This document shows, piece after piece, positions 1-64,000 of a stretch of 64,000 nucleotides of DNA. Made by a program: the position numbers and the translations under genes. The notes under the pieces were generated by a model. That model was not told the origin of the DNA. It was given only the letters and a program-made list of their open reading frames with translations, and did no database searches. The stretch is from Peptococcaceae bacterium. Its GTDB lineage: Bacteria; Bacillota; Peptococcia; DRI-13; PHAD01. Positions within the stretch are counted from its first letter, which is position 1; the number at the start of each line of letters is the position of its first letter. The stretch lies in the NCBI GenBank assembly GCA_024655825.1, contig JANLFJ010000015.1, positions 1-64,000 on the forward strand, in the 5' to 3' direction.

Positions 1-50
1 GCTTTCCTGCTCCGCTCCCTTAGTTCGTCAATTCTTGCGCTTGTACTCAT
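1..50 (-). CDS. acyl-CoA carboxyltransferase subunit, N-terminal 16 codons only
   Basis: The first 50 bases hold the start of a minus-strand gene running off the left edge. The ATG is at 48-50, preceded on the minus strand by a GGTGG ribosome site. The visible start, MSTSARIDELRERSRK, matches the usual N-terminus of biotin-dependent carboxyltransferase subunits (methylmalonyl-CoA decarboxylase alpha, propionyl-CoA carboxylase beta), which begin with a short charged helix of this kind. Only the N-terminus is visible, so the substrate cannot be told. The acyl-CoA context, with a CoA-transferase next door, fits. Confidence 0.5.
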   Translation of the reverse strand, partial: MSTSARIDELRERSRK

Positions 51-82
51 TTTTCAAAACCACCTTTTTCTGGATTGAATAC

Positions 83-106
83 GGGCCAGGGAGTTCTCCC
101 TGGCCC
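83..106. terminator. perfect 11-bp hairpin between the carboxyltransferase and CoA-transferase genes
   Basis: GGGCCAGGGAG and CTCCCTGGCCC form a perfect stem with a two-base centre. The T-run (CTTTT, 111-115) lies on the plus side, so a minus-strand terminator is not clean. It may work as a processing or attenuation hairpin between the CaiB-type gene and the gene to its left. Confidence 0.5.
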
Positions 107-198
107 ACCGCTTTTAAACAAGCACCGCACATTCAGCCTTTGTGTAAAGCTACCACAAACGATTCAAGTTTCGCTCAATAATTTTTAAACCCGATGGG

Positions 199-1410
199 TT
201 ATTTTATTACATTTTTTTCTCTCAGTTCTGTAATTTTCTCGCTTGAATAATTCAACAGGGTTTTTAATACCTGGTCCGTATGCTCACCGAGGAGCGGGGC
301 GGCAGCCCTGACAGCGCCGGGGGTTTCCGACAGGCGGAAGGGGGTCCCCACTATTTTCATTTTTCCCACCCTGGGCTGATCAATTTCTGCTATCATTTTC
401 CGGTAGTTTATCACCGGGTCGTGCACTACGTCCCTGACGGTGTTGATTGGAGAATAGGGCAGGGCAAATTCTTCGAATATTTTTATCCATTCAGCCGTTG
501 TTTTCGTTTTGATCACTTCTGCCAGGATGGGAATCAATTTCTGTTTATTTTTTGTCCGCAGAGGATTCGTTTTAAAATCAGGCTCCTCAAGCAAATCTTC
601 CCGTTTAAGCGCTTTACAAAAACTTTCCCAAAGCTTGTCATTGCCAATAGGCGTGATGATCCAGCCGTCGCTGGTTTCAAACCCTTGAAAAGGCGTAATC
701 GTGGGATGCGCGCTGCCCAGGGGCTCCGGAATCTCACCCAGGATGGTGTAACGGGCAATGGCATTCTCCAGGATGTAAACCAGCCCATCGACCATTGAGG
801 AATCGACATGCTGGCCCCTTCCTGTTTTCTGCCTGTACCACAGGGCGCTCAAGATGCCGATGGCTGCCTGGTGTCCAGCCACGATGTCGCCGACAGAAGT
901 ACCCACCCGGCATGGCGGTCCCCCCTCGGGCCCGGTTATGCTCATCAGTCCGCTGTAGGCCTGGGCAACCATGTCGTAGGCCGGCTTGGAAGCAAATTCA
1001 GGCGGGGTGTCATGGCCGAAGCCGCAAATGGAGCAGTATATGGCCGCCGGGTTGATCCTGCTGATTTCCTCAAAAGAAAACCCCAATTTTTTCATGGTAT
1101 CAGGCCTGAAGTTTTCCACTACCACGTCCGAAACCTTTATCAGTTCTTGCAGTATCTTTTTCCCTTCCGGTTTTTTAAGGTCAACGCAGATGCTCTTTTT
1201 ATTCCTGTTGATACTGATAAAATAGCCGCTTTGCACCCCGTCGCCTTCCTTTTCTTTAACGAACGGGCCGAATTCCCTGGAATCGTCGCCGATAAAAGGT
1301 TCCACCTTGATCACTTCGGCGCCGAGGTCCGCCAGGATCATCGTGGTAAAAGGCGCCGCCAGGACATGGCTTAAGTCTGTTACCCTGATTCCTTCCAAAG
1401 GTCCTACCAC
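199..1410 (-). CDS. CaiB/BaiF family (class III) CoA-transferase
   Basis: 403 residues, the usual length for class III CoA-transferases, cytoplasmic enzymes that move CoA between acyl groups by an Asp-linked anhydride. It has the family start GPLEGIRVTDLSHVLAAPF, then the LGAEVIKVEP motif, a SICGFGHD stretch and AYDMVAQAYSGLM, whose Asp fits the catalytic position. The start is GTG at 1410 with AGAGGTG about ten bases upstream. It sits downstream of a sodium:solute symporter gene and upstream of a carboxyltransferase gene, which suggests activation of an imported carboxylic acid. The substrate is not deducible. Confidence 0.88.
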   Translation of the reverse strand: MVGPLEGIRVTDLSHVLAAPFTTMILADLGAEVIKVEPFIGDDSREFGPFVKEKEGDGVQSGYFISINRNKKSICVDLKKPEGKKILQELIKVSDVVVENFRPDTMKKLGFSFEEISRINPAAIYCSICGFGHDTPPEFASKPAYDMVAQAYSGLMSITGPEGGPPCRVGTSVGDIVAGHQAAIGILSALWYRQKTGRGQHVDSSMVDGLVYILENAIARYTILGEIPEPLGSAHPTITPFQGFETSDGWIITPIGNDKLWESFCKALKREDLLEEPDFKTNPLRTKNKQKLIPILAEVIKTKTTAEWIKIFEEFALPYSPINTVRDVVHDPVINYRKMIAEIDQPRVGKMKIVGTPFRLSETPGAVRAAAPLLGEHTDQVLKTLLNYSSEKITELREKNVIK

Positions 1411-1488
1411 TTCGCATTCACCTCTTTTTCCAAATAATGTTAAATTCTGGGAGAGGAAACCAGTTTCCTCTCCCCTTCATTCATGGTT

Positions 1489-3045
1489 TTAAGCTTTTAT
1501 GAACTCGCCGCCGCCCTTTTCCGGACCAAAAATACCGTCCAGGTGTTCTTTGCTCGGGGCATGTTTCTGGGTGAGTTTGCTGATAATCACGTAAGCAATG
1601 AAACTGACAATCAGAGACGGTATGATCTCCTGGATGTTTTTCATCCCCGGTACGTCAAAGCGGACGAACTCACGCCACCAGACGCAGGTTAAAAGCCCGA
1701 TCAGCATGGAATAGAAAGCCCCGTGGCCTGTTCCCCACCTGAAATAGAGACCGCCGAAAACTGCCGGGAAGTAACTGGCGCCGAATATCGCTCCTGAATA
1801 CGCCGTCATTTCCACGATGCCCGCCGGCGGTTTGAGGGTGACGATGAAAACCAGGGTGCAGTAAATAAGCATGCACACCTTTGTCCAGAAGATGTTTTTC
1901 TGGGGAGAAAGCGGCGCCCCGATAATGTTCCTGATGTCCCCGACAAGAGCCGTACCAACGATCAGGGTCACGGAAGCAAGCGAAGACATGCCGGCGGCAA
2001 ACAAACCGGCCATGCAAATCCCCGACACCCACGGGTTGCCGAACCTATCCAGCATGAACCCGATGACCGTATCCGTTTTCTTGACCAAAACAGCGGCCTC
2101 TTCGGGCGTGACCATGGCATGGACAAAGGCTCCAATCCCCAGGATGGAAACCAGCGTTACGCCCAGTAGGACGGGTGCCCACAGCATTGCGGTCTTCATC
2201 GCGTGCGTATCTTTGATTGAATAAAAGCGGATCAGGCAGCGGGGTTCCGCAATTTGCTTGATGCCTACCGAGGCGCCGATGCCAAAGATATAGAGCGGCG
2301 CGACCATGGCCCCATAGGTGACCAGACCGGCGCCGATAGGCTTCCCGGCCGCGGTCACGTGCGCTGAGTTCGTGACGGCGCTCATGACTCCGCTTATGCT
2401 GCCAACATAGAGAAACGGTACTGCAACCATCAGAACAGCCACCACAAACATGATGATGCCCTGGATGGCATCGGTCCACAGCACGCTGTACATCCCTCCC
2501 CATATTGTATACAGCGTAGTCAGGAAGATAATCAAGAAAGCTCCCCAGGCATAAGGCATCCCTAAAAGGGAGGTCAGCAGGTGGGCGCAGCCCTTGGCAA
2601 TCCCCACCATATACCAGATTGTGGAAAAGATAATTATTACCGCGGCGAGAATGCGGATGGCGCGGGAAAGTGAACTCTTATAGCGGTAGTCAAAATAGTC
2701 GGGAAGAGTGACCGAACCGAGTTTCGCCGTCTGATTTCTCATCCGCGGGCCCAGCACATGCCAGGACAGCATGCAGAAAACAGTCCAGTATACAGCTATC
2801 CAGACCCACGACAGTCCAAAACTAAAGGATGACCCCGCCTGCCCGATATAAGTGTTTGTGCTTAAAAAAGTCGAGTAGAATGCCAGGGCTACAACCCAAC
2901 CCGGGATTTCCCTCTTGGCCACATAGTACTCGGAAACCCCCCTCGCGGCTTTTGCCTTGAAATAGTAACCGATATAAAGACAAACACCCATGTAGACAAC
3001 CATTAAGAAAATAATCACCCAGTTTTTCGCCAGGTATTCAGCCAT
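1489..3045 (-). CDS. sodium:solute symporter family transporter (SSS)
   Basis: 518 residues with about 13 hydrophobic segments across the whole chain, typical of the SSS family of Na+-coupled uptake permeases. The N-terminal LSTNTYIGQAGSSF stretch and a GGMYSVLWTDAIQG segment near residue 175 match the family. The ATG has a clear GAGGGGGG site. A 39-residue membrane protein is encoded just upstream, and a LytS/LytT two-component system lies further upstream beyond a terminator. LytS/LytTR systems such as BtsSR control carboxylate transporters, so uptake of a small carboxylate is a reasonable inference. The substrate is unknown. Confidence 0.88.
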   Translation of the reverse strand: MAEYLAKNWVIIFLMVVYMGVCLYIGYYFKAKAARGVSEYYVAKREIPGWVVALAFYSTFLSTNTYIGQAGSSFSFGLSWVWIAVYWTVFCMLSWHVLGPRMRNQTAKLGSVTLPDYFDYRYKSSLSRAIRILAAVIIIFSTIWYMVGIAKGCAHLLTSLLGMPYAWGAFLIIFLTTLYTIWGGMYSVLWTDAIQGIIMFVVAVLMVAVPFLYVGSISGVMSAVTNSAHVTAAGKPIGAGLVTYGAMVAPLYIFGIGASVGIKQIAEPRCLIRFYSIKDTHAMKTAMLWAPVLLGVTLVSILGIGAFVHAMVTPEEAAVLVKKTDTVIGFMLDRFGNPWVSGICMAGLFAAGMSSLASVTLIVGTALVGDIRNIIGAPLSPQKNIFWTKVCMLIYCTLVFIVTLKPPAGIVEMTAYSGAIFGASYFPAVFGGLYFRWGTGHGAFYSMLIGLLTCVWWREFVRFDVPGMKNIQEIIPSLIVSFIAYVIISKLTQKHAPSKEHLDGIFGPEKGGGEFIKA

Positions 3046-3087
3046 TATTATCCCCCCTCGTTTTACTTTCTTTGAAGTTTAACCGGG

Positions 3088-3207
3088 TCAATGATCAACC
3101 TTGGGTTTTTCGTCCGTGATCTCTATCTTGCGCTTGTAGACCAAATAAGTGTTCAATACCAGCAGCAGGGCCGTGCCCCAGTATGCGAACGCCGTCAGCC
3201 CGTCCAT
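3088..3207 (-). CDS. 39-residue membrane protein, probable symporter accessory subunit
   Basis: A small gene starting with ATG at 3207 behind a strong GGGAGG site eight bases upstream. The product begins MDGLTAFAYWGTALLLVLN, has one transmembrane helix (about residues 7-24), and ends in a charged tail rich in Lys, Glu and Asp. A longer reading from 3318 lacks a good ribosome site. It lies 42 bases upstream of the symporter gene in the same direction. Small single-helix proteins encoded next to SSS transporters are known and named symporter small accessory proteins. Assignment rests on size, topology and position. Confidence 0.65.
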   Translation of the reverse strand: MDGLTAFAYWGTALLLVLNTYLVYKRKIEITDEKPKVDH

Positions 3208-3303
3208 GTCCTTACACCTCCCTCTATAATCAAAATATTCTTGCTTCATTAACAAGTATATCTTATATGCCGATAAAAGTTCGCAGTTGCCGGCCAAGAC
3301 AAG

Positions 3304-3330
3304 AAAAAAGGGACCCAACCGGTCCCTTTT
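3304..3330 (-). terminator. intrinsic terminator after the response-regulator gene
   Basis: AAAAGGGACC / GGTCCCTTTT form a 10-bp stem with a CAACC loop. On the minus strand the stem is followed by a run of T. It lies just past the stop of the LytTR regulator gene and separates that operon from the symporter pair. The 96 bases between it and the small membrane-protein gene carry AT-rich -10-like sequence (TATAAG/TATACT) but no convincing -35. Confidence 0.8.
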
Positions 3331-3345
3331 GCCCGATGAAATGTT

Positions 3346-4089
3346 CTATATTCCCATGCTCTTCTTGAACTGTTTAATGTAATAACGGCTCACGGGTATT
3401 TTCTCTTCGGCGCATCCTTCCAGTGATAAAACGTATGTCTTGTTAAACCAGGGGATTATTTCCCTTATCTTTTTAGTGTTGACAATAAAGCTTTTGTGTG
3501 TTTGCAAAAAGACGGGCGGCGCCAGTTTCCGCGCGATTTCCCTGAGCGTGAAACTTGTTAAAAAAGTCCCTTTCTCGGTGCAAACAATCACCTTGCCTTT
3601 TTTCTCAACCCTTGCGTAAAATACTTCCGGGATCTTCACTACGACCAGGCGATCTGCTGACCAGAGCGTGATAATCTCACTGCCAACACCACTGTCAAAC
3701 TCGGCGCCTGGCAGCGCACTGCTTGACCCGAAAAACTCATGGAGCTTACAAATTGTTTGTTCAAGACGCGTTTTAGAAAAAGGCTTGACCAGGTAATCCA
3801 CAGCATTTAACTCGAACGCTTTTACGGCATAATCGTCAAACCCGGTGACAAATACAATTCTGGGCGGGGAAGGAAGATTAGCCACTTCCCAGGCCGCCGA
3901 AACGCCGTCTTTTACGCTCATTTTTATGTCCAGGAATACCACGTCAACATCATTCTCTTTGACAAAATCAACCGCTTCTTCTCCATCCTCACATTCGCCG
4001 ACCACTTCTACGTGTCCAATTTCCTCTAGAAGACACCTTAATTCTCCTCTTGCGGGAAATTCATCATCAACCAGCAGCGCCTTTATCAT
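3346..4089 (-). CDS. LytTR-family response regulator
   Basis: 247 residues. The receiver domain occupies about residues 1-120: the acidic pair is in LLVDDEFPARGE, the phospho-Asp in VVFLDIKMSVKDG, and the conserved Lys in YLVKPF. A C-terminal LytTR DNA-binding domain (about 145-245) shows FLQTHKSFIVNTKKI and the KIPVSRYYIKQFKK ending. LytTR regulators bind pairs of roughly 9-bp direct repeats. The histidine kinase gene ends 25 bases upstream, and the two form an operon closed by the terminator at 3304-3330. The likely target is the adjacent symporter gene, by analogy with BtsR and YpdB. Confidence 0.92.
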   Translation of the reverse strand: MIKALLVDDEFPARGELRCLLEEIGHVEVVGECEDGEEAVDFVKENDVDVVFLDIKMSVKDGVSAAWEVANLPSPPRIVFVTGFDDYAVKAFELNAVDYLVKPFSKTRLEQTICKLHEFFGSSSALPGAEFDSGVGSEIITLWSADRLVVVKIPEVFYARVEKKGKVIVCTEKGTFLTSFTLREIARKLAPPVFLQTHKSFIVNTKKIREIIPWFNKTYVLSLEGCAEEKIPVSRYYIKQFKKSMGI

Positions 4090-4114
4090 TTCCTAAAACT
4101 CCCCTTTTGAGAAT

Positions 4115-5812
4115 TTAAAAAACAGCACCGTTTTCTCCAAGTGGAATGGGTACAGTGACCCTTGTTCCTTTCCCGAGCTTGCTTTCTATCTTCAAGCCAA
4201 AGCTGTTTCCATAAATGTTTTGCAAACGGCTGTGCACGTTGGAAAGCCCGATGTTTTTGCGTTTTGGGTCATACTGCAGCACTTTTTCAAGCAAATCCGG
4301 CGGCATGCCGACACCATCGTCTTCAACAATCAGGTATGCCTTGTCGCCGCGCGCTTTTCCGGTAATAACGACCTTTCCCCCTTCCTTTTTGGGAAAAATG
4401 CCGTGTTTAATGGCATTCTCCACCAGGGGCTGGAGAATCAACGGAGGGATGAGACAGTTGCACTTTGGATCTATATTATAGATTACCTTTAATTTATCAC
4501 GAAACCTGGCCTGCTCGATCTTCACATAAGAATCGACGTGTTTTATTTCCGTCTCCAGGCTCACCAGCTTATCTAGCTTACTTAAATTGTTCCGGTAAAA
4601 CTCGCCCAGGTGAATAAGAAGGTCTCTAGCCGTTTCCTGCTCTTTCCGGCAGTAATAAACGATGGTATTGAGGGCGTTGAAAAGAAAATGGGGATTGATC
4701 TGCGCCTGCAGCGCCCTTATTTCGGCCTGTGCCAGCAAATGAGCCTGGCGCTGCCCCCTGCTTATTTCAATCTGCGTCGAAAACAGCTGCCCCAGCCCTA
4801 AGGCAAGTTCAGTTTCAAACGGGGTAATGCTGTTTTCAGTCAGCTTGTAAAGGACCAGGGCGCCAATAACTTCATTATTTTCCTTCAAGGGAACGACGAC
4901 CTTTGAGGAAAGAGGGCATTCCGCCACGGGGCAGCCGATTCCTGCTTTCTCCTGGACAAGTTTGAAGCGCCCCGTCTGCAGGACTTCACGTGTACTGCTG
5001 GTAATAACATCATTGCCCGCTTGGTGATGGTCGCTTCCTGCCCCCACGAAAGCCAAAATCTTGTCGGGGGAAGTTATGGCGACTGCTCCCAGCTCCTCCA
5101 CCTTTCCAAAAATGATCCCGGCTGTTTTTTGAGCAGAAGCGCAGTTAAGCCCTTTGCGAAGGTAAGGCAGGGTATCGTTGGCAATTTTCAAAGCAAACTG
5201 TGCGGCCGTGGCCTCAACCTTTTCCTGTGCCCGGTGGACGCTGTCCAGAATGGCAATAAATGCTGCCACGCCGAAAGAGTTTATAATGATCATGGGGGGA
5301 CCTATTACCGACACAAGGCGTACCGCCTGCTCCAGCGGTTTCGGTATCAGCAGGAGGAGTCCCATATGAAACACTTCCAGGATAAAAGCAACCACCAGGG
5401 CGGAAAACCACCTGTCTTTCTTGTACCGAAACTTATGATGAATGAACCCGGCCAGCAGTCCTTCGAGGATGGTTGAAACGGCGCTGGTCCCGGCCGTAAA
5501 ACCGCCCAGCATATAACGGTGGCAACCCGCGATCAGGCCTGCCCCCAGTCCGACCACGGGTCCCGCCATAAGTCCTGCCACAATCGGTCCTACCGCCCTG
5601 TTGTTGGCAATGGCCCCGTAAACAGGAAGACCGTTATATGTTCCCAATATCCCAATTATTCCGAAAAATGTGGCCAGCAGAACCTGTTCGGGGTATTTGA
5701 TCTCCCTCCTCAGCATGATGGTCTTAAAAACTCTCGCCCTGCTGAGAAGAAAAACAAAAAGAAGAACCACCGTCAGGCCGGTATAAAGCTGCAGCGTAAT
5801 GTCCTTGATCAA
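4115..5812 (-). CDS. LytS-type sensor histidine kinase
   Basis: 565 residues. An N-terminal 5TM-LYT region has about six membrane helices up to residue 195, including GPIVAGLMAGPVVGLGAGLI. A GAF-like domain follows (about 215-345). The histidine kinase domain carries QAQINPHFLFNALN with the phospho-accepting His, and the HATPase domain has LVENAIKHGI and DDGVGM. The start is TTG at 5812 with ATGAGG a few bases upstream. The kinase precedes the LytTR regulator gene and should phosphorylate it. LytS-like kinases BtsS and YpdA sense pyruvate; the ligand here is unknown. Confidence 0.9.
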   Translation of the reverse strand: MIKDITLQLYTGLTVVLLFVFLLSRARVFKTIMLRREIKYPEQVLLATFFGIIGILGTYNGLPVYGAIANNRAVGPIVAGLMAGPVVGLGAGLIAGCHRYMLGGFTAGTSAVSTILEGLLAGFIHHKFRYKKDRWFSALVVAFILEVFHMGLLLLIPKPLEQAVRLVSVIGPPMIIINSFGVAAFIAILDSVHRAQEKVEATAAQFALKIANDTLPYLRKGLNCASAQKTAGIIFGKVEELGAVAITSPDKILAFVGAGSDHHQAGNDVITSSTREVLQTGRFKLVQEKAGIGCPVAECPLSSKVVVPLKENNEVIGALVLYKLTENSITPFETELALGLGQLFSTQIEISRGQRQAHLLAQAEIRALQAQINPHFLFNALNTIVYYCRKEQETARDLLIHLGEFYRNNLSKLDKLVSLETEIKHVDSYVKIEQARFRDKLKVIYNIDPKCNCLIPPLILQPLVENAIKHGIFPKKEGGKVVITGKARGDKAYLIVEDDGVGMPPDLLEKVLQYDPKRKNIGLSNVHSRLQNIYGNSFGLKIESKLGKGTRVTVPIPLGENGAVF

Positions 5813-5891
5813 ACGGCCTCATCTCCCTCTTTTTGTTCGTGACCTATTGAATGTGACTTCATTATTTCATTATAAATTTTATCATTTTTTT

Positions 5892-5919
5892 ATTATACTG
5901 GCTACTTTGTCCAATCCAA
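5892..5919 (-). promoter_or_regulatory. probable vegetative promoter of the lytS-lytT operon
   Basis: On the minus strand TTGGAT (5914-5919), a 16-base spacer and a perfect TATAAT (5892-5897) lie about 80 bases upstream of the kinase start. The leader is very A/T-rich. Confidence 0.55.
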
Positions 5920-5940
5920 AGCGGCAGCAAACAACCCCGC

Positions 5941-6552
5941 TTAAGCGTTGGCGGCCGGCGAAGCGCCGCCCGTGTCCCTTATGAACCCGTGCTTGAAGAA
6001 TTCTACCAGCTGCCTGGCCGCCTCCTCGAACGTCAGCTGGTTGGCCAGGATGAATTCGGGGTTTAAGACGGCCTGGACGGAAGCCAGCACTGCGGCGGCG
6101 GCGATCCGGGGGTCTATGCTCCCGGCAAGCCTGTTTTGGCCCTCTTTGAGGAAAATGCCAATCAGAAGGTGCGCCCTCTCCATCCGGTATTTGTCGATCT
6201 TTTCCCAGTACTGCGGGTAGTGCCGGTTTAAATCCTGCATAACCATCGGGTTTATGAAAGTGCGGCCGACGTGATAAAAAATGTTGAGGATGTCTTCAAA
6301 CTTTTTATCGGGTTCCTTGTCGGAGGCGATTATTTTTTCCAGCCTGCCGCCAACCGTGGAAAGAAGCTTGTCGATAACAGCCTCGATTATCTCGTCCTTG
6401 CTGTTGAAATAGCGGTAAACCGTCCGCTTGCTCACTCCCGCACCGGCGGCGATCTCGTCGACCGTGATCCTGTAAAACCCTTTCTGCCGTGATAATTCCG
6501 TAAATGCCGCAATGATCCTCTCTTTAATGACAATTCCCCCCTCCCTGTCCAC
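5941..6552 (-). CDS. TetR family transcriptional regulator
   Basis: 203 residues. The N-terminal TetR helix-turn-helix is clear (ITVDEIAAGAGVSKRTVYRYF, about residues 24-44); the rest is a helical ligand-binding domain. It is the last gene of the ABC-2 efflux operon, 17 bases after the permease gene, so it probably represses that operon in response to an exported compound. The start is uncertain. GTG at 6552 gives the stated protein, but AGGGAGGGGGG lies inside that N-terminus and would better serve an ATT codon seven to eight codons later. Confidence 0.88.
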   Translation of the reverse strand: MDREGGIVIKERIIAAFTELSRQKGFYRITVDEIAAGAGVSKRTVYRYFNSKDEIIEAVIDKLLSTVGGRLEKIIASDKEPDKKFEDILNIFYHVGRTFINPMVMQDLNRHYPQYWEKIDKYRMERAHLLIGIFLKEGQNRLAGSIDPRIAAAAVLASVQAVLNPEFILANQLTFEEAARQLVEFFKHGFIRDTGGASPAANA

Positions 6553-6569
6553 ACTTGATTCGCCCGGTC

Positions 6570-7679
6570 CTAGCCGACTTTCTTCTTAAACTTAAGGGTG
6601 CTGACGGTCAACAGGACCACCGAAAAAACCAGCAGGCACGAAACCTGTCCCACCAGGTAGCCCAACCCAATCCCCTTCAGCACGATGCCCCGGATAATAT
6701 CGAGATAATACGTTAACGGAATCAGGGCGCCGATGTAATATATCAACCTGGGCATGGCGTCGCGCGGGAACATGAACCCGGAAAGCATGATGCTGGGAAG
6801 CATGAAGAAGAAGGCCAGCTGCATGGCCTGCATCTGGGTCCTGGCTATATTGGAGACGAGTATGCCCAAACCCAGGGAAGCCGTGATAAAAAAGAGGGTC
6901 AGCAGGTAAAGCTCCAACAGGCTTCCCTTGATGGGAACATGAAAGACAATTTTGCCGATCAGCAGAGCCAGGGTTATCTGAATGTAGCCCAGCACAATGT
7001 ACGGCAGTATTTTCCCGACCATCAGCTCATAGGATTTTACCGGCGTCACCATCAGCTGCTCCAGGGTGCCGCGCTCTCTTTCCCTCACTATCCCCATGGC
7101 AGTAAGCATGACCATGGAAAGGGTCACCAGGATGCCGAGGATGGCAGGAACCATGTAATACGCGGTAATCCCGTCCGGGTTGTACCAGGAACGGACCCTG
7201 ATATCGTAAGGAGGCCCTGTAATATGAACCCTGCGGGCCAGGACATCCTGGGACTTGATAAGGCCGATGGAATTGGCCACGGCAACGGCCTGGTTGGAAA
7301 CCATGCTGTCGCTGGCGTCCACTATTACCTGGATAGAGGCCTGTTCGCCCCTCCTCAAGTTCCGCGCATAGTCCGGAGGGAAAATGATTCCTGCTTTGGC
7401 CTTCCCGCTGTCGATCATCTCGTTGACTTCGTCATAGCTGTTTGCCGTGTATTTTACGTCGAAGTACCCTGAAGCGCTGAAAGCATCCAGCATTTCCCTG
7501 CTTTCGGCGGTAAGAGACTGATCGAAAACCACCGTGGAAATGTGTTTTACTTCGGTCTGGATGGCAAAACCAAACAGCAAAAGCTGCACTAAAGGGAGCA
7601 TAAACGTCAGGGCCAAAGTCATCCTGTCCCTGCGGATCTGTAAGAATTCCTTGTATAAAACGGCCAGGATTCTATGCAT
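6570..7679 (-). CDS. ABC-2 type transporter permease
   Basis: 369 residues. One N-terminal helix (about 22-42), a large extracytoplasmic domain (about 45-170) and five further helices towards the C-terminus match the ABC-2 permeases of the YbhS/YbhR/YhhJ type, which extrude drugs or ions. The VRERERGTLEQLMVTPV motif before the membrane block is diagnostic. The gene overlaps the ATPase gene by 8 bases, showing translational coupling. Only one permease is encoded here, whereas the E. coli YbhFSR system has two, so the membrane unit is probably a homodimer. Confidence 0.9.
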   Translation of the reverse strand: MHRILAVLYKEFLQIRRDRMTLALTFMLPLVQLLLFGFAIQTEVKHISTVVFDQSLTAESREMLDAFSASGYFDVKYTANSYDEVNEMIDSGKAKAGIIFPPDYARNLRRGEQASIQVIVDASDSMVSNQAVAVANSIGLIKSQDVLARRVHITGPPYDIRVRSWYNPDGITAYYMVPAILGILVTLSMVMLTAMGIVRERERGTLEQLMVTPVKSYELMVGKILPYIVLGYIQITLALLIGKIVFHVPIKGSLLELYLLTLFFITASLGLGILVSNIARTQMQAMQLAFFFMLPSIMLSGFMFPRDAMPRLIYYIGALIPLTYYLDIIRGIVLKGIGLGYLVGQVSCLLVFSVVLLTVSTLKFKKKVG

Positions 7680-8595
7680 TCTCGGTCCCTCCCCTGCGTC
7701 GTTTGGACAAGGCCACGAAAACGTCTTCCAAAGACGGGATAATGGCTTTCGGTCTCACGCCGACAGCTTTGTAAAGGTCCTCTTCATTCCCCGCGCCGTC
7801 CAACAGCACATGGAGAAGCGGCCCGTGAACGGTGCAGTCCTTCACATAAGGAAGGGCCGCTATTTCTTCCATCCTCTCCATGGCCCCGGGCAGAGCCAGC
7901 TCCACCAGGTGCCCGCGGAGAACGCTTTTTTTCAAGTTGCCCGGAGCGTCCACCGCCAGCAGCTCTCCTTCCGAGATGAAGGCGATTTTGTGGCAGCGTT
8001 CGGCTTCGTCCATGAAATGGGTGGTGACCATTACGGTCGTCCCGGACACGGCCATTTCCCGGATGAGGTTAAAAAACGCGCGGCGGCTGGTGGGGCTCAC
8101 TCCGCTGGTCGGTTCGTCAAGAAAGACCAGCGAAGGGCGGGCGATGATGGCGCATCCAAGGGCCAGGCGCTGCTTCCAGCCGCCGCTCAAATTGGCGACC
8201 AGTTCCTTTTCTCTCCCCAGCAGCCGGGCCATGGCAATCATTTCCCGGATGCGCTCCGCTCTCTCCCGGCGAGGGACGTTATAGATGCCGGCGTAAAAGC
8301 TCAAGTTCTCTTCCACGGTCAGGTCTTCGTAAAGGCTGAATTTTTGGGACATGTAGCCGATTCTCGCTTTGATCTTTTCCGTCTCTTTCATCAGGTCATA
8401 GCCCAGGACCGTTGCCGAACCTGACGTCGGCTCAAGAATGCCGCAGAGCATCCTGATGGCCGTGGTTTTTCCCGCCCCGTTGGGTCCCAGAAACCCATAT
8501 ATTTCTCCCCTGCCAATCCTGATGTTCAATTTATCCACGGCGACAAAACCGCCAAAGGCTTTGGTCAGGTTTTCCGTAACGATGACGTCTTCCAT
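7672..8595 (-). CDS. ABC transporter ATP-binding protein (first of two)
   Basis: 307 residues with a full nucleotide-binding domain: Walker A GPNGAGKTTAIRML, signature LSGGWKQRLAL, Walker B LVFLDEPTSGV followed by a His switch in TTHFMD. The roughly 90-residue C-terminal tail is typical of ABC-2 drug-efflux ATPases. It starts at the last base of the preceding paralogous ATPase gene. In E. coli YbhF the two ATPase halves are fused, whereas here they are separate genes, so the working unit may be a heterodimer. Confidence 0.92.
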   Translation of the reverse strand: MEDVIVTENLTKAFGGFVAVDKLNIRIGRGEIYGFLGPNGAGKTTAIRMLCGILEPTSGSATVLGYDLMKETEKIKARIGYMSQKFSLYEDLTVEENLSFYAGIYNVPRRERAERIREMIAMARLLGREKELVANLSGGWKQRLALGCAIIARPSLVFLDEPTSGVSPTSRRAFFNLIREMAVSGTTVMVTTHFMDEAERCHKIAFISEGELLAVDAPGNLKKSVLRGHLVELALPGAMERMEEIAALPYVKDCTVHGPLLHVLLDGAGNEEDLYKAVGVRPKAIIPSLEDVFVALSKRRRGGTENA

Positions 8596-9515
8596 CAGCT
8601 CACCTCTTTCCCGGCCAGGGCCACGAAAATATCCTCCATGGAAGGAACTGTTTCCTCCAGGGAGATAATCCCAATATTCCTTTCCCTGAGCCCTGCCTTA
8701 ACCAGGGCTATGTTGTCCTCGTTCTTTTCCACAACCAGGTGGAATTTATCGCCGTAAAAATAAGCATCGATAACCCCGGGAAGCGAAGCAAGCGAGCTTG
8801 CTTCGCTTAGTGCCGCCGCCTTCAGTTCCAGCAGGCAATAGGGGAACTCCTCCTTCAGCTTCGCCGGCGAGCCGGCAGCCGAGATCCTGCCCCGGTCAAT
8901 GAAGGCCACCCTCATGCAAAGTTCCGCCTCATCCATATAGGGCGTGGAAACGAGGATGGTTCTACCTTCCTTGTTTAAGCGGTAAAGTATCTTCCAGAAT
9001 TCCTTGCGCGACTCCGGGTCTACTCCGTATGTCGGCTCGTCAAGCACCAGGAGGTCCGGCCTGGTAACCAGGGCGCTGGTCAGGGCCAGCTTCTGCTTCA
9101 TTCCCCCGGACAAATTGTCGGCCAAGCGGTCTTTATAGGGCAGGAGATTGGTCAGCTCAAGGATCTCATCGGCCCTTTGGCGGATCAGGCCTTTATCCAG
9201 CCCGTACATGGCTCCGAAAAAACTGATGTTCTCCATGACCGTCAGGTCGCCGTACAGGCTGAACCGCTGGGGCATATAACCCAGCTTTTCCCTAAGCTCT
9301 TCCAGCTGTTCGGGTTTTTTCCCCATCAGCAGGACCTCCCCCTGGTCCGGAGTAATGAGACCGCAGATCATCCTCATCAGGGTCGTCTTCCCCGCTCCGT
9401 CCGGGCCCACCAGTCCCACAATCTCGCCCTTTTCCACCTTCAGGTCAACGGCCCTCACGGCTTCAACTTTTCCGAACGATTTGCTCAACCTCGTTATCCG
9501 TATCATGTGTTTCAC
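8595..9515 (-). CDS. ABC transporter ATP-binding protein (second of two)
   Basis: 306 residues. Walker A reads [13 protein letters not shown], the signature [11 protein letters not shown] and Walker [14 protein letters not shown]. The switch region reads STPYMDEAE, with Pro where the catalytic switch His is expected (the partner has TTHFMDEAE). This points to an asymmetric pair in which one ATP site is weak. The gene overlaps the adaptor gene by four bases (ATGA). Confidence 0.92.
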
Positions 9516-10510
9516 TGCTCCCGGTCAAAGCTGACATCCGCCGGCATTCCCGGTTTGAGAACGCCTCCGGCGCTGTCGATCCTGATTTTCACGGCGAAAA
9601 CGACATTGGTCCTTTCCTTTTTTGTTTGGATCGTTTTGGGAGTAAACTCGCCCCGGGAGGCAATTTCCTCCACCAGTCCCTCAAAACTCTTGTTGAAGCC
9701 GCTCACGCTGAAACTGACCTTTTGCCCCAGTTTCACCCTGGGCAGGTCGTCCGTGGGGATGTATACCCTGATCCAGAGGTCGTTCAAATCGGCGACGGTG
9801 GCAATTGAAGCTCCCAGCTGGACAAACTCGCCTTCCTCATAGTTCTTTGACAGCACAACCCCGTCCACCGGGGAGTATAATTTCAAATCTTCAAGCAGGG
9901 CTTCGCTCGCTTTCAGGACCGCCCTGCATCTTTCCACCTCGGCACGGGCCGCCTCAATCTGTTCAGGCCGGCTTCCCTCTTCCAGCAGGCTTAATCTGGC
10001 TTCCGCCGCTTCCAGCTTGCTTTTGCTTATTTCACAGGCCGTGCGGGCCTGTTCCACCTCTACGGCAGGAACTGCCCCTTCTTCGTAAAGGGCCTCCATT
10101 CTCGCCAGGTCGTCGGAAGCCTTCTGGTAATCGGCCCGGGCTATTTTCACATTGGCGGCCGCTTCGTTCTTTTCCTGGACCCGAGCGCCTGACAGCAGGT
10201 CATTCAAGGAAGCCTCCGCCTTGACAACGGCCAATTCATCCCTTTCCCTCTGGGCAACAAGGTCCTTGCGGGAAAGCTCCGCCACCAGCTGTCCTTGTTT
10301 AACATAATCCCCAGCCTTGACGGCTATTCTTTCAACGGCTCCCGCCGACCTGGCGTTCAGTTCAATGGTGGTGGCCTCAATCGTGCCGGTAGCCTGGATA
10401 ACGTCCCCTGTCCGGCTGAAAAACCCTTTATAAACCAGGTAACTCCCGGTCAAAAGAAGCATCAGGACCGCTGCCGCTGCCGCCGCTCGCCTCTTTTTAT
10501 CCACAACCAT
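9512..10510 (-). CDS. HlyD-family membrane fusion / periplasmic adaptor-like protein
   Basis: 332 residues. An N-terminal Lys/Arg patch precedes one membrane anchor (about residues 10-28). A biotinyl-lipoyl half domain ([16 protein letters not shown]-like, about 55-75), a long coiled coil (about 75-190) and the second lipoyl half with [17 protein letters not shown] follow, then a beta-barrel. This is the YbhG/YhiI architecture. The start is ATG at 10510 behind GGGGAGAGGAG. In a Gram-positive it would act outside the membrane as the partner of the ABC-2 exporter. It is the first gene of the five-gene operon. Confidence 0.88.
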
Positions 10511-10645
10511 ACTCTCCTCTCCCCTTTTTCGCTGTACTCTCGGACAAGTATACTGCTGTCATAAAATCAGTTTACTTGGTTTCATGATAGCACTATTAGC
10601 GAACAAATCCAAGCCGGTTCCCTGACAAAAACGTATTAAAAAAAA

Positions 10646-10690
10646 CAAAAAGGTTAGTTCGCCATCGTTTATGGTCAACCAACCTTTTTT
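10646..10690. terminator. terminator between the DUF2225 gene and the efflux operon
   Basis: An imperfect hairpin (AAAAAGGTTAGTT paired with AACCAACCTTTTTT) has T-runs on both strands, so it can stop transcription either way. The 264-base gap at 10511-10774 otherwise holds only the efflux operon's promoter region, with a minus-strand TATACT near 10550. A short inverted repeat (ATAG-TG-CTAT, near 10585-10600) could be a TetR operator. Confidence 0.65.
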
Positions 10691-10774
10691 CTCGAAAAGA
10701 GGACATTTGAAATAATCCTATTTTGGGGTAACCGGAATTTGAACCTTAGTTGCTATTTTCCCATCCCCGTACCT

Positions 10775-11446
10775 CTAACTTGTCAGGGCAGACCTGTAAT
10801 TCTCCCACTGTTCCCTGGCCAGCCTGTTCAGGGCAGGCTCAAGCCCTTTTTCAGAGAAAAGAAGGTTGAACCATTTCCTTGCCTCCAGGTAGCGGCCGAG
10901 CCTGCCGTGAAGCTCGCCAATCAAATAAATCAGCCTGTGTTTCTCTATGGGCACCTTGTCCGGGTCCTCATACGAATAAACTTCTTCAAACAAAGACACG
11001 GACCTGACAAGGTACCTTTCTTCCTCTTCCTTGTTGCCCAGGTAGCGGTAAAGCCAGGCTATCCTCAGCAAAATCCCGGCAATGATCGATTTTGGCTGGT
11101 GGAGAAAATTTGCGCATAACAGGCACAACTTGTAACACCGGAGGGCGTCCTCAATATTTCTTGGCCCGCAGAGGTCGACCGGCTGTACTTTCATTACGTA
11201 TTCCTTTCTTAAAACCTCTTTTTTATCCGGCGTAGGCAAAATGAAATTTTCCGTAAAAGCGCAGCCGCAGCGAGGGCAGACCCCGACTTCATAAAAATAA
11301 GGGTTTTCTCCCTCGTAATAAGTGCAAAAATCAGCATCCTTTTTAGTTATGACAACCCTGCTGGTCCTGACCTTCTTCGTTTTAAAGCGAGCGTCACAGT
11401 TAAGACAAACCAGTGTTTTGTCATATAAATATACAGCTGCGTCCAT
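10775..11446 (-). CDS. DUF2225 family protein with two CxxC knuckles
   Basis: 223 residues. Near the N-terminus LVCLNCDARF and, about 30 residues later, VCPRCGCAF form zinc-ribbon-like Cys pairs. The remainder is helical with TPR-like repeats (RKWFNLLFSEKGLEPALNRLAREQ). This matches DUF2225 proteins, common in Firmicutes and of unknown function. The start is ATG with a GAAAGG site. It lies downstream of the Tad pilus operon in the same direction, 50 bases after the DUF6382-like gene, and may be co-transcribed with it. No function is assigned. Confidence 0.8.
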   Translation of the reverse strand: MDAAVYLYDKTLVCLNCDARFKTKKVRTSRVVITKKDADFCTYYEGENPYFYEVGVCPRCGCAFTENFILPTPDKKEVLRKEYVMKVQPVDLCGPRNIEDALRCYKLCLLCANFLHQPKSIIAGILLRIAWLYRYLGNKEEEERYLVRSVSLFEEVYSYEDPDKVPIEKHRLIYLIGELHGRLGRYLEARKWFNLLFSEKGLEPALNRLAREQWENYRSALTS

Positions 11447-11496
11447 GAAGCACCTTTCCTCTGGTAAACTCTAATAAATTTTACCATATAATATTA

Positions 11497-12543
11497 TTAA
11501 TTTCCAGGCCTTTTGTCCCGATTTTTCTTTCTTTGTTGCTGCAATTCCATTTCTTTGCGCAGTACTTCCTTGTCCCTGGCCATTCGTTTGGTCAAGCAAT
11601 CCTGCCAGCCTGCCCCAAGGTATTCCGTCTTATCCTTTTTTGACCCTTGCCCAGGCGTTTTCCGGAAGATCACGCCCAGCAAGAGAATATTAACTGCCGT
11701 AAGGATGAGTCCTAGGGTCAAACGGTCGGCAACGCTTCCACCCTCTCCTTTTGAGGTCGTCAAGAAAGAAAAGAAGGCAACGACAGCCGCTTCCAGGGCA
11801 ACAATAAAGGAAAAGGTTTTTAGGCCGGCCAGCAAGGCTTCCTTTTCGCCTTTATCGCTCGCTTTTCCTTCTTTCCCTGCCTCATCCTGTTCAGGAGCAA
11901 GACGAAACGGTTTCTCTTCAGGGCCTCTTTTTTGTTCACACCGTTTAAAATAAGAATACCGGCACTCTTTGAGCACCCGCGCCATTTCTTCAAACCTTAT
12001 CCGTTCCGCAGCGCACAATTCCTGGATAATTCGCTGCAGGTGCAAGCCGTCGCCGTTTTTCTCCGGCCGCCAGGCTGTTGACAACTGCCGTAAAAACCGC
12101 TGGAAATTGCTTTCGGCATCCCCTCCCAGCAACAACGGAAGATAGACGAAAAAGACCGTCAGGCTGCGCGGGTGAATAAACAGGTAGTCGATATCCAGTA
12201 GAAAACACCTGTCATACAAAAAATAGTTTTTACACCCGGAAACGCATTTGATCATCAAATCAAGGACATCCAGCAACCCATCCCTCGTCAGGTTTTTCTC
12301 GCGCAGGTAATTGGCCAGAGGAACCGTTTCCCCCGCTTCGTACCACAATTCGACCCTTTCGTTAACCTGCCGTTTATGGACAATTACTGCCTGCAGCCGG
12401 CGATTATGCCTGATCATCTCCACTTGGTACTGCAGGATCCTTTCCTCTCCGTTAATGTCAAATACAAGCCAGCTGCCGGAAGAATCCTTCTCCCAGCGGA
12501 CATTTGCCCTGTTTTGCAAAAAGGTAAAAACGTTTTCTTCCAT
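11497..12543 (-). CDS. DUF6382-like membrane protein of the Tad locus
   Basis: 348 residues. The N-terminal 200 residues are soluble (VWYEAGETVPLANYL-type and FLLDIDYLFIHPRSL stretches) and resemble DUF6382 domains, which occur beside Clostridial Flp/Tad pilus genes, often fused to FHA domains; no FHA domain is visible here. Two membrane helices (about 245-265 and 275-300) precede a charged C-terminus. ATG at 12543 is preferred over the TTG one codon earlier. The role in pilus assembly is unknown; position as last gene of the Tad cluster is the main clue. Confidence 0.6.
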   Translation of the reverse strand: MEENVFTFLQNRANVRWEKDSSGSWLVFDINGEERILQYQVEMIRHNRRLQAVIVHKRQVNERVELWYEAGETVPLANYLREKNLTRDGLLDVLDLMIKCVSGCKNYFLYDRCFLLDIDYLFIHPRSLTVFFVYLPLLLGGDAESNFQRFLRQLSTAWRPEKNGDGLHLQRIIQELCAAERIRFEEMARVLKECRYSYFKRCEQKRGPEEKPFRLAPEQDEAGKEGKASDKGEKEALLAGLKTFSFIVALEAAVVAFFSFLTTSKGEGGSVADRLTLGLILTAVNILLLGVIFRKTPGQGSKKDKTEYLGAGWQDCLTKRMARDKEVLRKEMELQQQRKKNRDKRPGN

Positions 12544-12609
12544 CAATCTCTCTTACCTCTTATTTTTCCAACGCTTTTTCTTTCCTGGATTTAAAGATTT
12601 AACGCCCTT

Positions 12610-13488
12610 TCAGCGGGGCGGCCGGCAGACCTTGCAGGGCTCGTACTGCCTTTTGGCCTCTTTCAGGGTAACAGGTATCTTGCTTTTTCGCAGGTAGCGG
12701 CACCCGCTGGAATGATACTTTTTGCCGGTGCGGGTGACATAAACCGTTACCGCTTCTTCATCCGCGTCTTGCTCAAACAGCCCTTTTTCTTTGTGTTCCG
12801 TGACAACGCCGTTAGAACCCGAAAGCCAGGCCCTTTCAATCGCCGCATGTCTTATGGTAAATACCGCCTCTTTTAAAAAAGGAAGCGGTATCTCCAGGAG
12901 GTAGTCTGCCAGAACGACAACATCATCCGGGCCGAAGTCCTTGCCGGGAACCAGGCCGTATTCAAGGTAAAGCGGGTTGCCAGTTTTTTCCTTAAATGCG
13001 TATTCGCTCTTGGGCAGTTCAACTAAACGCAGGGTGAGCTTACCCGGCTCAAGATACCGCAGGTCCATATTCTTTTGCATTATTTTCTCAGCTGCATACT
13101 GCCCGGCGCTGTCTATTCCTGGGGGAAATACTCTTAAAAGGTCGCTCCCAGCGCCTTTGGCCGCTTCCCCGATAAATCCTTCCAGGTCATTTTCATTTAG
13201 TTCTCCGCTGAGCAGTTTCCTGATTATTTGCCCGGTCAAATCAGGTGGACCATTTTCCTCCTGCGCCTTCGGTTTTTCTTCCCGCTCGTCTTCCCATTCA
13301 TTATAAAAAGAGAGCGGGTAAGCCGAGGACGCTATTTCCCTGGCGGTCTCCCTGACCGCACAGTCCAGCGCCATTTGAATGCAGGCCGCTTTGACGACAA
13401 AAAGATAAAGTATAAAACCGAATAAGAAAAAAGGAAGAGCAACTGCGGCTTCAACTGTTAAGGATCCCCTGCTGCCCAGTCTCTTCAC
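12610..13488 (-). CDS. TadE-like pilus protein with C-terminal Cys-rich metal-binding-type domain
   Basis: 292 residues. The N-terminus SRGSLTVEAAVALPFFLFG is a class III (type IV pilin-like) signal with the conserved Glu at +5 and a hydrophobic helix, as in TadE/TadF minor pilins. The C-terminal 45 residues (KYHSSGCRYLRKSKIPVTL, then EPCKVCRPP) form a Cys-x(n)-CxxC module better known from the C-termini of secreted nucleases and Ada-type proteins. GTG at 13488 is chosen because GAGGAG lies eight bases upstream. The gene sits between DUF5702 and DUF6382-like genes. The combination is unusual. Confidence 0.75.
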   Translation of the reverse strand: MKRLGSRGSLTVEAAVALPFFLFGFILYLFVVKAACIQMALDCAVRETAREIASSAYPLSFYNEWEDEREEKPKAQEENGPPDLTGQIIRKLLSGELNENDLEGFIGEAAKGAGSDLLRVFPPGIDSAGQYAAEKIMQKNMDLRYLEPGKLTLRLVELPKSEYAFKEKTGNPLYLEYGLVPGKDFGPDDVVVLADYLLEIPLPFLKEAVFTIRHAAIERAWLSGSNGVVTEHKEKGLFEQDADEEAVTVYVTRTGKKYHSSGCRYLRKSKIPVTLKEAKRQYEPCKVCRPPR

Positions 13489-13500
13489 CCGCACCTCTCC

Positions 13501-15282
13501 TCAATACCCGACAAAAGTTTCACACTTCAAACGGTATTTGCCGCTCTTGAAATTCTCAAGGTGCAGTGCCGGTATAAACCAGAGGTTGATTTCCACTTCG
13601 GCCGCGGCCCGGCACGCAGCCCGGTAAGCGGAAAGCGCAAAATTCTCTTCCTGGCGCATCTCCCTCATATTGACCTCCATCAGCTGTTTTATCCTGTCAA
13701 GCCGCGTTTCCTCGCTTTGCAGCAGCAAAAACAGGCGTAAATAGTCGGAATACTTCATTTTCAACCCTGGCAATTCCGGGTAAAAGGGAACCTCTTCGCC
13801 CTGGTACAACCTGGCGACATCCGTGCAGGCAGGCGGAATTCCGCCCGCCAAGGCGGAAGCCAGCCGGAAAAAAGGATGCGTGATTCTGCTTTCAAGGAAA
13901 CACTGCAGCACATTGACCGCGTAGCGCAAAAAGAAAATCTTCCGGAAGACCGTTAGCAAGTTTGTCAATTCGGACGCATTCCCGCCTATTATGTATTCGA
14001 CTTCACCCTTTTGGAAATAATGGTCGCGCACTGTGGCCGAAGTGAGGTAAGTGCACTTGTCCATGATATACCAGGTCAGATAAAAATTGTCGCGGCCCTG
14101 CAAGGCCAGGTCAGCCGTCCTCTGCCCCAGCTGGCGCAAATACGAGGAAACCCTTTCACCCTCTGAAGCGGCTAATCCCTCGTTTATCTCTTGGGGTTCG
14201 AGCCTGCCTGCGCCCGTCAAAAAAACGCTCCAGCCCTCTTCGCCTTCCGCCTCGCCGGGTATTTCACGCTCGATGCCGTTGTCACGCATCTTTTTCAGCG
14301 GCAGCCTTTTTTCGATAAAATCCAAGACCCGGCTTAAACCGGCGCCGTTATGCTTAACCTGCGGCTTTACGCTCAGGTCAGCCAGCACTAACCCTTCCAT
14401 CTCGCGAAAAGCGGCCAAATACTCATCCAAAATGGGAGCATGCCGGCCGCTCACCCCTGGAGGCCCCGCCCGCCCGCTGTCGATCCTTTCCAGCGCTGCT
14501 GCGCTTTGATTTATTTGCTTGCGGAGAATGTCAACCTTTTGCCGCAAAAGGGCTGTCTCTTCATTTAAAAATTCTTTTGGGCTGCCGTTTTTTTCGTTAT
14601 AGGCCCGGACATTGTCTTCATATTCTTTAATAAGCGGCATCAAACGGGAATCAAGCATCTCCTCCAGTTCCTCCAGGGCGGAAGCCGCTTTTTGGGCAAA
14701 GCCGATCGGCGCTTCTCTTAAATCGCCAAGAGAAACTATGATCTCTTCCTTTCTTTTATTTATCGCCGCGCATTCCGTCTTAAGCCTGGCCCTCGCCGCA
14801 GCGGCCTGCCGGCCGGACTCCATGAACCCGGCTTTCCCTTCCAGGCCGCAGCCGGCCAGCCTTTCCAACAGGTTTTCCGAAGTGGAAAGGGGCACTCTGT
14901 ATTTCACGTACTGCAGGATTTGTTCCTTTATTGTTTCGTTGTTTTCCAGGCTGTCGCTCGCGCCGGCCGCGGTCTGAACGGATAAGACCTCATACCTGAC
15001 CATGTTGAAACCGCCGGCTTCTTCTTTCAGATTTCTTCGCAAGTACTCTTCAATATCTCCGCTCTTAACCAGGCTGCCGTATATCCCGAATTCGGCGGAC
15101 AGCCCTTCATGGCAGGCAGCCAGGGCTGACCTGGCCGCAGAGGCCAAAGTTGCGCTGACACGGTTTTCAGCCGCCATGATCCTTGCGGCGTCAACCAGCA
15201 CTCCTGTCAGGACAAGCAGAGCCGTAAAAATGATCACGAGAAACAATGTTACGGCACCGCGGCAGTTTTTCACTACATTCAT
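13501..15282 (-). CDS. DUF5702-type Tad locus surface protein
   Basis: 593 residues. It begins NCRGAVTLFLVIIFTALLVLTG, one membrane helix with pilin-like features, followed by VDAARIMAAENRVSATLASAARSALA as in DUF5702/TadG-like proteins. Long charged coiled-coil stretches (about 160-270) and a mostly helical C-terminal half follow. These large proteins occur in Clostridial Tad clusters and are thought to sit on the outer face of the membrane as pilus-associated factors. The start is ATG with TAGGAG immediately upstream. It follows a TadE-like gene by 4 bases, showing coupling. Confidence 0.75.
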   Translation of the reverse strand: MNVVKNCRGAVTLFLVIIFTALLVLTGVLVDAARIMAAENRVSATLASAARSALAACHEGLSAEFGIYGSLVKSGDIEEYLRRNLKEEAGGFNMVRYEVLSVQTAAGASDSLENNETIKEQILQYVKYRVPLSTSENLLERLAGCGLEGKAGFMESGRQAAAARARLKTECAAINKRKEEIIVSLGDLREAPIGFAQKAASALEELEEMLDSRLMPLIKEYEDNVRAYNEKNGSPKEFLNEETALLRQKVDILRKQINQSAAALERIDSGRAGPPGVSGRHAPILDEYLAAFREMEGLVLADLSVKPQVKHNGAGLSRVLDFIEKRLPLKKMRDNGIEREIPGEAEGEEGWSVFLTGAGRLEPQEINEGLAASEGERVSSYLRQLGQRTADLALQGRDNFYLTWYIMDKCTYLTSATVRDHYFQKGEVEYIIGGNASELTNLLTVFRKIFFLRYAVNVLQCFLESRITHPFFRLASALAGGIPPACTDVARLYQGEEVPFYPELPGLKMKYSDYLRLFLLLQSEETRLDRIKQLMEVNMREMRQEENFALSAYRAACRAAAEVEINLWFIPALHLENFKSGKYRLKCETFVGY

Positions 15283-15286
15283 GCTC

Positions 15287-15943
15287 CTACCCGCCTCGGC
15301 GGCTTTTTGCCCATTTCCCGATTCGTTCCTTCAGTTCGCTGAGCTTGTTAAGCCCACCGCTCATTTCATTAATCCTTTCCGCGTATTCGAGGGTTAAGTC
15401 GACATTCCTGATATACTGGGCCGGTTTAATAATGCTCGCCGTCCCCTTCCCCGACAGGGGCAGCGTTTTCCTGCCGCCGAAAAAGGAAAGTATTTTTCCG
15501 CCGGGAACATTTATTTCCTGGGTAATCACCACCAGGACGTTCCTTGTGAGCAAGCCGTTCTTAATATTAAGAACAGCTGTGGTTTTGACCGGTTTGATAA
15601 CGCCCCCGGCCAACCGTTGGTAAACAACTGATTGGATGCTTTGTTCTATAAAGAGCCGCCCGGTTTTCTCCGCCGGGTCGGCATTCTCCTCAGCGGGTGC
15701 TTCAAGGCTGGCCTCATCTAACACGGGAAACAGCCCCTCATACAGCCCTTCTCCTTCGGGCCACAGAGCTGCGGCTGCTTCAGCGGCGGCTGCCGCCGTC
15801 CTGTTAAGAAGGACCTGCTGGTACAGAATAAGGAGGGCTGCCGTCAGGAAGGCAAAGGCCAGCACCAGGACGGTAAAAACAAGCGCCGCTTCAACGGTGA
15901 AACTACCTTCCTCCTTCATCAAGGCGGGAGCAAACCTTTTCAT
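15287..15943 (-). CDS. TadE-like minor pilin
   Basis: 218 residues. KEEGSFTVEAALVFTVLVLAF near the N-terminus is a class III prepilin-like signal (Gly, then Glu at +5) followed by one helix. An Ala-rich stretch and a beta-rich domain make up the rest. TadE-type proteins are minor pilins processed by the prepilin peptidase and needed for Flp pilus assembly. ATG at 15943 has AAGGCAGG upstream. The pilin gene ends 6 bases before it and the DUF5702 gene starts 4 bases after it. Confidence 0.8.
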   Translation of the reverse strand: MKRFAPALMKEEGSFTVEAALVFTVLVLAFAFLTAALLILYQQVLLNRTAAAAAEAAAALWPEGEGLYEGLFPVLDEASLEAPAEENADPAEKTGRLFIEQSIQSVVYQRLAGGVIKPVKTTAVLNIKNGLLTRNVLVVITQEINVPGGKILSFFGGRKTLPLSGKGTASIIKPAQYIRNVDLTLEYAERINEMSGGLNKLSELKERIGKWAKSRRGG

Positions 15944-15949
15944 CCTGCC

Positions 15950-16144
15950 TTATTTTTGCAGCGGCTGCTTCATGATATTATCCATTTCCGTTCCGAAAAT
16001 GTTTTTCATGATCGCATCCACAAAATCAAAAACATAATGCCTGAACACCAGGGCTATCCCTACCAGTACGGCCAGGACCATCACCAGTTCGACCGTCCCG
16101 AGGCCTTCTTCTCCGCAGATGATGTTTCTCATCTTTTGCCCCAC
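15950..16144 (-). CDS. Flp1-type type IVb pilin
   Basis: About 64 residues: a short leader, the processing region CGEEGLGTVELVMVLAVL, one long hydrophobic helix and a short polar tail. This is the standard layout of Flp1-type pilins of Clostridia (GTVE motif). GTG at 16144 is preferred because AGGAAGGGG lies six bases upstream; an ATG four codons later (16132) is the alternative, and a reading from 16315 overlaps the TadC-like gene. It is the major pilus subunit candidate of this cluster. Confidence 0.8.
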   Translation of the reverse strand: MGQKMRNIICGEEGLGTVELVMVLAVLVGIALVFRHYVFDFVDAIMKNIFGTEMDNIMKQPLQK

Positions 16145-16173
16145 TTGCTTCCCCTTCCTTTCGACTCCATCGA

Positions 16174-16998
16174 TTAAAATCCCCTGATCGCCAGCACCGC
16201 CGGCGTGGAAACAATGAGCATGATCGCAATAAGCATCAGCGCCAGCGGGAACAGCATTCTGGTTGAAGCTTCCTCGCCCAGCCGCCTCGCCGTGTGCTTG
16301 CGCATTTCCCAGCAATCGCTCCCCTGGGCGCTGAGGATAAGGACAAGCTCAGCGTTTCCCTTTCTAATATTGCGGACGACTGCTGAAACGAACCTGTTGA
16401 TTTCAGGTATCCTGCATCTTTGGGCAAAGTCCTCATAAGCCCTCAAGTGCGGTTTGCCCGCTTCTATCTCTACCAGGCTTCTCCTCAATTCCCTGTAAAG
16501 CGGGGTGTTTTTGTGAGTTTCTTTCGCGATCTTTTCCCAGGCTCCGGTTATGGTCATCCCGGCACCCAAAAGAAGCGTAATCCTGTTCAAAAAGCCTGGA
16601 AAATCCGCCTGAAGCAGGAACCGCCTTTGCTTAACCTTTTTTTGCAGTTCGTAATCGGGAAGCAAATAGAGGCCGCCGGTCAGGACCAGGCAAAAAAGGA
16701 GAAAAGCGGCGTCTCTTTGGGCGGCCGCCAGCCCTAAAAATGCCGACAGCGCCGCCCCCGCCGTCATGTGCGCTGCTTTAGCGGCCTGGTGAAGCTTAAG
16801 GCGCCTGCCGGCGTTTTCCGCGCCGTAAAGCTCGGCCAGCTGCCAGGCTGTTCTCCGGTTCGCTCGCCCGGCCCCGTCGCATTTCAATAGCTCGACAGCC
16901 AGTAAACCAAGCGGCAGCAGCCATTTTAGAGGATAGTCGACCAGGTCGTCTTTTGCCGCTTTATTGCCGCCGTACTGCCAGAAATTTTTTATCGGCAT
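16174..16998 (-). CDS. TadC-like pilus assembly membrane protein (T2SF domain)
   Basis: 274 residues with a type II secretion F domain in the centre (RITLLLGAGMTITGAWEKIAKE, then AYEDFAQRCRIPEINRFVSAV) and membrane helices at the N-terminal third and the very C-terminus. It starts one base after the TadB-like gene ends, with GAGGTG upstream of the ATG. TadB and TadC form the inner-membrane platform on which the CpaF ATPase drives pilin polymerisation. Confidence 0.85.
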   Translation of the reverse strand: MPIKNFWQYGGNKAAKDDLVDYPLKWLLPLGLLAVELLKCDGAGRANRRTAWQLAELYGAENAGRRLKLHQAAKAAHMTAGAALSAFLGLAAAQRDAAFLLFCLVLTGGLYLLPDYELQKKVKQRRFLLQADFPGFLNRITLLLGAGMTITGAWEKIAKETHKNTPLYRELRRSLVEIEAGKPHLRAYEDFAQRCRIPEINRFVSAVVRNIRKGNAELVLILSAQGSDCWEMRKHTARRLGEEASTRMLFPLALMLIAIMLIVSTPAVLAIRGF

Positions 16999-16999
16999 G

Positions 17000-17857
17000 T
17001 TACACCTCGATATCCGTAATCTTCCTGGATATATAATACGCCGCGGCCAGCAGCAAGACTGCCGCCGTCATGGCAAACCTTCCGAAAGCGGTCTGAAAAA
17101 CCGGGGCCATATAGTCGCCGGCGCTCCAGGAAAGGAGGATGAGCAGCAGTACCGGCATCACGTTCAATACTTTTTGCTCCATTTTTCTCTGGGACAACAG
17201 GGTATTGATTTCTTCTTTGATCCGGAGCTTATCGCCGATCACGGAGGAAGTCGTCCTCATGATCTCCACCATGTTCCCGCCGCTTTTTTTACCGATGGCA
17301 AAAACCTCGGCAAAATTCGCAATATCTTCAAGACCGGAACGCCTGGCAAACCCGGCCAGGGCGTCTTCAACCGGCTCGTTCATCTCAATCCTTCCGGCAA
17401 TTACGGCAAACTCCCTGATGATGTAGGCATCCGCACCGGGATATAACAGTGCCAGGTCCTTCACCACTTCCTTGAAGGCATTCTCCACCGACCTGCCGGC
17501 CGACAGCGAAGCGGCTAGAGAATCCAGGGCATCCTTAAACTGCAGGTTTAACTCGTATTTGCGGGCGGCAGCCAGTTCCCTGCTCTTTATCCGTGGGTAA
17601 AAAACGGCAAAGGGTGCTGCCAAGGCGGCGATAAAAACGCTCCGGTAAAAGACGTAGGCGAGGGCGAAAAGGAACCCGGCCGCCAACAGCGTATAAAACA
17701 CTTTTTCCCCGCCGTTCATATTATAAACGCCGTAGTCCGGGAGTTCATTTTTCGCTTCCTGCAGCGCCGCCCGCCGCCGCTCTTTTTTAAGTCGCTGCGC
17801 GGTAAAATAAACGACCAGGGACAAAACCGCCGAACATAAGACTATACCGGCAATCAT
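17000..17857 (-). CDS. TadB-like pilus assembly membrane protein (T2SF domain)
   Basis: 285 residues. An N-terminal helix, two more near 60-90, a T2SF domain (LDSLAASLSAGRSVENAFKE and SGGNMVEIMRTTSSVIGDKL) and two C-terminal helices match TadB. It follows the ATPase gene by 10 bases. It should be the membrane partner of TadC and of the CpaF motor. Confidence 0.87.
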   Translation of the reverse strand: MIAGIVLCSAVLSLVVYFTAQRLKKERRRAALQEAKNELPDYGVYNMNGGEKVFYTLLAAGFLFALAYVFYRSVFIAALAAPFAVFYPRIKSRELAAARKYELNLQFKDALDSLAASLSAGRSVENAFKEVVKDLALLYPGADAYIIREFAVIAGRIEMNEPVEDALAGFARRSGLEDIANFAEVFAIGKKSGGNMVEIMRTTSSVIGDKLRIKEEINTLLSQRKMEQKVLNVMPVLLLILLSWSAGDYMAPVFQTAFGRFAMTAAVLLLAAAYYISRKITDIEV

Positions 17858-17867
17858 CGCCGCGGCC

Positions 17868-19112
17868 TCAACTTTCGCCGGGTAGGCCGGCCATTTTCAG
17901 CTTGTGCCTGTTCAGAAGAGGATTGCCCGTCCTCTGCAGGCTACCGTTAACAATTCCGTCGCCGGCGGCGGCCGTTTGCCGGAAAACGAAAAGGGGATTG
18001 AGGACAATCTCCCCTTTTTCACAGCCCGCAACCTCCGTTATTTCCAGGACACGGCGCGAACTGTCGCGCAAGCGCGACAGGTGGACGACTATGTCGAGGG
18101 CTGAAGCGATCTGCTGCCTGACAGCTTCTAAGGGCAAAGGAGTACCCATCAGCACCATGGTCTCCAACCTCCTCAGCATATCGCCCGGCGTATTGGCGTG
18201 GCCCGTCGATAAAGACCCTTCATGCCCCGTGTTCATGGCCTGCAGCATGTCCAGGGCTTCCGGTCCCCGCACTTCCCCGACGATAATCCTGTCGGGCCTA
18301 AGGCGCAGTGACATTTTGATCAAGTCGCGCAGCGTTACCTGTCCCCGCCCCTCCGTATTGGCGTTTCTCGCTTCCATCCTCACCACGTTCTTGAGGGCTT
18401 TTAGCTGCAGTTCCGCCGAGTCCTCAATGGTAACTATTCTCTCGGACAGCGGAATAAAATTGGCCAGGGTGTTGAGAAACGTGGTTTTTCCTGAACCGGT
18501 GCCGCCGCAAATGAAAATGTTGTAGCGAGCCTTTACCAGCCTGCCGAGAAACTCGGCGGCTTCCCCGGTCAACGTGCCCCCGGCAACCAGTTCGTCCACC
18601 GTCAGGGGCCTTTCAGGGAACTTCCTGATGTTCATGACCGGGCCGTCCAAGGCCACCGGGGGAAGGATAACGCTTACCCGGGAACCGTCTTTCAACCTGG
18701 CATCGACAAGCGGAGAGGCTTCGTTGACAGCTCTGTTAACCCTGGACACAATCGACTGGATCATGTCCTCAAGCTTCTCCCGGCTCTCGATGGTTATATT
18801 CGTTTCGTAAACGCTGCCGCCCCTCTCAATAAAAACATGTTCCGGCCCGTTAACCATGATTTCCGTAATGGAATTATCCTCCATCAGGGGCTGGAGTTCT
18901 CCGAGCCGCCGCATCGCGTTGAACACCTGCCTGATAACCTCTTGCCTTTCCGAAAGGTCCAGGTAATACTCCCGTGTTTTCTCGAAAACAACCCTGGTTA
19001 TCAGTTCTTCCACTTCTTCGTCCGACGGTTCTTCGCTAAAATCGACGCGCCTGCTGACCTCATCCCTGATTTCGCCGATCAGCCGTTCTTTCTTTTCCAG
19101 CCACCTCACCAC
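17868..19112 (-). CDS. CpaF/TadA secretion ATPase
   Basis: 414 residues. Walker A is GGTGSGKTTFLNTL (about residues 204-217), the Asp box TIEDSAELQ, Walker B IIVGEVRGPEALDML, and the His box STGHANTPGDMLRRLE. The N-terminal region contains ITEIMVNGPEHVFIERGG, typical of CpaF. It is the hexameric motor powering Flp pilus assembly. The start is GTG GTG at 19112, overlapping the CpaE gene by 7 bases. Confidence 0.95.
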   Translation of the reverse strand: MVRWLEKKERLIGEIRDEVSRRVDFSEEPSDEEVEELITRVVFEKTREYYLDLSERQEVIRQVFNAMRRLGELQPLMEDNSITEIMVNGPEHVFIERGGSVYETNITIESREKLEDMIQSIVSRVNRAVNEASPLVDARLKDGSRVSVILPPVALDGPVMNIRKFPERPLTVDELVAGGTLTGEAAEFLGRLVKARYNIFICGGTGSGKTTFLNTLANFIPLSERIVTIEDSAELQLKALKNVVRMEARNANTEGRGQVTLRDLIKMSLRLRPDRIIVGEVRGPEALDMLQAMNTGHEGSLSTGHANTPGDMLRRLETMVLMGTPLPLEAVRQQIASALDIVVHLSRLRDSSRRVLEITEVAGCEKGEIVLNPLFVFRQTAAAGDGIVNGSLQRTGNPLLNRHKLKMAGLPGES

Positions 19113-20236
19113 CTGCCGCCGTCGTTCTGTGAAAACCCGGCATTCAATCGATAAATGGCTTCCCCGAAACAGGAATTAAGATCGAGTCCGTATTTGCCAT
19201 GCCGCGGTATCACCAGTGAACCGACACGGGGAACCTCGCAATAAACATCTTGTCCGGCGAAACCTGGGGGCCTGGCTTCAGGAGGGTTTCTCGTCTCGCA
19301 CATGTTGACAACATACTTGATTTTTCCGAGCAATCCGGCACCCTTACTGTTCTCGATGGACTGCAGCTCTTTCAGCAGGGCGTTCGTTTTTTTCGCCTGA
19401 ACAACATCCCCGGTGACCACCATCATTATCTCGTCGCAGGCTTCGAGGACAGCCAGGTTGTTGCTGTCCAGGCAGGCCGACATATCAACAAAGATGCGGT
19501 CGTAACGCCTGGTCAGGCCCAGGATGTTTACCAGCAGACGCAGTTCGCTGGCCAGGTTTTCCTTCAAATCCAGGGCACTTGCATGCGGCTTAAAAAAATA
19601 AATACCATTATGGAAACAGTCCTCGCACCTGGCGCCGTCCACTTTGTGGGCAAGGTCCCCGCCGCCTTTTCTGAGGAAAAAAAGAACATTGGAAAGGCTG
19701 CAGCCCTGTTCGCCGCTGAAAAAGAGTTCCGTAGAAGGCGTCATTTCCAGGTTCAAATAAAAAACGCTCTTGCCTTCCCAGGCCGAATGAAGCGAAGACC
19801 CCACGGCCAGCGTCGTTTTGCCCGTTCCCCCGGCTGCCGAATAAAAGGCGACCACTCGCGTCTTTTTGCTGCCGCCCGGCGGGAAAGAAAACTTGCTGTT
19901 TTTTCGGGCATAAATATCCATTATCTGGTTGACCAGCCTCTCACCGCACTGGTACTTGAAAATCGTTTCCTTTTCATTTTCAGGCAAAGGTTCTTCCCCT
20001 GCCAGAAAAACGACGACACCAGCACCGTCCCAGTCACGCTTCTCCAACGTAAACCCGGGGCCAAGGAGGAGCAGATCGACAGACTCTTTTTTCTTTTCCA
20101 GGTAGTCGCGCAAAAAAGAATCCTCATTAAAGGAGGTCACCTCAAACCTGCTGGAATAGTGGGAAAGCAAAAAATCCACCAGGCTGCCGGAGTATTCTTC
20201 ATCTTTGTCGGCAATAACAACATGTATTCTCGCCAC
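19106..20236 (-). CDS. CpaE/TadZ-like MinD-family ATPase
   Basis: 376 residues. The N-terminal receiver-like domain (about 1-115) lacks a clear phospho-Asp. The C-terminal MinD/ParA domain has the deviant Walker A FYSAAGGTGKTTLAV and RIFVDMSACLDS. TadZ/CpaE proteins position the pilus machine at the cell pole. Start chosen at GTG 20236 because AGAAGGA lies seven bases upstream; an earlier GTG at 20254 has no ribosome site. It is the first gene of the Tad operon; AT-rich DNA with TATAAT about 60 bases upstream probably holds the promoter. Confidence 0.87.
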   Translation of the reverse strand: MARIHVVIADKDEEYSGSLVDFLLSHYSSRFEVTSFNEDSFLRDYLEKKKESVDLLLLGPGFTLEKRDWDGAGVVVFLAGEEPLPENEKETIFKYQCGERLVNQIMDIYARKNSKFSFPPGGSKKTRVVAFYSAAGGTGKTTLAVGSSLHSAWEGKSVFYLNLEMTPSTELFFSGEQGCSLSNVLFFLRKGGGDLAHKVDGARCEDCFHNGIYFFKPHASALDLKENLASELRLLVNILGLTRRYDRIFVDMSACLDSNNLAVLEACDEIMMVVTGDVVQAKKTNALLKELQSIENSKGAGLLGKIKYVVNMCETRNPPEARPPGFAGQDVYCEVPRVGSLVIPRHGKYGLDLNSCFGEAIYRLNAGFSQNDGGRW

Positions 20237-20375
20237 TGCAAATTCCTTCTTCACTTACATTTTATGCCGTTTATTCTTTAATATTCTACATATTATTATA
20301 TTTTCCTGCACTGTCATATATTAAAATTTTGTTATTTTTGACTCATTTCCGTTATGCGGTCAGGGCCAAAAAACA

Positions 20376-20412
20376 AAAAGGCCCGGCTTATACCCGGAGC
20401 CCGGAACCTATT
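20376..20412 (-). terminator. probable terminator after the class II aldolase gene
   Basis: A G/C-rich imperfect hairpin (ccgggctccggg / ccgggcc on the minus strand) is followed by TTTTTG on the minus strand, 30-60 bases past the aldolase stop. Confidence 0.45.
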
Positions 20413-20438
20413 TAAAACAACCTCATTTTTCGATCATT

Positions 20439-21098
20439 TCACTTTTGCCCGTATTTTTCATCCGCCCATTGCTTCAGGCTGCGGCATTCATCCGGCGAAA
20501 GCAGCCTGGCCTCGCCTATATTTCTGACCAGGTAAGCAATCCTGGCGCCTTCCTCCACCACTACTGCATTGGCATAAGCCGCCTCAAGATCAGGCCCGAC
20601 AGCAAGCAGGCCATGATTTGCCAGCAGCACGGCATACCTGTCTCCCAGGGAGCCGGCAGCGATTTCTCCCAGCTCTACGGTCCCCATAGGGCGGTAGGGA
20701 GCTGTTTTTACAACTTCCTCCCCAACCAGCGCCGCCAGTTCGGCAACAAGAACAGGAAGGACAGTCTTACAGGAGGCCCAGGCCGTGGCATACGGCGAAT
20801 GGGTATGACAAATGCCAAAAACGTCGGGCCTTTTCCGGTATACAGCAAGGTGCATGGGCGTTTCCGCCGAAGGCTTCCTGGAACCCTGGATAACGTTCCT
20901 TTCCAGGTCTACCACGACAATGTCCCCGGGAACCAGCTCCCTGTAATCCAGCCCCGATGGAGTTATGCAAACATATCCCGTCTCCCTGTCCCGCAGGCTG
21001 AAGTTGCCGAATGTCAGGGCAACCAGACCGGACTCCCTGGCTTTTTGGGCAATTGATATTACCTTTTTACGCTGTTCTTCCAAAACCACCTTAACCAA
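20439..21098 (-). CDS. class II aldolase/adducin family protein
   Basis: 219 residues, the size of L-fuculose- or L-ribulose-phosphate aldolase/epimerase proteins. Zinc ligands are visible in GICHTHSPYATAWA (two His) and LLANHGLLAVG (third His). GNFSLRD and ITPSGLDY form the phosphate-binding region, and the acidic residue is in VAELAALVGEEV. It cleaves or epimerises a sugar phosphate; the exact substrate is unclear. TTG start at 21098 with AGAGG six bases upstream. It follows a DUF2148 gene by 9 bases. Confidence 0.85.
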   Translation of the reverse strand: MVKVVLEEQRKKVISIAQKARESGLVALTFGNFSLRDRETGYVCITPSGLDYRELVPGDIVVVDLERNVIQGSRKPSAETPMHLAVYRKRPDVFGICHTHSPYATAWASCKTVLPVLVAELAALVGEEVVKTAPYRPMGTVELGEIAAGSLGDRYAVLLANHGLLAVGPDLEAAYANAVVVEEGARIAYLVRNIGEARLLSPDECRSLKQWADEKYGQK

Positions 21099-21107
21099 GA
21101 CCGGCCT

Positions 21108-21641
21108 CTACCTGTCGAAATAGATGCTTTTACCAGTAACCGAGACCGGTATGCCCACGGCCAGCTCGCCTTCAATCAAGCCGAGTTTCCTGGCCGCAAC
21201 CCCCACGCGGTACATGATCCGGTTGTCCAGGTTGAAGATGCTGGCCGTTTTGGCGGCAGAACCGAGGGCAATGCCGAGATCCAAGATGCGCCAGGCGCAA
21301 AGCGGTCCTTTGAATTCCGGACCTTCAACAGCCTGCAGCTCGACGCATTTTTCCTTGCCGCAGGCCCCGCAGTTGAGACCGGTAGGCTGCGGCGCCGCAA
21401 GCGAAAGCAGGAGCACCGCATCCGAGTTCCTCACGTTTTCCCCGTCCCGATCAAAATTCTTCTTATTGCTTTCATTTCCATACTCAACCATCGCCCCGGC
21501 CAGTTTTTTCAGATCGTCACCGCTGACTATCTTTATTTGGATAAAGTCCTTCCCAGCGGCTTTGGGGGCTGTCCTGGCGGCGATCGCCATGAACTCCGCC
21601 GCCTTTAAAAGGGCATCCTTCAAATTCTCTTCCATTTCCAT
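21108..21641 (-). CDS. DUF2148 ferredoxin-domain protein
   Basis: 177 residues. GLNCGACGKEKCVEL and a later PLCAWRILDLGIALGSA supply four cysteines suited to an iron-sulphur cluster, matching the DUF2148 family. The C-terminal half is Ala-rich with an NLDNRIMYRVGVAA motif. Function unknown; such genes are common in strict anaerobes. ATG at 21641 with GAGGGGAG. Confidence 0.82.
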   Translation of the reverse strand: MEMEENLKDALLKAAEFMAIAARTAPKAAGKDFIQIKIVSGDDLKKLAGAMVEYGNESNKKNFDRDGENVRNSDAVLLLSLAAPQPTGLNCGACGKEKCVELQAVEGPEFKGPLCAWRILDLGIALGSAAKTASIFNLDNRIMYRVGVAARKLGLIEGELAVGIPVSVTGKSIYFDR

Positions 21642-21702
21642 CTCTCCCCTCGCCCGGGAAAATGCCCTTTCCCGGCTTAATCCTGTACTCTTTCTATTAT
21701 AA

Positions 21703-21729
21703 AAGAAAAACTACCGCAAGGGTAGTTTT
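21703..21729 (-). terminator. intrinsic terminator after the hcp remnant
   Basis: AAAACTACC and GGTAGTTTT pair around a five-base loop. The minus strand then reads TTTTTCTTTT. It lies 15 bases past the stop of the hcp fragment. Confidence 0.75.
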
Positions 21730-21743
21730 AAAAAAACTGGTTT

Positions 21744-22103
21744 TTATTCTCCCAGGATCGCCTTCAGGTCGCTTTCCGCTTCCGTTACCGGCATCAACTC
21801 GAAATTGTTCACCAAAACCTTCAGCACGTTCGGGGAGATGAAAGCCGGCAGCGAAGGACCCAGGCGTATTTTCCTGATTCCCAAATAAAGCAGCGTCAGG
21901 AGGATGGCCACGGCCTTTTGCTCGTACCAGGAAAGGACGAGCGAAAGCGGCAGTTCGTTAATCCCGCACTGGAAAACCCCGGCAAGTGCTTCCGCGATCT
22001 TGATCGCCGAATAGGCGTCGTTGCACTGGCCGATGTCCAGCAGCTCCATGCAGCGAAGGTTAATCTTGCCCAGTTCCATCGCCATCCTGGACCTGCGAGC
22101 CAT
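21744..22103 (-). pseudogene. hcp: hydroxylamine reductase / hybrid cluster protein, C-terminal remnant
   Basis: The 119-residue reading carries the unmistakable C-terminus of Hcp: [42 protein letters not shown] and [19 protein letters not shown]. Full Hcp proteins are about 430-550 residues and need N-terminal and central Cys ligands for the 4Fe and hybrid clusters. Only the Cys in GQCNDA is present here. An in-frame TAA lies 18 bases before the first ATG, and only 130 bases separate it from tyrS, so the 5' three quarters are gone. It keeps a terminator at its 3' end. Confidence 0.85.
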
Positions 22104-22163
22104 TGAAGACCTGGCCTTTTAAGCGTTTTGCGGCAAAAACAGTTTAACGCGGCGGCATTTTTC

Positions 22164-22205
22164 TTGACAGCGGGGAGAACGATGTATTAGTTTAGTATAT
22201 ATAAT
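22164..22205 (+). promoter_or_regulatory. probable tyrS promoter region
   Basis: A perfect TTGACA (22164-22169) is followed by several -10 candidates: TATTAG at 22185 (15-base spacer) and TATAAT at 22200 (30-base spacer, so it would need another -35). The leader to the ATG is too short for a T-box riboswitch. Confidence 0.4.
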
Positions 22206-22235
22206 GCCGGCAGCATCCAAAGGAGAGAATATCAA

Positions 22236-23471
22236 ATGTCCAAGACGAGCGTCTATGATACACTGCAGGAAAGAGGCTACATCGAGCAGGCCACCCACGA
22301 AGAAGAAATAAAGGACCTCCTCGCCCGCGAACCCGTAACGTTTTACATCGGTTTCGATCCCACCGCCGACAGCCTGCACGTGGGTCATTTCATTCAAATC
22401 ATGGTCATGATGCACATGCAAAAAGCCGGGCACAAGCCCATCGCCCTCCTGGGAGGCGGGACGGCTATGGTGGGCGACCCTTCCGGCAGGACCGACATGC
22501 GTAAAATGCTGACCCTCGAACAGATCAACCGCAATGCGGAATCGTTTAAAAAACAGTTTTCCCGCTTCATCGATTTCAGCGAAGGCAAAGCAATCATGGT
22601 CAACAACGCCGACTGGCTGCTTGAATTAAGATATGTGGAATTCCTCCGGGACATAGGCAAACATTTTTCCGTCAATAAAATGCTGGCGGCGGAGTGTTTC
22701 AAAAACAGGCTGGAAAAAGGGCTCTCGTTTTTGGAATTCAACTACATGCTGATGCAGTCCTATGATTTTCTCGAACTCTACCGTAAATACAACTGCAGGC
22801 TGCAAATGGGCGGCAACGACCAGTGGTCCAACATTATTTTCGGTGTAGACCTGATCAGGAGAGAAGAAAACGCCTCCTCTTACGGCCTCACTTTCCGGCT
22901 GCTCACAACCAGCGAGGGTAAAAAAATGGGTAAAACAGAATCCGGCGCGGTGTGGCTGGACCCTCAAAAAACGAAACCTTATGACTTTTACCAGTACTGG
23001 CGCAATGTGGATGACCCGGATGTCAAAAACTGCCTGGCCCTGCTTACCTTTCTCCCCATGGAGGAAGTGAACCGCCTGGGCAGCCTGCCGGGCGAAAAAA
23101 TAAACGAAGCCAAGGAGGCCCTGGCTTACGAAGTGACAAAACTTGTCCACGGCGAAGAGGAAGCCCGCAGCGTCCAAAAAGGCGCCAGGGCCCTCTTCGG
23201 CAGCGCGAATCCCGGCAGCGGCTCCGTGCCCTTTACGGAAGTGCCAAAGGACCGCCTGGAAAAAGGTCTTGATGTCCTCGCCCTGCTCCTGGAAACCGGC
23301 CTGGCTTCCTCCAAGAGCGAAGGGCGGCGGCTGGTCGAACAGGGAGGCATTTACATCGGCAAAGAAAGGATCGACGATTTCAACCGCCCGGTTACCCTGG
23401 CCGATTTCTCCGAAAACAGGCTTCTTTTGCGAAAAGGCAAGAAAGTTTATCACCTGGTCAAGCTGGTTTAA
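22236..23471 (+). CDS. tyrS: tyrosyl-tRNA synthetase
   Basis: 411 residues, the normal length. The class I HIGH-type motif is HVGH in [10 protein letters not shown], the KMSKS-type loop is KKMGKTES, and the tyrosine pocket has QSYDFLELY and [12 protein letters not shown]-terminal S4 RNA-binding domain (about 345-410) ends in [11 protein letters not shown]. It charges tRNA-Tyr in the cytoplasm. ATG has AAAGGAGAG upstream. It is one of few plus-strand genes, transcribed away from the hcp remnant. Confidence 0.97.
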
Positions 23472-23500
23472 CCTGCGCTGTTCCCCGCATCCAGCAATCC

Positions 23501-23607
23501 ATGTATACAATATTTTTCGCTCAACCACTTGTTTTTTGTATTGATTCATGTTAACATTAAAACATGAATTGCGGTATTGTTGGGGGATTGCGTTAATGTA
23601 TACAATA
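23501..23607. repeat. 12-bp direct repeat flanking a 9-bp inverted repeat
   Basis: ATGTATACAATA occurs at 23501-23512 and again at 23596-23607, each containing the palindrome TGTATACA. Between them, ATTCATGTT (23544-23552) and AACATGAAT (23561-23569) form a perfect inverted repeat with an eight-base centre, an operator-like structure. The 329-base gap after tyrS holds these, a possible 31-codon gene and a terminator. Confidence 0.6.
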
Positions 23608-23691
23608 ATACAGCAGGATAAAAAACCCGACTATGAAATAATGGAAGAGATCATTTCGGATACCGAGCGGGCTCTAACCAGCGAATACTAA
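23596..23691 (+). CDS. possible 31-residue acidic peptide
   Basis: ATG at 23596 is preceded by GGGGGA eight bases upstream, and the frame runs to TAA at 23689. The peptide starts MYTIIQQDKKPDYEIMEEII and continues as an acidic, helix-prone tail. A strong terminator follows 43 bases later. No known family is recognised. The second copy of the direct repeat covers its first four codons. Coding status is uncertain. Confidence 0.35.
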   Translation: MYTIIQQDKKPDYEIMEEIISDTERALTSEY

Positions 23692-23734
23692 CCTGCCGCC
23701 AGGCAAAATGCCCGCTGATCCCTATTTAATGATA

Positions 23735-23767
23735 AAACTCCAGGCCATCCGCCTGGAGTTTGCTTTT
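23735..23767. terminator. strong intrinsic terminator after tyrS region
   Basis: AAACTCCAGGC and GCCTGGAGTTT form an 11-bp perfect stem with a CATCC loop, followed by GCTTTT on the plus strand. It closes the tyrS unit and may also serve the convergent minus-strand gene. Confidence 0.85.
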
Positions 23768-23800
23768 GTGGGCCAATCATTCAACGAGCCGTTCAGTCTA

Positions 23801-24040
23801 TTACAGTTCTTCCTTGATGAATTGAATTATTTCATCTTTTGATGGTATGCTCCCGTAAACCTTTGGGTTGCCGTTTATGGTCAGGCACGGCGTTGTCACA
23901 ATGCCGGCTTCCCTGATTTCGCCGGGATCGCTTACCACATCCACATACGCTATCACGTCAAGGACGGCCAGCGCCCTGATAACGTCCCTTTCGATACGGT
24001 TACATATTTTCTCCTCCTTAGCGTAAATCCTAATGTCCAC
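23801..24040 (-). CDS. mini-thioredoxin-like protein lacking the CxxC pair
   Basis: 79 residues with the small thioredoxin/glutaredoxin fold: beta start MDIRIYA, helix, then the cis-Pro loop TTPCLTING and the final SIPSKDEIIQFIKEEL. Its paralogue at 55042-55299 has GCAKCK at the active site; here the same place reads EKICNR, leaving one Cys, with an extra Cys after the cis-Pro. It therefore cannot form the usual disulphide. GTG start with GGAGGG upstream. It lies 22 bases after a nitroreductase gene on the same strand. Confidence 0.75.
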   Translation of the reverse strand: MDIRIYAKEEKICNRIERDVIRALAVLDVIAYVDVVSDPGEIREAGIVTTPCLTINGNPKVYGSIPSKDEIIQFIKEEL

Positions 24041-24062
24041 AGTTTACCCTCCAATTGTTATT

Positions 24063-24686
24063 TCATTCAACTATTGTGATTACTTCTTCTATAGGCTTCC
24101 GGCCTCGCGTGGCCGGGACGATTTCCGCCCTGCCGATCGGGACTAAAGCCGCCAGGGAACGTGGACCCGTGACACCCAGAAAAGCTTCCAGCTCTGGCCG
24201 GGCCACGCAGGGACCTGTCATCCAGCAGCTGCCGTATCCTTTTTCCCAGGCTGCCAGGAGCAGGTTCTGGATAACCGCCCCGATGCTCTGCAAATCAGGC
24301 CGCGAACGAAGTTCATCGATTTCTCTGTCGCTGAGGCCGCTTTCTTTCAACATCTGGTCAACCTTGGAGCGGTACGGCCTTGTCGTTACGGCGATAACCA
24401 CCGGGGCCTGCGAAAAAAAAGTCGCCGTCTTTATCACAGGCTTGACCTGTTCCGCCGTCAAACCAACAGCAGCAGCCAATCTCTCCAGGCGGTTCGTAAT
24501 GATTTCGGCCATTTGCTCTTTCTTTTTCTCGTTCGTGATGATCATGAAGTGCCACATCTGCTCATTCCCGGCATTCGGCGCCTCAACGGCCGCGGCAATG
24601 ATCTCCTTGATATCTTCCATGCTCACCGGATCAGGCTTAAACCTGCGGATACTGCGCCTCTGGGTCACAAGTTCCCTGAATTCCAT
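24063..24686 (-). CDS. nitroreductase family FMN-dependent oxidoreductase
   Basis: 207 residues. The N-terminal LVTQRRSIRRFKPDPV binds FMN phosphate, EAPNAGNEQMWHFM follows, and AVIQNLLLAAWEKGYGSCWM is the family helix near 130. These homodimeric enzymes reduce nitro compounds, quinones or other electron acceptors with NAD(P)H. The physiological substrate cannot be told. It is upstream of the thioredoxin-like gene and downstream of ilvE. Confidence 0.9.
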   Translation of the reverse strand: MEFRELVTQRRSIRRFKPDPVSMEDIKEIIAAAVEAPNAGNEQMWHFMIITNEKKKEQMAEIITNRLERLAAAVGLTAEQVKPVIKTATFFSQAPVVIAVTTRPYRSKVDQMLKESGLSDREIDELRSRPDLQSIGAVIQNLLLAAWEKGYGSCWMTGPCVARPELEAFLGVTGPRSLAALVPIGRAEIVPATRGRKPIEEVITIVE

Positions 24687-24708
24687 AAACTGTACTCCCT
24701 TCTAAATA

Positions 24709-25755
24709 TTAATTAATTCTTCCGATTTCACGAACCCAGCCATAAGGGTCTTCGGCCAGCCCGTACTGGATGTCTACCAATCTTTTGTACAGGTTGGCCG
24801 TCACCTCGCCGACCTGCTTATTATTGATCGCATACTCTTTCTCCTTATAGCACAAAAGGCCAACCGGGGAAATTACGGCAGCCGTGCCGGTGCCAAACAT
24901 TTCGGTCAACCTGCCGGAAGCGATGCTTTCCAGAACCTCGTCGATGGTAATCAGCCTTTCCTCCACCCGGTAACCAAGGTCCGGAGACATCTTGAGCACA
25001 GAATCCCTGGTTATTCCCGGGAGGATGGACCCGGTTAAGGGCGGCGTAACAAGCACCCCGTCGATCACAAAAAACACGTTGGATGAGCCGACCTCTTCAA
25101 CATAGCGGTTCTCCTTGGCATCAAGGTAAAGCACCTGGGCAAAGCCTTTTTCCTGGGCTTTCATCCCCGCCAGCAGGCTCGCGCCGTAGTTGCCGCCCGT
25201 TTTCACATCGCCCACCCCTCCGACCGAGGCCCGGACAAGCCTGTCTTCGACGTAAATGCCGATAGGGTTAAACCCTTCCTTGTAATAAGGGCCTACAGGC
25301 GAAAGAATGATGTAAAACAGGTATTCCTTGGCTGGTTTTACGCCCAGGAAGGCCTCCACTCCCAGCATGGTGGGGCGAATGTACAGAGAGGTGCCGGGGT
25401 CCCCTGGAATCCAGTGCTTTTCTTTTATTACCAGTTCCGAAAGAGCCCGCAGGAATTCTTCCTCCGGTATTTCCGGCATATACAGGCGCCGCGCCGAACG
25501 GTTCATCCGGCGCGCGTTTTCTTCCGGGCGGAACAGGAGAATACGCCCGTCTTTGGAAAGGTAGGCTTTCAACCCCTCAAATATTTCCTGAGAATAATGG
25601 AGCACGCAGGCGGCAGGGTCCAGCATTAATGGCTCATACTTCTTGATCTCCCTGTCGTGCCATCCTTTTCCTTCGCTGTATTTCATGACAAACATGTAGT
25701 CGGTGTAATACTTGCCGAAACCAAGTTTTGAGGTGTCATCGTACGGCGGTCTCAC
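24709..25755 (-). CDS. ilvE: branched-chain amino acid aminotransferase
   Basis: 348 residues, fold type IV PLP enzyme of the longer (BCAT II) group. Signature stretches: LHYSQEIFEGLKAY, RPEENARRMNRSARRLYMP, the PLP Lys in GDVKTGGNYGASL, EVGSSNVFFV and GSILPGITRDSVL, all in order. It makes leucine, isoleucine and valine from their keto acids, or runs backwards in degradation. GTG start with GGAGGAG upstream. A short AT-rich gap separates it from the UbiX-like gene. Confidence 0.95.
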   Translation of the reverse strand: MRPPYDDTSKLGFGKYYTDYMFVMKYSEGKGWHDREIKKYEPLMLDPAACVLHYSQEIFEGLKAYLSKDGRILLFRPEENARRMNRSARRLYMPEIPEEEFLRALSELVIKEKHWIPGDPGTSLYIRPTMLGVEAFLGVKPAKEYLFYIILSPVGPYYKEGFNPIGIYVEDRLVRASVGGVGDVKTGGNYGASLLAGMKAQEKGFAQVLYLDAKENRYVEEVGSSNVFFVIDGVLVTPPLTGSILPGITRDSVLKMSPDLGYRVEERLITIDEVLESIASGRLTEMFGTGTAAVISPVGLLCYKEKEYAINNKQVGEVTANLYKRLVDIQYGLAEDPYGWVREIGRIN

Positions 25756-25823
25756 TTGCGATACTCCTCCTTTTTAATAAAAAAATCAATTAACCACTAT
25801 TTAATCTTAAACCAGTTGTAGAA

Positions 25824-26378
25824 CTATTGTAAATACCTTTTAAGATTCTCGATTTCTATCCCGAACTGGTCCAGCGCCCGGCCCACCGTCTGGTGAATGA
25901 CTTCGTCCAGGTCCTTCGGCCGGGTATAGAAAGCAGGAACCGGCGGCATGATCACTACCCCTAGGCGGGCCAGTTTCAGCATGTTTTCCAGGTGAACCGC
26001 GTTTAAAGGCGTCTCCCGCACAATCAGAACCAGCTTCCTTTGCTCCTTGAGCATCACGTCCGCGGCCCGGGTCGGCAGGTCTTCCGCATATCCGCTGGCA
26101 ATTCCCGACAAAGTCTTCATGCTGCAGGGGACCACGATCATGCCGTCACACCTGAAAGATCCGCTGGAAATCCGGGCGGCCAGGTTTTTTTCATCATAGT
26201 TGTAATCCGCCAGGGCTCTGACCTCTTCCACCGTGTACCGGGTTTCCTGCTCGATGATTTCCCTGCCCCACTCGGTTATTACCAGGTGAGTCTCGACCCC
26301 TTTTTGTTTGAGCTGTTCCAGCACCCGTATGCCGTAAATCGCTCCCGAAGCGCCGGTAATCGCAACAACCAGTTTCAC
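25824..26378 (-). CDS. UbiX-like flavin prenyltransferase
   Basis: 184 residues. KLVVAITGASGAIYGIRVL is the flavin-binding start, SSGSFRCDGMIVVPCSMKTL the central motif, and LVLIVRETPLNAVHLENML plus MPPVPAFYTRPKDLDEVI the C-terminal motifs. UbiX prenylates FMN for UbiD-type decarboxylases. GTG at 26378 is chosen because AGGGAGCGAGG precedes it; TTG at 26396 is possible. It follows an LpdD-like gene by 22 bases, as in gallate decarboxylase operons, but no UbiD/LpdC catalytic subunit is in the window. Confidence 0.92.
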   Translation of the reverse strand: MKLVVAITGASGAIYGIRVLEQLKQKGVETHLVITEWGREIIEQETRYTVEEVRALADYNYDEKNLAARISSGSFRCDGMIVVPCSMKTLSGIASGYAEDLPTRAADVMLKEQRKLVLIVRETPLNAVHLENMLKLARLGVVIMPPVPAFYTRPKDLDEVIHQTVGRALDQFGIEIENLKRYLQ

Positions 26379-26400
26379 TTTCCTCGCTCCCTTCAATGCT

Positions 26401-26790
26401 TCATTCCTGCGACCGCTTCAAGCGCCCCAGGATTTTCCGGCCAATCATGTCCGCGTTTTCGTAAAACTTCATTATTTCTTGACTCGTAGCCTGCTCGATA
26501 TGAATTCCCGCCGTGACAACCACCACCTGGTTAAGCGCCCGGCAGAGCATTTCCGCAAGGGGCACGGCCAGCTTGTCGTCTTTGTGGTGCAAGAGATTGA
26601 ACACCGAAGTCGTGCAGCTTATTGTCCCGTCTCCGCTTAAACTTGGTCTTGGCTGGCTCACGGCCACCGTCCCGATATGGGGCTTTTCTCCGCCTCCCAG
26701 GTAAATGCTGACTCCGCCGGAACTGTCGATCGCGACAGCCTCCAGGGAGTACCTGCCGTCATCGATCCTCTCGGTAATTATGCCGGCCAT
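26401..26790 (-). CDS. LpdD-like prenylated-flavin chaperone protein
   Basis: 129 residues. GGGEKPHIGTVAVSQPRPSL and LAVPLAEMLCRALNQVVVVTAGIHIE fit the LpdD family, small subunits of gallate/protocatechuate-type decarboxylases thought to help load prenylated FMN. Its place directly before ubiX supports the call. The matching large subunit must be encoded elsewhere. A terminator-like hairpin lies upstream of its promoter region. Confidence 0.7.
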   Translation of the reverse strand: MAGIITERIDDGRYSLEAVAIDSSGGVSIYLGGGEKPHIGTVAVSQPRPSLSGDGTISCTTSVFNLLHHKDDKLAVPLAEMLCRALNQVVVVTAGIHIEQATSQEIMKFYENADMIGRKILGRLKRSQE

Positions 26791-26889
26791 GTTTCCTCCT
26801 TCACCCTCTTCACCGTTTTACCCTTCCGAGTTGTTAAAAGGTTTTTTATTAATTATACACCCATTATGCCTGTGCAGCGGAAAATAATT

Positions 26890-26920
26890 GGCGCCGTTCA
26901 GGCGCCGTTTAAACAATTTT
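26890..26920. terminator. hairpin at the end of the thiolase operon
   Basis: GGCGCC, five-base loop GTTCA, GGCGCC, with A/T-rich flanks on both sides (minus strand: AATTATTTT). It lies about 30 bases past the thiolase stop. Confidence 0.55.
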
Positions 26921-26935
26921 TTTATTATCCCTATT

Positions 26936-28111
26936 TCATCTTTCCACCAGGGCGGCAACTCCCTGGCCGCCGCCGATGCAGAGGGTCGCCAGCCCTTTCT
27001 TGGCATCCCTCTTTTGCATTTCGTGCAGAAGGGTGACAAGTATCCGCGCCCCGCTCGCGCCGATGGGGTGGCCCAAGGCGATGGCGCCGCCGTTGACGTT
27101 AACTATGTCCATGTTGAAGCCAAGGTCCCTGGCCACGGCGATGGATTGGGCGGCAAAGGCCTCGTTGGCCTCGATGAGTTCCACGTCTTCCAGCTTCCAG
27201 CCGGCTTTAGCCAGCGCTTTTTTCGTGGCTTCAACCGGCCCGATACCCATTACGGCCGGGTCCACCGCTGCCGAAGCGCCGGCCACAAAACGCGCCATGC
27301 CTTTCTTGCCAAGCTCAAGGGCTTTTTCCCTGGAAGCGAGAACCAGCGCGGCCGCGCCGTCATTGATCCCCGAAGCGTTACCGGCGGTAACCGTCCCGTC
27401 TTTTTTAAACGCCGGTTTAAGTTTGCCGAGGGCTTCCACAGTCACGCCCGGGCGCGGGAATTCGTCTACGGCAAATTCCGTATACCCGCCTTTGGCCGGC
27501 ACCATCACCGGCGTGATCTCATCGGCAAAGCGCCTCTCCTTGATCGCTTTTTCCGCCTTGTTCTGGCTGGCTGCGGCAAACTCGTCCTGCTCTTTCCGGG
27601 AAATGCCCCAGCGTTCCGCTATGTTCTCGGCGGTTACGCCCATGTGGTAGTCCGACATGGCGCACCACAGCCCGTCAACGATCATGGAATCCATCAATTG
27701 CCCGTGCCCCATGCGGTAACCAAAACGCGCCTTGGGCACGAGGTAGGGCGCCTGCGACATGTTTTCCGTACCGCCCGCCACAACCAGGCTGGCATCGCCG
27801 GCGGCAATCGCCTGGACCCCGAGGATCACGGCTTTTAGCCCGGAGCCGCAAACCTTGTTGACGGTCATGGACGGCGTGCTGATGGGCAGACCGGCTTTAA
27901 TCGAGGCCTGGCGGGCCACGTTTTGACCCAGTCCTGCCTGCAGGATGCAGCCCATAATGACTTCGTCCACCATTTCAGGTGTCGCCCCGGCCCTGGCCAG
28001 CGCTTCTTTAATGACCAGAGAACCCAGTTCCACCGCCGATACGCCGGCCAAAGAGCCCCCGAAGGAACCAATGGGCGTCCTGACCGCGCTCAGGATCACA
28101 ACCTCTTTCAT
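26936..28111 (-). CDS. acetyl-CoA acetyltransferase (thiolase)
   Basis: 391 residues. The nucleophilic Cys is in [11 protein letters not shown] (about residue 88), the His in [20 protein letters not shown] and the second Cys in [10 protein letters not shown]. The N-terminus is [17 protein letters not shown]. It joins two acetyl-CoA or cleaves acetoacetyl-CoA. It follows the two CoA-transferase genes, giving an acetoacetate/butyrate-type module (atoDAB-like) that appears to be under a sigma-54 promoter. ATG with GGAGGG upstream. Confidence 0.95.
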
Positions 28112-28165
28112 ATTCTTCCCTCCATATTTTCTTATTGTTCATTCAAAATTCCGCTGTCGGCCCGT

Positions 28166-28819
28166 TTAAACTTCCATCACTTTCAGGTCCGGCCTGACGA
28201 TCAATTCAGCTTCCGTGGCTTTCCGCACGTCTTCGGCAGTCAGCCCCGGCGCTACCTCTTTCAACACAAGACCCTCCTTGGTCACTTCAATGACGGCCAT
28301 TTCGGTGACGATCATATCAACCTGGCCTTTTGCGGTTAGAGGAAGGTTGCATTTTTTCAGGATCTTCGGGCTCCCGTCCTTGGCAGTGTGTTCCATCGCA
28401 ATGATCACTTTCTTGGCTCCAACCGTCAGGTCCATCGCCCCGCCCATCCCGGGCACCATTTTACCCGGGATCATCCAGTTGGCCAAATTCCCTTCGGCAT
28501 CCACCTGCAGCGCTCCAAGCACCGTAATGTCGAGGTGGCCGCCGCGGATCAGGGCAAAAGACATTGCGCTGTCGAAGAAAGCCGCGTCTGGAAGTATCGT
28601 GACCGGCTGGGCGCCTGCGTTTGTCAGGTCCTTGTCTTCCTGTCCAGGCGGAGGAGTCGGTCCCATGCCTACGAAGCCGTTTTCCGACTGCAGGGTCACC
28701 TCCACGCCCGCGGGTAGATAATTGGCTACAAGTGTCGGCATACCGATGCCCAGGTTGGCCAGGTCGCCGTCTTTGAATTCTTTGGCCACTCTTTTCACGA
28801 TCAGTTCGCGGGGATTCAT
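28166..28819 (-). CDS. 3-oxoacid (acetoacetate/butyrate-type) CoA-transferase subunit B
   Basis: 217 residues. The catalytic Glu is in [12 protein letters not shown], with [13 protein letters not shown] before it and [14 protein letters not shown] after it, as in AtoA/ScoB. With subunit A it transfers CoA between acetyl- or succinyl-CoA and a short acid. ATG at 28819 is fixed by GGAGG upstream; a reading 22 codons longer overlaps subunit A. The two subunit genes are one base apart. Confidence 0.93.
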
Positions 28820-28820
28820 T

Positions 28821-29507
28821 TTAAGCACCTCCTTTTTGCTTTGCGCAGCCGCTTTCCGGCGCCGCAATGGCATCAACCAACACATGGGGCGTCATCACTT
28901 CATCGGGATCGATTTCGCCCACCTCTACAAGCTGCTCGGCTTCCACAACCACGTAATCGGCGGCCATGGCCATAAGGGGGTTGAAATTCCGGCTGGAATA
29001 ACGGTAAACCAGGTTGCCCTTTTTATCAGCCTTGTGGGCTTTGATAAAGGCAATGCCGGCCTTAAGGGGCAGTTCCAGCAGGTATTCTTTGCCGTAGACC
29101 TCCAGCTTTTTCTTACCCTCTTCAACGATCGTGCCGATACCGGTGGGTGTGAGAATTCCACCCAGCCCCGCTCCTGCCGCGCGGATTCTTTCCGCCAGCG
29201 TCCCCTGGGGCACAAGTTCTACCTCCAGTTCGCCGGCGTTCATCTGGCGGCCCGTCTCCGGGTTTGTTCCGATGTGAGAAACGATAACCTTCTTGGCCTG
29301 CTTGCTGACCACCAGCTTCCCTATCCCCTTGTCGGGAAAGGCGGTATCGTTGCCGATTACCGTGAGGTTTTTCACCCCTTTTTCCACCAGGGCGTCGACC
29401 AGCCTTTCCGGAGCGCCTACACCCAAAAATCCGCCGATCATGATGACATCGCCGTCTTTTACTTTGCCCACGGCTTCCTGCACTGAGATAATCTTGCTCT
29501 TGCCCAT
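28821..29507 (-). CDS. 3-oxoacid CoA-transferase subunit A
   Basis: 228 residues. [19 protein letters not shown], the [13 protein letters not shown] segment and the [19 protein letters not shown] loop match AtoD/ScoA. ATG at 29507 has GAGGTTAA just upstream. It is the first gene of the CoA-transferase/thiolase operon and lies about 75 bases downstream of a sigma-54 promoter, with activator sites further up and an activator gene beyond. The C-terminal tail is Lys/Gly-rich. Confidence 0.93.
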
Positions 29508-29591
29508 CTTTAACCTCCTCCGCGTTTTTAAACTCAATAAATGAATCTTCGCCTTGTTTATCCCTCATGCATCAAGTCTATAAATTGTTAA

Positions 29592-29607
29592 TGCAAAGAC
29601 CGTGCCG
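29592..29607 (-). promoter_or_regulatory. sigma-54 promoter of the CoA-transferase/thiolase operon
   Basis: On the minus strand CGGCAC, five bases, TTGCA: a near-consensus -24/-12 element (TGGCAC-N5-TTGCA). Transcription should start near 29580, about 70 bases before the subunit A start. Two sigma-54 activator genes lie directly upstream. Confidence 0.8.
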
Positions 29608-29680
29608 AAATTCTCGAAGCCGGTAAAACCCGCTTTATCAAAGGCTGTATAATTCACGCAGTCTAAAAAACCGCGCCGGT

Positions 29681-29796
29681 GATACGCATTCGCATCGCAA
29701 GCGCGGTTAAACAATAGATTTCCGTCCTTTTTAACTAACCTCAATGGATATATGCACATGATGCATTATTGTATCGCTATGATGCGCCATTGCATC
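29681..29796 (-). promoter_or_regulatory. three 16-bp inverted-repeat activator sites
   Basis: GATAC-N6-GCATC at 29681-29696, GATGC-N6-GTATC at 29760-29775 and GATGC-N6-GCATC at 29781-29796 share the pattern GATRC-N6-GYATC. The last two are 21 bp apart, two helical turns. They lie about 75-190 bp upstream of the sigma-54 promoter, the normal place for enhancer binding; the last touches the activator gene's stop codon. Confidence 0.65.
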
Positions 29797-31891
29797 AATC
29801 GGCGGTTTTCAGGCCGTACTTCCTGGCTTTTCTCACAACTGTCGGCTGGCTTATGCCCAGCAAAGACGCCGCCTTGCGCGTGCTGCCCTGGCTTTCCAGG
29901 GCCTTGGCGATCAGTTCCCTCTCCACCCTGGCCACGGCTTCTTCCAGCAGCATCTGTTTATCCCCGCCGGCAGCAGGTGTTTCCCTCTCTCTTTTTTCCG
30001 TCAAGCTCTTCAAGTGGTCCCTGGTAATGACATCATCATTGATGATTACCACTACCCGCTCCAGGAGGTTCCTCAGCTCGCGCACGTTTCCCGGCCAATC
30101 ATACCTGGAAAGCGTCTCCAGGGCGGAATGATCCAGCTGCTTTTTCCTGTTGTATTTGCTGTTGTAAAAGTCCAGGTAATGCTTGGCCAGAAGGGTGATA
30201 TCCTCCCGCCTTTCCCTGAGCGGCGGGATATAAATGGGAATGACATTCAACCGGTAATACAGGTCCTCCCTGAATTTCCCTTTCTTCACCAGTTCCGCAA
30301 GGTTTTGGTTGGTGGCGGCGATGATCCGCAGGTCCAGCTTCTGCGGCCTTGTCCCCCCAATCCTCGTAATCTCTTTTTCCTGGATCACCCGCAGCAGCTT
30401 TGCCTGCAGGCTTAAAGGCAGGTCGCCAACTTCATCCAGCAAAATAGTGCCTGTATCGGCAAGTTCAAACATGCCCGGCTTGCCCCTGTTCTGCGCGCCG
30501 GTGAAGGCCCCTTTCTCGTAGCCGAACAGCTCGGACTCCAGCAGGCTTTCAGGTATAGCCGCGCAGTTGACTTTGATAAACGGCCCGTCCTTTCGCGGGC
30601 TTTCTTTATGGATCCACAGGGCAATGACGTCCTTGCCCACCCCCGTCTCTCCCAGCAGCAATACATTGGCATCGACCTGCGAGGCCCTGTAAGCGAGTTC
30701 CATGACCAGCTTGATTTCCCTGCTTTGTCCTATAACTTCCGATTTTTCCAGCTGCTGCTGCCGCAAGTGGGCCAGCTCCAGGTGGTATTTTCTCGTCAGC
30801 TCTTCCGTTTTTTCCAGCTTTTCCTTCAGGTTAATCAATTCCGTAATGTCCCTGACCGTCGTCACCACGCAAATGATTTCGCCGTTCTCGTTAAAAATGG
30901 GGTTCCCGGTGATCAGGCACCTCTTGCTCCCTTTGATGGTGTGCATGATGGTCACAGGCTCTTTCTTCTCCAGGACGATGAGCGTCACCGACTGGGAGTA
31001 GTAGCCCTTTTCCACCAGGTCTTTCATGTGCCAGCCGATCACCTCTTCAGGCTTGATGCCTGTGATCCTGGTATATGATTTGTTGATCCTGGTCGTGTAA
31101 CCTTTGCCGTCCGTAATGTACAGGCCCTCGTAAACCGAGTCGATTATGGCATCAAGCTCCTTGTTCAAGGCCTGGGAAGCCTTCAGTTCGCTGGCAATCG
31201 CTTCCAGATCGGAGATGTCCTGCAAAACGGCGACAGCCCCCGTCACCTTGCCGTCTTTAATTATGGGAGACCTGTTGGTGATAGCCGTCACCGGCCCGAA
31301 CTGGATCTTTTTACTGTAGCGGCACTCCCCGGTGCGCAGCACTTCCAGCAGGCCGCTCTGGGGTATTATGTCCATCACAAACCTGCCCACCGCCTTGCGC
31401 GCTTTAATGCCGGTTATCCTTTCCGCGGCGGGATTCCAGTTCGTTATGATGCCTTGCGAGTCAACGGCGATAATTGCGTTGTACAGCGATTCCAGGATGA
31501 CCTTGAGCTTGTCGTGAGACTGTTCCATATCCCGGTAAAACGTCTCCATCAGGTCCGTGCGCGTGATTATGCCCGTTATTTTGTTTTTCTCATCAACGAC
31601 GGGCATCCTCCCCACCTTCGCCTGGCAGACCTCGTGGAACGGTGTATCCACCCGCGCGGTAATCACTTCTTGTTTCATCAGCTGCTTTACCGGCGTGGTG
31701 TTGGGCAGTCCCCCGGCCACCACGTCCATCAGGTGTCCCTTGGTGAACAGGCCGATCACCCTTCCCTCGTCGTCAACCACCGGCGCCCCGTCAATCATCC
31801 TTTTGCGGAATTCTGCCGCCGCGCGCCCGACAGGGTCCTCGGCCTTGAGACAGAATGGTTGGGGCGTCATGAAATCCCCGGCCTTTTTCAT
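29795..31891 (-). CDS. sigma-54 activator with CBS, PAS, AAA+ and Fis-type HTH domains
   Basis: 698 residues. Two CBS domains (about 5-115: KKAGDFMTPQPFCL and VKQLMKQEVITA), two PAS domains (about 125-350), the AAA+ domain with Walker A GETGVGKDV, the sigma-54 contact loop GAFTGA and LLDEVGDLPL, and a C-terminal HTH (GSTRKAASLLGISQPTVVRK). CBS domains usually bind adenosyl compounds, so activity may respond to energy or CoA state. ATG at 31891 is fixed by AGGGAGGCGAGG upstream. It probably activates the adjacent CoA-transferase/thiolase operon. Confidence 0.9.
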   Translation of the reverse strand: MKKAGDFMTPQPFCLKAEDPVGRAAAEFRKRMIDGAPVVDDEGRVIGLFTKGHLMDVVAGGLPNTTPVKQLMKQEVITARVDTPFHEVCQAKVGRMPVVDEKNKITGIITRTDLMETFYRDMEQSHDKLKVILESLYNAIIAVDSQGIITNWNPAAERITGIKARKAVGRFVMDIIPQSGLLEVLRTGECRYSKKIQFGPVTAITNRSPIIKDGKVTGAVAVLQDISDLEAIASELKASQALNKELDAIIDSVYEGLYITDGKGYTTRINKSYTRITGIKPEEVIGWHMKDLVEKGYYSQSVTLIVLEKKEPVTIMHTIKGSKRCLITGNPIFNENGEIICVVTTVRDITELINLKEKLEKTEELTRKYHLELAHLRQQQLEKSEVIGQSREIKLVMELAYRASQVDANVLLLGETGVGKDVIALWIHKESPRKDGPFIKVNCAAIPESLLESELFGYEKGAFTGAQNRGKPGMFELADTGTILLDEVGDLPLSLQAKLLRVIQEKEITRIGGTRPQKLDLRIIAATNQNLAELVKKGKFREDLYYRLNVIPIYIPPLRERREDITLLAKHYLDFYNSKYNRKKQLDHSALETLSRYDWPGNVRELRNLLERVVVIINDDVITRDHLKSLTEKRERETPAAGGDKQMLLEEAVARVERELIAKALESQGSTRKAASLLGISQPTVVRKARKYGLKTAD

Positions 31892-31914
31892 CGAGCCTCG
31901 CCTCCCTGGCAGGA

Positions 31915-33315
31915 TCATGCCTGTAGATTGTATTTCTTCTTCTTGCGCACCAGGGTGGAAAGGTCGATTCCCAGGGCCCTGGCCGCCTTGCGCATAGAAC
32001 CGCACACCGTTAACGCTCTTTTGATAACCTCGCCTTCCACCCGGCTCTGGATCTCCTTTAAGTCGAACGTATCCAAATCAACGGGCAAAACGCCTGGTTC
32101 CTTTTCCACCGCTTTTTTGATGTGGCTGGGGATACACTTTTCGTCTATTGTCTCCCCGTCTGCCAGAACAATCATCCGTTCCACCAGGTTTTTGAGTTCG
32201 CGCACATTGCCCGGCCAGTCATACCTGGTGAGGGTCTCCAGCGCCTGCGGCGAAATCTTTTTCTGAAAGCCGAACCGGTCATTGTTAACTTCTAAGAAAT
32301 GGAATACCAGGGGAACGATGTCCTCTTTCCGCTCGCGCAGCGGTGGAATATGCACGGGAATCACGTTCAGGCGGTAGAAGAGGTCCTGGCGAAAACGGTT
32401 TTCACGGACCATCTTTTCGAGATCGCTGTTGGTGGCGGCAATGATGCGCGTATCGATGTTGACCGTCCTGGTCCCCCCCAAGCGGTAAACCTGGTTTCTC
32501 TGCAGAACATCAAGGAGTTTAACCTGCGTGGAATGAGGCATGGCGCCGATCTCATCAAGAAAGAGCGTCCCGTCGTTGGCCAGTTCAAACAAGCCTCTTT
32601 TCCCGCCTTTGGCCGCCCCGGTAAAGGCGCCCGGCTCATAACCGAAAAGCTCTGACTCCAGCAGGTTTTCCGGGATCGCGCTGCAGTTGATCTGGATGAA
32701 CGGTCGCGAAGAAGAAGGATCAGCCGCCTCATGGATGTAGCGGGCCAGCACGTCCTTGCCCACCCCGGATTCGCCCTGGATCAGCACAGGCGAAGAAACC
32801 TGGGAGACCCTCAAGGCCAGCCGCCGGATATTCCGCATGGCAGGGCTTTCCACCACAAACCTTCCTGACTTTTGCGACTCCCGGTGCATCTGCCACAACT
32901 GCTGGCGGTATTCCATATTCAGGTCGCTCGTGCTTTTTAATTCCTCCCGCAGCTTGAGCAAATCAGTGATGTCGCGAACATTGGAAAAAACCCTGAGCAG
33001 CCTTCCCTCGTCGTTGAATACGGGGATGCTGGTGACAAGGGCCGAGACGCCGTTATAATAATCAATCACCTTGGTGACCGGCTTTTTTGTCCTGATCACC
33101 TCCGGTGAACAGGCGTCCGGTATTTCATTCTCGGCAACCAGGTCCTGCAGACGGCGTCCCAGTATCTTCTCTCGCTTCAATCCCGATATGCGCAAATAGG
33201 CGTCATTGAAATAAATGGCCGCCCCCTCGCTGTCGGTGATAAAAATCCCGTCATATGAGGAGTCAATTATTTTCATTAATAATTCGTTTTCTTCTTTCAA
33301 AAACCATTTGTCCAC
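31915..33315 (-). CDS. sigma-54 activator with PAS, AAA+ and Fis-type HTH domains
   Basis: 466 residues. One PAS domain (about 10-115, IIDSSYDGIFITDSEG), AAA+ with GESGVGKDVLARYI, GAFTGA in GYEPGAFTGAAKG, FLDEIGAMP, and an HTH (GSMRKAARALGIDLSTLVRK) close to that of the neighbouring activator. GTG at 33315 has AAGGCGGG upstream; an earlier ATG at 33384 would place the start inside the upstream palindrome region. It ends 23 bases before the second activator gene, so both are probably co-transcribed. Confidence 0.88.
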   Translation of the reverse strand: MDKWFLKEENELLMKIIDSSYDGIFITDSEGAAIYFNDAYLRISGLKREKILGRRLQDLVAENEIPDACSPEVIRTKKPVTKVIDYYNGVSALVTSIPVFNDEGRLLRVFSNVRDITDLLKLREELKSTSDLNMEYRQQLWQMHRESQKSGRFVVESPAMRNIRRLALRVSQVSSPVLIQGESGVGKDVLARYIHEAADPSSSRPFIQINCSAIPENLLESELFGYEPGAFTGAAKGGKRGLFELANDGTLFLDEIGAMPHSTQVKLLDVLQRNQVYRLGGTRTVNIDTRIIAATNSDLEKMVRENRFRQDLFYRLNVIPVHIPPLRERKEDIVPLVFHFLEVNNDRFGFQKKISPQALETLTRYDWPGNVRELKNLVERMIVLADGETIDEKCIPSHIKKAVEKEPGVLPVDLDTFDLKEIQSRVEGEVIKRALTVCGSMRKAARALGIDLSTLVRKKKKYNLQA

Positions 33316-33364
33316 GCCATTCCCGCCTTCGCCAGTTGTCCCCGTATGCACAGCCAAAGCGCTT

Positions 33365-33382
33365 GTGTGCATTATTGCATAC
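33365..33382 (+). promoter_or_regulatory. activator-site-like inverted repeat upstream of the second activator gene
   Basis: GTGTGC-ATTATT-GCATAC has the same spacing and the same ATTATT centre as the site at 29760. Extra ATGCA half-sites follow at 33383 and 33394. It sits about 150 bp upstream of the rightward sigma-54 promoter at 33529. Confidence 0.5.
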
Positions 33383-33528
33383 ATGCAGGGCCATATGCAT
33401 CCTGCGTGCGCCGCAATCCTCTTTTATTGTTTTCGCCCTCGCATACGTTTTTCCTTCTGCAGCAAAAAGAAATCCTGAAAAATCCCGTCTGCAGGCGGCC
33501 GCAAGGACGGCACGGTTCTCCGTCATCC

Positions 33529-33544
33529 CGGCACAGTTCTTGCA
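33529..33544 (+). promoter_or_regulatory. sigma-54 promoter pointing right into gene-free DNA
   Basis: CGGCAC, five bases, TTGCA on the plus strand is as good a -24/-12 match as the one before the CoA-transferase operon. No plus-strand gene follows: the next gene, iclR-type, is on the minus strand. The 373-base gap 33316-33688 otherwise holds the activator sites and the iclR-type terminator. Confidence 0.6.
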
Positions 33545-33596
33545 TAATAAATAAGCGCGCCCAATTTCGCGCTCCTGTTATCCAGCACAGGGGAAC

Positions 33597-33654
33597 GGCA
33601 AACGAAAAGACCTGCTCGCCACCCGGCGGGTAAAATCCTCCGGCAGGGCAGGTC
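33597..33654 (-). terminator. terminator after the IclR-type gene
   Basis: On the minus strand GACCTGC pairs with GCAGGTC (inner CCGG/CCGG pairs) and is followed by TTTTCGTTT. It lies about 35 bases past the regulator's stop. Confidence 0.7.
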
Positions 33655-33688
33655 CGGTTTGCCGAGATGCTGATTCATTTTTATCTTC

Positions 33689-34462
33689 TCACCTGTATCC
33701 CAGTTTGATGGAAATACTGCCGGTAGCAGTTTTAACCAGCCGGGCGAATTCTTCAATTTTTTCATCCGTGATCCTGGTTTTAGGCCCGGAAATGCTGATG
33801 GCCGCTATCGCTTCTTTCCGGTGGTTGAATATAGGCGCGGCAATGCAGCGCAGCCCGATCTCTATTTCTTCGTCGTCTATGCTGTATCCTTTTTCCCTTA
33901 TTGCTTCCAAAGATTTTGCCAGCTCCCCGGGATCGGTAATCGTTTTTTCCGTGAACCTGCCCAAGCCCCTTGCCAGCACTTCCCGGTACAGATTTTCCGG
34001 GAAATAGGCCAAAAGCGCCTTGCCGACGCCCGTGCAATGAAGGTTGACGCTCCTGCCGACCTGGGAAATAATGTTGATTGCGCTTGGTCCTTCAACTTTT
34101 TCGATATAAACGGCCTCCGCCCGGTTCCGAACAACCAGGTGCACTGTTTCCCTGGTTTTTTCAACCAGATCCTGCAGGTACGGCCTGGCGATCTCTCTCA
34201 GTTCCAGCCCCTCTTCATAGACCTGGCCCAGCTGAAATATCTTTAAACCCAGCCGGTATTTTCCGGTGTCGGGGTTTTGCTCCACATAGCCCCTGTTTTG
34301 CAGCGTCTTTAGCAGCCCAAAACAGGTGTTTTTTTTCAGGCCGAGCCGTTTGGCTATTTCGGTGACTCCCAGCTCTTTTTCTTTGCCGCTGAACTCTTCC
34401 AGGATGTTGAGAGCCCTTTCCACCGATTGAATAGTATGGCCGTTCCTGTGGTTTGATTCCAT
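33689..34462 (-). CDS. IclR family transcriptional regulator
   Basis: 257 residues. The N-terminal winged HTH (VERALNILEEFSGKEKELGVTEIAKRLGL) and the C-terminal IclR effector domain (GLELREIARPYLQDLVEKTRETVHL, CIAAPIFNHRKEAIAAISISG) are complete. Such regulators control aromatic-acid and short-chain acid catabolism and often bind the pathway substrate. It lies 75 bases downstream of the M24-fold gene on the same strand and is the obvious local regulator of the 34.5-43.5 kb operon. Confidence 0.92.
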   Translation of the reverse strand: MESNHRNGHTIQSVERALNILEEFSGKEKELGVTEIAKRLGLKKNTCFGLLKTLQNRGYVEQNPDTGKYRLGLKIFQLGQVYEEGLELREIARPYLQDLVEKTRETVHLVVRNRAEAVYIEKVEGPSAINIISQVGRSVNLHCTGVGKALLAYFPENLYREVLARGLGRFTEKTITDPGELAKSLEAIREKGYSIDDEEIEIGLRCIAAPIFNHRKEAIAAISISGPKTRITDEKIEEFARLVKTATGSISIKLGYR

Positions 34463-34511
34463 CCGGCTGGCTATCCCCCTAAATCACATTGAGAAAAGTT
34501 TTTACGGAGTT

Positions 34512-34538
34512 ATTATAACACATTCTGAAAATAGTGTT
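34512..34538 (-). promoter_or_regulatory. promoter with overlapping inverted repeat for the IclR-type gene
   Basis: A minus-strand TATAAT (34512-34517) lies 50 bases before the gene. AACAC (34517-34521) and GTGTT (34534-34538) form an inverted repeat next to it, a candidate autoregulatory operator. Confidence 0.4.
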
Positions 34539-35686
34539 TATGCCTGTATCAAATCGGCGGGATAGTTTGTCAATACTTCGGCGCCGTCCCCCCTTATCCA
34601 GATGGTGTCGGTAATGCGGGAACCCCCCGCTCCCGGCCTGTAGATTGAAGGCAGGAGTATATCCACGACCATATTGGCTTGTAACGTATAAGAAAAATTC
34701 TTGCCGATCATGGGATAGAATTCGGACTGCCTTAAGCCAATGCCGTGGCCAATGACATCCAGGAAGTCGGCGTCATCAAAGCCCGCTTCATAAATCTCCT
34801 GTCTTGCGGCCCTGTCCACTTCGCTGCACGGCACGCCCGGTTTCATAGCGGCGATTCCCGCACGCTGGGCCTTTTTCAAAACCTCATAAACCATTTTTTG
34901 TTCTTTTGGAACAGCGCCAACTGCCGCGGTCCTGCACATCTTGGCCGTGTAGCCCTGAACCCTTGCCCCGATATGGATAAGCACTATCTCTCCTTCTTTT
35001 ACCGTTTTGCTATCAGAAAAGGGGTGCGTAAGCATGGTTTTTTCGCCTGATACTATTTGTATCCTGAAAGGAGTTCCCTGCGAACCTGATTTCATGGCGG
35101 CATATTCTGCTTCCGCCGCCAGGTCGATTTCCCTCACTCCCGGCCTGATCGCTCTGACGGCAGCTTTCATTCCCGCAATAACGGCCTGTGAGGCTTTTTT
35201 GATCTTGTCAATTTCCTCGCAGTCCTTGACGGCCCGCAGCTTATAGATTATCCCGGATGCGTTGCAAAACTTCCCGGCATCAAAATGTTTTCTTAGCGTG
35301 TCGAACACGGCGAACCCGACAAAATATCGTTCAAATCCGATAACCGGGTTTGTATAGCCGAACTCCTTTATGATTTCAATAATAGAACCAGCCAGGGTTT
35401 CAGCAGGGAAACGGTAGCCCCTGACTTTTTCCAGGGCGCAGTTGGCCCGCACCCACGGAACGTCCAGGGAGAGCGTCGTGCCTTGCGGGGTTCCTTCCCG
35501 GGGAACGACCACAGCCATACACTCCACCTGCTCTATCCCGCCGAAATACAGGAGGTTTTCCCGGTCAACCAGCAGGCAGACATCTATCCCCTCCGCCCGC
35601 ATTGCTGACTGCAGCTTTTCCATCCTCTTTTTAAACGCCGTTTTATTCACCCCAACTCCCCCTTTAACCTCTTTAGTCTCATTCAT
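34538..35686 (-). CDS. M24 (pita-bread) fold protein without metal ligands, creatinase-like
   Basis: 382 residues with an N-terminal creatinase domain (about 15-150) and a C-terminal pita-bread domain. In metallopeptidases the ligands are two Asp, one His and two Glu. Here the first Asp region reads LIHIGARVQGYTAKMCRT (no Asp), the His remains in GHGIG, the EP motif reads VVDILLPSIY, and the last Glu is Thr in GSRITDTIWI. It is therefore unlikely to be an aminopeptidase. Creatinase and DMSP-lyase-like members of this fold work without that metal site. It overlaps the aldolase gene by ATGA; GTG at 35650 is an alternative start. Confidence 0.75.
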   Translation of the reverse strand: MNETKEVKGGVGVNKTAFKKRMEKLQSAMRAEGIDVCLLVDRENLLYFGGIEQVECMAVVVPREGTPQGTTLSLDVPWVRANCALEKVRGYRFPAETLAGSIIEIIKEFGYTNPVIGFERYFVGFAVFDTLRKHFDAGKFCNASGIIYKLRAVKDCEEIDKIKKASQAVIAGMKAAVRAIRPGVREIDLAAEAEYAAMKSGSQGTPFRIQIVSGEKTMLTHPFSDSKTVKEGEIVLIHIGARVQGYTAKMCRTAAVGAVPKEQKMVYEVLKKAQRAGIAAMKPGVPCSEVDRAARQEIYEAGFDDADFLDVIGHGIGLRQSEFYPMIGKNFSYTLQANMVVDILLPSIYRPGAGGSRITDTIWIRGDGAEVLTNYPADLIQA

Positions 35687-36690
35687 CCCGCCGTTTTGCG
35701 GCTCAATTCATAGGCCACCTCGATGATCAGGTCTTCCTGCCCGCCCACTGTTTTTCTTTTTCCCAGTTCCACCAGTACGTCCCGGGGGTCTACCTTGAAT
35801 TTTTCTGCCGCGCGCAGCGTATGAAGCAGGAAACTGCCGTACACGCCAGCCCAGCCCAGGGTCAAAGCGGCCCTGTCGATCGACTGGGGCCTGTGCATGA
35901 GGGGTCCAACCACCTCTTCGGCGGCATCCATGATCTTGTAGAGGTTTATTCCTGTTTCCACTTTTATTTTATCGAAAACCGCCGCGAGCACTTCCGTTTG
36001 GGCGTTGCCGGCCCCGGCCCCCAGTCCTTTCAACGTTCCGTCGATGAAGGAAGCGCCCGCTTCGTATGCGGCCAGGGAGTTGCCTATGGCCAGTCCCAGG
36101 TTGTTGTGGGCGTGATAGCCCACCGGAACCTGCACCGCGCTCCTCACGGCCTCGACGCGGCGCGCCACGTCCTGTGGAACCATAGCTCCGGCGGAATCGG
36201 TTATATACACGGCGTCGGCGCCGTAGCTTTCAAAAAGCTTGGCCTGTTCAACCACCTTTTCCACCGGCGCCATGTGCGCCATCATTAAAAAACCGATGGC
36301 TTCCAGGCCGAAGGACTTGGCCATCTTGATATGCTGCTCCCCGATATCCGCCTCGGTAACGTGCGTGGCCACGCGCACGACCTTCGCCCCATGCTTGACC
36401 GCCACTTCCAGGTCTTTTTTAGTCCCGATGCCGGGTATAAGCAGCACGTCCATTTTTGCCTTTTTCAAGACCGAAGAAACAGCTTTCAAGTAATCTTCGT
36501 CCGTCGCCTTGGAGAAACCGTACTGGAACGATGCTCCTCCCAGCCCGTCCCCGTGTCCCACTTCCACGGTATCGACGCCCGCGGAATCCAGGGTCTGGGC
36601 GATGGCCGCCATGTCCTCCGGCGACAACTGGTGGCTGACAGCGTGCATTCCATCCCTCAACGTGGTATCAAAAATCCTGACCTTTTTCAT
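35683..36690 (-). CDS. 4-hydroxy-2-oxovalerate aldolase
   Basis: 335 residues, DmpG/BphI/MhpE type. [18 protein letters not shown] carries the catalytic Arg-Asp and a metal-binding Asp, [17 protein letters not shown] follows, the metal-binding His pair is in [11 protein letters not shown], and the C-terminal communication domain is present. It splits 4-hydroxy-2-oxovalerate to pyruvate and acetaldehyde, which is channelled to the partner dehydrogenase. The two genes overlap by four bases. Normally it ends an aerobic meta-cleavage pathway; no oxygenase is nearby. Confidence 0.95.
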
Positions 36691-37595
36691 TGAACGACCC
36701 TCCTTTCCCCGGAACCGCCGGTCTCTTTCGCCAGCAGGCTTGCGGCAATCCTTTCCCCGACGCCCAGGGCGGCAGCCGTAATTATATCAAGATTGCCGGC
36801 ATACCGGGGCAAATACAGGCCCTCGCCTTCCACCTCGATCATCACCGTCACCTTGTCCCCATCCAGCAGGGGAGGCAGTTTCATGGTATATCCCGGTACG
36901 TATTCTTTCACCTTTTCCACCATCTGCGCGACGCTGCGCGCGACAGCCTTCTCGTCGGGACTGGTTACACGGCAGTATATGGTGTTTCTCATCATTATGG
37001 GAGGTTCAGCCGGATTCAAAATAATGATCGCTTTGGCCCTCCTGGCTCCGCCAACCTTTACCAGGCTATCCGCCGTGGTCTGGGTGAACTCGTCTATGTT
37101 TTGCCGTGTTCCCGGTCCTGCGCTCCGGCTGGAGATGGTGGCCACGATTTCGGCGTATTCCACCCCGCAGGCCGCGTTTACAGCGGCCACAATAGGTACT
37201 GTGGCCTGCCCCCCGCAGGTCACCAGGTTCACGTTGACGCTCTCGATGTTGTCCTGCATATTGACAGCCGGGACAAGATACGGCCCAACCGCCGCCGGGG
37301 TCAGGTCGACTGCTGTTTTGCCGTGCTGCATAAGAAGCGGCGCATGTTTCAAATGGGCCTTGGCGCTGGTGCAATCAAAGACTATTTTTATTTCCTCGTC
37401 TCGCAAAATCGGCTCAATGCCCCCGGTGGAGGTCTTAAGTCCTAGCTGCGCCGCCAGTTTCAAACCTTCCGAATCCCCATAAATGCCTGATACCATCTCC
37501 AGCTCAATACTCCTGGCCCTGTTGACAATCTTAAACATCAGGTCCGTCCCGATGTTTCCGGGCCCCAGGATGGCGGCTTTTATCTTTTTCTTCAT
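36687..37595 (-). CDS. acetaldehyde dehydrogenase (acylating)
   Basis: 302 residues, DmpF/BphJ/MhpF type. The NAD-binding start is [18 protein letters not shown], the catalytic Cys lies in [17 protein letters not shown], and [10 protein letters not shown] and the C-terminal [14 protein letters not shown] are typical. It turns acetaldehyde, CoA and NAD+ into acetyl-CoA and forms a channelling complex with the aldolase. Confidence 0.95.
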
Positions 37596-37613
37596 GTTCG
37601 TATCCTCCCCGCA

Positions 37614-38405
37614 TCAATCACTGAATAAAACTTTTACACTCCCCAACCCGCCGAAAGCAGCGATAAACAGGTCGCCCGCCCTGACCTCCAGGGCTTTGGT
37701 CAAGGAACCGGAGAGAATTATTTCTCCTTTTTTCAGAGGAACCCCCATCGTGCCCAGCTTATTGGCCAGCCAGGCCACGGCCAAAGCCGGGTGCCCCATA
37801 ACCGCCGCGCCGGCCGCCGTCTCCACGATAATCCCGTTTTTTTCCAGCACAAGTCCCACATGTTTCAAATTGACCCTGTCCACCGGCACTAGCTGCGAAC
37901 CCAGTACAATACCGGCGCTGGAAGCATTGTCCGCAATGGTGTCCTGTATTTTGATCTTCCAGTCCTTAATCCTGCTGTCGATAACCTCGAAGGCGGGAAT
38001 TACTCCTTCCGTGGCCCTGAGAACGTCGGTTAAGGTTATGCCGGGACCCTGCAAATCCTCGCCCAGCACGAAAGCTATTTCCGCCTCGACCTTGGGCTGG
38101 AGCAAGGTTCCGGTGCTGACCGGCGCCTCCTCGTCCCAGACCATGCTGTCAAAAAGGTGCCCGTAGTCCGGTTCTCCTACCCCCAAAAACTGCTGCATGG
38201 CTTTGCTGGTCAGGCCGATCTTTTTTCCGACAATCCTCTTTCCTTCCCCAACCGCCATTTCAACGTTTTCCAGCTGTATCCTGTACGCTTCTTCGATTGA
38301 CAGGTCCGGTTTTCTTTCCGTCAGGGCCGGAATGGGCTGTTTCTCCTTCGCCGCCTGCCTTAATTCGGCTGCCAGGCGGCTGATCTCTTCACTTGTCACC
38401 CGCAA
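37614..38405 (-). CDS. 2-oxopent-4-enoate hydratase / 4-oxalocrotonate decarboxylase family protein
   Basis: 263 residues. KIGLTSKAMQQFLGVGEPDYG, PKVEAEIAFVLGEDL (metal-binding Glu pair), AFEVIDSRIKDWK and MGHPALAVAWLANKLG are family motifs. The hydratase adds water to 2-hydroxypenta-2,4-dienoate to make 4-hydroxy-2-oxovalerate, the aldolase substrate; the decarboxylase is a close homologue and cannot be excluded. It lies 18 bases before the dehydrogenase gene. Confidence 0.9.
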   Translation of the reverse strand: MRVTSEEISRLAAELRQAAKEKQPIPALTERKPDLSIEEAYRIQLENVEMAVGEGKRIVGKKIGLTSKAMQQFLGVGEPDYGHLFDSMVWDEEAPVSTGTLLQPKVEAEIAFVLGEDLQGPGITLTDVLRATEGVIPAFEVIDSRIKDWKIKIQDTIADNASSAGIVLGSQLVPVDRVNLKHVGLVLEKNGIIVETAAGAAVMGHPALAVAWLANKLGTMGVPLKKGEIILSGSLTKALEVRAGDLFIAAFGGLGSVKVLFSD

Positions 38406-38426
38406 GTTCCTCCTTTTTTCGTTGTT

Positions 38427-39329
38427 TTAATGTGTTCCCCGGCCTGCACGGCACCCCGTTTTATCATGCAAGCGCTTTTGCAAAGCTTCGACCAGGAGCC
38501 TGGCCAGGTGTTTCTTGTCATAATTCTTTTTAAGCCCGTCTATCAACACCGGGATCGCTGTCCTAACCTCGTCGTGCGGGCCGGGTAAAGCGACCAGCAG
38601 GCAGCCGCCGTACGCTCCCACGCCGATTCTCACGCCGTCCTTGACATGCCTGCCCTGGCCCTGGGTGAACTTGACGATATAAGGGGTGGCCGCCTCCGGG
38701 TCTAGGCTCTGGATGGCTTCGATGCTAAAATCCTTGTTTTCCGCGCCGACCCCGCCGGTGGTAATGACCACGCCGGAATTGCCCGCGGCCTCGCTCAGCT
38801 CGCGCACTATGTCTTCAAGCGCGTCTTTGAGCACGGCCCCTCTTTCCACGATATATCCGGCTTCTTCCATCTTTTTGGAAATATACGGTGTATTGGTATC
38901 CTCTATCTGACCCTCGATTATTTCGAAACCGGTAGGAAATACCTTTACCCTGCCTTTCTTCCTGGCGATCATTTCCCGGACGATCCCCTGCGAACGTTCA
39001 AGGGCCAGCCTCGCCTCTCCTTCTTCCAGGGCAAGGCAGCCCAGTATCCCCTCGGAATGAATGTCCGTATAAGGAGTGGTCACAACACCTTCTATCTTTT
39101 CCATCGCTCGAAGCAGCGCTTCTTTCTTGCCGAAAACCTGCTCTGCTTCCACGGTATCCTGCAAAATATCCACCGCGACCTGGTCGCTGCGCACATCAAC
39201 CACGACCACTTTTTCCTGCGGCAGCTTCAAGGTATCGGCCACGGCTCCGGCCAGCTTTGTCAGGTTGACGTTTTCAAGCCTGATGCCGGTAATCCTGAGT
39301 TCCGTTTTCTCCAACAGATTAAGCTGCAT
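38427..39329 (-). CDS. molybdopterin-binding (MoaB/CinA-like) domain protein
   Basis: 300 residues. The C-terminal half has SGVVITTGGVGAENKDFSIE and VALPGPHDEVRTAIPVL, matching the MoCF/MoaB nucleotide-binding fold found in MoeA, Mog and CinA. The N-terminal half (RLENVNLTKLAGAVADTLKL, VVVDVRSDQVAVDIL) is not recognised. MoaB-fold proteins adenylylate or insert molybdopterin, but catalytic function here is unproven. It is two bases from the NadC-like gene, so the two are probably made together. Confidence 0.7.
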   Translation of the reverse strand: MQLNLLEKTELRITGIRLENVNLTKLAGAVADTLKLPQEKVVVVDVRSDQVAVDILQDTVEAEQVFGKKEALLRAMEKIEGVVTTPYTDIHSEGILGCLALEEGEARLALERSQGIVREMIARKKGRVKVFPTGFEIIEGQIEDTNTPYISKKMEEAGYIVERGAVLKDALEDIVRELSEAAGNSGVVITTGGVGAENKDFSIEAIQSLDPEAATPYIVKFTQGQGRHVKDGVRIGVGAYGGCLLVALPGPHDEVRTAIPVLIDGLKKNYDKKHLARLLVEALQKRLHDKTGCRAGRGTH

Positions 39330-39330
39330 G

Positions 39331-40149
39331 TCAGCCCTCCTCCACGTGAACTACGTCCATTTTAAGGTCCAGCAGGGGGGCATCGATTATTTGGGAACCG
39401 ATATCCAAAATATCCACGTCATATTCTATAAATACGGGTATATCGCTGATCTTGACCGAGCCGGCAAAAGCGAGTTGGATCCTATCTCTCATCCCCGCTT
39501 CTTTCACTTTGCGGCTTACTTTCAGCAGATCTTCCGGGGAACCGGTATCCACCATTAATACATGAGCCCCTCCACGCAGCGCGGCTTCCGTTTCCGAAAC
39601 GATTTCCTCAGCCTCTCCCCTCAGCTGCACCACTTTGACATGGTCAAAAAAACCGCCGACCGCTTCCAGGGCCTTGGCTACACCCCCGAATATGCGCACA
39701 TAGTTCTTGTCCAGGTAAAGAAAGGGCCCTTCGACAATCCTGCTGGCCGCGCCTCCAGTCACGATGGCCTGGCGGACCAGGTGTTTCATTTCAACCGGCA
39801 TCTTTTTCCAGGCGCCGCATACAATCTTTACCTTGCCCCGGGCCAGCTCGACGGCTTTCCGGGAAGCCGTGGCAATCCCGGAAGGTTTTGCTATACAGCC
39901 CATCACCAGGTCCTCGGCCAGGGCGATGGTTTTAGGATTTCCCGCAAAAGAAAGGATCACCTGTCCTTTCTCTACAGGAGTGCCGTCATCCACCTGCAGG
40001 TGGATGACGGCTCCCAGGGAGTTCAGTTTTTCTCCGGCCTGCGCCATTCCGCAGAGAACACCCCGCCCCTCTATCGTGACGTTGGCCTGAACCCTTCTTT
40101 TCATAACTGGTGCAAAAATGTCGTCACGCAGGTCCCCGGCAGTTCTCAT
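39331..40149 (-). CDS. NadC/ModD-like phosphoribosyltransferase-fold protein with altered active site
   Basis: 272 residues. KPSGIATASRKAVELARGKV corresponds to the SGIAT helix of quinolinate phosphoribosyltransferases, and the barrel ends in LAFAGSVKISDIPVF and VDILDIGSQIIDAPLLDLKM. However, the usual DTRKTTPG loop is replaced by CGAWKKMPVEM and the KDNH loop by LYLDKNYVRIF, so substrate or reaction should differ from NadC. ATG at 40149 is fixed by AGGAGG five to six bases upstream; a reading 13 codons longer overlaps the transporter gene. Confidence 0.72.
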   Translation of the reverse strand: MRTAGDLRDDIFAPVMKRRVQANVTIEGRGVLCGMAQAGEKLNSLGAVIHLQVDDGTPVEKGQVILSFAGNPKTIALAEDLVMGCIAKPSGIATASRKAVELARGKVKIVCGAWKKMPVEMKHLVRQAIVTGGAASRIVEGPFLYLDKNYVRIFGGVAKALEAVGGFFDHVKVVQLRGEAEEIVSETEAALRGGAHVLMVDTGSPEDLLKVSRKVKEAGMRDRIQLAFAGSVKISDIPVFIEYDVDILDIGSQIIDAPLLDLKMDVVHVEEG

Positions 40150-40177
40150 GATGACCTCCTGTAGAAATAGATTAGGC

Positions 40178-41422
40178 TCAGCCTTCAAAATCCTTCCGCT
40201 CGGCGATCAGCGAGACAAGAACTCCGCCCAGTAAGGCCCAGAAGGGCGAACTTATCTTCAGGATAGTGATTCCCGACATGGCGATAACCAGGGCGAAAAA
40301 GGCTCCCGTCCGGAATTTCCTGGTGCTGAAACCGTACTCGAAAGAGCTGATCAGCACGCCTATCATGGCCAGGCCGGCCACAATGCTGATCAAAGAACTC
40401 GGCAGCCCGCTGACGAATGTCACCGCTATGCTGGCAATCAAGCCGAACCCGCCGAACAGGACGCCGTTGACAACAGTGGCCACGTACCTGCCCTCCTTGG
40501 CTTCCCCGGCTTCCTCCGAAGAGCATATGGCCGTCATCGGGCCGGCTATATTGGCGTTATGCCCGCCGAAAAATGCGGTGATCATCCCCCCGATGCCGCT
40601 GACTATGGTCATGGCGTTGATGGGCGGTTTATACCCCTGGGCAACCAGCACCCCATAGGCCTGGGCATTTTCTGCTCCCATTACGAGGACAGCGAGAGGA
40701 ATGGCAATGGAAAGGATGGCCCCGGTCCCAAAGGTGGGTATTACCAATTCAGGCCCAATCAAGGTGTACTTGACCCCGGAAAAATTCAGCTGCCCGGCAA
40801 AACCAGCGGCGGCGATACCGAGAACAAGCGCCGTCAGGATGGGCGGCAGTTTCTTGGAAATCTTCGGCGCCAGGAAATAGCCGGCCAGCGTTAAAAAACC
40901 GATCAAGGGAGCCGCTTTGGTGGAAGTGACGATCCCCGTGCCAAATCTTATCATGGCGCCGGCAATCATGGCCATAACAATAGGCACCGGCAGCCACTTC
41001 ATCACTTTGCCGATCAACCCCGATAACCCGAGGATAAGCACTATTATGCCCGCCAGCAGGTAGGCTCCTGCCGCATCGGAGATGGAGTTGGCCTTCAGGG
41101 CGTCGATGAGCATCACGGCCCCGGGGATTGACCAAGCGCCGTTAATGGGCTGCTTGTATTTCAGCCCGAAGAATATGCTGATCAACCCGCCGAAAAAGTA
41201 CACGGCAAAAAGCCAGGAGATGGTCTGGCCAGGGGTGAGTTTCCCGGCCTGGGCGGCATTCATAATGATGAGCGCAGGACCGGTGCAGCCAAAGACTGCG
41301 GCCACGACTCCGGCTGTTACCGTTTTGGCGTTGAAATGCTTGGAAAAATCCGCTATTCCGCTGGCAAACCCGGGGGCTTTTTCCATGATGCCTTTATTGC
41401 TGTTGGCAGTTTCGGTACTCAT
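40178..41422 (-). CDS. BenE-family benzoate-type transporter
   Basis: 414 residues with about 12 membrane helices. AVFGCTGPALIIMNAAQAG, PINGAWSIPGAVML and FFGGHNANIAGPMTAICSSEEAG are characteristic of BenE proton symporters related to the NCS2/sulphate-permease fold. It probably imports an aromatic or heterocyclic acid into the cell. ATG at 41422 with AAAGGAG upstream; the longer reading from 41518 overlaps the preceding gene region without a ribosome site. Confidence 0.88.
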   Translation of the reverse strand: MSTETANSNKGIMEKAPGFASGIADFSKHFNAKTVTAGVVAAVFGCTGPALIIMNAAQAGKLTPGQTISWLFAVYFFGGLISIFFGLKYKQPINGAWSIPGAVMLIDALKANSISDAAGAYLLAGIIVLILGLSGLIGKVMKWLPVPIVMAMIAGAMIRFGTGIVTSTKAAPLIGFLTLAGYFLAPKISKKLPPILTALVLGIAAAGFAGQLNFSGVKYTLIGPELVIPTFGTGAILSIAIPLAVLVMGAENAQAYGVLVAQGYKPPINAMTIVSGIGGMITAFFGGHNANIAGPMTAICSSEEAGEAKEGRYVATVVNGVLFGGFGLIASIAVTFVSGLPSSLISIVAGLAMIGVLISSFEYGFSTRKFRTGAFFALVIAMSGITILKISSPFWALLGGVLVSLIAERKDFEG

Positions 41423-41469
41423 AAACTGTCTCCTTTCATAAGTATACTTGACAATCGTTATACTAGAGA

Positions 41470-42909
41470 CTAGGATTTCTGAATAATTGCCGGGTCGACA
41501 CCGCGCTGGCGCAGCCATTTGGGAAGTAATTCTTCATCGACCAGCTTGTTGACCTGGGGAGCCTTTTCTTTCAGCAGCTTGGCCAGTGATTCGCTGACAT
41601 TGATCCCACCCGCGGCGCCGTCAAAAATGATGACCTTGTCTGTCTTCGCGGTGTGGTAGGCGAATTTCATGGCCGCATCCAGGCTGTCCGCCACCACGGA
41701 ACAAGACATGTATTCAATATTCTGCGGGTCGCGGTTCATGACCTCGGCCTGCTCTCTTCCCACGACCACCGTCGGTATGTGCTCACTGAAAAAGGCGCTC
41801 GGGTACCCTCCCCAGGCGTAATTGTGAACAGCCATCTTAATGGCCGGGTTCACAGGCGGCACGTCCTTGACGAGGGGACCGTTCTTTCCGTAGAAGGCTT
41901 CCGTATACCATGTATACGGCGGCAGCGGCACGTCCAGGTCAAAAAGGTCCATGTTGGCCCCGGTGAAGTTGGCATAAATGACGCCGGCCGCAAAAACGTA
42001 GGGAACCGGGCAGGGGAAATCCAATGCGGCAATACATTCATCGATCTCGCCAAGCAGGGTCATTATTTTCCCGTAGTTTTTGCAGCCGCCCACAGTGACC
42101 CTGTCGTTCAAGGCGTAAAGATCGTTATCCGCATCTACCCCGACGACACCCGATGGCGACATGTCCAGGAAAGCGGCAAAGGCAAATTTTTTTTGCACAA
42201 ATTCGGAAGCGAAAATGGAGCGCGCCACGAAGTTTGCCGCTCTCGGACCGAGGTTCTGGTGATAGGTGGAACGTGTCTCAATCCTGGCATAAGACATGCC
42301 GAACGGTTTCACAGCCCTGTCGACCTGGCGGTGGAAGTGCACTTCCCTCACGTCCGAGTTGTGCACGTGCACAATCCAGTCCGCGTCATAGACAGCCTTG
42401 ATGCCGTAAAGGGTGCCTATTTCGGTTTCGATGGGAATACCCTCGTCGACAGGAGCGACGCCCTTCACTTTCCCCTTGTAATACTCATCCAGCTTAAACG
42501 ATTTCATGTACTCCTCGGTTTCACGGAACCGCAAGCCCACGCCGGCCCTCAATCGAACATTCTCCGTGCCGGTCTTGCGGACGATGACGTCCCTGACCGC
42601 CCTCAATAGTTCCGCGTAAGGCTCGCCGCCGAGCAGCGTAAAACCGTGGTGCGACGCGCAAACATTGACAGAGTCTCCAGGTTTAATCATGCTCATATCG
42701 ACCTTTTCCAGGGCCTTTTCGGCAGCTTCCCTCACCGCCGGAACACCCTTTTCGCCCGGGTAAATCACTTCCGGGGTATCGGGAAAAAGGTCTTTTAACA
42801 CGATTGAAGTCATTTCCGGGTATTCCGAGACCCTCTTGGTAATGTATTTAGGATCGACCCCGTATTGAGAAACCCGGGGTTTTTGTGGGGTTATAACCGC
42901 CCTATTCAT
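41470..42909 (-). CDS. divergent LarA-like (lactate racemase superfamily) protein
   Basis: 479 residues, not matched to a characterised family. Several stretches run parallel to nickel-dependent lactate racemase LarA: GDSVNVCASHHGFTLLGG (LarA has a D-H-T-R-P motif here), YDADWIVHVHNSDVREVHFHR (LarA's His-containing loop) and DSLDAAMKFAYHTAKTDKVI near the C-terminus. LarA's Lys-bearing SGGRKS loop, which holds the nickel-pincer cofactor, is not recognisable. It may be an isomerase or hydratase on a hydroxyacid. It is one base from the ferredoxin gene, so the two may work together. Confidence 0.5.
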   Translation of the reverse strand: MNRAVITPQKPRVSQYGVDPKYITKRVSEYPEMTSIVLKDLFPDTPEVIYPGEKGVPAVREAAEKALEKVDMSMIKPGDSVNVCASHHGFTLLGGEPYAELLRAVRDVIVRKTGTENVRLRAGVGLRFRETEEYMKSFKLDEYYKGKVKGVAPVDEGIPIETEIGTLYGIKAVYDADWIVHVHNSDVREVHFHRQVDRAVKPFGMSYARIETRSTYHQNLGPRAANFVARSIFASEFVQKKFAFAAFLDMSPSGVVGVDADNDLYALNDRVTVGGCKNYGKIMTLLGEIDECIAALDFPCPVPYVFAAGVIYANFTGANMDLFDLDVPLPPYTWYTEAFYGKNGPLVKDVPPVNPAIKMAVHNYAWGGYPSAFFSEHIPTVVVGREQAEVMNRDPQNIEYMSCSVVADSLDAAMKFAYHTAKTDKVIIFDGAAGGINVSESLAKLLKEKAPQVNKLVDEELLPKWLRQRGVDPAIIQKS

Positions 42910-43521
42910 TTATTTTCCCTCCTTCCCGGCTTCCCTGACCGCGTCAAGAAGCTTTATGTCCTCGTTGAAATAAAACCCCCGGTGGTTATATTTCTCTTTC
43001 ACTTCTTCCGGTATTTCCCAGGCCGTCGGCGTCCTCCCGTACCACTGGAAACCGCCTTCCGGCCGTTTGGGCTTAACCCCGTTGGCCTCCAGAAGACGCA
43101 GTACCGGCTGGATGCATTCCACCTTGCAGCCTGTTCTTATGCCGGTCAAAAGTGATACCTCTTCCGGGGAAACCGCCCCTTTCAGTATTGCGGCAGCAGC
43201 TTCTTCCGCGCGTGTAGCCGTGCAGTAGCAGATAATCTGTTCCGGATTGAGTTTGGCTTTTTTGCATAATCCTTCGATTTTTTCGTACGGCAGGTCATCA
43301 ATACGCACGAAAACCTTGTAAGGCTTATCCAGCTTTTCCATTGTCACCGCGTAGGAAGGGCACCTCTGATTGCAGTTCCCGCACCCGCGGCATTTCTCCA
43401 CATCCACCTTCGCTTTCCGGCCATTCATTTTAATAGCCAGCGTAGGGCATACCTTGACGCATGTCTGGCACCCTGTGCATTTTTCTTCATCGATCCTGGC
43501 AACCATGGTGATCAGCTTCAT
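42910..43521 (-). CDS. 2[4Fe-4S] ferredoxin fused to a BFD-like [2Fe-2S] domain
   Basis: 203 residues. Two ferredoxin motifs use Cys 15, 18, 21, 25 and Cys 44, 47, 50, 54. A second domain has CYC at 98-100 and CKVEC at 132-136 with the TGIRTGC helix, as in bacterioferritin-associated ferredoxin-like [2Fe-2S] domains. The C-terminal 60 residues have no recognised domain (FQWYGRTPTAWEIPEEVK). It is the first gene of the operon. It should carry electrons to or from a redox step in the pathway. ATG behind GGAGGCGGG. Confidence 0.85.
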   Translation of the reverse strand: MKLITMVARIDEEKCTGCQTCVKVCPTLAIKMNGRKAKVDVEKCRGCGNCNQRCPSYAVTMEKLDKPYKVFVRIDDLPYEKIEGLCKKAKLNPEQIICYCTATRAEEAAAAILKGAVSPEEVSLLTGIRTGCKVECIQPVLRLLEANGVKPKRPEGGFQWYGRTPTAWEIPEEVKEKYNHRGFYFNEDIKLLDAVREAGKEGK

Positions 43522-43608
43522 AATCCCGCCTCCCTTGTCTCAGAATCCAAGATAAAGTTTTTAACCCGCATTTTATTCATATACCGCCCCCCATATGTTC
43601 TGTATTGT

Positions 43609-43629
43609 CGAACAGTGTTCGTTATTATA
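43609..43629 (-). promoter_or_regulatory. operon promoter -10 with a 13-bp palindrome
   Basis: On the minus strand TATAAT (43624-43629) is followed directly by CGAACACTGTTCG (43609-43621), a perfect palindrome around one central base. It is a probable repressor or activator site for the ferredoxin-led operon, about 90 bases upstream of its first gene. No good -35 is visible. Confidence 0.5.
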
Positions 43630-43683
43630 ATATATATTCGCTGCCTTAATAAATATTCCTTCTTGCTTTTTAAATTTTTTCAT

Positions 43684-43714
43684 AAAAAAAGTGCCGCCTT
43701 GGTAGGAGCACTTT
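43684..43714 (-). terminator. terminator after the DUF3842 gene
   Basis: AAAGTGC and GCACTTT pair around 13 bases, and the minus strand continues with seven T. It isolates the ferredoxin-led operon from the genes upstream. Confidence 0.75.
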
Positions 43715-43736
43715 CTTAATTATTTATTATTCGCTG

Positions 43737-44159
43737 TTATTCGCTTCGATTGCCGGTGATTTCCTTTACTCTCTGGACAGTGGCCTTGATCAATTCCGCC
43801 ATGGTGGGCTGCGCTTGCAGCCCCACAATTTCCAAATTTTTGTGGTTGACGGGCACCAGCACCTTGGGCACGGGAGCGCCGCTTATCAGCGCGGCTATTT
43901 CGGCCGTTATCTCTCCCAGCATGGAATCGGCAATGATAATCCCGATCGGTCCCACAACGCACGCCGCGTTTCGCAGGCAAACCCTAACGGCGTTGGCCCC
44001 TGTCGCTCCTTTGTTCGCGCCCGCCTTGACCATATTGGTGGTGGCCACGGAATTGGTGCCCACCGCGATGATTTCCCTGTCCGGCATCTGCTGGCGCAGC
44101 TGCATGACAATCTGGGCGCCCAGTCCCCCGCCCATGCCGTCAATCACTAAAATGCTCAT
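43737..44159 (-). CDS. DUF3842 family protein
   Basis: About 140 residues. MSILVIDGMGGGLGAQIV is a Rossmann-like start with a Gly-rich loop, followed by EIIAVGTNSVATTNMVKAGA and VVGPIGIIIADSMLGEITAE, as in DUF3842, a Firmicute family of unknown function. ATG at 44159 is favoured (GGGGTGA upstream); GTG at 44168 is possible. It lies 39 bases after a radical SAM gene. Confidence 0.85.
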   Translation of the reverse strand: MSILVIDGMGGGLGAQIVMQLRQQMPDREIIAVGTNSVATTNMVKAGANKGATGANAVRVCLRNAACVVGPIGIIIADSMLGEITAEIAALISGAPVPKVLVPVNHKNLEIVGLQAQPTMAELIKATVQRVKEITGNRSE

Positions 44160-44198
44160 CCTATTCACCCCATCATATTTGCATAAAAAGAACGCGCA

Positions 44199-45074
44199 TC
44201 ACAAGTATCCTTCTTCGGGGTCGCGGAAGTTCCTCTCGTCAATCGTCAAAGCGTAATCGACCTGCCTGAGCATCTCCTCCCGGTCGCCGGGCAGCCGGCC
44301 CTCGACATACCAGTAGTTGGAAATGTGATCGCTGAAAAGCCTGCTGTCGATCCCCTCCAGGTTTTCGATAAACAGCCTTGTTTCCATTAACGCCTCGTGA
44401 GGACTGAGCAGGCCGAATTCTCCCCGCTTGTAAGCTTCATGCATGGGTGTGCCTGGGTAAGGCGTGAATGTCCGCAGGCGAATGAAGTCGGGATTGATCC
44501 GGTTGAGGACACGGGCGCTGTTTACCGCATGGTCCCGCCACAATTCGCGCCCCCCCACTCCCACCATGTAATACTCACTCAGCTCGATGCCCGCCGATTT
44601 GAGCAGCAGTCCCGCTTCGATTATCTGCCGGGAAGTCGTCCCCTTGTTGATGAGCTTTAGGACCCGGTCGTCCCCCGACTCCATGCCGGAGTGGAGCCTG
44701 GTCAGGCCCGCTTCCCTGAGCTCTCTTAACTCATCACAAGTTTTCAAAACGATATAGCGGGCCGACCCGTACACCGTAATACGCTGGAGACCGGGAAAAA
44801 GCCGGCACGCATGCTGAAAGATCTCCACCAAGTCTTTTGTTTTCATCAGGATGGTATTGCCGTCGGCAAAGAACAGGCTCCTCACCCCCGGCCCGTAACA
44901 ATCCCTGGCCATATCCAGGTCTTCCTTGATTTCCCGGACCGGGCGTATCTTAAATTTCTTGTCCTTGTACATCCGGCAAAAGTTGCACTTGTTGTGGGGA
45001 CACCCGACCGTCGCCTGGATGATCAGGCTGCTGGCCTCGCTGGGAGGACGGTAGATCGTTCCTTCGTAGCGCAC
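44199..45074 (-). CDS. radical SAM protein
   Basis: 291 residues. The cluster motif is CPHNKCNFC near residue 25 (C-x4-C-x2-C), followed by a radical SAM barrel with FFADGNTILMKTKDL, SGMESGDDRVLKLINKG and TPYPGTPMHEAYKRGEF, as in Elp3/coproporphyrinogen-type SAM proteins without known substrate. GTG start at 45074 with AAAAGGATGG upstream. Its target is unknown. Confidence 0.87.
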   Translation of the reverse strand: MRYEGTIYRPPSEASSLIIQATVGCPHNKCNFCRMYKDKKFKIRPVREIKEDLDMARDCYGPGVRSLFFADGNTILMKTKDLVEIFQHACRLFPGLQRITVYGSARYIVLKTCDELRELREAGLTRLHSGMESGDDRVLKLINKGTTSRQIIEAGLLLKSAGIELSEYYMVGVGGRELWRDHAVNSARVLNRINPDFIRLRTFTPYPGTPMHEAYKRGEFGLLSPHEALMETRLFIENLEGIDSRLFSDHISNYWYVEGRLPGDREEMLRQVDYALTIDERNFRDPEEGYL

Positions 45075-45157
45075 GGCAGTCCATCCTTTTCTTCATTAAA
45101 TCCTAATATATCTCTATTATAACAAGATCCACCCTTTTGTCACCGGTCAGATAAATT

Positions 45158-45194
45158 AAAACGCGCCGGGAACCAATTCCCGCCCGCGCGTTTT
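45158..45194. terminator. terminator after the ptb-buk operon
   Basis: AAAACGCGC-CGGGAA / TTCCCG-CCC-GCGCGTTTT form a long stem with T-runs in both directions, 27 bases past the butyrate kinase stop. Confidence 0.85.
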
Positions 45195-45220
45195 CGCCAT
45201 ATCAGTCTTTTTTTCTCGCT

Positions 45221-46294
45221 CTAACACTCATACCTCCGGGGCGGTTCTTCCCCGCGCAGGACGCGCAGCCCCGCCGCAGCCAGCGCTTCCATTTCCCCCT
45301 CTCCAGGATAGACCAGGACGGGGGCAATAAACTCGACCCGTTCCCTGATCCACCCCACCAGCATCCCGGAGTGGGCCAGGCCGCCGGTCAACACGACGGC
45401 ATCCACCCTGCCCTTCAATACCGCGGCGCACGAGCCGATTTCCTTGGCCACCTGGTAGGCCATGGCTTCGAAAACCAGGCGGGCTTCTTCGTTTCCCTCC
45501 CTGATCATGGCCTCAACCTTCCTTGCGTCGTTGGTCCCCAGGTAGCTTACGAGCCCGCCCCCGCCCACCAGGCGTTTCTTTATTTCCTTCTCCCCCAGGC
45601 CGCTGTGCAGGCAAAGGTCGATAACGGCGCATACAGGCATGCCCCCGGCCCGCTCCGGGGAAAAGGGGCCGTCCCCGTCCAGGGCGTTGTTGACGTCGAT
45701 TACGCGCCCGTTGCGGTGGGCGCCCACGGAAATGCCGCCGCCAAGGTGAGCGACGATCAGGCAGCATTCCCCGTACCCTTTGTTAAGTGCGGCCGCCGCC
45801 TGGCGGGCCACGGCCTTTTGATTGAGGGCATGGAAAACGCTTTTTCTTTCTATTCCTTTCAAACCGCTCAGGCGGGCCAGCGGCTCCATCTCGTCCACCA
45901 CCACGGGGTCCGCGATGTAAGAACAGATGCCCAGGGGCCTGGCAATTTCCCAGGAAATCAACGCCCCCAGGTTTGAGGCGTGTTCCTTCTCAGCGTTTTG
46001 CAGCTCGCGGCACATCGCCTCATCCACCAGGTAAGTCCCGCCGCTAATGGGCCTCAGCAAACCACCCCGGCCCACAACGCAATCCAGGCTCCCCGCAGGG
46101 ATCCCCGCTTCCTGCAAAAAATCCAGGACCGCTTTTTTCCTGAACTCCAGCTGGTCCGCCACGCGCGCGTATTTCTTAATCACCGCGGCGTCATGGTCAA
46201 TGTTTTTCTCCGCTGCAACGTTTTCACCTTCGAAAACCGCTATCTTGGTCGATGTGGAGCCTGGATTGATGACCAGGATCCTTTCCTTTTTCAT
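45221..46294 (-). CDS. buk: butyrate kinase
   Basis: 357 residues of the acetokinase/ASKHA fold. VINPGSTSTKIAVF binds phosphate, VGRGGLLRPISGGTYLVDE and IVAHLGGGISVGAHRNGRVIDV are butyrate kinase signatures, and GGLAHSGMLVGWI closes the nucleotide site. It converts butyryl phosphate and ADP to butyrate and ATP, or the reverse. It is downstream of ptb by 31 bases. Confidence 0.95.
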   Translation of the reverse strand: MKKERILVINPGSTSTKIAVFEGENVAAEKNIDHDAAVIKKYARVADQLEFRKKAVLDFLQEAGIPAGSLDCVVGRGGLLRPISGGTYLVDEAMCRELQNAEKEHASNLGALISWEIARPLGICSYIADPVVVDEMEPLARLSGLKGIERKSVFHALNQKAVARQAAAALNKGYGECCLIVAHLGGGISVGAHRNGRVIDVNNALDGDGPFSPERAGGMPVCAVIDLCLHSGLGEKEIKKRLVGGGGLVSYLGTNDARKVEAMIREGNEEARLVFEAMAYQVAKEIGSCAAVLKGRVDAVVLTGGLAHSGMLVGWIRERVEFIAPVLVYPGEGEMEALAAAGLRVLRGEEPPRRYEC

Positions 46295-46325
46295 CAGGGC
46301 ATCTCCTCCTTAACAATACGGCTTT

Positions 46326-47240
46326 TCAAGCGCCCGCGCCTGCCGAAGCGATGACCAGGCTCAGGGCGATCGAGTTCAGTTTTGCCTGCGCCGGGTCGGC
46401 CCGTGAAGTCAAAACGACCGGCGCGCAAGCGCCCATCACCACCCCGGCGCTTTCCGCCTCTGACAAGTAAACCAGGGTTTTATACATGATGTTGCCGGCT
46501 TCAATATCCGGCAGCAGGATTATGTCCGCCACCCCGGCCACGGGACTGTCAATCCCCTTGTGGCGGGCCGCTTCTGCCGAAACGGCGTTGTCAAGGGCCA
46601 GCGGCCCGTCAACAACGGCGCCCCTGATCTGGCCTCTTTCGCTCATCTTGGCTAAAAGCGCGGCATCCAGGGTCGCCGGCATGTCCTGGTTTACCGTTTC
46701 CACGGCGCCCACCGCCGCCACCCTGACCGGGCTGATCTTCAAAGCCCCGGCCACGCGGACGGCGTTGTTGATTATCTGCACTTTTTCCCGCAAGCCGGGC
46801 GCGATGTTCATGGCACAGTCCGTAAGTATCAGAAGACGTGAGATCCTGGGCACTTCGAAAACGGACACATGGCTTAATATGCTTCCTGCCCGCAGGCCGT
46901 TTTCCTTGTCCAGGACGGCTTTTAAAAAGGTGGAGGTTCCGAGCAGCCCTTTCATGATAATATCCGCTTCTCCCCTGCGCACCGCGGCTGCCGCTTTCAG
47001 TGCCGCCTGGTACTGGTCCGGCTCATCGACCAGTTCAAAGCTCGATATGTTGAATTCCAACCTTTCAGCGGCTTTTTTTATCTTTCCGCCGTCCCCGAAC
47101 AAGACCGGCTCGGCCAGCTTCATCCGGCAGGACATCTTCAACGCTTCCAGCACGTCCCCGTCTTCCGCCGCGGCCACGGCTATTCTTTTAGGCCCTAAAA
47201 CCGCCGCCGCTTCCCGCACTTCCCTCATGGTTTTCATCAT
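46326..47240 (-). CDS. ptb: phosphate butyryltransferase
   Basis: 304 residues of the PTA/PTB family: GPKRIAVAAAEDGDVLEAL, DIIMKGLLGTSTFLKAVLDKE, ILTDCAMNIAPGLREKVQII and DIEAGNIMYKTLVYLSEAES. It exchanges CoA of butyryl- or a related branched acyl-CoA for phosphate, making the substrate of the kinase. ATG at 47240 is set by AGGAGG upstream. The pair would yield ATP from the acyl-CoA pathways in this window. Confidence 0.94.
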   Translation of the reverse strand: MMKTMREVREAAAVLGPKRIAVAAAEDGDVLEALKMSCRMKLAEPVLFGDGGKIKKAAERLEFNISSFELVDEPDQYQAALKAAAAVRRGEADIIMKGLLGTSTFLKAVLDKENGLRAGSILSHVSVFEVPRISRLLILTDCAMNIAPGLREKVQIINNAVRVAGALKISPVRVAAVGAVETVNQDMPATLDAALLAKMSERGQIRGAVVDGPLALDNAVSAEAARHKGIDSPVAGVADIILLPDIEAGNIMYKTLVYLSEAESAGVVMGACAPVVLTSRADPAQAKLNSIALSLVIASAGAGA

Positions 47241-47400
47241 CTTCGCTCCTCCTTTTTTTGCGCAGTCAACCCTCATTGGTCGTCGAAACACGGACTTTTT
47301 CGCTGCCGCAATATTTGATAATCATGGAAAAATTCGCAATGCTGATATAGTACTCCCCCGCTTTCTTTCCTGTTTTATAATACACCCCCCAAAGAAAGGC

Positions 47401-47430
47401 AAAAGGCCGGCGAGCTTGCCCGCCAGACCT
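47401..47430 (-). terminator. terminator after the DapA-family gene; the 47241-47593 gap
   Basis: GGCCGGCGAGC and GCCCGCCAGACC pair imperfectly; the minus strand then reads CCTTTTGCC. The rest of this 353-base gap holds an AT-rich stretch before ptb with -10-like TATTATAAA near 47385 but no clear -35. Confidence 0.5.
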
Positions 47431-47593
47431 GAATTCCTGCCTGCGCCTTTTCGTAAAACACAATTTAAATTAAATATGGTTTTGTTTAAGCATATCAATT
47501 ATATAATTCGAAATCCATCCCCCGACTTCCTGCATAATGATGATAATTATCCTGTATACTTTTTAATTCGGCCCCGTTTCAACACCTCTGGTT

Positions 47594-48490
47594 TTAATCC
47601 AGAAGCCCGGCTTTCGCAAGGACCTCCTTAAGCCTTACCTTTTCGTCTTCCTTGAGGGGAAGAAGCGGGCTTCTTACACAGCCGCCCTCGTAACCGAGCA
47701 GGTCAGCAGCGTACTTCAAGCCGGCTACGCCGTAAGTGCCTGTAACCGCCGCGTTTACCGGGAACAAACGCAGGTATGTTTCCCTGGCCAGGGCATCGTC
47801 GCCTTGATCATAAGCCTCCTGTACCAGCGCGCACTCGTTCGGCGCTATATTGGCCAGTGCATGTATGCCCGCTTTTACCCCCAGGGTCAAGGCCGGGTAC
47901 CAGGAAGAGGCCGTCCCCACCATCAGGTTGAAGCTGTCGGGAACAGCGTCTAAGAATTTAACGAGCTGCGGGATGTCTCCCGAACTGTCCTTCATCCCTA
48001 TTATATTTGGATGCCGGCTTAATATGCCCACAGCCCGGGCTGATATATTGACATGAGTGTACTTTGTCACGTTGTATATCAGGATCGGTATTTTCGCCTT
48101 GTCGGCCACCTCCGTGAAGTGCCTGATCAGGACCTCGTCATTCATCTTATCGGCGTAATAAAACGGCGTGAGCACCAGGGCGGCCTGCGCTCCCAGGTCC
48201 GCAACCTGGTTGGTCAGCCTGATGGTTTCCCTGGTCGACTCCATCCCCGTACCGGCTATGACCAGCCTGCCTTTTTTGGCGCGCCTGGCCGTTATTCTCA
48301 CCATTTCCAGCTTTTCTTCCTCGGTCAAATAGGCGGCCTCGGAATTTGAACCCAGCACCAGGTAACCGCACAGGTTCGCCTCATTCCACCGCTCCATGTT
48401 GCGGGCGTGCTTTTCATAGTCCACGTCGCCGTTTTCCTTGAAGGGAGTGAGCATGGGAGGAATAACGCCTTTAATCCGCAGCCCGTCCAT
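47594..48490 (-). CDS. dihydrodipicolinate synthase / N-acetylneuraminate lyase family aldolase
   Basis: 298 residues. VIPPMLTPFKENGDVDYE, the LGSNSEAAYLTEEEK loop, ILIYNVTKYTHVNI (catalytic Tyr region) and NIIGMKDSSGD with the Schiff-base Lys. The GTTGE loop of true DapA reads GSNSE, so it is probably a pyruvate-dependent aldolase or dehydratase for another 2-oxoacid. ATG at 48490 has GGGGAGGG upstream. It starts one base after the aminotransferase gene. Confidence 0.85.
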   Translation of the reverse strand: MDGLRIKGVIPPMLTPFKENGDVDYEKHARNMERWNEANLCGYLVLGSNSEAAYLTEEEKLEMVRITARRAKKGRLVIAGTGMESTRETIRLTNQVADLGAQAALVLTPFYYADKMNDEVLIRHFTEVADKAKIPILIYNVTKYTHVNISARAVGILSRHPNIIGMKDSSGDIPQLVKFLDAVPDSFNLMVGTASSWYPALTLGVKAGIHALANIAPNECALVQEAYDQGDDALARETYLRLFPVNAAVTGTYGVAGLKYAADLLGYEGGCVRSPLLPLKEDEKVRLKEVLAKAGLLD

Positions 48491-48491
48491 A

Positions 48492-49688
48492 TCAACCCTC
48501 CCCTTGTCCGCTGTTGTACACTTCAAGCGCGGCTTCCAGCGCCGGTCCCGCGCTTACCCGCAAGCCTTGCCGGGACATCGCGTCGGCCAAGGCGACCAGC
48601 AGAAGCAGCACATTCCTCCGCTGCGAGGACTCGCCCATCAGTCCTACCCTCCAGGCCTTGCCCTTGAAAACGCCCAGGCCCCCGCCGATCTCGATGCCGT
48701 ACTTCTCCAGCAGGAATCTCCTGACCCCGGCGTCATCGACGCCTTCCGGGACGGCCACGGTGTTGAGCGTGGGCAGCCTGTAGCTCTCCTTGACGATCAT
48801 TTTCAGGCCCATGGCCTCAACACCTTTTATAAAGGCGCGGGAATTCAGCTTGTGCCGGGCGAACCTGGGTTCAAGCCCTTCCTCCCTGACAATCAGCAGG
48901 GCTTCCCGCAACCCGTAGATCATATTGATGGGAGCGGTATGGTGGTAAACCCTTTCTTGGCCCCAGTAATTCTGGATCATGGACAAATCCAGGTACCAGC
49001 TCTGCACCCTGCTCTTCCTGCCGTTCAAAACCTTCCTGGCTGTTTCATTAAGTGTCACGGGCGAAAGGCCGGGCGGGCAGCTCAGCGCCTTTTGCGTTCC
49101 GCTGTAGCAGGCATCGATCCCCCACTCGTCAACCTTCAGTTCAACGCCTCCCAGGGAAGTAACCGCATCCACCACCAGCAGCGCCCCGTATTCTTTGGCT
49201 ATTTGCGATATTTCCTCCAGCGGCTGCAGGACCCCCGTAGAAGTTTCGGCGTGGACAATGGCTACCAGCTTGGCGTCGCCAGCATCTTTCAAGGCTTTTC
49301 TTACCTGCTCCGGTTCGATTGGCGACCCCCAGGGCGCTTCCACACTGACAACTTCCGCCCCGCACCTTCCGGCCACGTCGCGGAGCCTCTGCCCGAAGAC
49401 CCCCTTGACGCAGACGACAACCCTGTCTCCAGGCTCCACCAGGTTGACCATCACCGTCTCCATCCCGGCGCTCCCCGTGCCCGACATGGGCAGGGTCAGC
49501 TCGTTTCTGGTCTGGAAAGCGTATCGAAGCAGTTCCATCGTCTCATTCATTACTTCCATGAACTGGGGATCGAGGTGGCCCAGCATGCTGCTGGACATGG
49601 CCCGCAAGACCCGCGAAGAGGTTTCCACGGGACCCGGACCCAGTAAAAGGCGGAATCCTGGGTTCAACTGTCCGAATTCGGCGTTCAC
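48492..49688 (-). CDS. class V aminotransferase, alanine-glyoxylate / serine-pyruvate type
   Basis: 398 residues. [60 protein letters not shown], and the PLP Lys in [29 protein letters not shown] and [19 protein letters not shown] follow. It belongs to the AGXT/PucG group, which moves amino groups to glyoxylate or pyruvate. It is coupled to the DapA-family gene, suggesting one pathway in which the aldolase supplies or uses the 2-oxoacid. Confidence 0.9.
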
Positions 49689-49928
49689 TTTTTCTCCTCC
49701 TTTTGGTTTAAGAGTTCAATTTTCTACACACCGGAAACCAGGCACGCTCTCCCCAATTGCGGCGCTTCTCAATTCCCCGCAGCCGCATACCGGCCAGCAT
49801 GCCAGCATATGATTTAATTCTCTTTTGAAGGGGAAACACCTTCTTCAACTTCCTACCCGTCATAAAAACCCTTTGAGCAAAATAATAATAAAAAGAATGC
49901 GCAAAAGTATATCGGCGGGGGTGGACTT

Positions 49929-50732
49929 GTGAAAAAGAGCCTCAGAACAGCGACGTCGCTTTCGCTTTTGCTCGCGCTTATCCTGTTGAATCTCGTCCTT
50001 TACCGGGGAATACTCCCTGTTTACAAAGACCGGCTGCGCTGGGAATCAACAGGCAAAATCATCTGGAGAGTTCCCGTTGACCAGAAGCTCATCGCGCTCA
50101 CCTTCGACGACGGGCCGAGCCCCACCTTTACGCCGCAGGTCCTCGACGTGCTCAATCAATTCGGGGTCAAGGCCACGTTTTTCGTTGTCGGCAGGCAGGT
50201 GGAAAAGTTCCCGGCAATCCTGGTGAGAGAAGCCAGGGAAGGGCATACCGTCGGCAACCACATGTACACCCACAGCAGGGTAGATAAACTCTCTTTGGAA
50301 GCCTTGATCGACGACCTGCGCCGGGCCGATCAGTTGATTTACAACTTGAGCGGCACGAGGCCTCATTTTTTCCGTCCCCCCGACGGTTATTACGACGAAA
50401 AAATCGTGGCAGCTGCCGAAGCTTTAAACTACCAGGTAGTTATCTGGACCTGGTCGCAGGACACGCGAGACTGGTCAAACATTTCCGCCAGGACCATTTC
50501 CGAGAGGGTCCTCCAAAACGCAAGACCCGGCGATATCATCCTTATGCACGACCAGGGCGGAGACCGGAGCAATACCCTGGAAGCGTTGAAGCTGATCCTG
50601 CCGGGCTTGCTAGAGAAAGGCTACAAGCCTGTGACCTTGGATGAACTGGTTGAGTCCAGAGCCAAAAAACCAGGCAATTCAGTCCAGGACCAGCTTCATG
50701 CACAGGCTCGTCGCCGGGCAGGCGGTACTTAG
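49929..50732 (+). CDS. polysaccharide deacetylase family protein
   Basis: 267 residues. An N-terminal membrane anchor (about 8-25), then the NodB domain: TFDDGPSPTFTPQVLDVL (catalytic Asp pair), GHTVGNHMYTHSRVD (metal His pair), FFRPPDGYYDE, WTWSQDTRDW and PGDIILMHDQGG. It should deacetylate peptidoglycan or a spore-wall glycan outside the membrane. GTG start with GGGGGTGG upstream. Its last 54 bases overlap the convergent arsM-type gene. The 240-base divergent gap to its left shows no clear promoter. Confidence 0.92.
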   Translation: MKKSLRTATSLSLLLALILLNLVLYRGILPVYKDRLRWESTGKIIWRVPVDQKLIALTFDDGPSPTFTPQVLDVLNQFGVKATFFVVGRQVEKFPAILVREAREGHTVGNHMYTHSRVDKLSLEALIDDLRRADQLIYNLSGTRPHFFRPPDGYYDEKIVAAAEALNYQVVIWTWSQDTRDWSNISARTISERVLQNARPGDIILMHDQGGDRSNTLEALKLILPGLLEKGYKPVTLDELVESRAKKPGNSVQDQLHAQARRRAGGT

Positions 50733-51956
50733 GGCCGATCCTTCCAGGAGCTTGGTGGGAGCATCAGCAAGCGTCGTCCCGGCAAAGCCCCATCTTTCCA
50801 TGTACCTGCCGGCCGTGGCAGTAAGCAGGTAGACTTCCCGGCAGCCCGCTTCTTTAGCCTTGCGCAGGGCTTCTTCCACCAAAGCTGCGCCCAGACCTGC
50901 TTTTCGCCATTCTGGCCGGACGGCCAGCGAACGAAGCAGTGCCGCATCCCCGGCGCGCTCCAACCCGATCACGCCGGCGATGCCGGTTATGTCGCCGACC
51001 AGGTAATTCGAGATGTTTTCCCTGTCTATGCCCGCTGCTGTGAGGCCGGCATCCGCCAGCAGGCTGCACACATCATCAAAGTCTTCCCCGCTTGCCGGGC
51101 GGATCAGGTAATCCCTGCCGGCGCAAAGGACCATGGCTGGTTTTTTCGCCTTGACAAACGCGCTGACCACGGTTCCGCTCAGCTCGCTCCAGTCGCCTTT
51201 GTAAAACCGCGCGGCATTCGTCCCGGCCAAATTTCCGGCAAAATCATATTCCCTGGTCACCGTGATTTCAACATCCCTGAAACCGGCCTCCAAAAGATGC
51301 TTTCTGTACTCATCCTCCAGGAGCGCGCCTGCAATGCAGGAGGTCCAGCGCTCCAGGTCCTGCAGCGCTTCGGGCGGCAGCGGCCTTTTGAGGACAATGT
51401 CCGAAACGGCAAACCTGCCGCCGGGCTTGAGGACCCGGAAGGCTTCCCGGATCACCTTGCCCTTGTCGCCCGACAGATTGATCACGCAGTTGGAAATCAC
51501 CACATCGACCGAATTGTCGGGAAGCGGGATTTCTTCAATGTATCCCTGCAAAAACTCCACATTCTTGATTCCTGCTTTTTCCTGGTTTTTTTTGGCTTCT
51601 CTCAGCATTTCCCCGGTCATGTCCAGCCCGTACGCCTTGCCGTAAGGCCCGACGCGCCTGGCCGACAGCAACACGTCCAGCCCGGCGCCGCTGCCCAGGT
51701 CCAGCACGGTCTCGCCGGGATGAAGGTCAGCCAGCATCGCCGGGTTGCCGCAGCCAAACGAAGACTCCAGCAGGCCGGCTGGCAGTCCTTCAATTTCGCC
51801 CTGCCCGTAAATCCCGCCGGTTATGAGGCCGGTTGCCGCCTTATCCCCGTTCCCGCAGCAGCCTCCTTGCGTTTCTCCGCCGCAGCACCCCTTCTTGTCC
51901 ATGATCGCCCGGGCGTACCTTTTTCGCACCGCTTCGCGGATCGTTTCGATTTCCAT
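50679..51956 (-). CDS. arsM: arsenite methyltransferase fused to an ArsN2-like GNAT domain
   Basis: 425 residues. Residues 1-275 are ArsM: a CCGG/GGCCG Cys-rich N-terminus, VLDLGSGAGLDVLLSA for S-adenosylmethionine, and the three arsenic-binding Cys at 69, 157 (ISNCVINLS) and 207 (WTSCIAGAL). Residues 283-425 are a GNAT acetyltransferase (SLAVRPEWRKAGLGAALVEEA) ending in CPATSLCMKL, as in ArsN2 proteins. ArsM methylates As(III); ArsN-type enzymes are linked to arsenical resistance. ATG has AGGAG upstream. It follows a MarR gene by 19 bases. Confidence 0.9.
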   Translation of the reverse strand: MEIETIREAVRKRYARAIMDKKGCCGGETQGGCCGNGDKAATGLITGGIYGQGEIEGLPAGLLESSFGCGNPAMLADLHPGETVLDLGSGAGLDVLLSARRVGPYGKAYGLDMTGEMLREAKKNQEKAGIKNVEFLQGYIEEIPLPDNSVDVVISNCVINLSGDKGKVIREAFRVLKPGGRFAVSDIVLKRPLPPEALQDLERWTSCIAGALLEDEYRKHLLEAGFRDVEITVTREYDFAGNLAGTNAARFYKGDWSELSGTVVSAFVKAKKPAMVLCAGRDYLIRPASGEDFDDVCSLLADAGLTAAGIDRENISNYLVGDITGIAGVIGLERAGDAALLRSLAVRPEWRKAGLGAALVEEALRKAKEAGCREVYLLTATAGRYMERWGFAGTTLADAPTKLLEGSALSTACPATSLCMKLVLD

Positions 51957-51975
51957 ACTCTCATTCTCTCCTTTG

Positions 51976-52419
51976 TTAACAGCATTTCTCGTCTTCCAGG
52001 ACCTTCAGAAGCATTTCCAGGCTCTCTACGACCTGCTGCCTTTTATCTGCCGGTATGGCGCCAAGCACCTTCCCAAAATACGAGTCCATCTTTTCTTCTA
52101 TCGCCCGGCAGGACGCCATGCCTTTCCCCGTTAGCCTGATCGCGACAGAGCGGCGGTTCTCAGGGTTTATCTCCCGTTCGACCAGGCCGCAGCTTGCCAG
52201 ACCCTCGACCGTCCTGCTCGCCGTGCTTTTGTCCAGGTTCAACCTGCCGGCCAGGTCATTAAGCGACAATTCCCCGCTCCTCCCGATCTCAATCAGCGCG
52301 TGGCACTGGGCAAGGGTTATCCCGCAGCAGGACGCTTCCGCTTTCTGCAGGACTCCCGTTCTTCTCACCAGCAGCCGGATCGCCTCCCTCAACCTGCCGG
52401 CCAAACCCGCATCTTCCAC
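51976..52419 (-). CDS. MarR family regulator of the arsM gene
   Basis: 147 residues. Winged HTH: LTLAQCHALIEIGRSGELSL-like, DLAGRLNLDKSTASRTVEGL and the wing VEREINPENRRSVAIRLTGKG. Two adjacent Cys end the protein (DEKCC) and another lies at EASCCG near the N-terminus; these could bind As(III). GTG at 52419 is preferred (AGGAGG eight bases upstream). It leads the marR-arsM operon and faces the acr3 gene across a regulatory region with a palindrome. Confidence 0.87.
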   Translation of the reverse strand: MEDAGLAGRLREAIRLLVRRTGVLQKAEASCCGITLAQCHALIEIGRSGELSLNDLAGRLNLDKSTASRTVEGLASCGLVEREINPENRRSVAIRLTGKGMASCRAIEEKMDSYFGKVLGAIPADKRQQVVESLEMLLKVLEDEKCC

Positions 52420-52455
52420 ACCCGTCACCTCCTGCTTATTATTGTAATATAAAAC

Positions 52456-52472
52456 AGTTGTATTTTACAACT
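52456..52472. promoter_or_regulatory. 17-bp palindromic operator between marR and acr3
   Basis: AGTTGTA-TTT-TACAACT is a perfect 7-3-7 palindrome 37 bases before the MarR start, overlapping its likely promoter (minus strand TTGTAA ... TATATT). It has the size and symmetry of MarR operators. Confidence 0.65.
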
Positions 52473-52538
52473 ATTTTTTCGCGGCCAATATTTCGCTGCC
52501 GGATGTTAAATATTTCCTTGAATATTTCCAAGGCCCTG

Positions 52539-52567
52539 TTGCCTTTCGCTAAAAAAGCACCTATAAT
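52539..52567 (+). promoter_or_regulatory. vegetative promoter of acr3
   Basis: TTGCCT (52539-52544), exactly 17 bases, then a perfect TATAAT (52562-52567). The start of transcription should lie about 85 bases before the acr3 ATG. Confidence 0.65.
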
Positions 52568-52639
52568 AAGAAGATAAGAGTTATAACCAAATATTTAAAT
52601 TCATGATTTCATGTTCATTTTATGTAGGAGGTTAAATAA

Positions 52640-52660
52640 ATGAGGAGGTTTAAGCGATGA
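52640..52660 (+). other. six-codon mini-cistron overlapping the acr3 start
   Basis: ATG at 52640 with AGGAGG upstream opens a six-codon frame (MRRFKR) whose TGA overlaps the acr3 ATG. The acr3 ribosome site GAGGAGG lies inside it. The layout would allow translational coupling. Confidence 0.5.
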
Positions 52661-53712
52661 ATGAACAGGTTGCTAAAAAGCTGTCATTTTTGGACCGCTA
52701 TCTGACCTTGTGGATATTCCTGGCTATGGCCGTAGGGCTTGGGGCGGGATATGCGTTCCCCAAAATGGCCGATTTTTGGGGGAAATTCCAGGTGGGAACC
52801 ACCAACTTGGCCATCGCGATAGGACTTATTCTAATGATGTACCCTCCCCTGGCCAAAGTGCGCTACGAAGAGCTGCCGACCGTCTTTCAAGACAAAAAGC
52901 TGCTCACCCTGTCATTGATTCAAAACTGGGTGGTCGGTCCCGTGGTGATGTTTATCCTGGCTGTTTTGCTGTTGCCTGACAAACCAGAGCTAATGACCGG
53001 CGTTATCCTGGTGGGGCTTGCCCGCTGCATCGCCATGGTGCTGGTGTGGAACGACCTGGCCGGCGGCCACCCGGAATACGTGGCTGGTCTGGTGGCCTTC
53101 AACGCCATATTTCAGGTGCTCACCTATTCCATATACGCCTATATCTTTTTAACGGTCATCCCGGCCTGGCTGGGTCTTTCCAGCGTGGTAGTCGATGTTT
53201 CCATGGGTGAAATCGCCAAGAGCGTGTTTATTTACCTGGGTATTCCCTTTCTGGCCGGCTACATAAGCCGTTCCGTGCTGGTCAAGTCCAGGGGCCGGGA
53301 CTGGTATGAGCAAAACTATATACCGCGCGTCAGCCGTTTAACCCTGATCGCGCTGCTGTTTACTATTTTTGTCATGTTCTCCTTGAAGGGTGAAGTGATA
53401 ATTACGCTGCCCCTGGACGTCATCAGGGTCGTGATCCCCCTGACCTTATACTTTGTGTTCATGTGGCTGGTTACCTTCTTTATCGGCAAGTGGATCGGCG
53501 CAGATTATCCCAGGACGACCACCATCGCTTTCACTGCCGCCAGCAACGATTTCGAGCTGGCCATCGCCGTGGCGGTGGCGGTATTCGGCATCCACTCGGC
53601 CCAGGCCTTCGCCACCGTGATCGGCCCGCTGGTGGAGGTGCCGGTGTTGATAAGCCTGGTCAACGTGGCGCTGTATTTCCGGCGCAAATACTTCCGCCAT
53701 GAACTGCCGTGA
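52657..53712 (+). CDS. acr3: ACR3-family arsenite efflux permease
   Basis: 351 residues with ten membrane helices. [18 protein letters not shown] holds the essential membrane Cys, and [19 protein letters not shown] the conserved Glu of helix 9. The start [24 protein letters not shown] is typical. It exports As(III)-thiolate or arsenite using the proton gradient. It is preceded by a good promoter and a divergent marR-arsM unit, so it probably belongs to the same arsenic response. Confidence 0.96.
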
Positions 53713-53730
53713 GCCTGATGACAGCAAAAC

Positions 53731-53757
53731 GCCCGGGGCCGCCGTCGGCTCCCGGGC
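53731..53757. terminator. hairpin after acr3
   Basis: GCCCGGG and CCCGGGC pair with an inner CC/GG. No T-run follows, so it may be a weak terminator between two convergent genes (acr3 and the permease). Confidence 0.45.
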
Positions 53758-53811
53758 ATATCTATCTATGCGCAGACCGCAGATTTCCGGGTTAACCAAT
53801 GCCCGCCAGTC

Positions 53812-54984
53812 TCAAACCATGTTGCCGAAAACAAGCCCGGTGAGGGTGGCCATGACAATAACCAGGAGAACATAAGTCACGGTTTTCTTTGTTCCCATAA
53901 TGCTGCGGATGACCAGCATGTTGGGCAGGCTTAAAGCCGGGCCGGCCAACAACAGCGCCAGGACCGGACCTTTGCCCATGCCGGCTCCCATCAAACCCTG
54001 GATAATGGGCACTTCGGTCAGGGTGGCAAAATACATGAAGGCTCCCACGACGGAGGCAATAAGGTTGGCTCCCAACGAATTGCCGCCTACCAGGGCTGAA
54101 ATCCACCTTGAGGGAATGATTCCGCCATCAGTGCCCGGGCGTCCCATCAGAAAACCGGCCACCAGTACTCCGCCCAGGAGAAGAGGCAAAATCTTTTTGG
54201 CAAAATCCCAGGAAGAATCAACCCATTGAGTGAGTTCTTCCTTGTCGAACCAGCGCATCAGGATATAAGCCAGTATGGCCAGCAAGACAAATGTTATCGG
54301 CCAGTGGATTTTATAGACGAAGTGCCAGAATCCTTCCTGAGACTGGGGTTTGGCCCAGGCGGCAAAAATCAGGATAAAAACGAGATTGGCAAAGTATAAA
54401 AGGTTTTGCCACCCCTTTCTTCTTTCTTCACCCCCGTTATCGCCAAGGTCAAGACCTTCCCTGCCGGCATCTTCCTTGCCGTAAAGCAGGGCCATGATTA
54501 ATCCGATTATTACTGCGAACAGCACTGCTCCCACTGCACGCGCCACACCCAGTTCCCAGCCCAGGACCCGGGCGGTGAGGATGATGGCCAGCACGTTAAT
54601 AGCCGGGCCGGAATAAAGGAAGGCCACAGCGGGACCAATTCCGGCGCCCCTTGTATATATCCCGGCAAACAGAGGCAAAACCGTGCAGGAGCATACTGCC
54701 AGCACGGCTCCCGAGACTGACGCCACCGAGTAGGAAAGCCATTTCTTGGCCCCGGAGCCGAAATACTTCAGGACCGCATTTTGGGAGACAAAGATGGCAA
54801 TCGCGCCGGCGATAAAGAAAGCGGGAACAAGACAAAAAAGCACATGTTCCCGGGCGTACTCATTCAACATTTTAAACGCTTCCAGGGTGGCCGCCGCCAC
54901 GGCAGAGTTATTGAAGGGCATCAGGTAGGCGACCAGAAAAACCCCCAGGTAAAGCATGAATTTTTGCCATTCTTTCATTTTCAT
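53812..54984 (-). CDS. UPF0718/ArsP-type permease
   Basis: 390 residues, about ten membrane helices in two related halves. VCSCTVLPLFAGIYTRGAGIG and AFLYSGPAINVLAIILT in the first half, and TEVPIIQGLMGAGMGKGPVL and AGPALSLPNMLVIRS in the second, match the DUF318/ArsP family, whose ArsP member exports trivalent methylated arsenicals. The CSC pair could bind arsenic. Together with the adjacent arsM this suggests methylarsenite efflux, but the family has other members, so this is inference. It is 57 bases upstream of nothing but follows the mini-thioredoxin gene on the same strand. Confidence 0.82.
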   Translation of the reverse strand: MKMKEWQKFMLYLGVFLVAYLMPFNNSAVAAATLEAFKMLNEYAREHVLFCLVPAFFIAGAIAIFVSQNAVLKYFGSGAKKWLSYSVASVSGAVLAVCSCTVLPLFAGIYTRGAGIGPAVAFLYSGPAINVLAIILTARVLGWELGVARAVGAVLFAVIIGLIMALLYGKEDAGREGLDLGDNGGEERRKGWQNLLYFANLVFILIFAAWAKPQSQEGFWHFVYKIHWPITFVLLAILAYILMRWFDKEELTQWVDSSWDFAKKILPLLLGGVLVAGFLMGRPGTDGGIIPSRWISALVGGNSLGANLIASVVGAFMYFATLTEVPIIQGLMGAGMGKGPVLALLLAGPALSLPNMLVIRSIMGTKKTVTYVLLVIVMATLTGLVFGNMV

Positions 54985-55041
54985 ATTACCTCTGAATAAT
55001 CATATTTAAATAATTTTATTTGAACTCCCTAAAAATGTCCC

Positions 55042-55299
55042 TCAGAATACCTGTTTATAAGGAAGAGACGCCTTGATGATCTTGGTTGTCTCTTCCTTGG
55101 AGGGCACTTTCCCGGAAAGTTTCACTTTCCCGTCGATAATCAGACCGGGGGTCATTAAGATGCTGGTTTTGGCGATTTCTTTGAGGTCGGAAATCTTTCC
55201 TATTTGAGCGTCCACGTTTAATTCCTGCACTGCTTCGCGGACAACTTCCTCGAGCTTTTTGCATTTTGCGCACCCTGTGCCGACAATTTTAATATCCAC
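55042..55299 (-). CDS. redox-active mini-thioredoxin with CxxC
   Basis: 85 residues. MDIKIVGTGCAKCKKLEEV carries the active-site CAKC, and LMTPGLIIDGKVKLSGKVPS the cis-Pro loop. It belongs to the small thioredoxin-like proteins often encoded beside UPF0718 permeases. It would reduce the permease, an arsenic-binding partner or a disulphide. GTG start with GGAGG upstream. It is transcribed directly before the permease gene (57-base gap). The 23801-24040 paralogue lacks the CxxC. Confidence 0.85.
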   Translation of the reverse strand: MDIKIVGTGCAKCKKLEEVVREAVQELNVDAQIGKISDLKEIAKTSILMTPGLIIDGKVKLSGKVPSKEETTKIIKASLPYKQVF

Positions 55300-55480
55300 G
55301 ATTGCACCTCCATGAGTTTATTTTAATAAATGCTGATTTTATTTAAAGGAATAGTCAATAACCGGGTACCAGTTTTTCGCCATTTTTTCATCTCTCCTCG
55401 ATTTATATAAATATATTTTTATATGATTATATTACTTAATCGGTCGGCGGATTGCAAACACTTTCAGGGAGGCAAAATGA

Positions 55481-55582
55481 ATGAATGAAAGCATATTATT
55501 CAAATTAGGCATCATTTTTGCCATCTAGCTTCTGATATCGACGATTTATGTTCATAAGAACATTATGGAACAAGATAACTGA
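55481..55582 (+). pseudogene. small membrane-protein ORF interrupted by an in-frame TAG
   Basis: ATG at 55481 has GGGAGG eight bases upstream. The frame reads MNESILFKLGIIFAI, TAG (55526-55528), LLISTIYVHKNIMEQDN, TGA. If the TAG is ignored it is a 33-residue single-helix protein with an N-terminal Glu/Ser and charged C-terminus. This is either a decayed gene or a readthrough/recoded codon. It sits in a 401-base stretch (55300-55700) with no other gene; that stretch also has an AT-rich region near 55400-55440 that could be a regulatory site. Confidence 0.45.
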
Positions 55583-55638
55583 GCACCTCCAAGCGGTCTT
55601 GTATTATTACTTTTTTGGTTTTACACCAAAATATAAGA

Positions 55639-55659
55639 ACCACAGTCTTTCACTGTGGT
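55639..55659. terminator. hairpin next to the HEPN remnant
   Basis: ACCACAG and CTGTGGT pair around a seven-base loop. No strong T-run follows on either side, so terminator function is doubtful. Confidence 0.4.
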
Positions 55660-55700
55660 CAGACAAGCTTCATGGTCCGCTAAATCTACTGATATAAGTA

Positions 55701-55889
55701 TCATCTGTCTATTTTAATTTCTCCGCCGTTTAATGCAATATAACCTTTAAGATATTTTTCAGCGCTCTGCTGGCAGTGATAGCAGATAATTTCCACAGGA
55801 ACAGGCCTCATACCCTGAAGGTAAACAGCCGATTGAAGGTCTTGGGCGGCATAGAGAAACCATTCCCTGGCGATTTCCCTATTGTTCAT
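55701..55889 (-). pseudogene. HEPN-domain protein, truncated after 62 residues
   Basis: AREWFLYAAQDLQSAVYLQGM and IICYHCQQSAEKYLKGYIAL are the first two helices of a HEPN toxin/RNase domain, which is normally 120-135 residues and ends with an R-x4-6-H RNase motif. The frame stops at 55701 shortly after GGEIKIDR, so the catalytic C-terminal half is missing. It overlaps the MNT gene by 11 bases, the usual HEPN/MNT arrangement. A nonsense or deletion event is likely. Confidence 0.8.
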
Positions 55890-56208
55890 AAATAATAATC
55901 CCTTCGTTCATAATCTTGTGCTCCAAAGTAGTTGAAAGACGCGCCCGTTCCTCAAATTCTTCATTTCTATAGACTAAAAGGTCTACAGGCAGCGAAACAA
56001 TATATGCCAAAGCCCGCCTTGCCTGTCTTAAAACCTCTATCTTTCTTTTGCTGCTATCATCAGTAATAATGCAAAGATCGATATCGCTTCCCTGATCTGG
56101 TTGACCATAAGCATAAGAACCAAACAGGTATATTTTCTTCGGGCTGAGGTTTTTCTGGAGAGCATCCACAACTCTGTTCAATTCTATGTAGTTTGTTATT
56201 TGTTCCAT
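55879..56208 (-). CDS. MNT-type nucleotidyltransferase antitoxin
   Basis: 109 residues. IYLFGSYAYGQPDQGSDIDLCI is the nucleotidyltransferase motif GSxxxG...DxD. MNT antitoxins adenylylate their HEPN partner (HepT/MntA systems). ATG at 56208 chosen; GTG GTG codons three and two codons earlier are alternatives. Because its toxin partner is truncated, the pair is probably no longer an active toxin-antitoxin system. Confidence 0.88.
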   Translation of the reverse strand: MEQITNYIELNRVVDALQKNLSPKKIYLFGSYAYGQPDQGSDIDLCIITDDSSKRKIEVLRQARRALAYIVSLPVDLLVYRNEEFEERARLSTTLEHKIMNEGIIIYEQ

Positions 56209-56337
56209 ATGCACCACCCGGTTATATTATACTATTTATTGGTTCTATAATCATGATCTGACTATATTTTCCCCCCATATTTTTATACTCTAGACTCTAG
56301 AACATCTAACATTCCGAGAATTATGCTTGCCTGAGCT

Positions 56338-56865
56338 TCAGCTGTGCCTGCGGTAAAAGGATTCTTTTTCCGCTTCCCCGACCACCCTGTCCACCAGCCA
56401 GGCCATGAGAAGGATCCCCGGAACATTGAAGAGCAGGCGGGTAACGGCAAACCGGCTGCCCAGCGAAGTCAGCTCGAAAAGAAACATGGGGATCTTCATG
56501 GTGGACCATGCCCCAAGAAAGATGATGATGTTCCGGTACTTTACCCCTTTTTGGGCCATCAGTGCCGCAATCGGAAAAGCGGCATAAAGAGGCCCTGCGG
56601 CTGCCGCGCCGAGCAGAAAACTCAAACCGATCCCTTTTATCCCCGACTCTTCGCCCAAGTGCCGGATGACGGTCTCTCGCGGAACCCAGGTGTCCAGCAG
56701 GCCGAGGATCAGGAAGATCGGAGGGAGAACACCCAACATTTGAAGAAAGATGGCGGAGGTGTGCTTGAAAACAGTTCTGCCTTCGTCCGGATTATACGCG
56801 GCCAGCAACAAATCAATAACAAGGAGCAAAAAGAACCAGCGATACCTTTTCAATTCCGCCTTCAT
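56338..56865 (-). CDS. half-size UPF0718-like permease (second half-gene)
   Basis: 175 residues with about five membrane helices. LGEESGIKGIGLSFLLGAAAAGPLYAAFPIAALMAQKGVK corresponds in motif and spacing to the other half-gene product. It is 4 bases overlapped with that gene (ATGA). The two halves look like the split version of a UPF0718/ArsP-type permease. Substrate unknown; a divergent ArsR regulator suggests metal or metalloid transport. Confidence 0.72.
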   Translation of the reverse strand: MKAELKRYRWFFLLLVIDLLLAAYNPDEGRTVFKHTSAIFLQMLGVLPPIFLILGLLDTWVPRETVIRHLGEESGIKGIGLSFLLGAAAAGPLYAAFPIAALMAQKGVKYRNIIIFLGAWSTMKIPMFLFELTSLGSRFAVTRLLFNVPGILLMAWLVDRVVGEAEKESFYRRHS

Positions 56866-57353
56866 CCTACGACCACCCCGATCACCGCCGCAACAAAAAA
56901 GGAAAAGACGAAGCTGTAAAAGTTGCGGATCATGGTTTCACGGCGGCCGAAATATTTCGTTTCCAAGGGAGCGGTAACGAGCCCCACCATCATCAGGGTG
57001 GACACAAAGACGGCGATCTGCATCACCCCGGCCCCCTGCTTGAGCAATGACGCGGCCAGGGGAAAAGCCACAAACCCGGGTATCAGGGTGGCGGACCCGA
57101 CCAGCGACGACAGGATCATTCCGGCGATACCGCTCTCTTGGCCAATCAGGGCAGCGATCGTCTCCGGCGAAAGGTAAGTCAGCATAATCCCGATAAGAGC
57201 CAAGACGACCGCAAAATCCGGCAGGATATTGGCAAAAGCCTTCCACGCCTTGATCAACGCCGTTTTGGTTTTCTTCGAGTCCCTGGCGTAAGACCAGACC
57301 AAAAAAACGGCCGCGGCAGCATATAAAAAAGCGGTAAACATCTCATATGTCAC
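56862..57353 (-). CDS. half-size UPF0718-like permease (first half-gene)
   Basis: 163 residues with about five membrane helices. IGQESGIAGMILSSLVGSATLIPGFVAFPLAASLLKQGAGV repeats the motif of its neighbour (GxESGI, Pro, FP-AA, KQG/QKG). It is divergent from the ArsR-type gene across a 204-base AT-rich region rich in CATATG-like palindromes (57405-57500) likely to hold operators for that regulator. The pair probably forms a heterodimer. Confidence 0.72.
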   Translation of the reverse strand: MTYEMFTAFLYAAAAVFLVWSYARDSKKTKTALIKAWKAFANILPDFAVVLALIGIMLTYLSPETIAALIGQESGIAGMILSSLVGSATLIPGFVAFPLAASLLKQGAGVMQIAVFVSTLMMVGLVTAPLETKYFGRRETMIRNFYSFVFSFFVAAVIGVVVG

Positions 57354-57557
57354 CAGCCTTTCGGTTTTTCGCTTTACGCGTAATTGTAATTATAATCAAT
57401 ACCGGCCGGCATTTCAATAATTTGGCATATGATAATTTTTATAAATTTAAATTCTTTTATATATGCTTGAAGACAACCATATGAGTTATAATAAATATAA
57501 CAATAACGAAAAAATCAGGATGGAATCTTAAAATTCTGCTCTTTTAAGGAGGTTAAC

Positions 57558-57905
57558 ATGGCCGACAAGTATTCAAGGGCCGCCGAGCGCCTGAAAGCGG
57601 TCGCCGAACCCACGCGTCTCAAAATTGTGGAGATGCTCGCCGCGGAAGAAATGTGCGTGTGCGAAATAATCGACAGGCTGAGTCTCAGCCAGCCAGCCGT
57701 ATCGCATCACCTCAAAACGCTGCGCCAGGCCGGTATCATTTCCGACCGAAAAGAGGGCAAATGGGTGTTTTATTCGCTCAACAAGGGCGAGTTCTGCAAC
57801 CTGCTGCAGGACTTGCAGGCCGGGATTTCCCCGGATTACCCGGTTGCGGAAAAGCACGAGCCGACCATCCTCTGTCCGCTGGACAGCGATGCCCAAAACT
57901 GCTGA
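57558..57905 (+). CDS. ArsR/SmtB family metalloregulator
   Basis: 115 residues. EEMCVCEIIDRLSLSQPAVSHHLKTLR contains the metal-binding CVC motif of As/Cd-type ArsR proteins and the recognition helix. GKWVFYSLNKGE is the wing. It binds DNA in the absence of metal and leaves when a thiophilic metal binds. ATG with AAGGAGG upstream. It faces the half-permease genes divergently and is probably their repressor. Confidence 0.93.
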   Translation: MADKYSRAAERLKAVAEPTRLKIVEMLAAEEMCVCEIIDRLSLSQPAVSHHLKTLRQAGIISDRKEGKWVFYSLNKGEFCNLLQDLQAGISPDYPVAEKHEPTILCPLDSDAQNC

Positions 57906-57941
57906 GGTTTTCCGCACAGCATACCGCAAACTCTACGGGCA

Positions 57942-58736
57942 TTATCGCTCGGTTATCTCAAAAAGCTCATGGTCAGGTGCGCCTTCGATTCTCTCCATTT
58001 CCACTTCCGCCGCTTGCTTTATTACCAGGCGGTTATTTCCACGTGTCCAAACGCTGAAAGCAACCGAACAAGAAGGCTGGTGCTTAAACCGCGGAGGGTT
58101 GGAAAGCCTGGCCCGGGTAAGCCCCTGGACGACGTCTCCCAGGCAGGGACTCCCGACAACCTCGACCAAAAGCTGCGGGCAGTTTAGTTGGCCGAACCTT
58201 TCCTCGGCCGCCAGGGCCATCCTCACGGCCAGCAGCAGGTCCTTGCACTCTTCCTGGTGGTGGTTGAGGGCTTCCTTTTTTCTTGCCTCCCAGAGCTTTT
58301 TCTTTTCCAAGGGCTTGATGTACGGCGTTTTTGGCGAAAAGACAATATCCTGCTCAAAATAAGGTTTAAGGTCGATAACCGGCGTGCCGTCAATGGCGTC
58401 TAACCCCTCGACGTGCAGGACATTGCCTTCGACCCCTGTCAGCCTGACGAGCGAAAGCCCAACAGGATTCGGCCTGACCGGCGTCCTCAACCCGAAAACC
58501 CCGTATTCCGGCAGGTCCCTGTTGACACGGTAAGGCACCGTTTTCAGCAGGTCCCGGCGAGCCCGGTGAAACCAGGAAAGGACCCAAAAATGCGAGTGTT
58601 CCTGGACCCCGGTGAGGGCTTCCCGGTAAGGCAAAAATATCTCAATGGACGCCCTGCAGCCTCCCGCCGGGACCTCCGCCACCTCCCGGCAAGCGGAGCG
58701 CACGATCCCCACGGGTTCAATCTCAATGCTTGCCAT
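57942..58736 (-). CDS. TrmO-type tRNA methyltransferase with C-terminal FmdE-like extension
   Basis: 264 residues. Residues 1-150 are TrmO (UPF0066): EPVGIVRSACREV, FWVLSWFHRARRD, FGLRTPVRPNPVGLSLVRL and YIKP; TrmO methylates t6A37 in tRNA. The remaining 110 residues (LLLAVRMALAAEERFG, LLVEVVGSPCLGDVVQGLT, RARLSNPPRF) resemble FmdE-type domains by pattern and are unusual for TrmO. ATG at 58736 is preferred (GGGGAG seven bases upstream). No co-transcribed partner except the HMA protein upstream. Confidence 0.78.
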   Translation of the reverse strand: MASIEIEPVGIVRSACREVAEVPAGGCRASIEIFLPYREALTGVQEHSHFWVLSWFHRARRDLLKTVPYRVNRDLPEYGVFGLRTPVRPNPVGLSLVRLTGVEGNVLHVEGLDAIDGTPVIDLKPYFEQDIVFSPKTPYIKPLEKKKLWEARKKEALNHHQEECKDLLLAVRMALAAEERFGQLNCPQLLVEVVGSPCLGDVVQGLTRARLSNPPRFKHQPSCSVAFSVWTRGNNRLVIKQAAEVEMERIEGAPDHELFEITER

Positions 58737-58791
58737 CCTCATCTCCCCTTCTCCTTTGCCATATAAATCATCTTATCTATATTTCTATATT

Positions 58792-58992
58792 TTACAGCAC
58801 CCTGTATCCTTGTCCTTCAATCGCGCCGATGATTTGCCCCAGTTCCACCCTGGAGGGATCGTATTCTATGCTCACCGTCTTTTCGGCCAGATTTACATCC
58901 ACGTCTACTCCCAACCCGCCCAGGGCTTTTTCCACAGCAATCTTGCAATAGTCGGAGGACATCCCGTCTATGCTCAGTATAACACCAGCCAC
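58792..58992 (-). CDS. HMA-domain protein with only one metal-site Cys
   Basis: 66 residues with the ferredoxin-like HMA fold (ILSIDGMSSDYCKIAVEKAL, then KTVSIEYDPSRVELGQIIGA and IEGQGYRVL). The metal site GMxCxxC reads GMSSDYC, so the first Cys is Ser. It can hardly bind Cu(I) in the normal two-Cys way. GTG start with GGAGG upstream. It lies upstream of the TrmO gene. Confidence 0.85.
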   Translation of the reverse strand: MAGVILSIDGMSSDYCKIAVEKALGGLGVDVDVNLAEKTVSIEYDPSRVELGQIIGAIEGQGYRVL

Positions 58993-59157
58993 CCTTTTGC
59001 CTCCATCATTATTGAAATCTCATGGAGGTATTTTATCCTCAAAACAAGCGGTTATGCGCCGGGAACCTGTCACCTCCTTCAGGCTTTGCTCATAAAATAT
59101 TAAAGCAATAACGGCCACCTGTTTCTACTCAACAATATGAGATGGGAGGAACAATAG

Positions 59158-59490
59158 ATGGCAGAACCAGCGGCGCCTAAATCCGAACTGACGCCGGCCA
59201 AAAAACCGGCTTGCCCTCCTGAACCCGGGTCTGGCTACGGGCCGGGCTACGGATACGCCCCAGGGCACGGCAGCTGTCCCTACGGTTATGCACCCGGCTA
59301 CGGGCCAATCAGCCCCTATTCATTCGGCCCCGGTTTCGTTCCCTATGAACCCGGCTACAATTACGGCCCTTACGGTTTTGGCCCAGGGCCCTTCGGCCCC
59401 GGCCCCGGCTCTCCTTTCGGCCCGGGGTATTTCCCCTGGACGGGTTATGGCTACTGCCCTTACTGCCACGGGCAGACAATCAAGCGGTAA
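59158..59490 (+). CDS. Gly/Pro/Tyr-rich low-complexity protein
   Basis: 110 residues. After a charged N-terminal 20 residues the chain consists of short GY-P/GPGYG-like repeats (YGPGYGYAPGHG, YGFGPGPFGPGPG) and ends in YCPYCHGQTIKR. There is no signal peptide or membrane helix. ATG behind GGGAGG. A strong terminator follows. Similar compositions occur in spore-coat and surface proteins, but no family is recognised; the CxxC at the end could bind metal or cross-link. Confidence 0.7.
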   Translation: MAEPAAPKSELTPAKKPACPPEPGSGYGPGYGYAPGHGSCPYGYAPGYGPISPYSFGPGFVPYEPGYNYGPYGFGPGPFGPGPGSPFGPGYFPWTGYGYCPYCHGQTIKR

Positions 59491-59498
59491 TCCTGTTG

Positions 59499-59533
59499 AA
59501 AAAACCCGCAGATTTAAGAATCCGCGGGTTTTT
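59499..59533 (+). terminator. strong terminator after the Gly/Pro/Tyr-rich gene
   Basis: AAAACCCGC-a-GATT, loop TAAG, AATC-c-GCGGGTTTTT: a long stem with a T-run on the plus strand, 10 bases past the stop. Confidence 0.9.
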
Positions 59534-59575
59534 AATTTGCTGCCCGGCCCCTGCCATCCTGTACACGGCTGATCA

Positions 59576-59604
59576 TTGACATCCCCTCTGGGTGGGTCTA
59601 TTAT
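59576..59604 (+). promoter_or_regulatory. canonical promoter of hisC
   Basis: TTGACA (59576-59581), a 17-base spacer and TATTAT (59599-59604), about 70 bases upstream of the hisC start. Confidence 0.8.
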
Positions 59605-59673
59605 TTTGTTGTAAATCCAAAAAACCGCCCGCAATCGGCATTGTCTTAAAACGGCGGTAGGGAGGTATTTTGT

Positions 59674-60741
59674 TTGAGCAAATACTGGAACCCGCTCCTG
59701 CGCAGCATCCAGCCCTACATTCCCGGCGAGCAGCCGCAAGATAAAAGGTACATCAAACTGAACACCAACGAAAACCCCTTCCCTCCTTCTCCCCGGGCGC
59801 TCGAAGCCATCAGGCGCGCCGCCGGGGAAGACTTGCGGCTCTATCCCGACCCGGATTGCCGGGAACTCCGGGAAACGCTGGCCTCCTCGTTCAATCTCGC
59901 GCCGGAACAGGTTTTTGTCGGCAACGGTTCCGACGAGGTGCTCGCTTTTTCTTTCCTGGCCTTTTTTGATCCCGGCCACCCCATCCTTTTCCCCGACATC
60001 ACCTACAGCTTCTATCCTGTTTACGCGGCTCTCTTTAAGATTGAGCACCGGACCGTGCCGCTTTCCGCGGACTTTTCCCTGCCTGTTGAACCTTTCCTGC
60101 AAAAAAACGGCGGGATTGTCTTTCCCAATCCCAACGCGCCCACCGGAAAATTCCTCCCCCTGGACAAGGTGGAGCTTATCCTGGAGCGCAATCCGGAAAG
60201 CGTGGTAATAATAGACGAGGCGTATGTCGCTTTCGGCGGGGAATCAGCCGCGAGATTCGTCAACAAATACCCCAACCTGCTGATCACCAGCACCTTCTCC
60301 AAATCCCACTCGCTGGCCGGCCTGCGTGTAGGCTATGCCCTGGGAAACCGGGAATTAATCGACGGCCTCAACCGCGTCAAGGGCTCGTTCAATTCCTACA
60401 CCCTTGACCGCCTGGCCCTGGCCGGAGCAAAAGAAGCCCTCCTGGACCGGGAATATTTTGAACAAACCAGGGCCGCCGTTATGGCCACCAGGGGGAAAAC
60501 TGCCGAACGCCTGGCTGCGCTCGGATTCGAAGTCGTTCCTTCCTGCGCCAATTTCCTGTTTGTCAGCCACCGGACCGTCCGGGCCTCTAAAATTTACCGC
60601 CTGCTTAAGGAAAAAGGAATCCTGGTCCGCTATTTCAACAGGCCGCGCATCGACAATTTCCTTAGAATCTCCATCGGTTCGGACAAAGACATGGACAGCC
60701 TTCTTTCAGCCGTCGCCGAAACAGTCTCAAAACCTCAATAG
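59674..60741 (+). CDS. hisC: histidinol-phosphate aminotransferase
   Basis: 355 residues, fold type I PLP enzyme. KLNTNENPFPPSPRALEAI, RLYPDPDCRELRETLA, VGNGSDEVLAFSFLAFF and the PLP Lys in STFSKSHSLAGLRVGY are HisC motifs. It makes histidinol phosphate from imidazole-acetol phosphate and glutamate. The start is TTG with AGGGAGG upstream. No other his genes are nearby, so it may also serve tyrosine or phenylalanine. It overlaps the convergent dehydrogenase gene by 7 bases. Confidence 0.92.
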   Translation: MSKYWNPLLRSIQPYIPGEQPQDKRYIKLNTNENPFPPSPRALEAIRRAAGEDLRLYPDPDCRELRETLASSFNLAPEQVFVGNGSDEVLAFSFLAFFDPGHPILFPDITYSFYPVYAALFKIEHRTVPLSADFSLPVEPFLQKNGGIVFPNPNAPTGKFLPLDKVELILERNPESVVIIDEAYVAFGGESAARFVNKYPNLLITSTFSKSHSLAGLRVGYALGNRELIDGLNRVKGSFNSYTLDRLALAGAKEALLDREYFEQTRAAVMATRGKTAERLAALGFEVVPSCANFLFVSHRTVRASKIYRLLKEKGILVRYFNRPRIDNFLRISIGSDKDMDSLLSAVAETVSKPQ

Positions 60742-61685
60742 CCTCTTTCAAAGTCCACCACGTTTAACAATTCGCCTTTCCCTCTCAAGTAGGCGCGCAG
60801 GTTGTGCCTGAGAACTCCCAGCGACTTTTCCAGGTATTTTATGCTGTTGCCGGCAACATGGGGAGTGATGAACACGTTTTCCATCTCCCACAGCGGGCTT
60901 GAAGGATCTAGCGGCTCCTCGTAAAAGACGTCGCTGACCATCCCTTTTATTTTTTTTGTCCGCAGGGCCTCGATGAGGTCCTGTTCATTCACTGTCTTTC
61001 CCCGTCCCACATTGATAAAGGACGCTGTAGGCTTCATCAGCTCAAAATATCTCCTGTCAATCAGCTTCTCGTTCTCCGGCGTGTATGGCAGGAGGTTCAC
61101 CACATAATCGCTTTTTTTGAACACCTCGCTCATCTTTTCCGGGGTATACAATTCGTCTACGAAACCCGTTTCTTCAGGGTTCCTTTTCACGGCGACGACC
61201 TTCATTCCCATCCCGGCCGCCCTTTTGGCCACTTCCCGGCCGATCGCCCCCAACCCCAGGATGCCCAGGGTGGTGCCGTTTATCTCGTCCTGGTCAATAG
61301 AACGGTCCCATTTTTTTATGCCTTGGTTTTTGGCAAATAACGGAAAATTCCGGGCGAGCATAATCAAGGCGCAAATCACGTACTCGGCTATGTGGATGGT
61401 GGCGATGCTCCGGCCGCAGGTGAGTATTATCCCCCTTCTTTCAATCTCTTTCAACGGGTACGAATCGATGCCTGCAAACAGCGACTGTATCCACTTCAAG
61501 CCGGGAGCCGCCTGCAGCATCTCCACCGTGCAGGGGGTTGTAATCAGGATCTCAGCCCCGGCCAGGACTGCCGTCAAGTTCTCCTCGCTCGTGCACACCT
61601 CGAAACTGACCTCCGGGAACTCTTTGGCTAGTTCATTGAGGGGTCCTGCCGGCTGGCAAAAATAATTGATCACGGCTTTCTTCAT
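60735..61685 (-). CDS. D-isomer 2-hydroxyacid dehydrogenase family protein
   Basis: 316 residues. The NAD-binding motif is LGILGLGAIGREVAKRA, with catalytic Arg, Glu and His in INVGRGKTVNEQD, VFYEEPLD and TPHVAGNS. It interconverts a 2-hydroxyacid and 2-oxoacid with NAD(P). The substrate is unknown. ATG at 61685 has GGGAGG upstream; a reading 37 codons longer overlaps the P-ATPase end region and has no ribosome site. Confidence 0.92.
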   Translation of the reverse strand: MKKAVINYFCQPAGPLNELAKEFPEVSFEVCTSEENLTAVLAGAEILITTPCTVEMLQAAPGLKWIQSLFAGIDSYPLKEIERRGIILTCGRSIATIHIAEYVICALIMLARNFPLFAKNQGIKKWDRSIDQDEINGTTLGILGLGAIGREVAKRAAGMGMKVVAVKRNPEETGFVDELYTPEKMSEVFKKSDYVVNLLPYTPENEKLIDRRYFELMKPTASFINVGRGKTVNEQDLIEALRTKKIKGMVSDVFYEEPLDPSSPLWEMENVFITPHVAGNSIKYLEKSLGVLRHNLRAYLRGKGELLNVVDFERGY

Positions 61686-61717
61686 GTTGACCTCCCATAA
61701 TCTGTCGTTTTTGGTCG

Positions 61718-63697
61718 TTATGCTGTTTTCAGGGACCGCAAGGCGTTCAGCACCGCTGCCAGGGCTACGCCCGTGTCGGCGAACACCGCTCCCCACATGG
61801 TGGCGAACCCGCAGGCGCTCAACAGCAGCACCGCCCCTTTAACCCCCAGCGCCAGGAAAATGTTCTGCCACACGATTTTTTTCGTTTTACGGGCAATCCT
61901 CATCGCGGTCACAAGCCTGGACGGCTCGCCCGTCATCAACACCACATCGGCAGCCTCGATGGCGGCATCGGCTCCCAGCCCGCCCATTGCCACGCCTACA
62001 TCGGCTCTGGCCAGCACCGGGGCGTCATTTAGCCCGTCGCCCACAAAAACAAGGCTGCCTTTGCCTTTGGTTTGGCACAGCCGCTCCATTCTTTCGACTT
62101 TTTCATGCGGGAGCAGCTCGCCGCACGCTTCGTCAAGCCCCAGCTCCCTGGCGACCTGGGCAGCGGCATCCCGCCTGTCGCCGCTCAACAGGCACACCCG
62201 TTTTACTCCCAGGCTTTTCAGCCCCTGGACTGCGTCACGGCTGTCCTCTTTCAGCTCGTCGACAATGAGGACGGACCCCCATAATTTCCCGTCAACGGCA
62301 AGATAAACCGTGGTCCCGTCCTCTTCTTCGCTCCGGATTTCAATGCCGGCATTCTCCATCAACCGGCGGTTCCCCGCCAGGATGGTTTTCCCGCCCGCTG
62401 TCGCCTTAACTCCGCCCCCCGCTACTTCTTCAAAGCTCTCGATCCTTTCCTTATCGACCGTGCCTCCGTAGTATTCCTCAATTGACCTGGCGATCGGGTG
62501 GTTGGAATAATATTCGGCCAAAGCCGCCTCCTCCAGAAACTCTTCCCGGCTGAGACCGTCCTTTGGCCTGACCGAAGCGACGCGAAAGACCCCCTTGGTC
62601 AGCGTGCCCGTCTTGTCAAAGACCACAGTGTCAACGCTGCTGAGCGCCTCCAGGAAATTCCCTCCTTTTACCAGGATACCGTTCCTGGAAGCGCCTCCAA
62701 TGCCGCCGAAAAAGCTCAGGGGAATGGAAATCACCAGGGCGCACGGGCAAGAGACGACCAAAAAAACAAGGGCGCGGTACAGCCAATCCGAATAGCCGCC
62801 TCCAGCAGCCAAGGGCGGGACAAGGGCCAGAGCGGCGGCGCAGCCTACCACCGCCGGCGTGTAATACCTGGAAAACCTGGTAAAGAATTTCTCCGCCGGC
62901 GCCTTTTGGCCGGCGGCGTTTTGAACCAGCTCCAGTATCCGTGCCGCCGTGGATTGGCCGTATTCTCTTGTCACCTCCAGGCTTATCAGGCCGGTGGTGT
63001 TAACAAACCCGGCCAGCACCTCGTCCCCGGGCTTCACTCCCCGCGGCACCGCCTCGCCGGTCAGCGCGGAAGTGTCGACAAAGGAGGAACCGTCCAGCAC
63101 GACGCCATCAAGCGGCACCCGTTCGCCGGGCTTTACGAGTATGACCTCGCCCGCTCTCACCTCATTTGGAGATACGGTTAAAACCGCATCTCCCTGTTTG
63201 AGGTTTGCGTAATCCGGCCTGATTTTCAGCAGTTCCCGGATCGAGCGGCGCGAGCGGTCAACCGCCGCCTCCTGGAAACTCTCGCCCACCTGGTAGAACA
63301 GCATCACCGCCACCGCTTCGGAAAACTCGCCGATGGCAAAGGCCCCGACGGTCGCCGTCGTCATCAGGAAGTTTTCGTCAAACACCCGCCCTCGCCGGAT
63401 GTTTTCGAGGGCCTTCAGGATCACCTCTCCCCCGATCAGTAGATAGCTCAAAAGGTACAGGAGCAGTTCAACCGAAATTCCCGGCTTCATTAACAAGGCT
63501 GCCAGGCAAAGAAACACCCCGGCAGCCAGCCGCGCCAGCCTGGTCCTCCGCTCTTCCCTTCCAGAAGCGGCTGTTTCCAGGCTCTCCATTTCTTCCGTTT
63601 TTTCCTTTGTTCCCGCTACGGATCCTCTTGAAGAGGCGTCGCTCCCCGCCGGTCCTTTCCCGGCAATCCCGGCCTGAATATGCGGCATGTGTTTCAT
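61718..63697 (-). CDS. heavy-metal P1B-type ATPase (Cd/Zn/Pb type)
   Basis: 659 residues. The transmembrane metal site is VSCPCALVISIPLSFFGG (CPC), the phosphorylation site VVFDKTGTLTKG, the hinge VFVGDGLNDAPVLARADVGVAMGG. An N-terminal HMA domain is absent; the first 60 residues are charged. The Pro-rich loop and SIPLSF after CPC fit CadA/ZntA-type exporters of Cd2+, Zn2+ or Pb2+. ATG with AAAGGGG upstream. It follows the CadC-like regulator by 21 bases. Confidence 0.93.
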   Translation of the reverse strand: MKHMPHIQAGIAGKGPAGSDASSRGSVAGTKEKTEEMESLETAASGREERRTRLARLAAGVFLCLAALLMKPGISVELLLYLLSYLLIGGEVILKALENIRRGRVFDENFLMTTATVGAFAIGEFSEAVAVMLFYQVGESFQEAAVDRSRRSIRELLKIRPDYANLKQGDAVLTVSPNEVRAGEVILVKPGERVPLDGVVLDGSSFVDTSALTGEAVPRGVKPGDEVLAGFVNTTGLISLEVTREYGQSTAARILELVQNAAGQKAPAEKFFTRFSRYYTPAVVGCAAALALVPPLAAGGGYSDWLYRALVFLVVSCPCALVISIPLSFFGGIGGASRNGILVKGGNFLEALSSVDTVVFDKTGTLTKGVFRVASVRPKDGLSREEFLEEAALAEYYSNHPIARSIEEYYGGTVDKERIESFEEVAGGGVKATAGGKTILAGNRRLMENAGIEIRSEEEDGTTVYLAVDGKLWGSVLIVDELKEDSRDAVQGLKSLGVKRVCLLSGDRRDAAAQVARELGLDEACGELLPHEKVERMERLCQTKGKGSLVFVGDGLNDAPVLARADVGVAMGGLGADAAIEAADVVLMTGEPSRLVTAMRIARKTKKIVWQNIFLALGVKGAVLLLSACGFATMWGAVFADTGVALAAVLNALRSLKTA

Positions 63698-63718
63698 CCC
63701 CTTTGCCCGCTGCCCGCG

Positions 63719-64000
63719 CTATTGATGCCTGACATGAGCCAGTCCCTGGGAAAACAGGTTTATGATGTGTTCATCATCCAGGGAATAATAGACCTTCTTC
63801 CCTTCCTTCCTGTTCTTGACAAGCCGCAGGTTTCGCAAAACCCTCAACTGGTGGGAAACCGCCGGCTGCGACATTCCCAGCGCTTCTTCCAGGTCGCAGA
63901 CGCACAACTCTCCCTGGGCGAGAGCATGGAGGATTCTTATGCGGGTTGCATCGCCCATCGCCTTAAAGATCTCGGACACCCCCGACACCTCGTCCGGCTT
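63719..64000 (-). CDS. ArsR/CadC family metalloregulator, N-terminus beyond window
   Basis: The visible 93 codons include VSEIFKAMGDATRIRILHAL, the ELCVCDLEEALGMSQPAVSHQL helix with the CVC metal motif, and the YYSLDDEHIINLFSQGLAHV wing and dimer helix. GTG codons at 63988 and 63979 are possible starts, but the frame is open to the window end (KPDE before the first GTG) and CadC-like proteins usually have 20-30 more residues, so the true start is probably outside. It should repress the adjacent P-ATPase gene until Cd, Zn or Pb is present. Confidence 0.9.
   Translation of the reverse strand, partial: KPDEVSGVSEIFKAMGDATRIRILHALAQGELCVCDLEEALGMSQPAVSHQLRVLRNLRLVKNRKEGKKVYYSLDDEHIINLFSQGLAHVRHQ

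Follow-up and report, generated by a model that had tools for sequence, protein, structure and literature searches.

What does a near-consensus sigma-54 promoter control when no gene appears to lie behind it? The question is raised by one locus in the 64-kb stretch of DNA analysed here (the window). The original prediction had described a -24/-12 element there, with an activator-like repeat upstream and only gene-free DNA and an opposite-strand gene downstream, and had suggested that it either drives a small RNA or is the relic of a deleted operon. We propose that the locus is probably a dedicated sigma-54 unit leading from a promoter to a folded RNA, which in this genome would be either a stand-alone RNA or a leftover leader. 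The features of the unit are collected in Table 1.

Table 1 Positions of the features of the proposed sigma-54 unit, in window coordinates
Feature	Position	Strand	Basis or remark
Sigma-54 activator (enhancer-binding protein), PAS + AAA+ + Fis-type HTH, ~465 aa	31915-33312	-	Pfam
Putative upstream activator site TGTGTGCATTATTGCATACA, inverted repeat	33364-33383		starts 166 bp before the -24 GG; best genome match
Sigma-54 -24/-12 promoter CGGCACAGTTCTTGCA	33529-33544	+	letters; genome-wide pattern count; divergent sites beside relatives' activators
Terminator-like hairpin for leftward (IclR-side) transcription	33553-33574	-	overlaps predicted RNA start
Predicted transcription start	33555-33557	+	~12 bases after the -12 GC; from standard sigma-54 geometry
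Structured RNA	33573-33664	+	covariance search; ~17 bases after predicted start
RNA helix P1 hairpin (UCCUGU...ACAGGG)	33573-33592	+	fold; comparison
RNA helix P2, 5' arm CGGCAAAC	33596-33603	+	covariance model without the window, E = 2.7e-5
P2/P3 internal loop, 5-base side GAAAA	33604-33608	+	opposite side CG at 33655-33656
RNA helix P3, 5' arm GACCUGCUC	33609-33617	+	9 pairs
RNA helix P3, 3' arm GGGCAGGUC	33646-33654	+	four-member pairing; model without the window
RNA helix P2, 3' arm GUUUGCCG	33657-33664	+	four-member pairing; model without the window
13-codon frame MLIHFYLLTCIPV	33667-33708	+	right after RNA; remnant of small frame, or chance
IclR-family regulator, 3' end facing RNA	33689-34462	-	IclR_C, 3.2e-52

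The near-consensus promoter of the original prediction has the exact GG-N10-GC spacing and a single mismatch to TGGCAC-N5-TTGCW. Its letters alone are weak evidence, because two-mismatch sigma-54-like sites are no more frequent in the window than chance predicts (18 found, 33.6 expected), an observation that would also suit a chance match in gene-free DNA. Over the whole genome the strict pattern GGCAC-N5-TTGCW has 21 exact matches and its reversal has 7, and at most of these 21 sites a same-strand frame of at least 90 codons begins shortly downstream. An exception is the site at 33530: the only long frames after it on the plus strand are antisense to the IclR gene, and that gene, on the minus strand, is the next one past the promoter. 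To this extent there is indeed no gene behind the promoter, but a structured RNA comes after it. An RpoN gene is present in the genome (PF04552, E = 1.1e-61, 208 bits), and a candidate activator site starts 166 bp upstream of the near-consensus -24/-12 element. One other exact sigma-54-like match has no long same-strand frame after it (L058 1501–1515; G000:C27:20423–20437); it may sit inside an opposite-strand gene.

Back to back with the promoter lies an activator gene which the original prediction, right about promoter and repeat, had missed together with the conserved layout. Its product matches PAS_9, Sigma54_activat (2e-66), AAA_lid_14, HTH_50 (4.3e-9) and HTH_8 (1.1e-7), so that the AAA+ sigma-54 interaction domain and the Fis-type HTH of an enhancer-binding protein are both present. 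Translation probably starts at the GTG at 33312; the alignment with close relatives begins at residue 2, and the listed ORF start at 33384 would carry the reading frame through the upstream repeat. Within the order, its nearest relatives are found in G004 (65% identity), G010 (54%) and G003 (53%). In each of these three genomes the back-to-back layout is kept, with a sigma-54 site upstream of the activator gene that points away from it, as in the window (L064 11225, minus strand; L065 12151, plus strand; L066 7091, minus strand); the element is therefore conserved in 3/3 closest-relative genomes. Genome G001, from the same family as the source genome, has no close relative of the activator (best 46%), and a scan of the collection with the activator returned two distant relatives and no more.

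The upstream repeat likewise has the geometry claimed for it. Its arms, TGTGTGC and GCATACA around ATTATT, differ at one position from TGTATGC-N6-GCATACA, and it is the nearest match to this motif anywhere in the 3.16-Mb genome. Ahead of the corresponding promoter the motif is perfect in two relatives (L065 12005–12024 and L066 7219–7238, from G003/G010), and it is found with two mismatches in G079 (L082 1834–1853) and with three in G004 (L064 11343–11362). The distance from the start of the repeat to the -24 GG is roughly 137–170 bp across the genomes that carry it. Around 29 more distant activator relatives in the phylum (44–52% identity), no repeat with two or fewer mismatches was found. 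Because the repeat is best-in-genome here and absent around those 29 relatives, it fits the site of a dedicated activator, and we infer that the activator binds it. In a Clostridiales survey, activator sites are reported 100–250 bp upstream of -24/-12 promoters, a range that includes the repeat at -166, and most sigma-54 activators had a single operon as target (PMC6615313). The unit resembles those regulons in its Fis-type HTH activator and its inverted TGT...ACA site at such a distance, but the TGT-ACA spacer is 14 bp here against 10–12 bp in the common Clostridiales type, and the target starts with a structured RNA, not a metabolic gene (PMC6615313).

Comparison between genomes thus establishes the promoter, the repeat and their conservation, and we are highly confident that the conserved control unit of activator, site and promoter is real. 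That the sigma-54 site is a chance match is scarcely credible, since the divergent site and the repeat are conserved in relatives and an RNA family begins at the right distance; the comparison contradicts chance.

Other genes around the unit were also compared. In G003 and G010, branched-chain aminotransferase and nitroreductase-like genes come after the activator gene, and their products resemble those of window positions 24063–25755. These neighbours hint at amino-acid or acyl-CoA metabolism, a hint that does not by itself show regulation. Because a look-alike of the small protein at 43737–44168 on the minus strand (MSILVIDGMGGGLGAQIV...) is encoded beside the divergent promoter in both genomes (L065, L066), a piece of neighbourhood seems to be common to the window and G003/G010 but rearranged. 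A second near-consensus sigma-54 site in the window (29592–29607, minus strand) immediately precedes CoA-transferase/thiolase genes and immediately follows the gene of a CBS-PAS sigma-54 activator (29795–32005), which is the usual layout for such operons. We considered this site as a second target of the PAS activator and rejected it: ATGCAT/TGCATA pieces occur upstream but no full repeat, and the site follows its own activator gene. Positions 35683–38405 of the minus strand encode a 4-hydroxy-2-oxovalerate aldolase, an acetylating acetaldehyde dehydrogenase and a 2-oxopent-4-enoate hydratase-like protein, a lower meta-cleavage pathway, and adjoin QRPTase-like and MoCF-domain genes. Nothing that we found supports the suggestion that the promoter links two metabolic clusters.

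The stretch after the predicted transcription start folds well (z = -3.4). A plain alignment of the window with G004 was equalled by 2/2000 shuffled pairs under one scoring scheme and by 110/2000 under another. Since the alignment was only modest under the second scheme, we built a covariance model from the window and L064 and ran it over 398 genomes of the phylum. It matched L081 (G031; E = 8.6e-8) and L082 (G079; E = 1.1e-7), and a search of the genomes with the resulting four-member model gave no further convincing member. With the window left out and the model based on the three other members, a single match appeared in the 64-kb window, at 33572–33664 on the plus strand (E = 2.7e-5), although this leave-one-out test is not fully independent because the alignment rows came from a fit to the initial model, to which the window had contributed. 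Among the four sequences 95.7% of cells are paired and 7/23 pairs carry double-sided changes, a covariation that rests on the four known members, on a structure first read from the window and L064, and on an alignment fitted to that structure. No shuffle out of 500 reached these values, and sliding the partner by one base lowered pairing to 50% or less. The homologues keep their helices through double-sided changes, as expected of a new structured RNA family, and we consider the family very likely to be real.

Rfam 15 (4227 families) has nothing near its gathering threshold at the RNA in the window, L064, L081 or L082; narK and DUF3800-XI fell far under threshold, narK merely sharing the sigma-54 letters. 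Weak matches of the model in G262 and G259 proved on reading to be terminator-like palindromes (L095, L083). No tRNA or tmRNA lies in the window, the hairpin has no further copies in its own genome that would mark it as a repeated element, and a plain DNA search of the region in relatives gave one uninformative match of 27 bases. In a limited search of the open-access literature we did not find this RNA family or its pairing with a divergent dedicated activator. The RNA and the sigma-54 promoter occur together in two relatives, L064 and L082, the latter with the sigma-54 site GGCATGATTTTTGCT ahead of the RNA. In L081 the RNA and a small frame are present, but no sigma-54 site is seen upstream, the repeat is absent (best, four mismatches) and the 13 kb examined contain no sigma-54 activator. 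In L065 and L066 the model search finds no such RNA after the promoter.

The conserved fold consists of the P1 hairpin followed by a longer P2-P3 stem. P1 is paired in 4/4 members, save the innermost modelled pair in one, and P3 has 100% of its cells paired, with four of its pairs changed on both sides. The asymmetric P2/P3 loop recurs in the three other members, with 4–5 bases opposite GG, and in G004 the transcript is arranged alike (P1 hairpin, GAA linker, P2, asymmetric internal loop, P3). In the window none of the 17 P2 and P3 pairs is broken, though most other positions differ from the relatives. G-U pairs make up seven of the paired cells and would be lost on the opposite strand, and each of the four members has its better fold on the RNA strand, if by a slight margin in the window (-44.4 against -43.5); we therefore assign the RNA to the plus strand, so that comparison establishes the strand as well as the family. 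These observations bear on the reading that the hairpins are the 3' end of a leftward IclR mRNA. The terminator-like hairpin on the minus strand would end such a transcript just beyond them, but the neighbours differ in other genomes, and the G-U pairs and the better folds both point to the plus strand; we give this reading very little credence.

In related genomes a small frame does lie to the right of the RNA or of the promoter. The RNA in G004 (L064) stands ahead of a Shine-Dalgarno sequence and a 59-aa frame, with a strong terminator-like hairpin beyond; in G031 (L081) it stands ahead of a Shine-Dalgarno sequence and a 63-aa frame. The two small proteins have only a C-terminal stretch in common (12/17 identical, E = 2e-7 in a two-sequence comparison), and neither matches a family above cut-off (Pfam and NCBIfam for G004, NCBIfam for G031). 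In G003/G010 the same promoter leads to a different 63-aa frame (L065, L066). The frame after the RNA in G079 (L082) is doubtful as a counterpart: its first part is only weakly similar, and it runs into a fragment resembling the activator's PAS end. This fragment, QVFSNIRGITDLTKPQEPLKNTSEL in the frame after the RNA (L093 8088–8184 onward, minus strand), looks as if an activator gene had decayed there.

A further stem, P0, measures 9–12 bp in L064, L081 and L082, against 4 bp, which is chance level, in the window; the P0 lengths are by themselves not much above those of shuffles. In these relatives the 3' strand of P0 reaches up to or into the Shine-Dalgarno sequence of the small frame. By position and P0, L064 and L081 would have a leader whose structure could cover the Shine-Dalgarno sequence, L082 less clearly so, and the window has no such frame. 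The placement of P0 suggests translation control in the relatives, and we lean, by somewhat more than an even chance, towards the RNA controlling translation of the small frame there.

The window lacks P0, Shine-Dalgarno sequence and small frame alike, and the IclR stop lies 25 bases past the RNA, where the small frame would begin. A small protein might still be made from the 13-codon frame. Its ATGCT start lies two bases after P2, in the same place as the L064 frame, which also starts with ATGCT somewhat further from P2. At 13 codons, with no Shine-Dalgarno sequence and no significant similarity, the frame is not significant alone, and we judge its translation highly unlikely.

Two readings of the locus in this genome deserve about even weight. 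The small gene may have been deleted or displaced as the IclR gene arrived, the promoter and leader being functionless leftovers of the proposed unit. Such a relic, part of the original prediction, is quite conceivable given the missing P0, Shine-Dalgarno sequence and frame, the IclR stop in the frame's place and the lack of a good plus-strand terminator near the RNA. It fits less well with an intact activator, best-in-genome repeat, promoter and P1-P3, including every P2/P3 pair, although a recent loss could look alike, and dating a loss is hampered by the want of a close activator relative in G001. The transcript may instead be a stand-alone small RNA that acts by base pairing or protein binding and runs towards the IclR 3' end, as was also predicted. 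A structured RNA does begin behind the promoter, and a dedicated activator with an intact folded RNA and no frame would suit this possibility, for which sigma-54- and activator-driven small RNAs give precedent (PMC8657755). The RNA precedes a frame in other members, as a leader, and a simple scan found no convincing plus-strand terminator near 33664, such as a small RNA of defined length would require, which somewhat lowers the probability of such an RNA; the possibility stays a tentative one.

Taken as a whole, the proposed unit would work as follows. The PAS-domain activator would bind the repeat that precedes its gene and, through looping of the DNA, fire the back-to-back promoter at 33529. 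The transcript, predicted from standard promoter geometry to begin near 33556, would carry P1 and the P2-P3 stem with its asymmetric internal loop as its conserved body. In relatives, P0 would close P1 and P2-P3 into a three-way junction before the Shine-Dalgarno sequence, and the RNA would most likely be a leader controlling translation of the small frame. In this genome P0, Shine-Dalgarno sequence and frame would have gone from an otherwise intact unit, leaving either a stand-alone small RNA or the leader that outlasted its small gene. Both the activity of the promoter and the function of the RNA here are conjectured from sequence.

There is precedent both for structured leaders and for small RNAs driven by sigma-54 with an activator (CrcZ/CrcY, Qrr). 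CrcZ and CrcY of Pseudomonas and Azotobacter are non-coding RNAs transcribed from RpoN-dependent promoters under the activator CbrB (PMC8657755). The proposed unit is like the CbrB-RpoN-CrcZ/CrcY system in that a sigma-54 activator would have as its target a non-coding RNA from an RpoN-dependent promoter. However, CrcZ titrates the Crc/Hfq repressor, whereas the present RNA has no match in Rfam and stands ahead of a small frame in relatives, and the activator of the unit carries a PAS domain and is not a response regulator.

In Vibrio, the small RNA gene qrr1 and the gene for its sigma-54 activator, LuxO, lie back to back, and Qrr RNAs pair with mRNAs through Hfq. LuxO-Qrr1 shares the back-to-back layout with the proposed unit, but organism and RNA are unrelated. 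As in riboswitches and other structured leaders, the predicted three-way junction of the relatives immediately precedes a frame's Shine-Dalgarno sequence. Unlike riboswitches, the RNA has no match among the 4227 Rfam families, and its frame encodes a tiny protein without known family and is missing in the window.

The most far-reaching reading is that of a new RNA family, possibly a translation-switching sensor, under a dedicated activator whose PAS domain would detect a signal. The small gene would then be gated twice, once in transcription and once in translation, and here the RNA would have been kept without the gene, working alone. We regard this full reading as unlikely. Already at the strength of the proposed unit, what looked like an orphan promoter becomes a testable unit with named parts: activator, binding site, promoter and RNA. 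The candidate RNA family lies outside Rfam and is common to different classes of one phylum, and a search for its ligand, protein partner or target has become possible. The locus also suggests that other 'orphan' sigma-54 promoters beside activator genes may be worth searching for structured RNAs and tiny frames before they are labelled relics.

Follow-up and report, generated by a model that had tools for sequence, protein, structure and literature searches.

What controls arsenic methylation at this locus, and can a regulator of the MarR fold sense arsenic? Arsenic sensing in ars operons is described mainly as the work of ArsR in the available part of a published account (PMC11868830). We analysed a stretch of 64,000 nucleotides from a Peptococcaceae bacterium, called the window here, in which a MarR gene lies 19 bp upstream of a gene joining an arsenite methyltransferase to a GNAT domain. 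A reading of this DNA from the sequence alone had taken this combination, together with the Cys pairs of the MarR and a palindrome at its promoter, to suggest an arsenic-sensing MarR type. The features of the regulator and its promoter are as follows.

51976..52428, minus strand: MarR-family regulator with Cys pairs, 150 aa (PF01047)
52324..52329, minus strand: codons of Cys34-Cys35, between helix 1 and helix 2 (sequence)
52303..52305, minus strand: codon of Cys42, in helix 2, which spans residues 39-51 in the model (sequence and model)
51979..51984, minus strand: codons of Cys149-Cys150, at the C-terminus behind the last helix (sequence)
52456..52472, no strand: palindrome AGTTGTA-TTT-TACAACT, candidate operator (exact; core conserved in homologues)
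52441..52470, minus strand: promoter, with -35 TTGTAA at 52470-52465, an 18-nt spacer and -10 TACAAT at 52446-52441

The regulator and its cysteines

The regulator is a MarR and not an ArsR protein, as the sequence-only reading had held. Its winged-helix domain scores 54.0 bits against PF01047 (cut-off 24.6), and its score of 22.2 bits stays below the ArsR/SmtB cut-off of 55 (NF033788). The predicted structure has a mean pLDDT of 89.7 and its fold matches are MarR proteins. The AdcR/ZitR model NF038251 gave no match to the window protein at E <= 0.001, and the relative L041 reaches 26.9 bits there against a cut-off of 175. Translation probably begins at an in-frame GTG at position 52419, giving 147 aa, since the Shine-Dalgarno sequence AGGAGG and the annotated start GTG at 52428 overlap. 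The cysteine pairs had been placed at both ends of the protein; this holds for residues 149-150, while the pair at 34-35 lies between helix 1 and helix 2.

We collected two sets of homologues. The unselected set has 52 members with the window left out, 51 from a whole-protein search of 398 genomes of the phylum and one from a search of the order. The non-redundant set has 104 rows at identity below 85% and includes 56 rows from named genomes; over their last 120 residues these match none of the unselected proteins exactly. Some genomes of the unselected set recur among the named loci, e.g. L103 and L040. The controls are 30 MarR proteins, namely the best-scoring Pfam loci of 61 genomes of the phylum and not a random draw. 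The genome scan used the closer rows; alignment A1 was too diverse. A search of a viral collection found no relative.

The cysteines are widely conserved in the homologues. In the unselected set the N-terminal CC is found in 50 of the 52 proteins, a counterpart of Cys42 in 43 and a CC within the last 30 residues in 45, while none of the 30 control MarRs has a CC anywhere (in the named set, the search pattern itself biases the count of N-terminal CC pairs). The C-terminal pair is absent in seven of the 52, among them four of the five MarRs linked to a fusion (L068, L072, L075 and L084), as well as in four of the six non-redundant rows linked to arsN1, so that it cannot be essential everywhere. 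Two arsP-linked members, L080 and L085, are without the N-terminal CC. Members of the putative sensor family would share a Cys pair between helices 1 and 2 and a single Cys in helix 2, and would usually have another Cys pair at the C-terminus.

The operator and its conservation

The perfect 7-3-7 palindrome claimed at the promoter is present exactly at 52456-52472, and the -35 element of the MarR promoter sits inside it. Matching the pattern AGTTGYANNNTRCAACT against the 3.16-Mb genome gave this site as the sole perfect match. Weak matches carry no meaning, since at two or fewer mismatches the genome has 11 forward sites against 9 for the reversed control pattern and 0.92 matches with up to three mismatches are expected by chance in the window; a genome-wide regulon built on such matches was rejected. 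The evidence for the candidate operator is its conservation at the same promoter in the relatives.

The core TTGYA-N3-TRCAA is perfect upstream of 68 of the 104 non-redundant homologues (0.32 in shuffles) and has at most one mismatch upstream of 92 (6.1 in shuffles). Among the control MarRs the corresponding counts are 0/28 and 1/28. The named set, from which the pattern was not derived, gives 36 perfect sites and 52 with at most one mismatch among 56 rows. The conservation varies with the linked gene: 45/54 perfect and 53/54 with at most one mismatch for rows linked to plain arsM, weaker values of 6/16 and 14/16 for rows linked to hgcA, and 1/6 and 2/6 for the fusion-linked non-redundant rows. 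When 67 homologous promoters are aligned, 42 share a -10-like hexamer (at least 5/6 identical to TATAAT) at the same offset, which makes TTGYAN the -35 element.

In one genome (G061) the MarR gene and arsM are 157 kb apart, and a perfect core operator stands before each. Of 38 ArsM genes located away from such a MarR, this arsM alone has a perfect site. With one mismatch allowed, the 17-bp pattern finds two sites in this genome and the control pattern also two, so only their location is informative.

The window carries further arsenic-related genes next to the MarR gene:

52657..53712, plus strand: ACR3 arsenite efflux transporter, divergent neighbour (TIGR00832, 445.9 bits, cut-off 282.8)
52539-52567: promoter-like site of the ACR3 gene itself
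53812..54984, minus strand: ArsP_1-type permease, neighbour (PF03773, 263 bits)

Control of ACR3 by the same operator was considered and rejected. Among 23 ACR3 genes located away from this MarR family none has a perfect site and one has a site with one mismatch, so the regulon looks narrow. Shared control of marR and ACR3 through the single divergent operator is possible in the window.

Gene partners and exchange with ArsR

The homologues are linked to arsenic methylation. An ArsM gene lies downstream within 1.5 kb in 32 of the 52 homologues and in none of the 30 controls (Fisher p 2.5e-9). In the non-redundant set, 60 of the 104 rows have a downstream ArsM, 54 of them plain arsM and six fusions; the other partners are hgcA (16), arsN1 (6), arsP (3) and arsA (1). 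Culturable hosts with the MarR-arsM module include Clostridium carboxidivorans P7 (L118) and Thermosediminibacter litoriperuensis (L125). No recognised gene was found downstream in 14 rows, and at least three of these are counting artefacts, i.e. a contig end in L040, an HgcA just past the distance limit in L162 and an ArsM that is present in L167. Ten other downstream neighbours were compared with NCBIfam and gave five HgcA, two ArsN1-type proteins, one methyltransferase, one ArsA-like ATPase and one DF-family protein. All five HgcA proteins tested score 423-476 bits against NF040863 (cut-off 275). The motif NVWCAAGK, which we take to be a mark of HgcA, occurs in 21 of 21 HgcA ORFs, two of these being the same gene.

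Regulators of this MarR family and ArsR interchange upstream of arsM. With the window left out, 67 ArsM matches of at least 188 bits were found in the phylum sample, with a MarR of this family upstream in 28, ArsR in 18, neither in 19 and 2 not retrieved. The ArsM tree requires at least 11 changes between the two regulators and places the window ArsM nearest to ArsR-linked ArsMs; both of our trees are quick ones, with 38/104 unsupported forks in the ArsM tree and 46/102 in the other.

The ArsM-GNAT fusion

50679..51956, minus strand: ArsM-GNAT (ArsN2-like) fusion, 425 aa (ORF and profile matches)
51135..51950, minus strand: arsenite methyltransferase domain, residues 3-274 (phmmer alignment to 4kw7/4fr0)
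50694..51077, minus strand: GNAT domain, ArsN2-like, residues 294-421 (NF040501, PF00583)

Methyltransferase and GNAT domains are indeed joined in one protein of 425 residues, as had been claimed. The ArsM part exceeds the cut-off of NF008823 (325.6 bits against 263, residues 3-274) and the GNAT part that of PF00583 (39.9 bits against 20.7, residues 326-391). Residues 294-421 score 108 bits against the ArsN2 model NF040501, short of the cut-off of 125, and we hence name the domain ArsN2-like; two other ArsM-GNAT fusions score 130-131 bits. In the phmmer alignment to 4kw7 and 4fr0, Cys69, Cys157 and Cys207 align with the catalytic cysteines of the solved arsenic methyltransferases. All three are invariant in ten of ten aligned fusions, and so is C413 of the GNAT domain.

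The fusion is rare. The search in other genomes that had been proposed along with it found at least 8 cases in the 398 genomes of the phylum (G000, which is the window, G143, G389, G299, G112, G147, G073 and G401), and two more, L122 and L134, in named genomes outside this count. Among the seven fusions in retrieved phylum loci, with the window left out, two (L183 and L184) stand under ArsR. On the ArsM tree, where support near the window is weak, the fusion state changes five times. The fusion was considered as the main novelty and rejected, as it is found under MarR or ArsR and changes repeatedly on the tree. The proposal of an arsenic-sensing MarR type gains from the conserved Cys pairs, the promoter-overlapping operator, the linkage to arsM, arsN1, arsP and hgcA, the exchange with ArsR and the unlinked arsM with its operator. 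The fusion combination itself is not the clue to it, since plain arsM genes outnumber fusions 54 to 6 in the 104 rows and two of the seven fusions are under ArsR.

Proposed mechanism and alternatives

We consider it rather likely that the MarR protein represses its own operon, marR-arsM(N2), and is released by a thiophilic arsenical. From the family assignment, the cysteine conservation, the operator, its overlap with the promoter and the gene linkage, all seen in the sequences, we infer the repression, the inducer, the binding cysteines and the GNAT substrate as follows. A MarR dimer would bind the 17-bp palindrome and cover the -35 element at the promoter of its own gene. The inducer would be a thiophilic arsenical, with As(III) and the more toxic MAs(III) as the most likely candidates; bound to a soft site formed by Cys34/Cys35, Cys42 and/or the C-terminal Cys149/Cys150, it would loosen the grip of the protein on DNA and turn arsM on. 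The fusion product would then methylate As(III) through its three canonical cysteines, and the attached GNAT domain would probably acetylate an amino-containing arsenical or another amine tied to detoxification. Plain arsM, arsN1 and hgcA would be controlled in the same way by other members of the family.

The cysteines might instead make the protein a sensor of soft metals in general, or Hg(II), Sb(III) or Bi(III) might be the true inducer in place of arsenic, with the hgcA-linked members sensing mercury. The 16 of 104 members that precede hgcA, 14 of which have the operator with at most one mismatch, fit this idea, and a remote MarR of Clostridioides difficile was solved with Hg bound according to the title of its entry (8xt8), where the Hg may be for phasing. 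However, the members preceding arsM are almost four times as many (60/104) and others precede arsN1, and a Pseudodesulfovibrio ArsR-like regulator of hgcAB responds to arsenic as reported in the accessible part of PMC10349881, so we regard a broad or different metal specificity as unlikely. The PDB codes 8xt7 (an arsenite methyltransferase) and 8xt8 are neighbours, and none of the papers listed for these codes was relevant; a related MarR may have been studied before.

A thiol redox, electrophile or sulfide switch of the OhrR, SarZ or AbfR type, in which oxidation or persulfidation of the cysteines releases the DNA and arsM belongs to a general stress response, strikes us as quite unlikely. 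OhrR and SarZ are cysteine-based MarR switches, the fold matches include the disulfide form of AbfR (5hli) as well as SarZ (4gxo), and Cys pairs can form disulfides; the L088 neighbour also resembles an FAD oxidoreductase by eye. But arsenic and mercury genes make up most of the recognised neighbours (60 ArsM, 16 HgcA, 6 ArsN1, 3 ArsP and 1 ArsA of 104), the ten neighbours run against NCBIfam include no peroxide or thiol-stress gene, and the MarR swaps with ArsR in the same slot. It would be more surprising still, and seems to us highly improbable, if the cysteines held structural zinc or formed another fixed site and the inducer were an organic ligand as in many MarRs. Organic-ligand MarRs are frequent among the fold matches, where the zinc-binding ZitR and AdcR also appear, but the partner genes that were recognised relate to arsenic and mercury, and a structural site would not be expected to vary as the C-terminal CC does.

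Comparison with known systems

The arsenical-responsive autorepressor that we favour differs from the known ars repressors in fold and in the placement of its cysteines. The ArsR/SmtB proteins (R773 ArsR, AfArsR, CgArsR and ArArsR) are small winged-helix ars repressors with variously placed As(III)-binding Cys clusters; the As(III) site of CgArsR consists of the adjacent Cys15-Cys16 and Cys55 of the other subunit, and ArArsR, encoded upstream of arsM, has the adjacent Cys107-Cys108 (PMC11868830). The window protein, in contrast, has the MarR fold, with one cysteine in helix 2, a pair in the stretch that joins helices 1 and 2 and a pair beyond the final helix, and the operator of its family is TTGYA-N3-TRCAA. 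The zinc regulators AdcR and ZitR likewise combine the MarR fold with a metal site, and structure entries exist for the ZitR mutants C30S and E41A. Their metal site involves a Cys near helix 2, and to our knowledge they are without the Cys pairs.

The window fusion shares NF008823 and the three cysteines with ArsM and differs by its C-terminal GNAT domain. ArsN2 is described as a GNAT clade nearer to the N-acetylglutamate synthases in the accessible part of a paper whose subject is ArsN1 (PMC6465285). The window GNAT is of the same kind as ArsN2, but it scores 108 of the 125 bits and is fused to ArsM. In the open-access literature, which mostly excludes subscription papers, the matches listed describe no MarR as an arsenic sensor, no MarR-arsM pair and no ArsM-ArsN2 fusion.

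In Dethiobacter alkaliphilus and Geobacter daltonii, hgcA is reported to be preceded by MarR genes (PMC10349881), and a conserved putative regulator, unnamed, is reported upstream of hgcAB in 112 genomes (PMC7438021). The available portions of both papers state no tie of these regulators to arsM, Cys pairs or an operator.

Implications

Our data suggest that this MarR family is probably an overlooked sensor of arsenic- and mercury-type poisons, because many related bacteria pair the same switch and DNA site with arsenic- or mercury-methylation genes. The chances seem about even for the wider reading that an unnamed MarR-fold family senses thiophilic metals and metalloids, replaces ArsR in several phyla and controls arsM and hgcA through one operator. 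The prediction is sharp, as it concerns one protein, one 17-bp site and a few Cys positions. If true, it would give arsenic sensing a second fold, which would change the understanding of arsenic methylation in anoxic places, and would provide a new sensor part for biosensors. A MarR family upstream of hgcA also makes directly testable the long-standing question of which signal turns on mercury methylation and for what reason bacteria retain it. Should arsM and hgcA share one inducer, mercury methylation would be wired as an arsenic response in these bacteria.

Organization of the operon and its surroundings

The sequence-only reading had described an ArsM-GNAT fusion, a MarR regulator with Cys pairs and a palindrome, and all three were located on the minus strand of the window, in the following order of transcription.

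52456-52472, minus strand, palindrome of 17 bp, first in the unit
51976-52428, minus strand, MarR gene, downstream of the palindrome
50679-51956, minus strand, ArsM + GNAT gene (425 aa), 19 bp past the MarR gene

An ACR3 arsenite exporter is encoded next to this operon in the divergent direction, and after it comes a minus-strand ArsP_1 permease. Two ArsR/SmtB genes with CVC motifs (57558-57905, plus strand, and 63719-64000, minus strand) and a heavy-metal P-type ATPase (61718-63697) adjoining the second of them point to a wider metal-resistance region. Upstream of the ArsP-type permease we read by eye a small thioredoxin-like gene with a CAKC motif (about 55040-55310, minus strand), and an MntA-like antitoxin (55879-56217, minus strand) scores 51 of the 60 bits of its NCBIfam cut-off. 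The 3' ends of the fusion gene and a convergent polysaccharide deacetylase gene overlap by 54 bases (50679-50732). The genome comprises 98 contigs and 3.16 Mb, and the closest MarR relative found, at 62-63% identity, is from a genome of the same order.

Conserved cysteines in the MarR family

The whole-protein search of 398 phylum genomes gave 52 rows in 49 genomes with E <= 1e-15, the window included. The 51 non-window rows and one row from the order search form a set of 52 in whose selection the cysteines played no part. An N-terminal CC is found in 50 of the 52, Cys42 in 43, a C-terminal CC within the last 30 residues in 45, and both pairs together in 43. No CC occurs anywhere in the 30 control MarRs of the phylum (mean 1.9 Cys), which were taken as the top scorers when 61 genomes were searched with Pfam and so are no random draw. 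A pattern scan of named genomes added 80 loci in Bacillota and beyond, the latter being, by their record names, from Deltaproteobacteria, Spirochaetota, Synergistaceae, Acidobacteria, Aminicenantes and Bacteroidales, with many metagenome assemblies. Because the first CC is part of the scan pattern, a fair count in this named set is limited to the C-terminal pair (57/82). This pair is absent from four of the six non-redundant MarRs linked to arsN1.

An AlphaFold model built from a 57-row alignment has a mean pLDDT of 89.7, with lower values near residues 21-40. It places Cys34-35 between helix 1 and helix 2, Cys42 inside helix 2 and Cys149-150 past the final helix. A Cys site across the dimer is a plausible prediction, since the N- and C-terminal parts of both subunits come together in MarR dimers.

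A shared operator at the promoter

The pattern TTGYA-N3-TRCAA was derived from palindromes upstream of the unselected set of 52. We counted it in 104 homologues less than 85% identical, using 230 bases (at least 150) ahead of codon 13. It is perfect in 68 and has at most one mismatch in 92; 100 dinucleotide shuffles gave on average 0.32 perfect sites (largest 3) and 6.1 with at most one mismatch (largest 13). The control MarRs have 0/28 and 1/28, respectively. Perfect sites occur in 36 of the 56 named rows, which were not used for deriving the pattern, in 29/45 rows of the set that was its source, and in all three extra rows from ArsM loci. By partner, perfect sites (and those with at most one mismatch) number 45/54 (53/54) for arsM, 6/16 (14/16) for hgcA, 4/6 (5/6) for arsN1 and 1/6 (2/6) for the fusion. 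The operator is thus clearest with plain arsM, and it has drifted or changed in the fusion-linked loci L068, L075, L077 and L084. These four MarRs, distant from that of the window, keep the N-terminal CC. The shared operator is missing from all of them and the C-terminal CC from three, and they may have come to bind a different DNA site.

The consensus extends to AGTTGYA-WWW-TRCAACTRTT. Of 67 promoters that have a perfect site, 42 show a TATAAT-like hexamer (at least 5/6 matches) starting 24 bases past the start of the site, a fixed offset that makes TTGYAN the -35 element with a spacer of 18 bases. The window promoter reads TTGTAA - 18 - TACAAT. A repressor on the operator should block its own promoter. 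A weaker second copy, with the -10 inside it (TTTTATATTACAAT in the window), lies 16 bases downstream of the first within 52441-52472, and likewise at the relatives L041 and L201; it could be a second binding site or reflect the fixed -10.

Genes probably controlled

The downstream partners of the 104 MarRs are ArsM (54), HgcA (16), ArsM-ArsN2 (6), ArsN1 (6), ArsP (3), a second methyltransferase type (2), ArsR (2), ArsA (1) and none (14). At least three of these last are artefacts of the counting: L040 sits at the end of a contig, in L162 HgcA falls just beyond the limit, and L167 does have ArsM. ArsM lies downstream in 32/52 of the unselected set versus 0/30 controls; HgcA or ArsN1 was found at 0/30 control loci and an ArsP-type permease at 1/30. 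All five HgcA candidates tested passed the HgcA model by far, and NVWCAAGK is present in all 21 HgcA ORFs, two of which are the same gene. MarR relatives stand directly upstream of hgcA at L053, L057, L060, L061, L063, L065, L112, L119, L157, L160, L163, L166, L168-L170, L177, L179 and L182, and ahead of ArsN1-type acetyltransferases at L106, L130-L133, L143, L150 and L153; one of two such acetyltransferases tested passes the arsinothricin-resistance model.

On the MarR tree, a quick tree with 46/102 forks unsupported, the partner changes among ArsM, HgcA and ArsN1 at least 10 times. A single supported clade, with 13 rows, contains ten of the 16 hgcA-linked rows; the other six lie elsewhere, some beside arsM-linked members.

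Exchange with ArsR and possible action in trans

On a quick ArsM tree, the regulator switches between the Cys-pair MarR and ArsR, the usual arsenic repressor, at least 11 times, and the ArsM of the window is closest to ArsR-linked enzymes. Of 67 ArsM matches of at least 188 bits, the window left out, 28 have a Cys-pair MarR upstream and 18 an ArsR; in 19 neither gene lies within 1.4 kb in the same orientation, some of these being at contig ends, and two were not fetched. That the two regulators replace each other in one position speaks for a shared signal.

In genome G061, no arsM lies beside the MarR gene, which has its own perfect core operator. The arsM gene is 157 kb off, and 87 bases ahead of its start stands a perfect core operator, plus the -10-like second copy. 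With one mismatch allowed, the 17-bp pattern has exactly two sites in this genome, the MarR's and the arsM's; a control pattern likewise has two, so the positions and not the number are unusual. Of the 38 ArsM genes that lie away from any such MarR, the one in G061 alone has a perfect site, a single case that supports action of the MarR in trans on arsM.

The fusion enzyme

The ArsM part exceeds its NCBIfam cut-off (325.6 versus 263 bits), and Cys69, Cys157 and Cys207 align with cysteines of solved arsenic methyltransferases. The GNAT part is ArsN2-like but under the ArsN2 cut-off (108 versus 125 bits), whereas two other fusions pass that model (130-131 bits). ArsN2 was named as a second clade of ars-operon acetyltransferases, closer to N-acetylglutamate synthases, with no function assigned in the parts of that account consulted (PMC6465285). 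A search for the fusion in other genomes had been proposed, and it occurs in at least 8 of the 398 sampled; ten fusions can be aligned along both domains. Some fusion genes stand beneath a Cys-pair MarR and others beneath ArsR. The fusion, rare and recurrent, unites two known arsenic gene kinds. Another ArsN2-like fusion, of a GNAT domain with a short-chain dehydrogenase, lies close to hgcA and acr3 (L053, 5994-7244). At L185 (5082-6360), the ArsN2 part behind arsM is broken up over different frames; this locus and the unbroken fusion L183 come from one genus.

Proposed arsenic sensing and known systems

ArsR proteins hold As(III) by three cysteines, a MAs(III)-responsive ArsR needs two, and ArsR types with different Cys sites have already been described (PMC11868830). 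In Pseudodesulfovibrio, hgcAB is under an arsenic-responsive ArsR-like protein, as told in PMC10349881, which also notes MarR genes upstream of hgcA in two species. A conserved putative regulator, left unnamed, precedes hgcAB in 112 genomes (PMC7438021). No description of a MarR as an arsenic sensor was found among the literature matches listed. By fold, the window's MarR resembles PDB 8xt8, a Clostridioides difficile MarR solved with Hg according to its entry title (rmsd 2.1 over 107 residues), a remote likeness at 22% identity and Z 12.3. The adjacent code 8xt7 belongs to an arsenite methyltransferase.

Sequence comparison establishes for this family a MarR fold, conserved cysteines, a conserved operator at the promoter and linkage to arsenic and mercury genes. 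We infer that the protein represses its promoter and is released by arsenic. As for the cysteines involved, a three-Cys As(III) site could be formed by Cys34, Cys35 and Cys42 of a single subunit, and this would account for the possible loss of the C-terminal pair. The comparisons support well the reading as a putative arsenic-sensing MarR, and it is this regulator family, not the ArsM-GNAT fusion, that is the finding.
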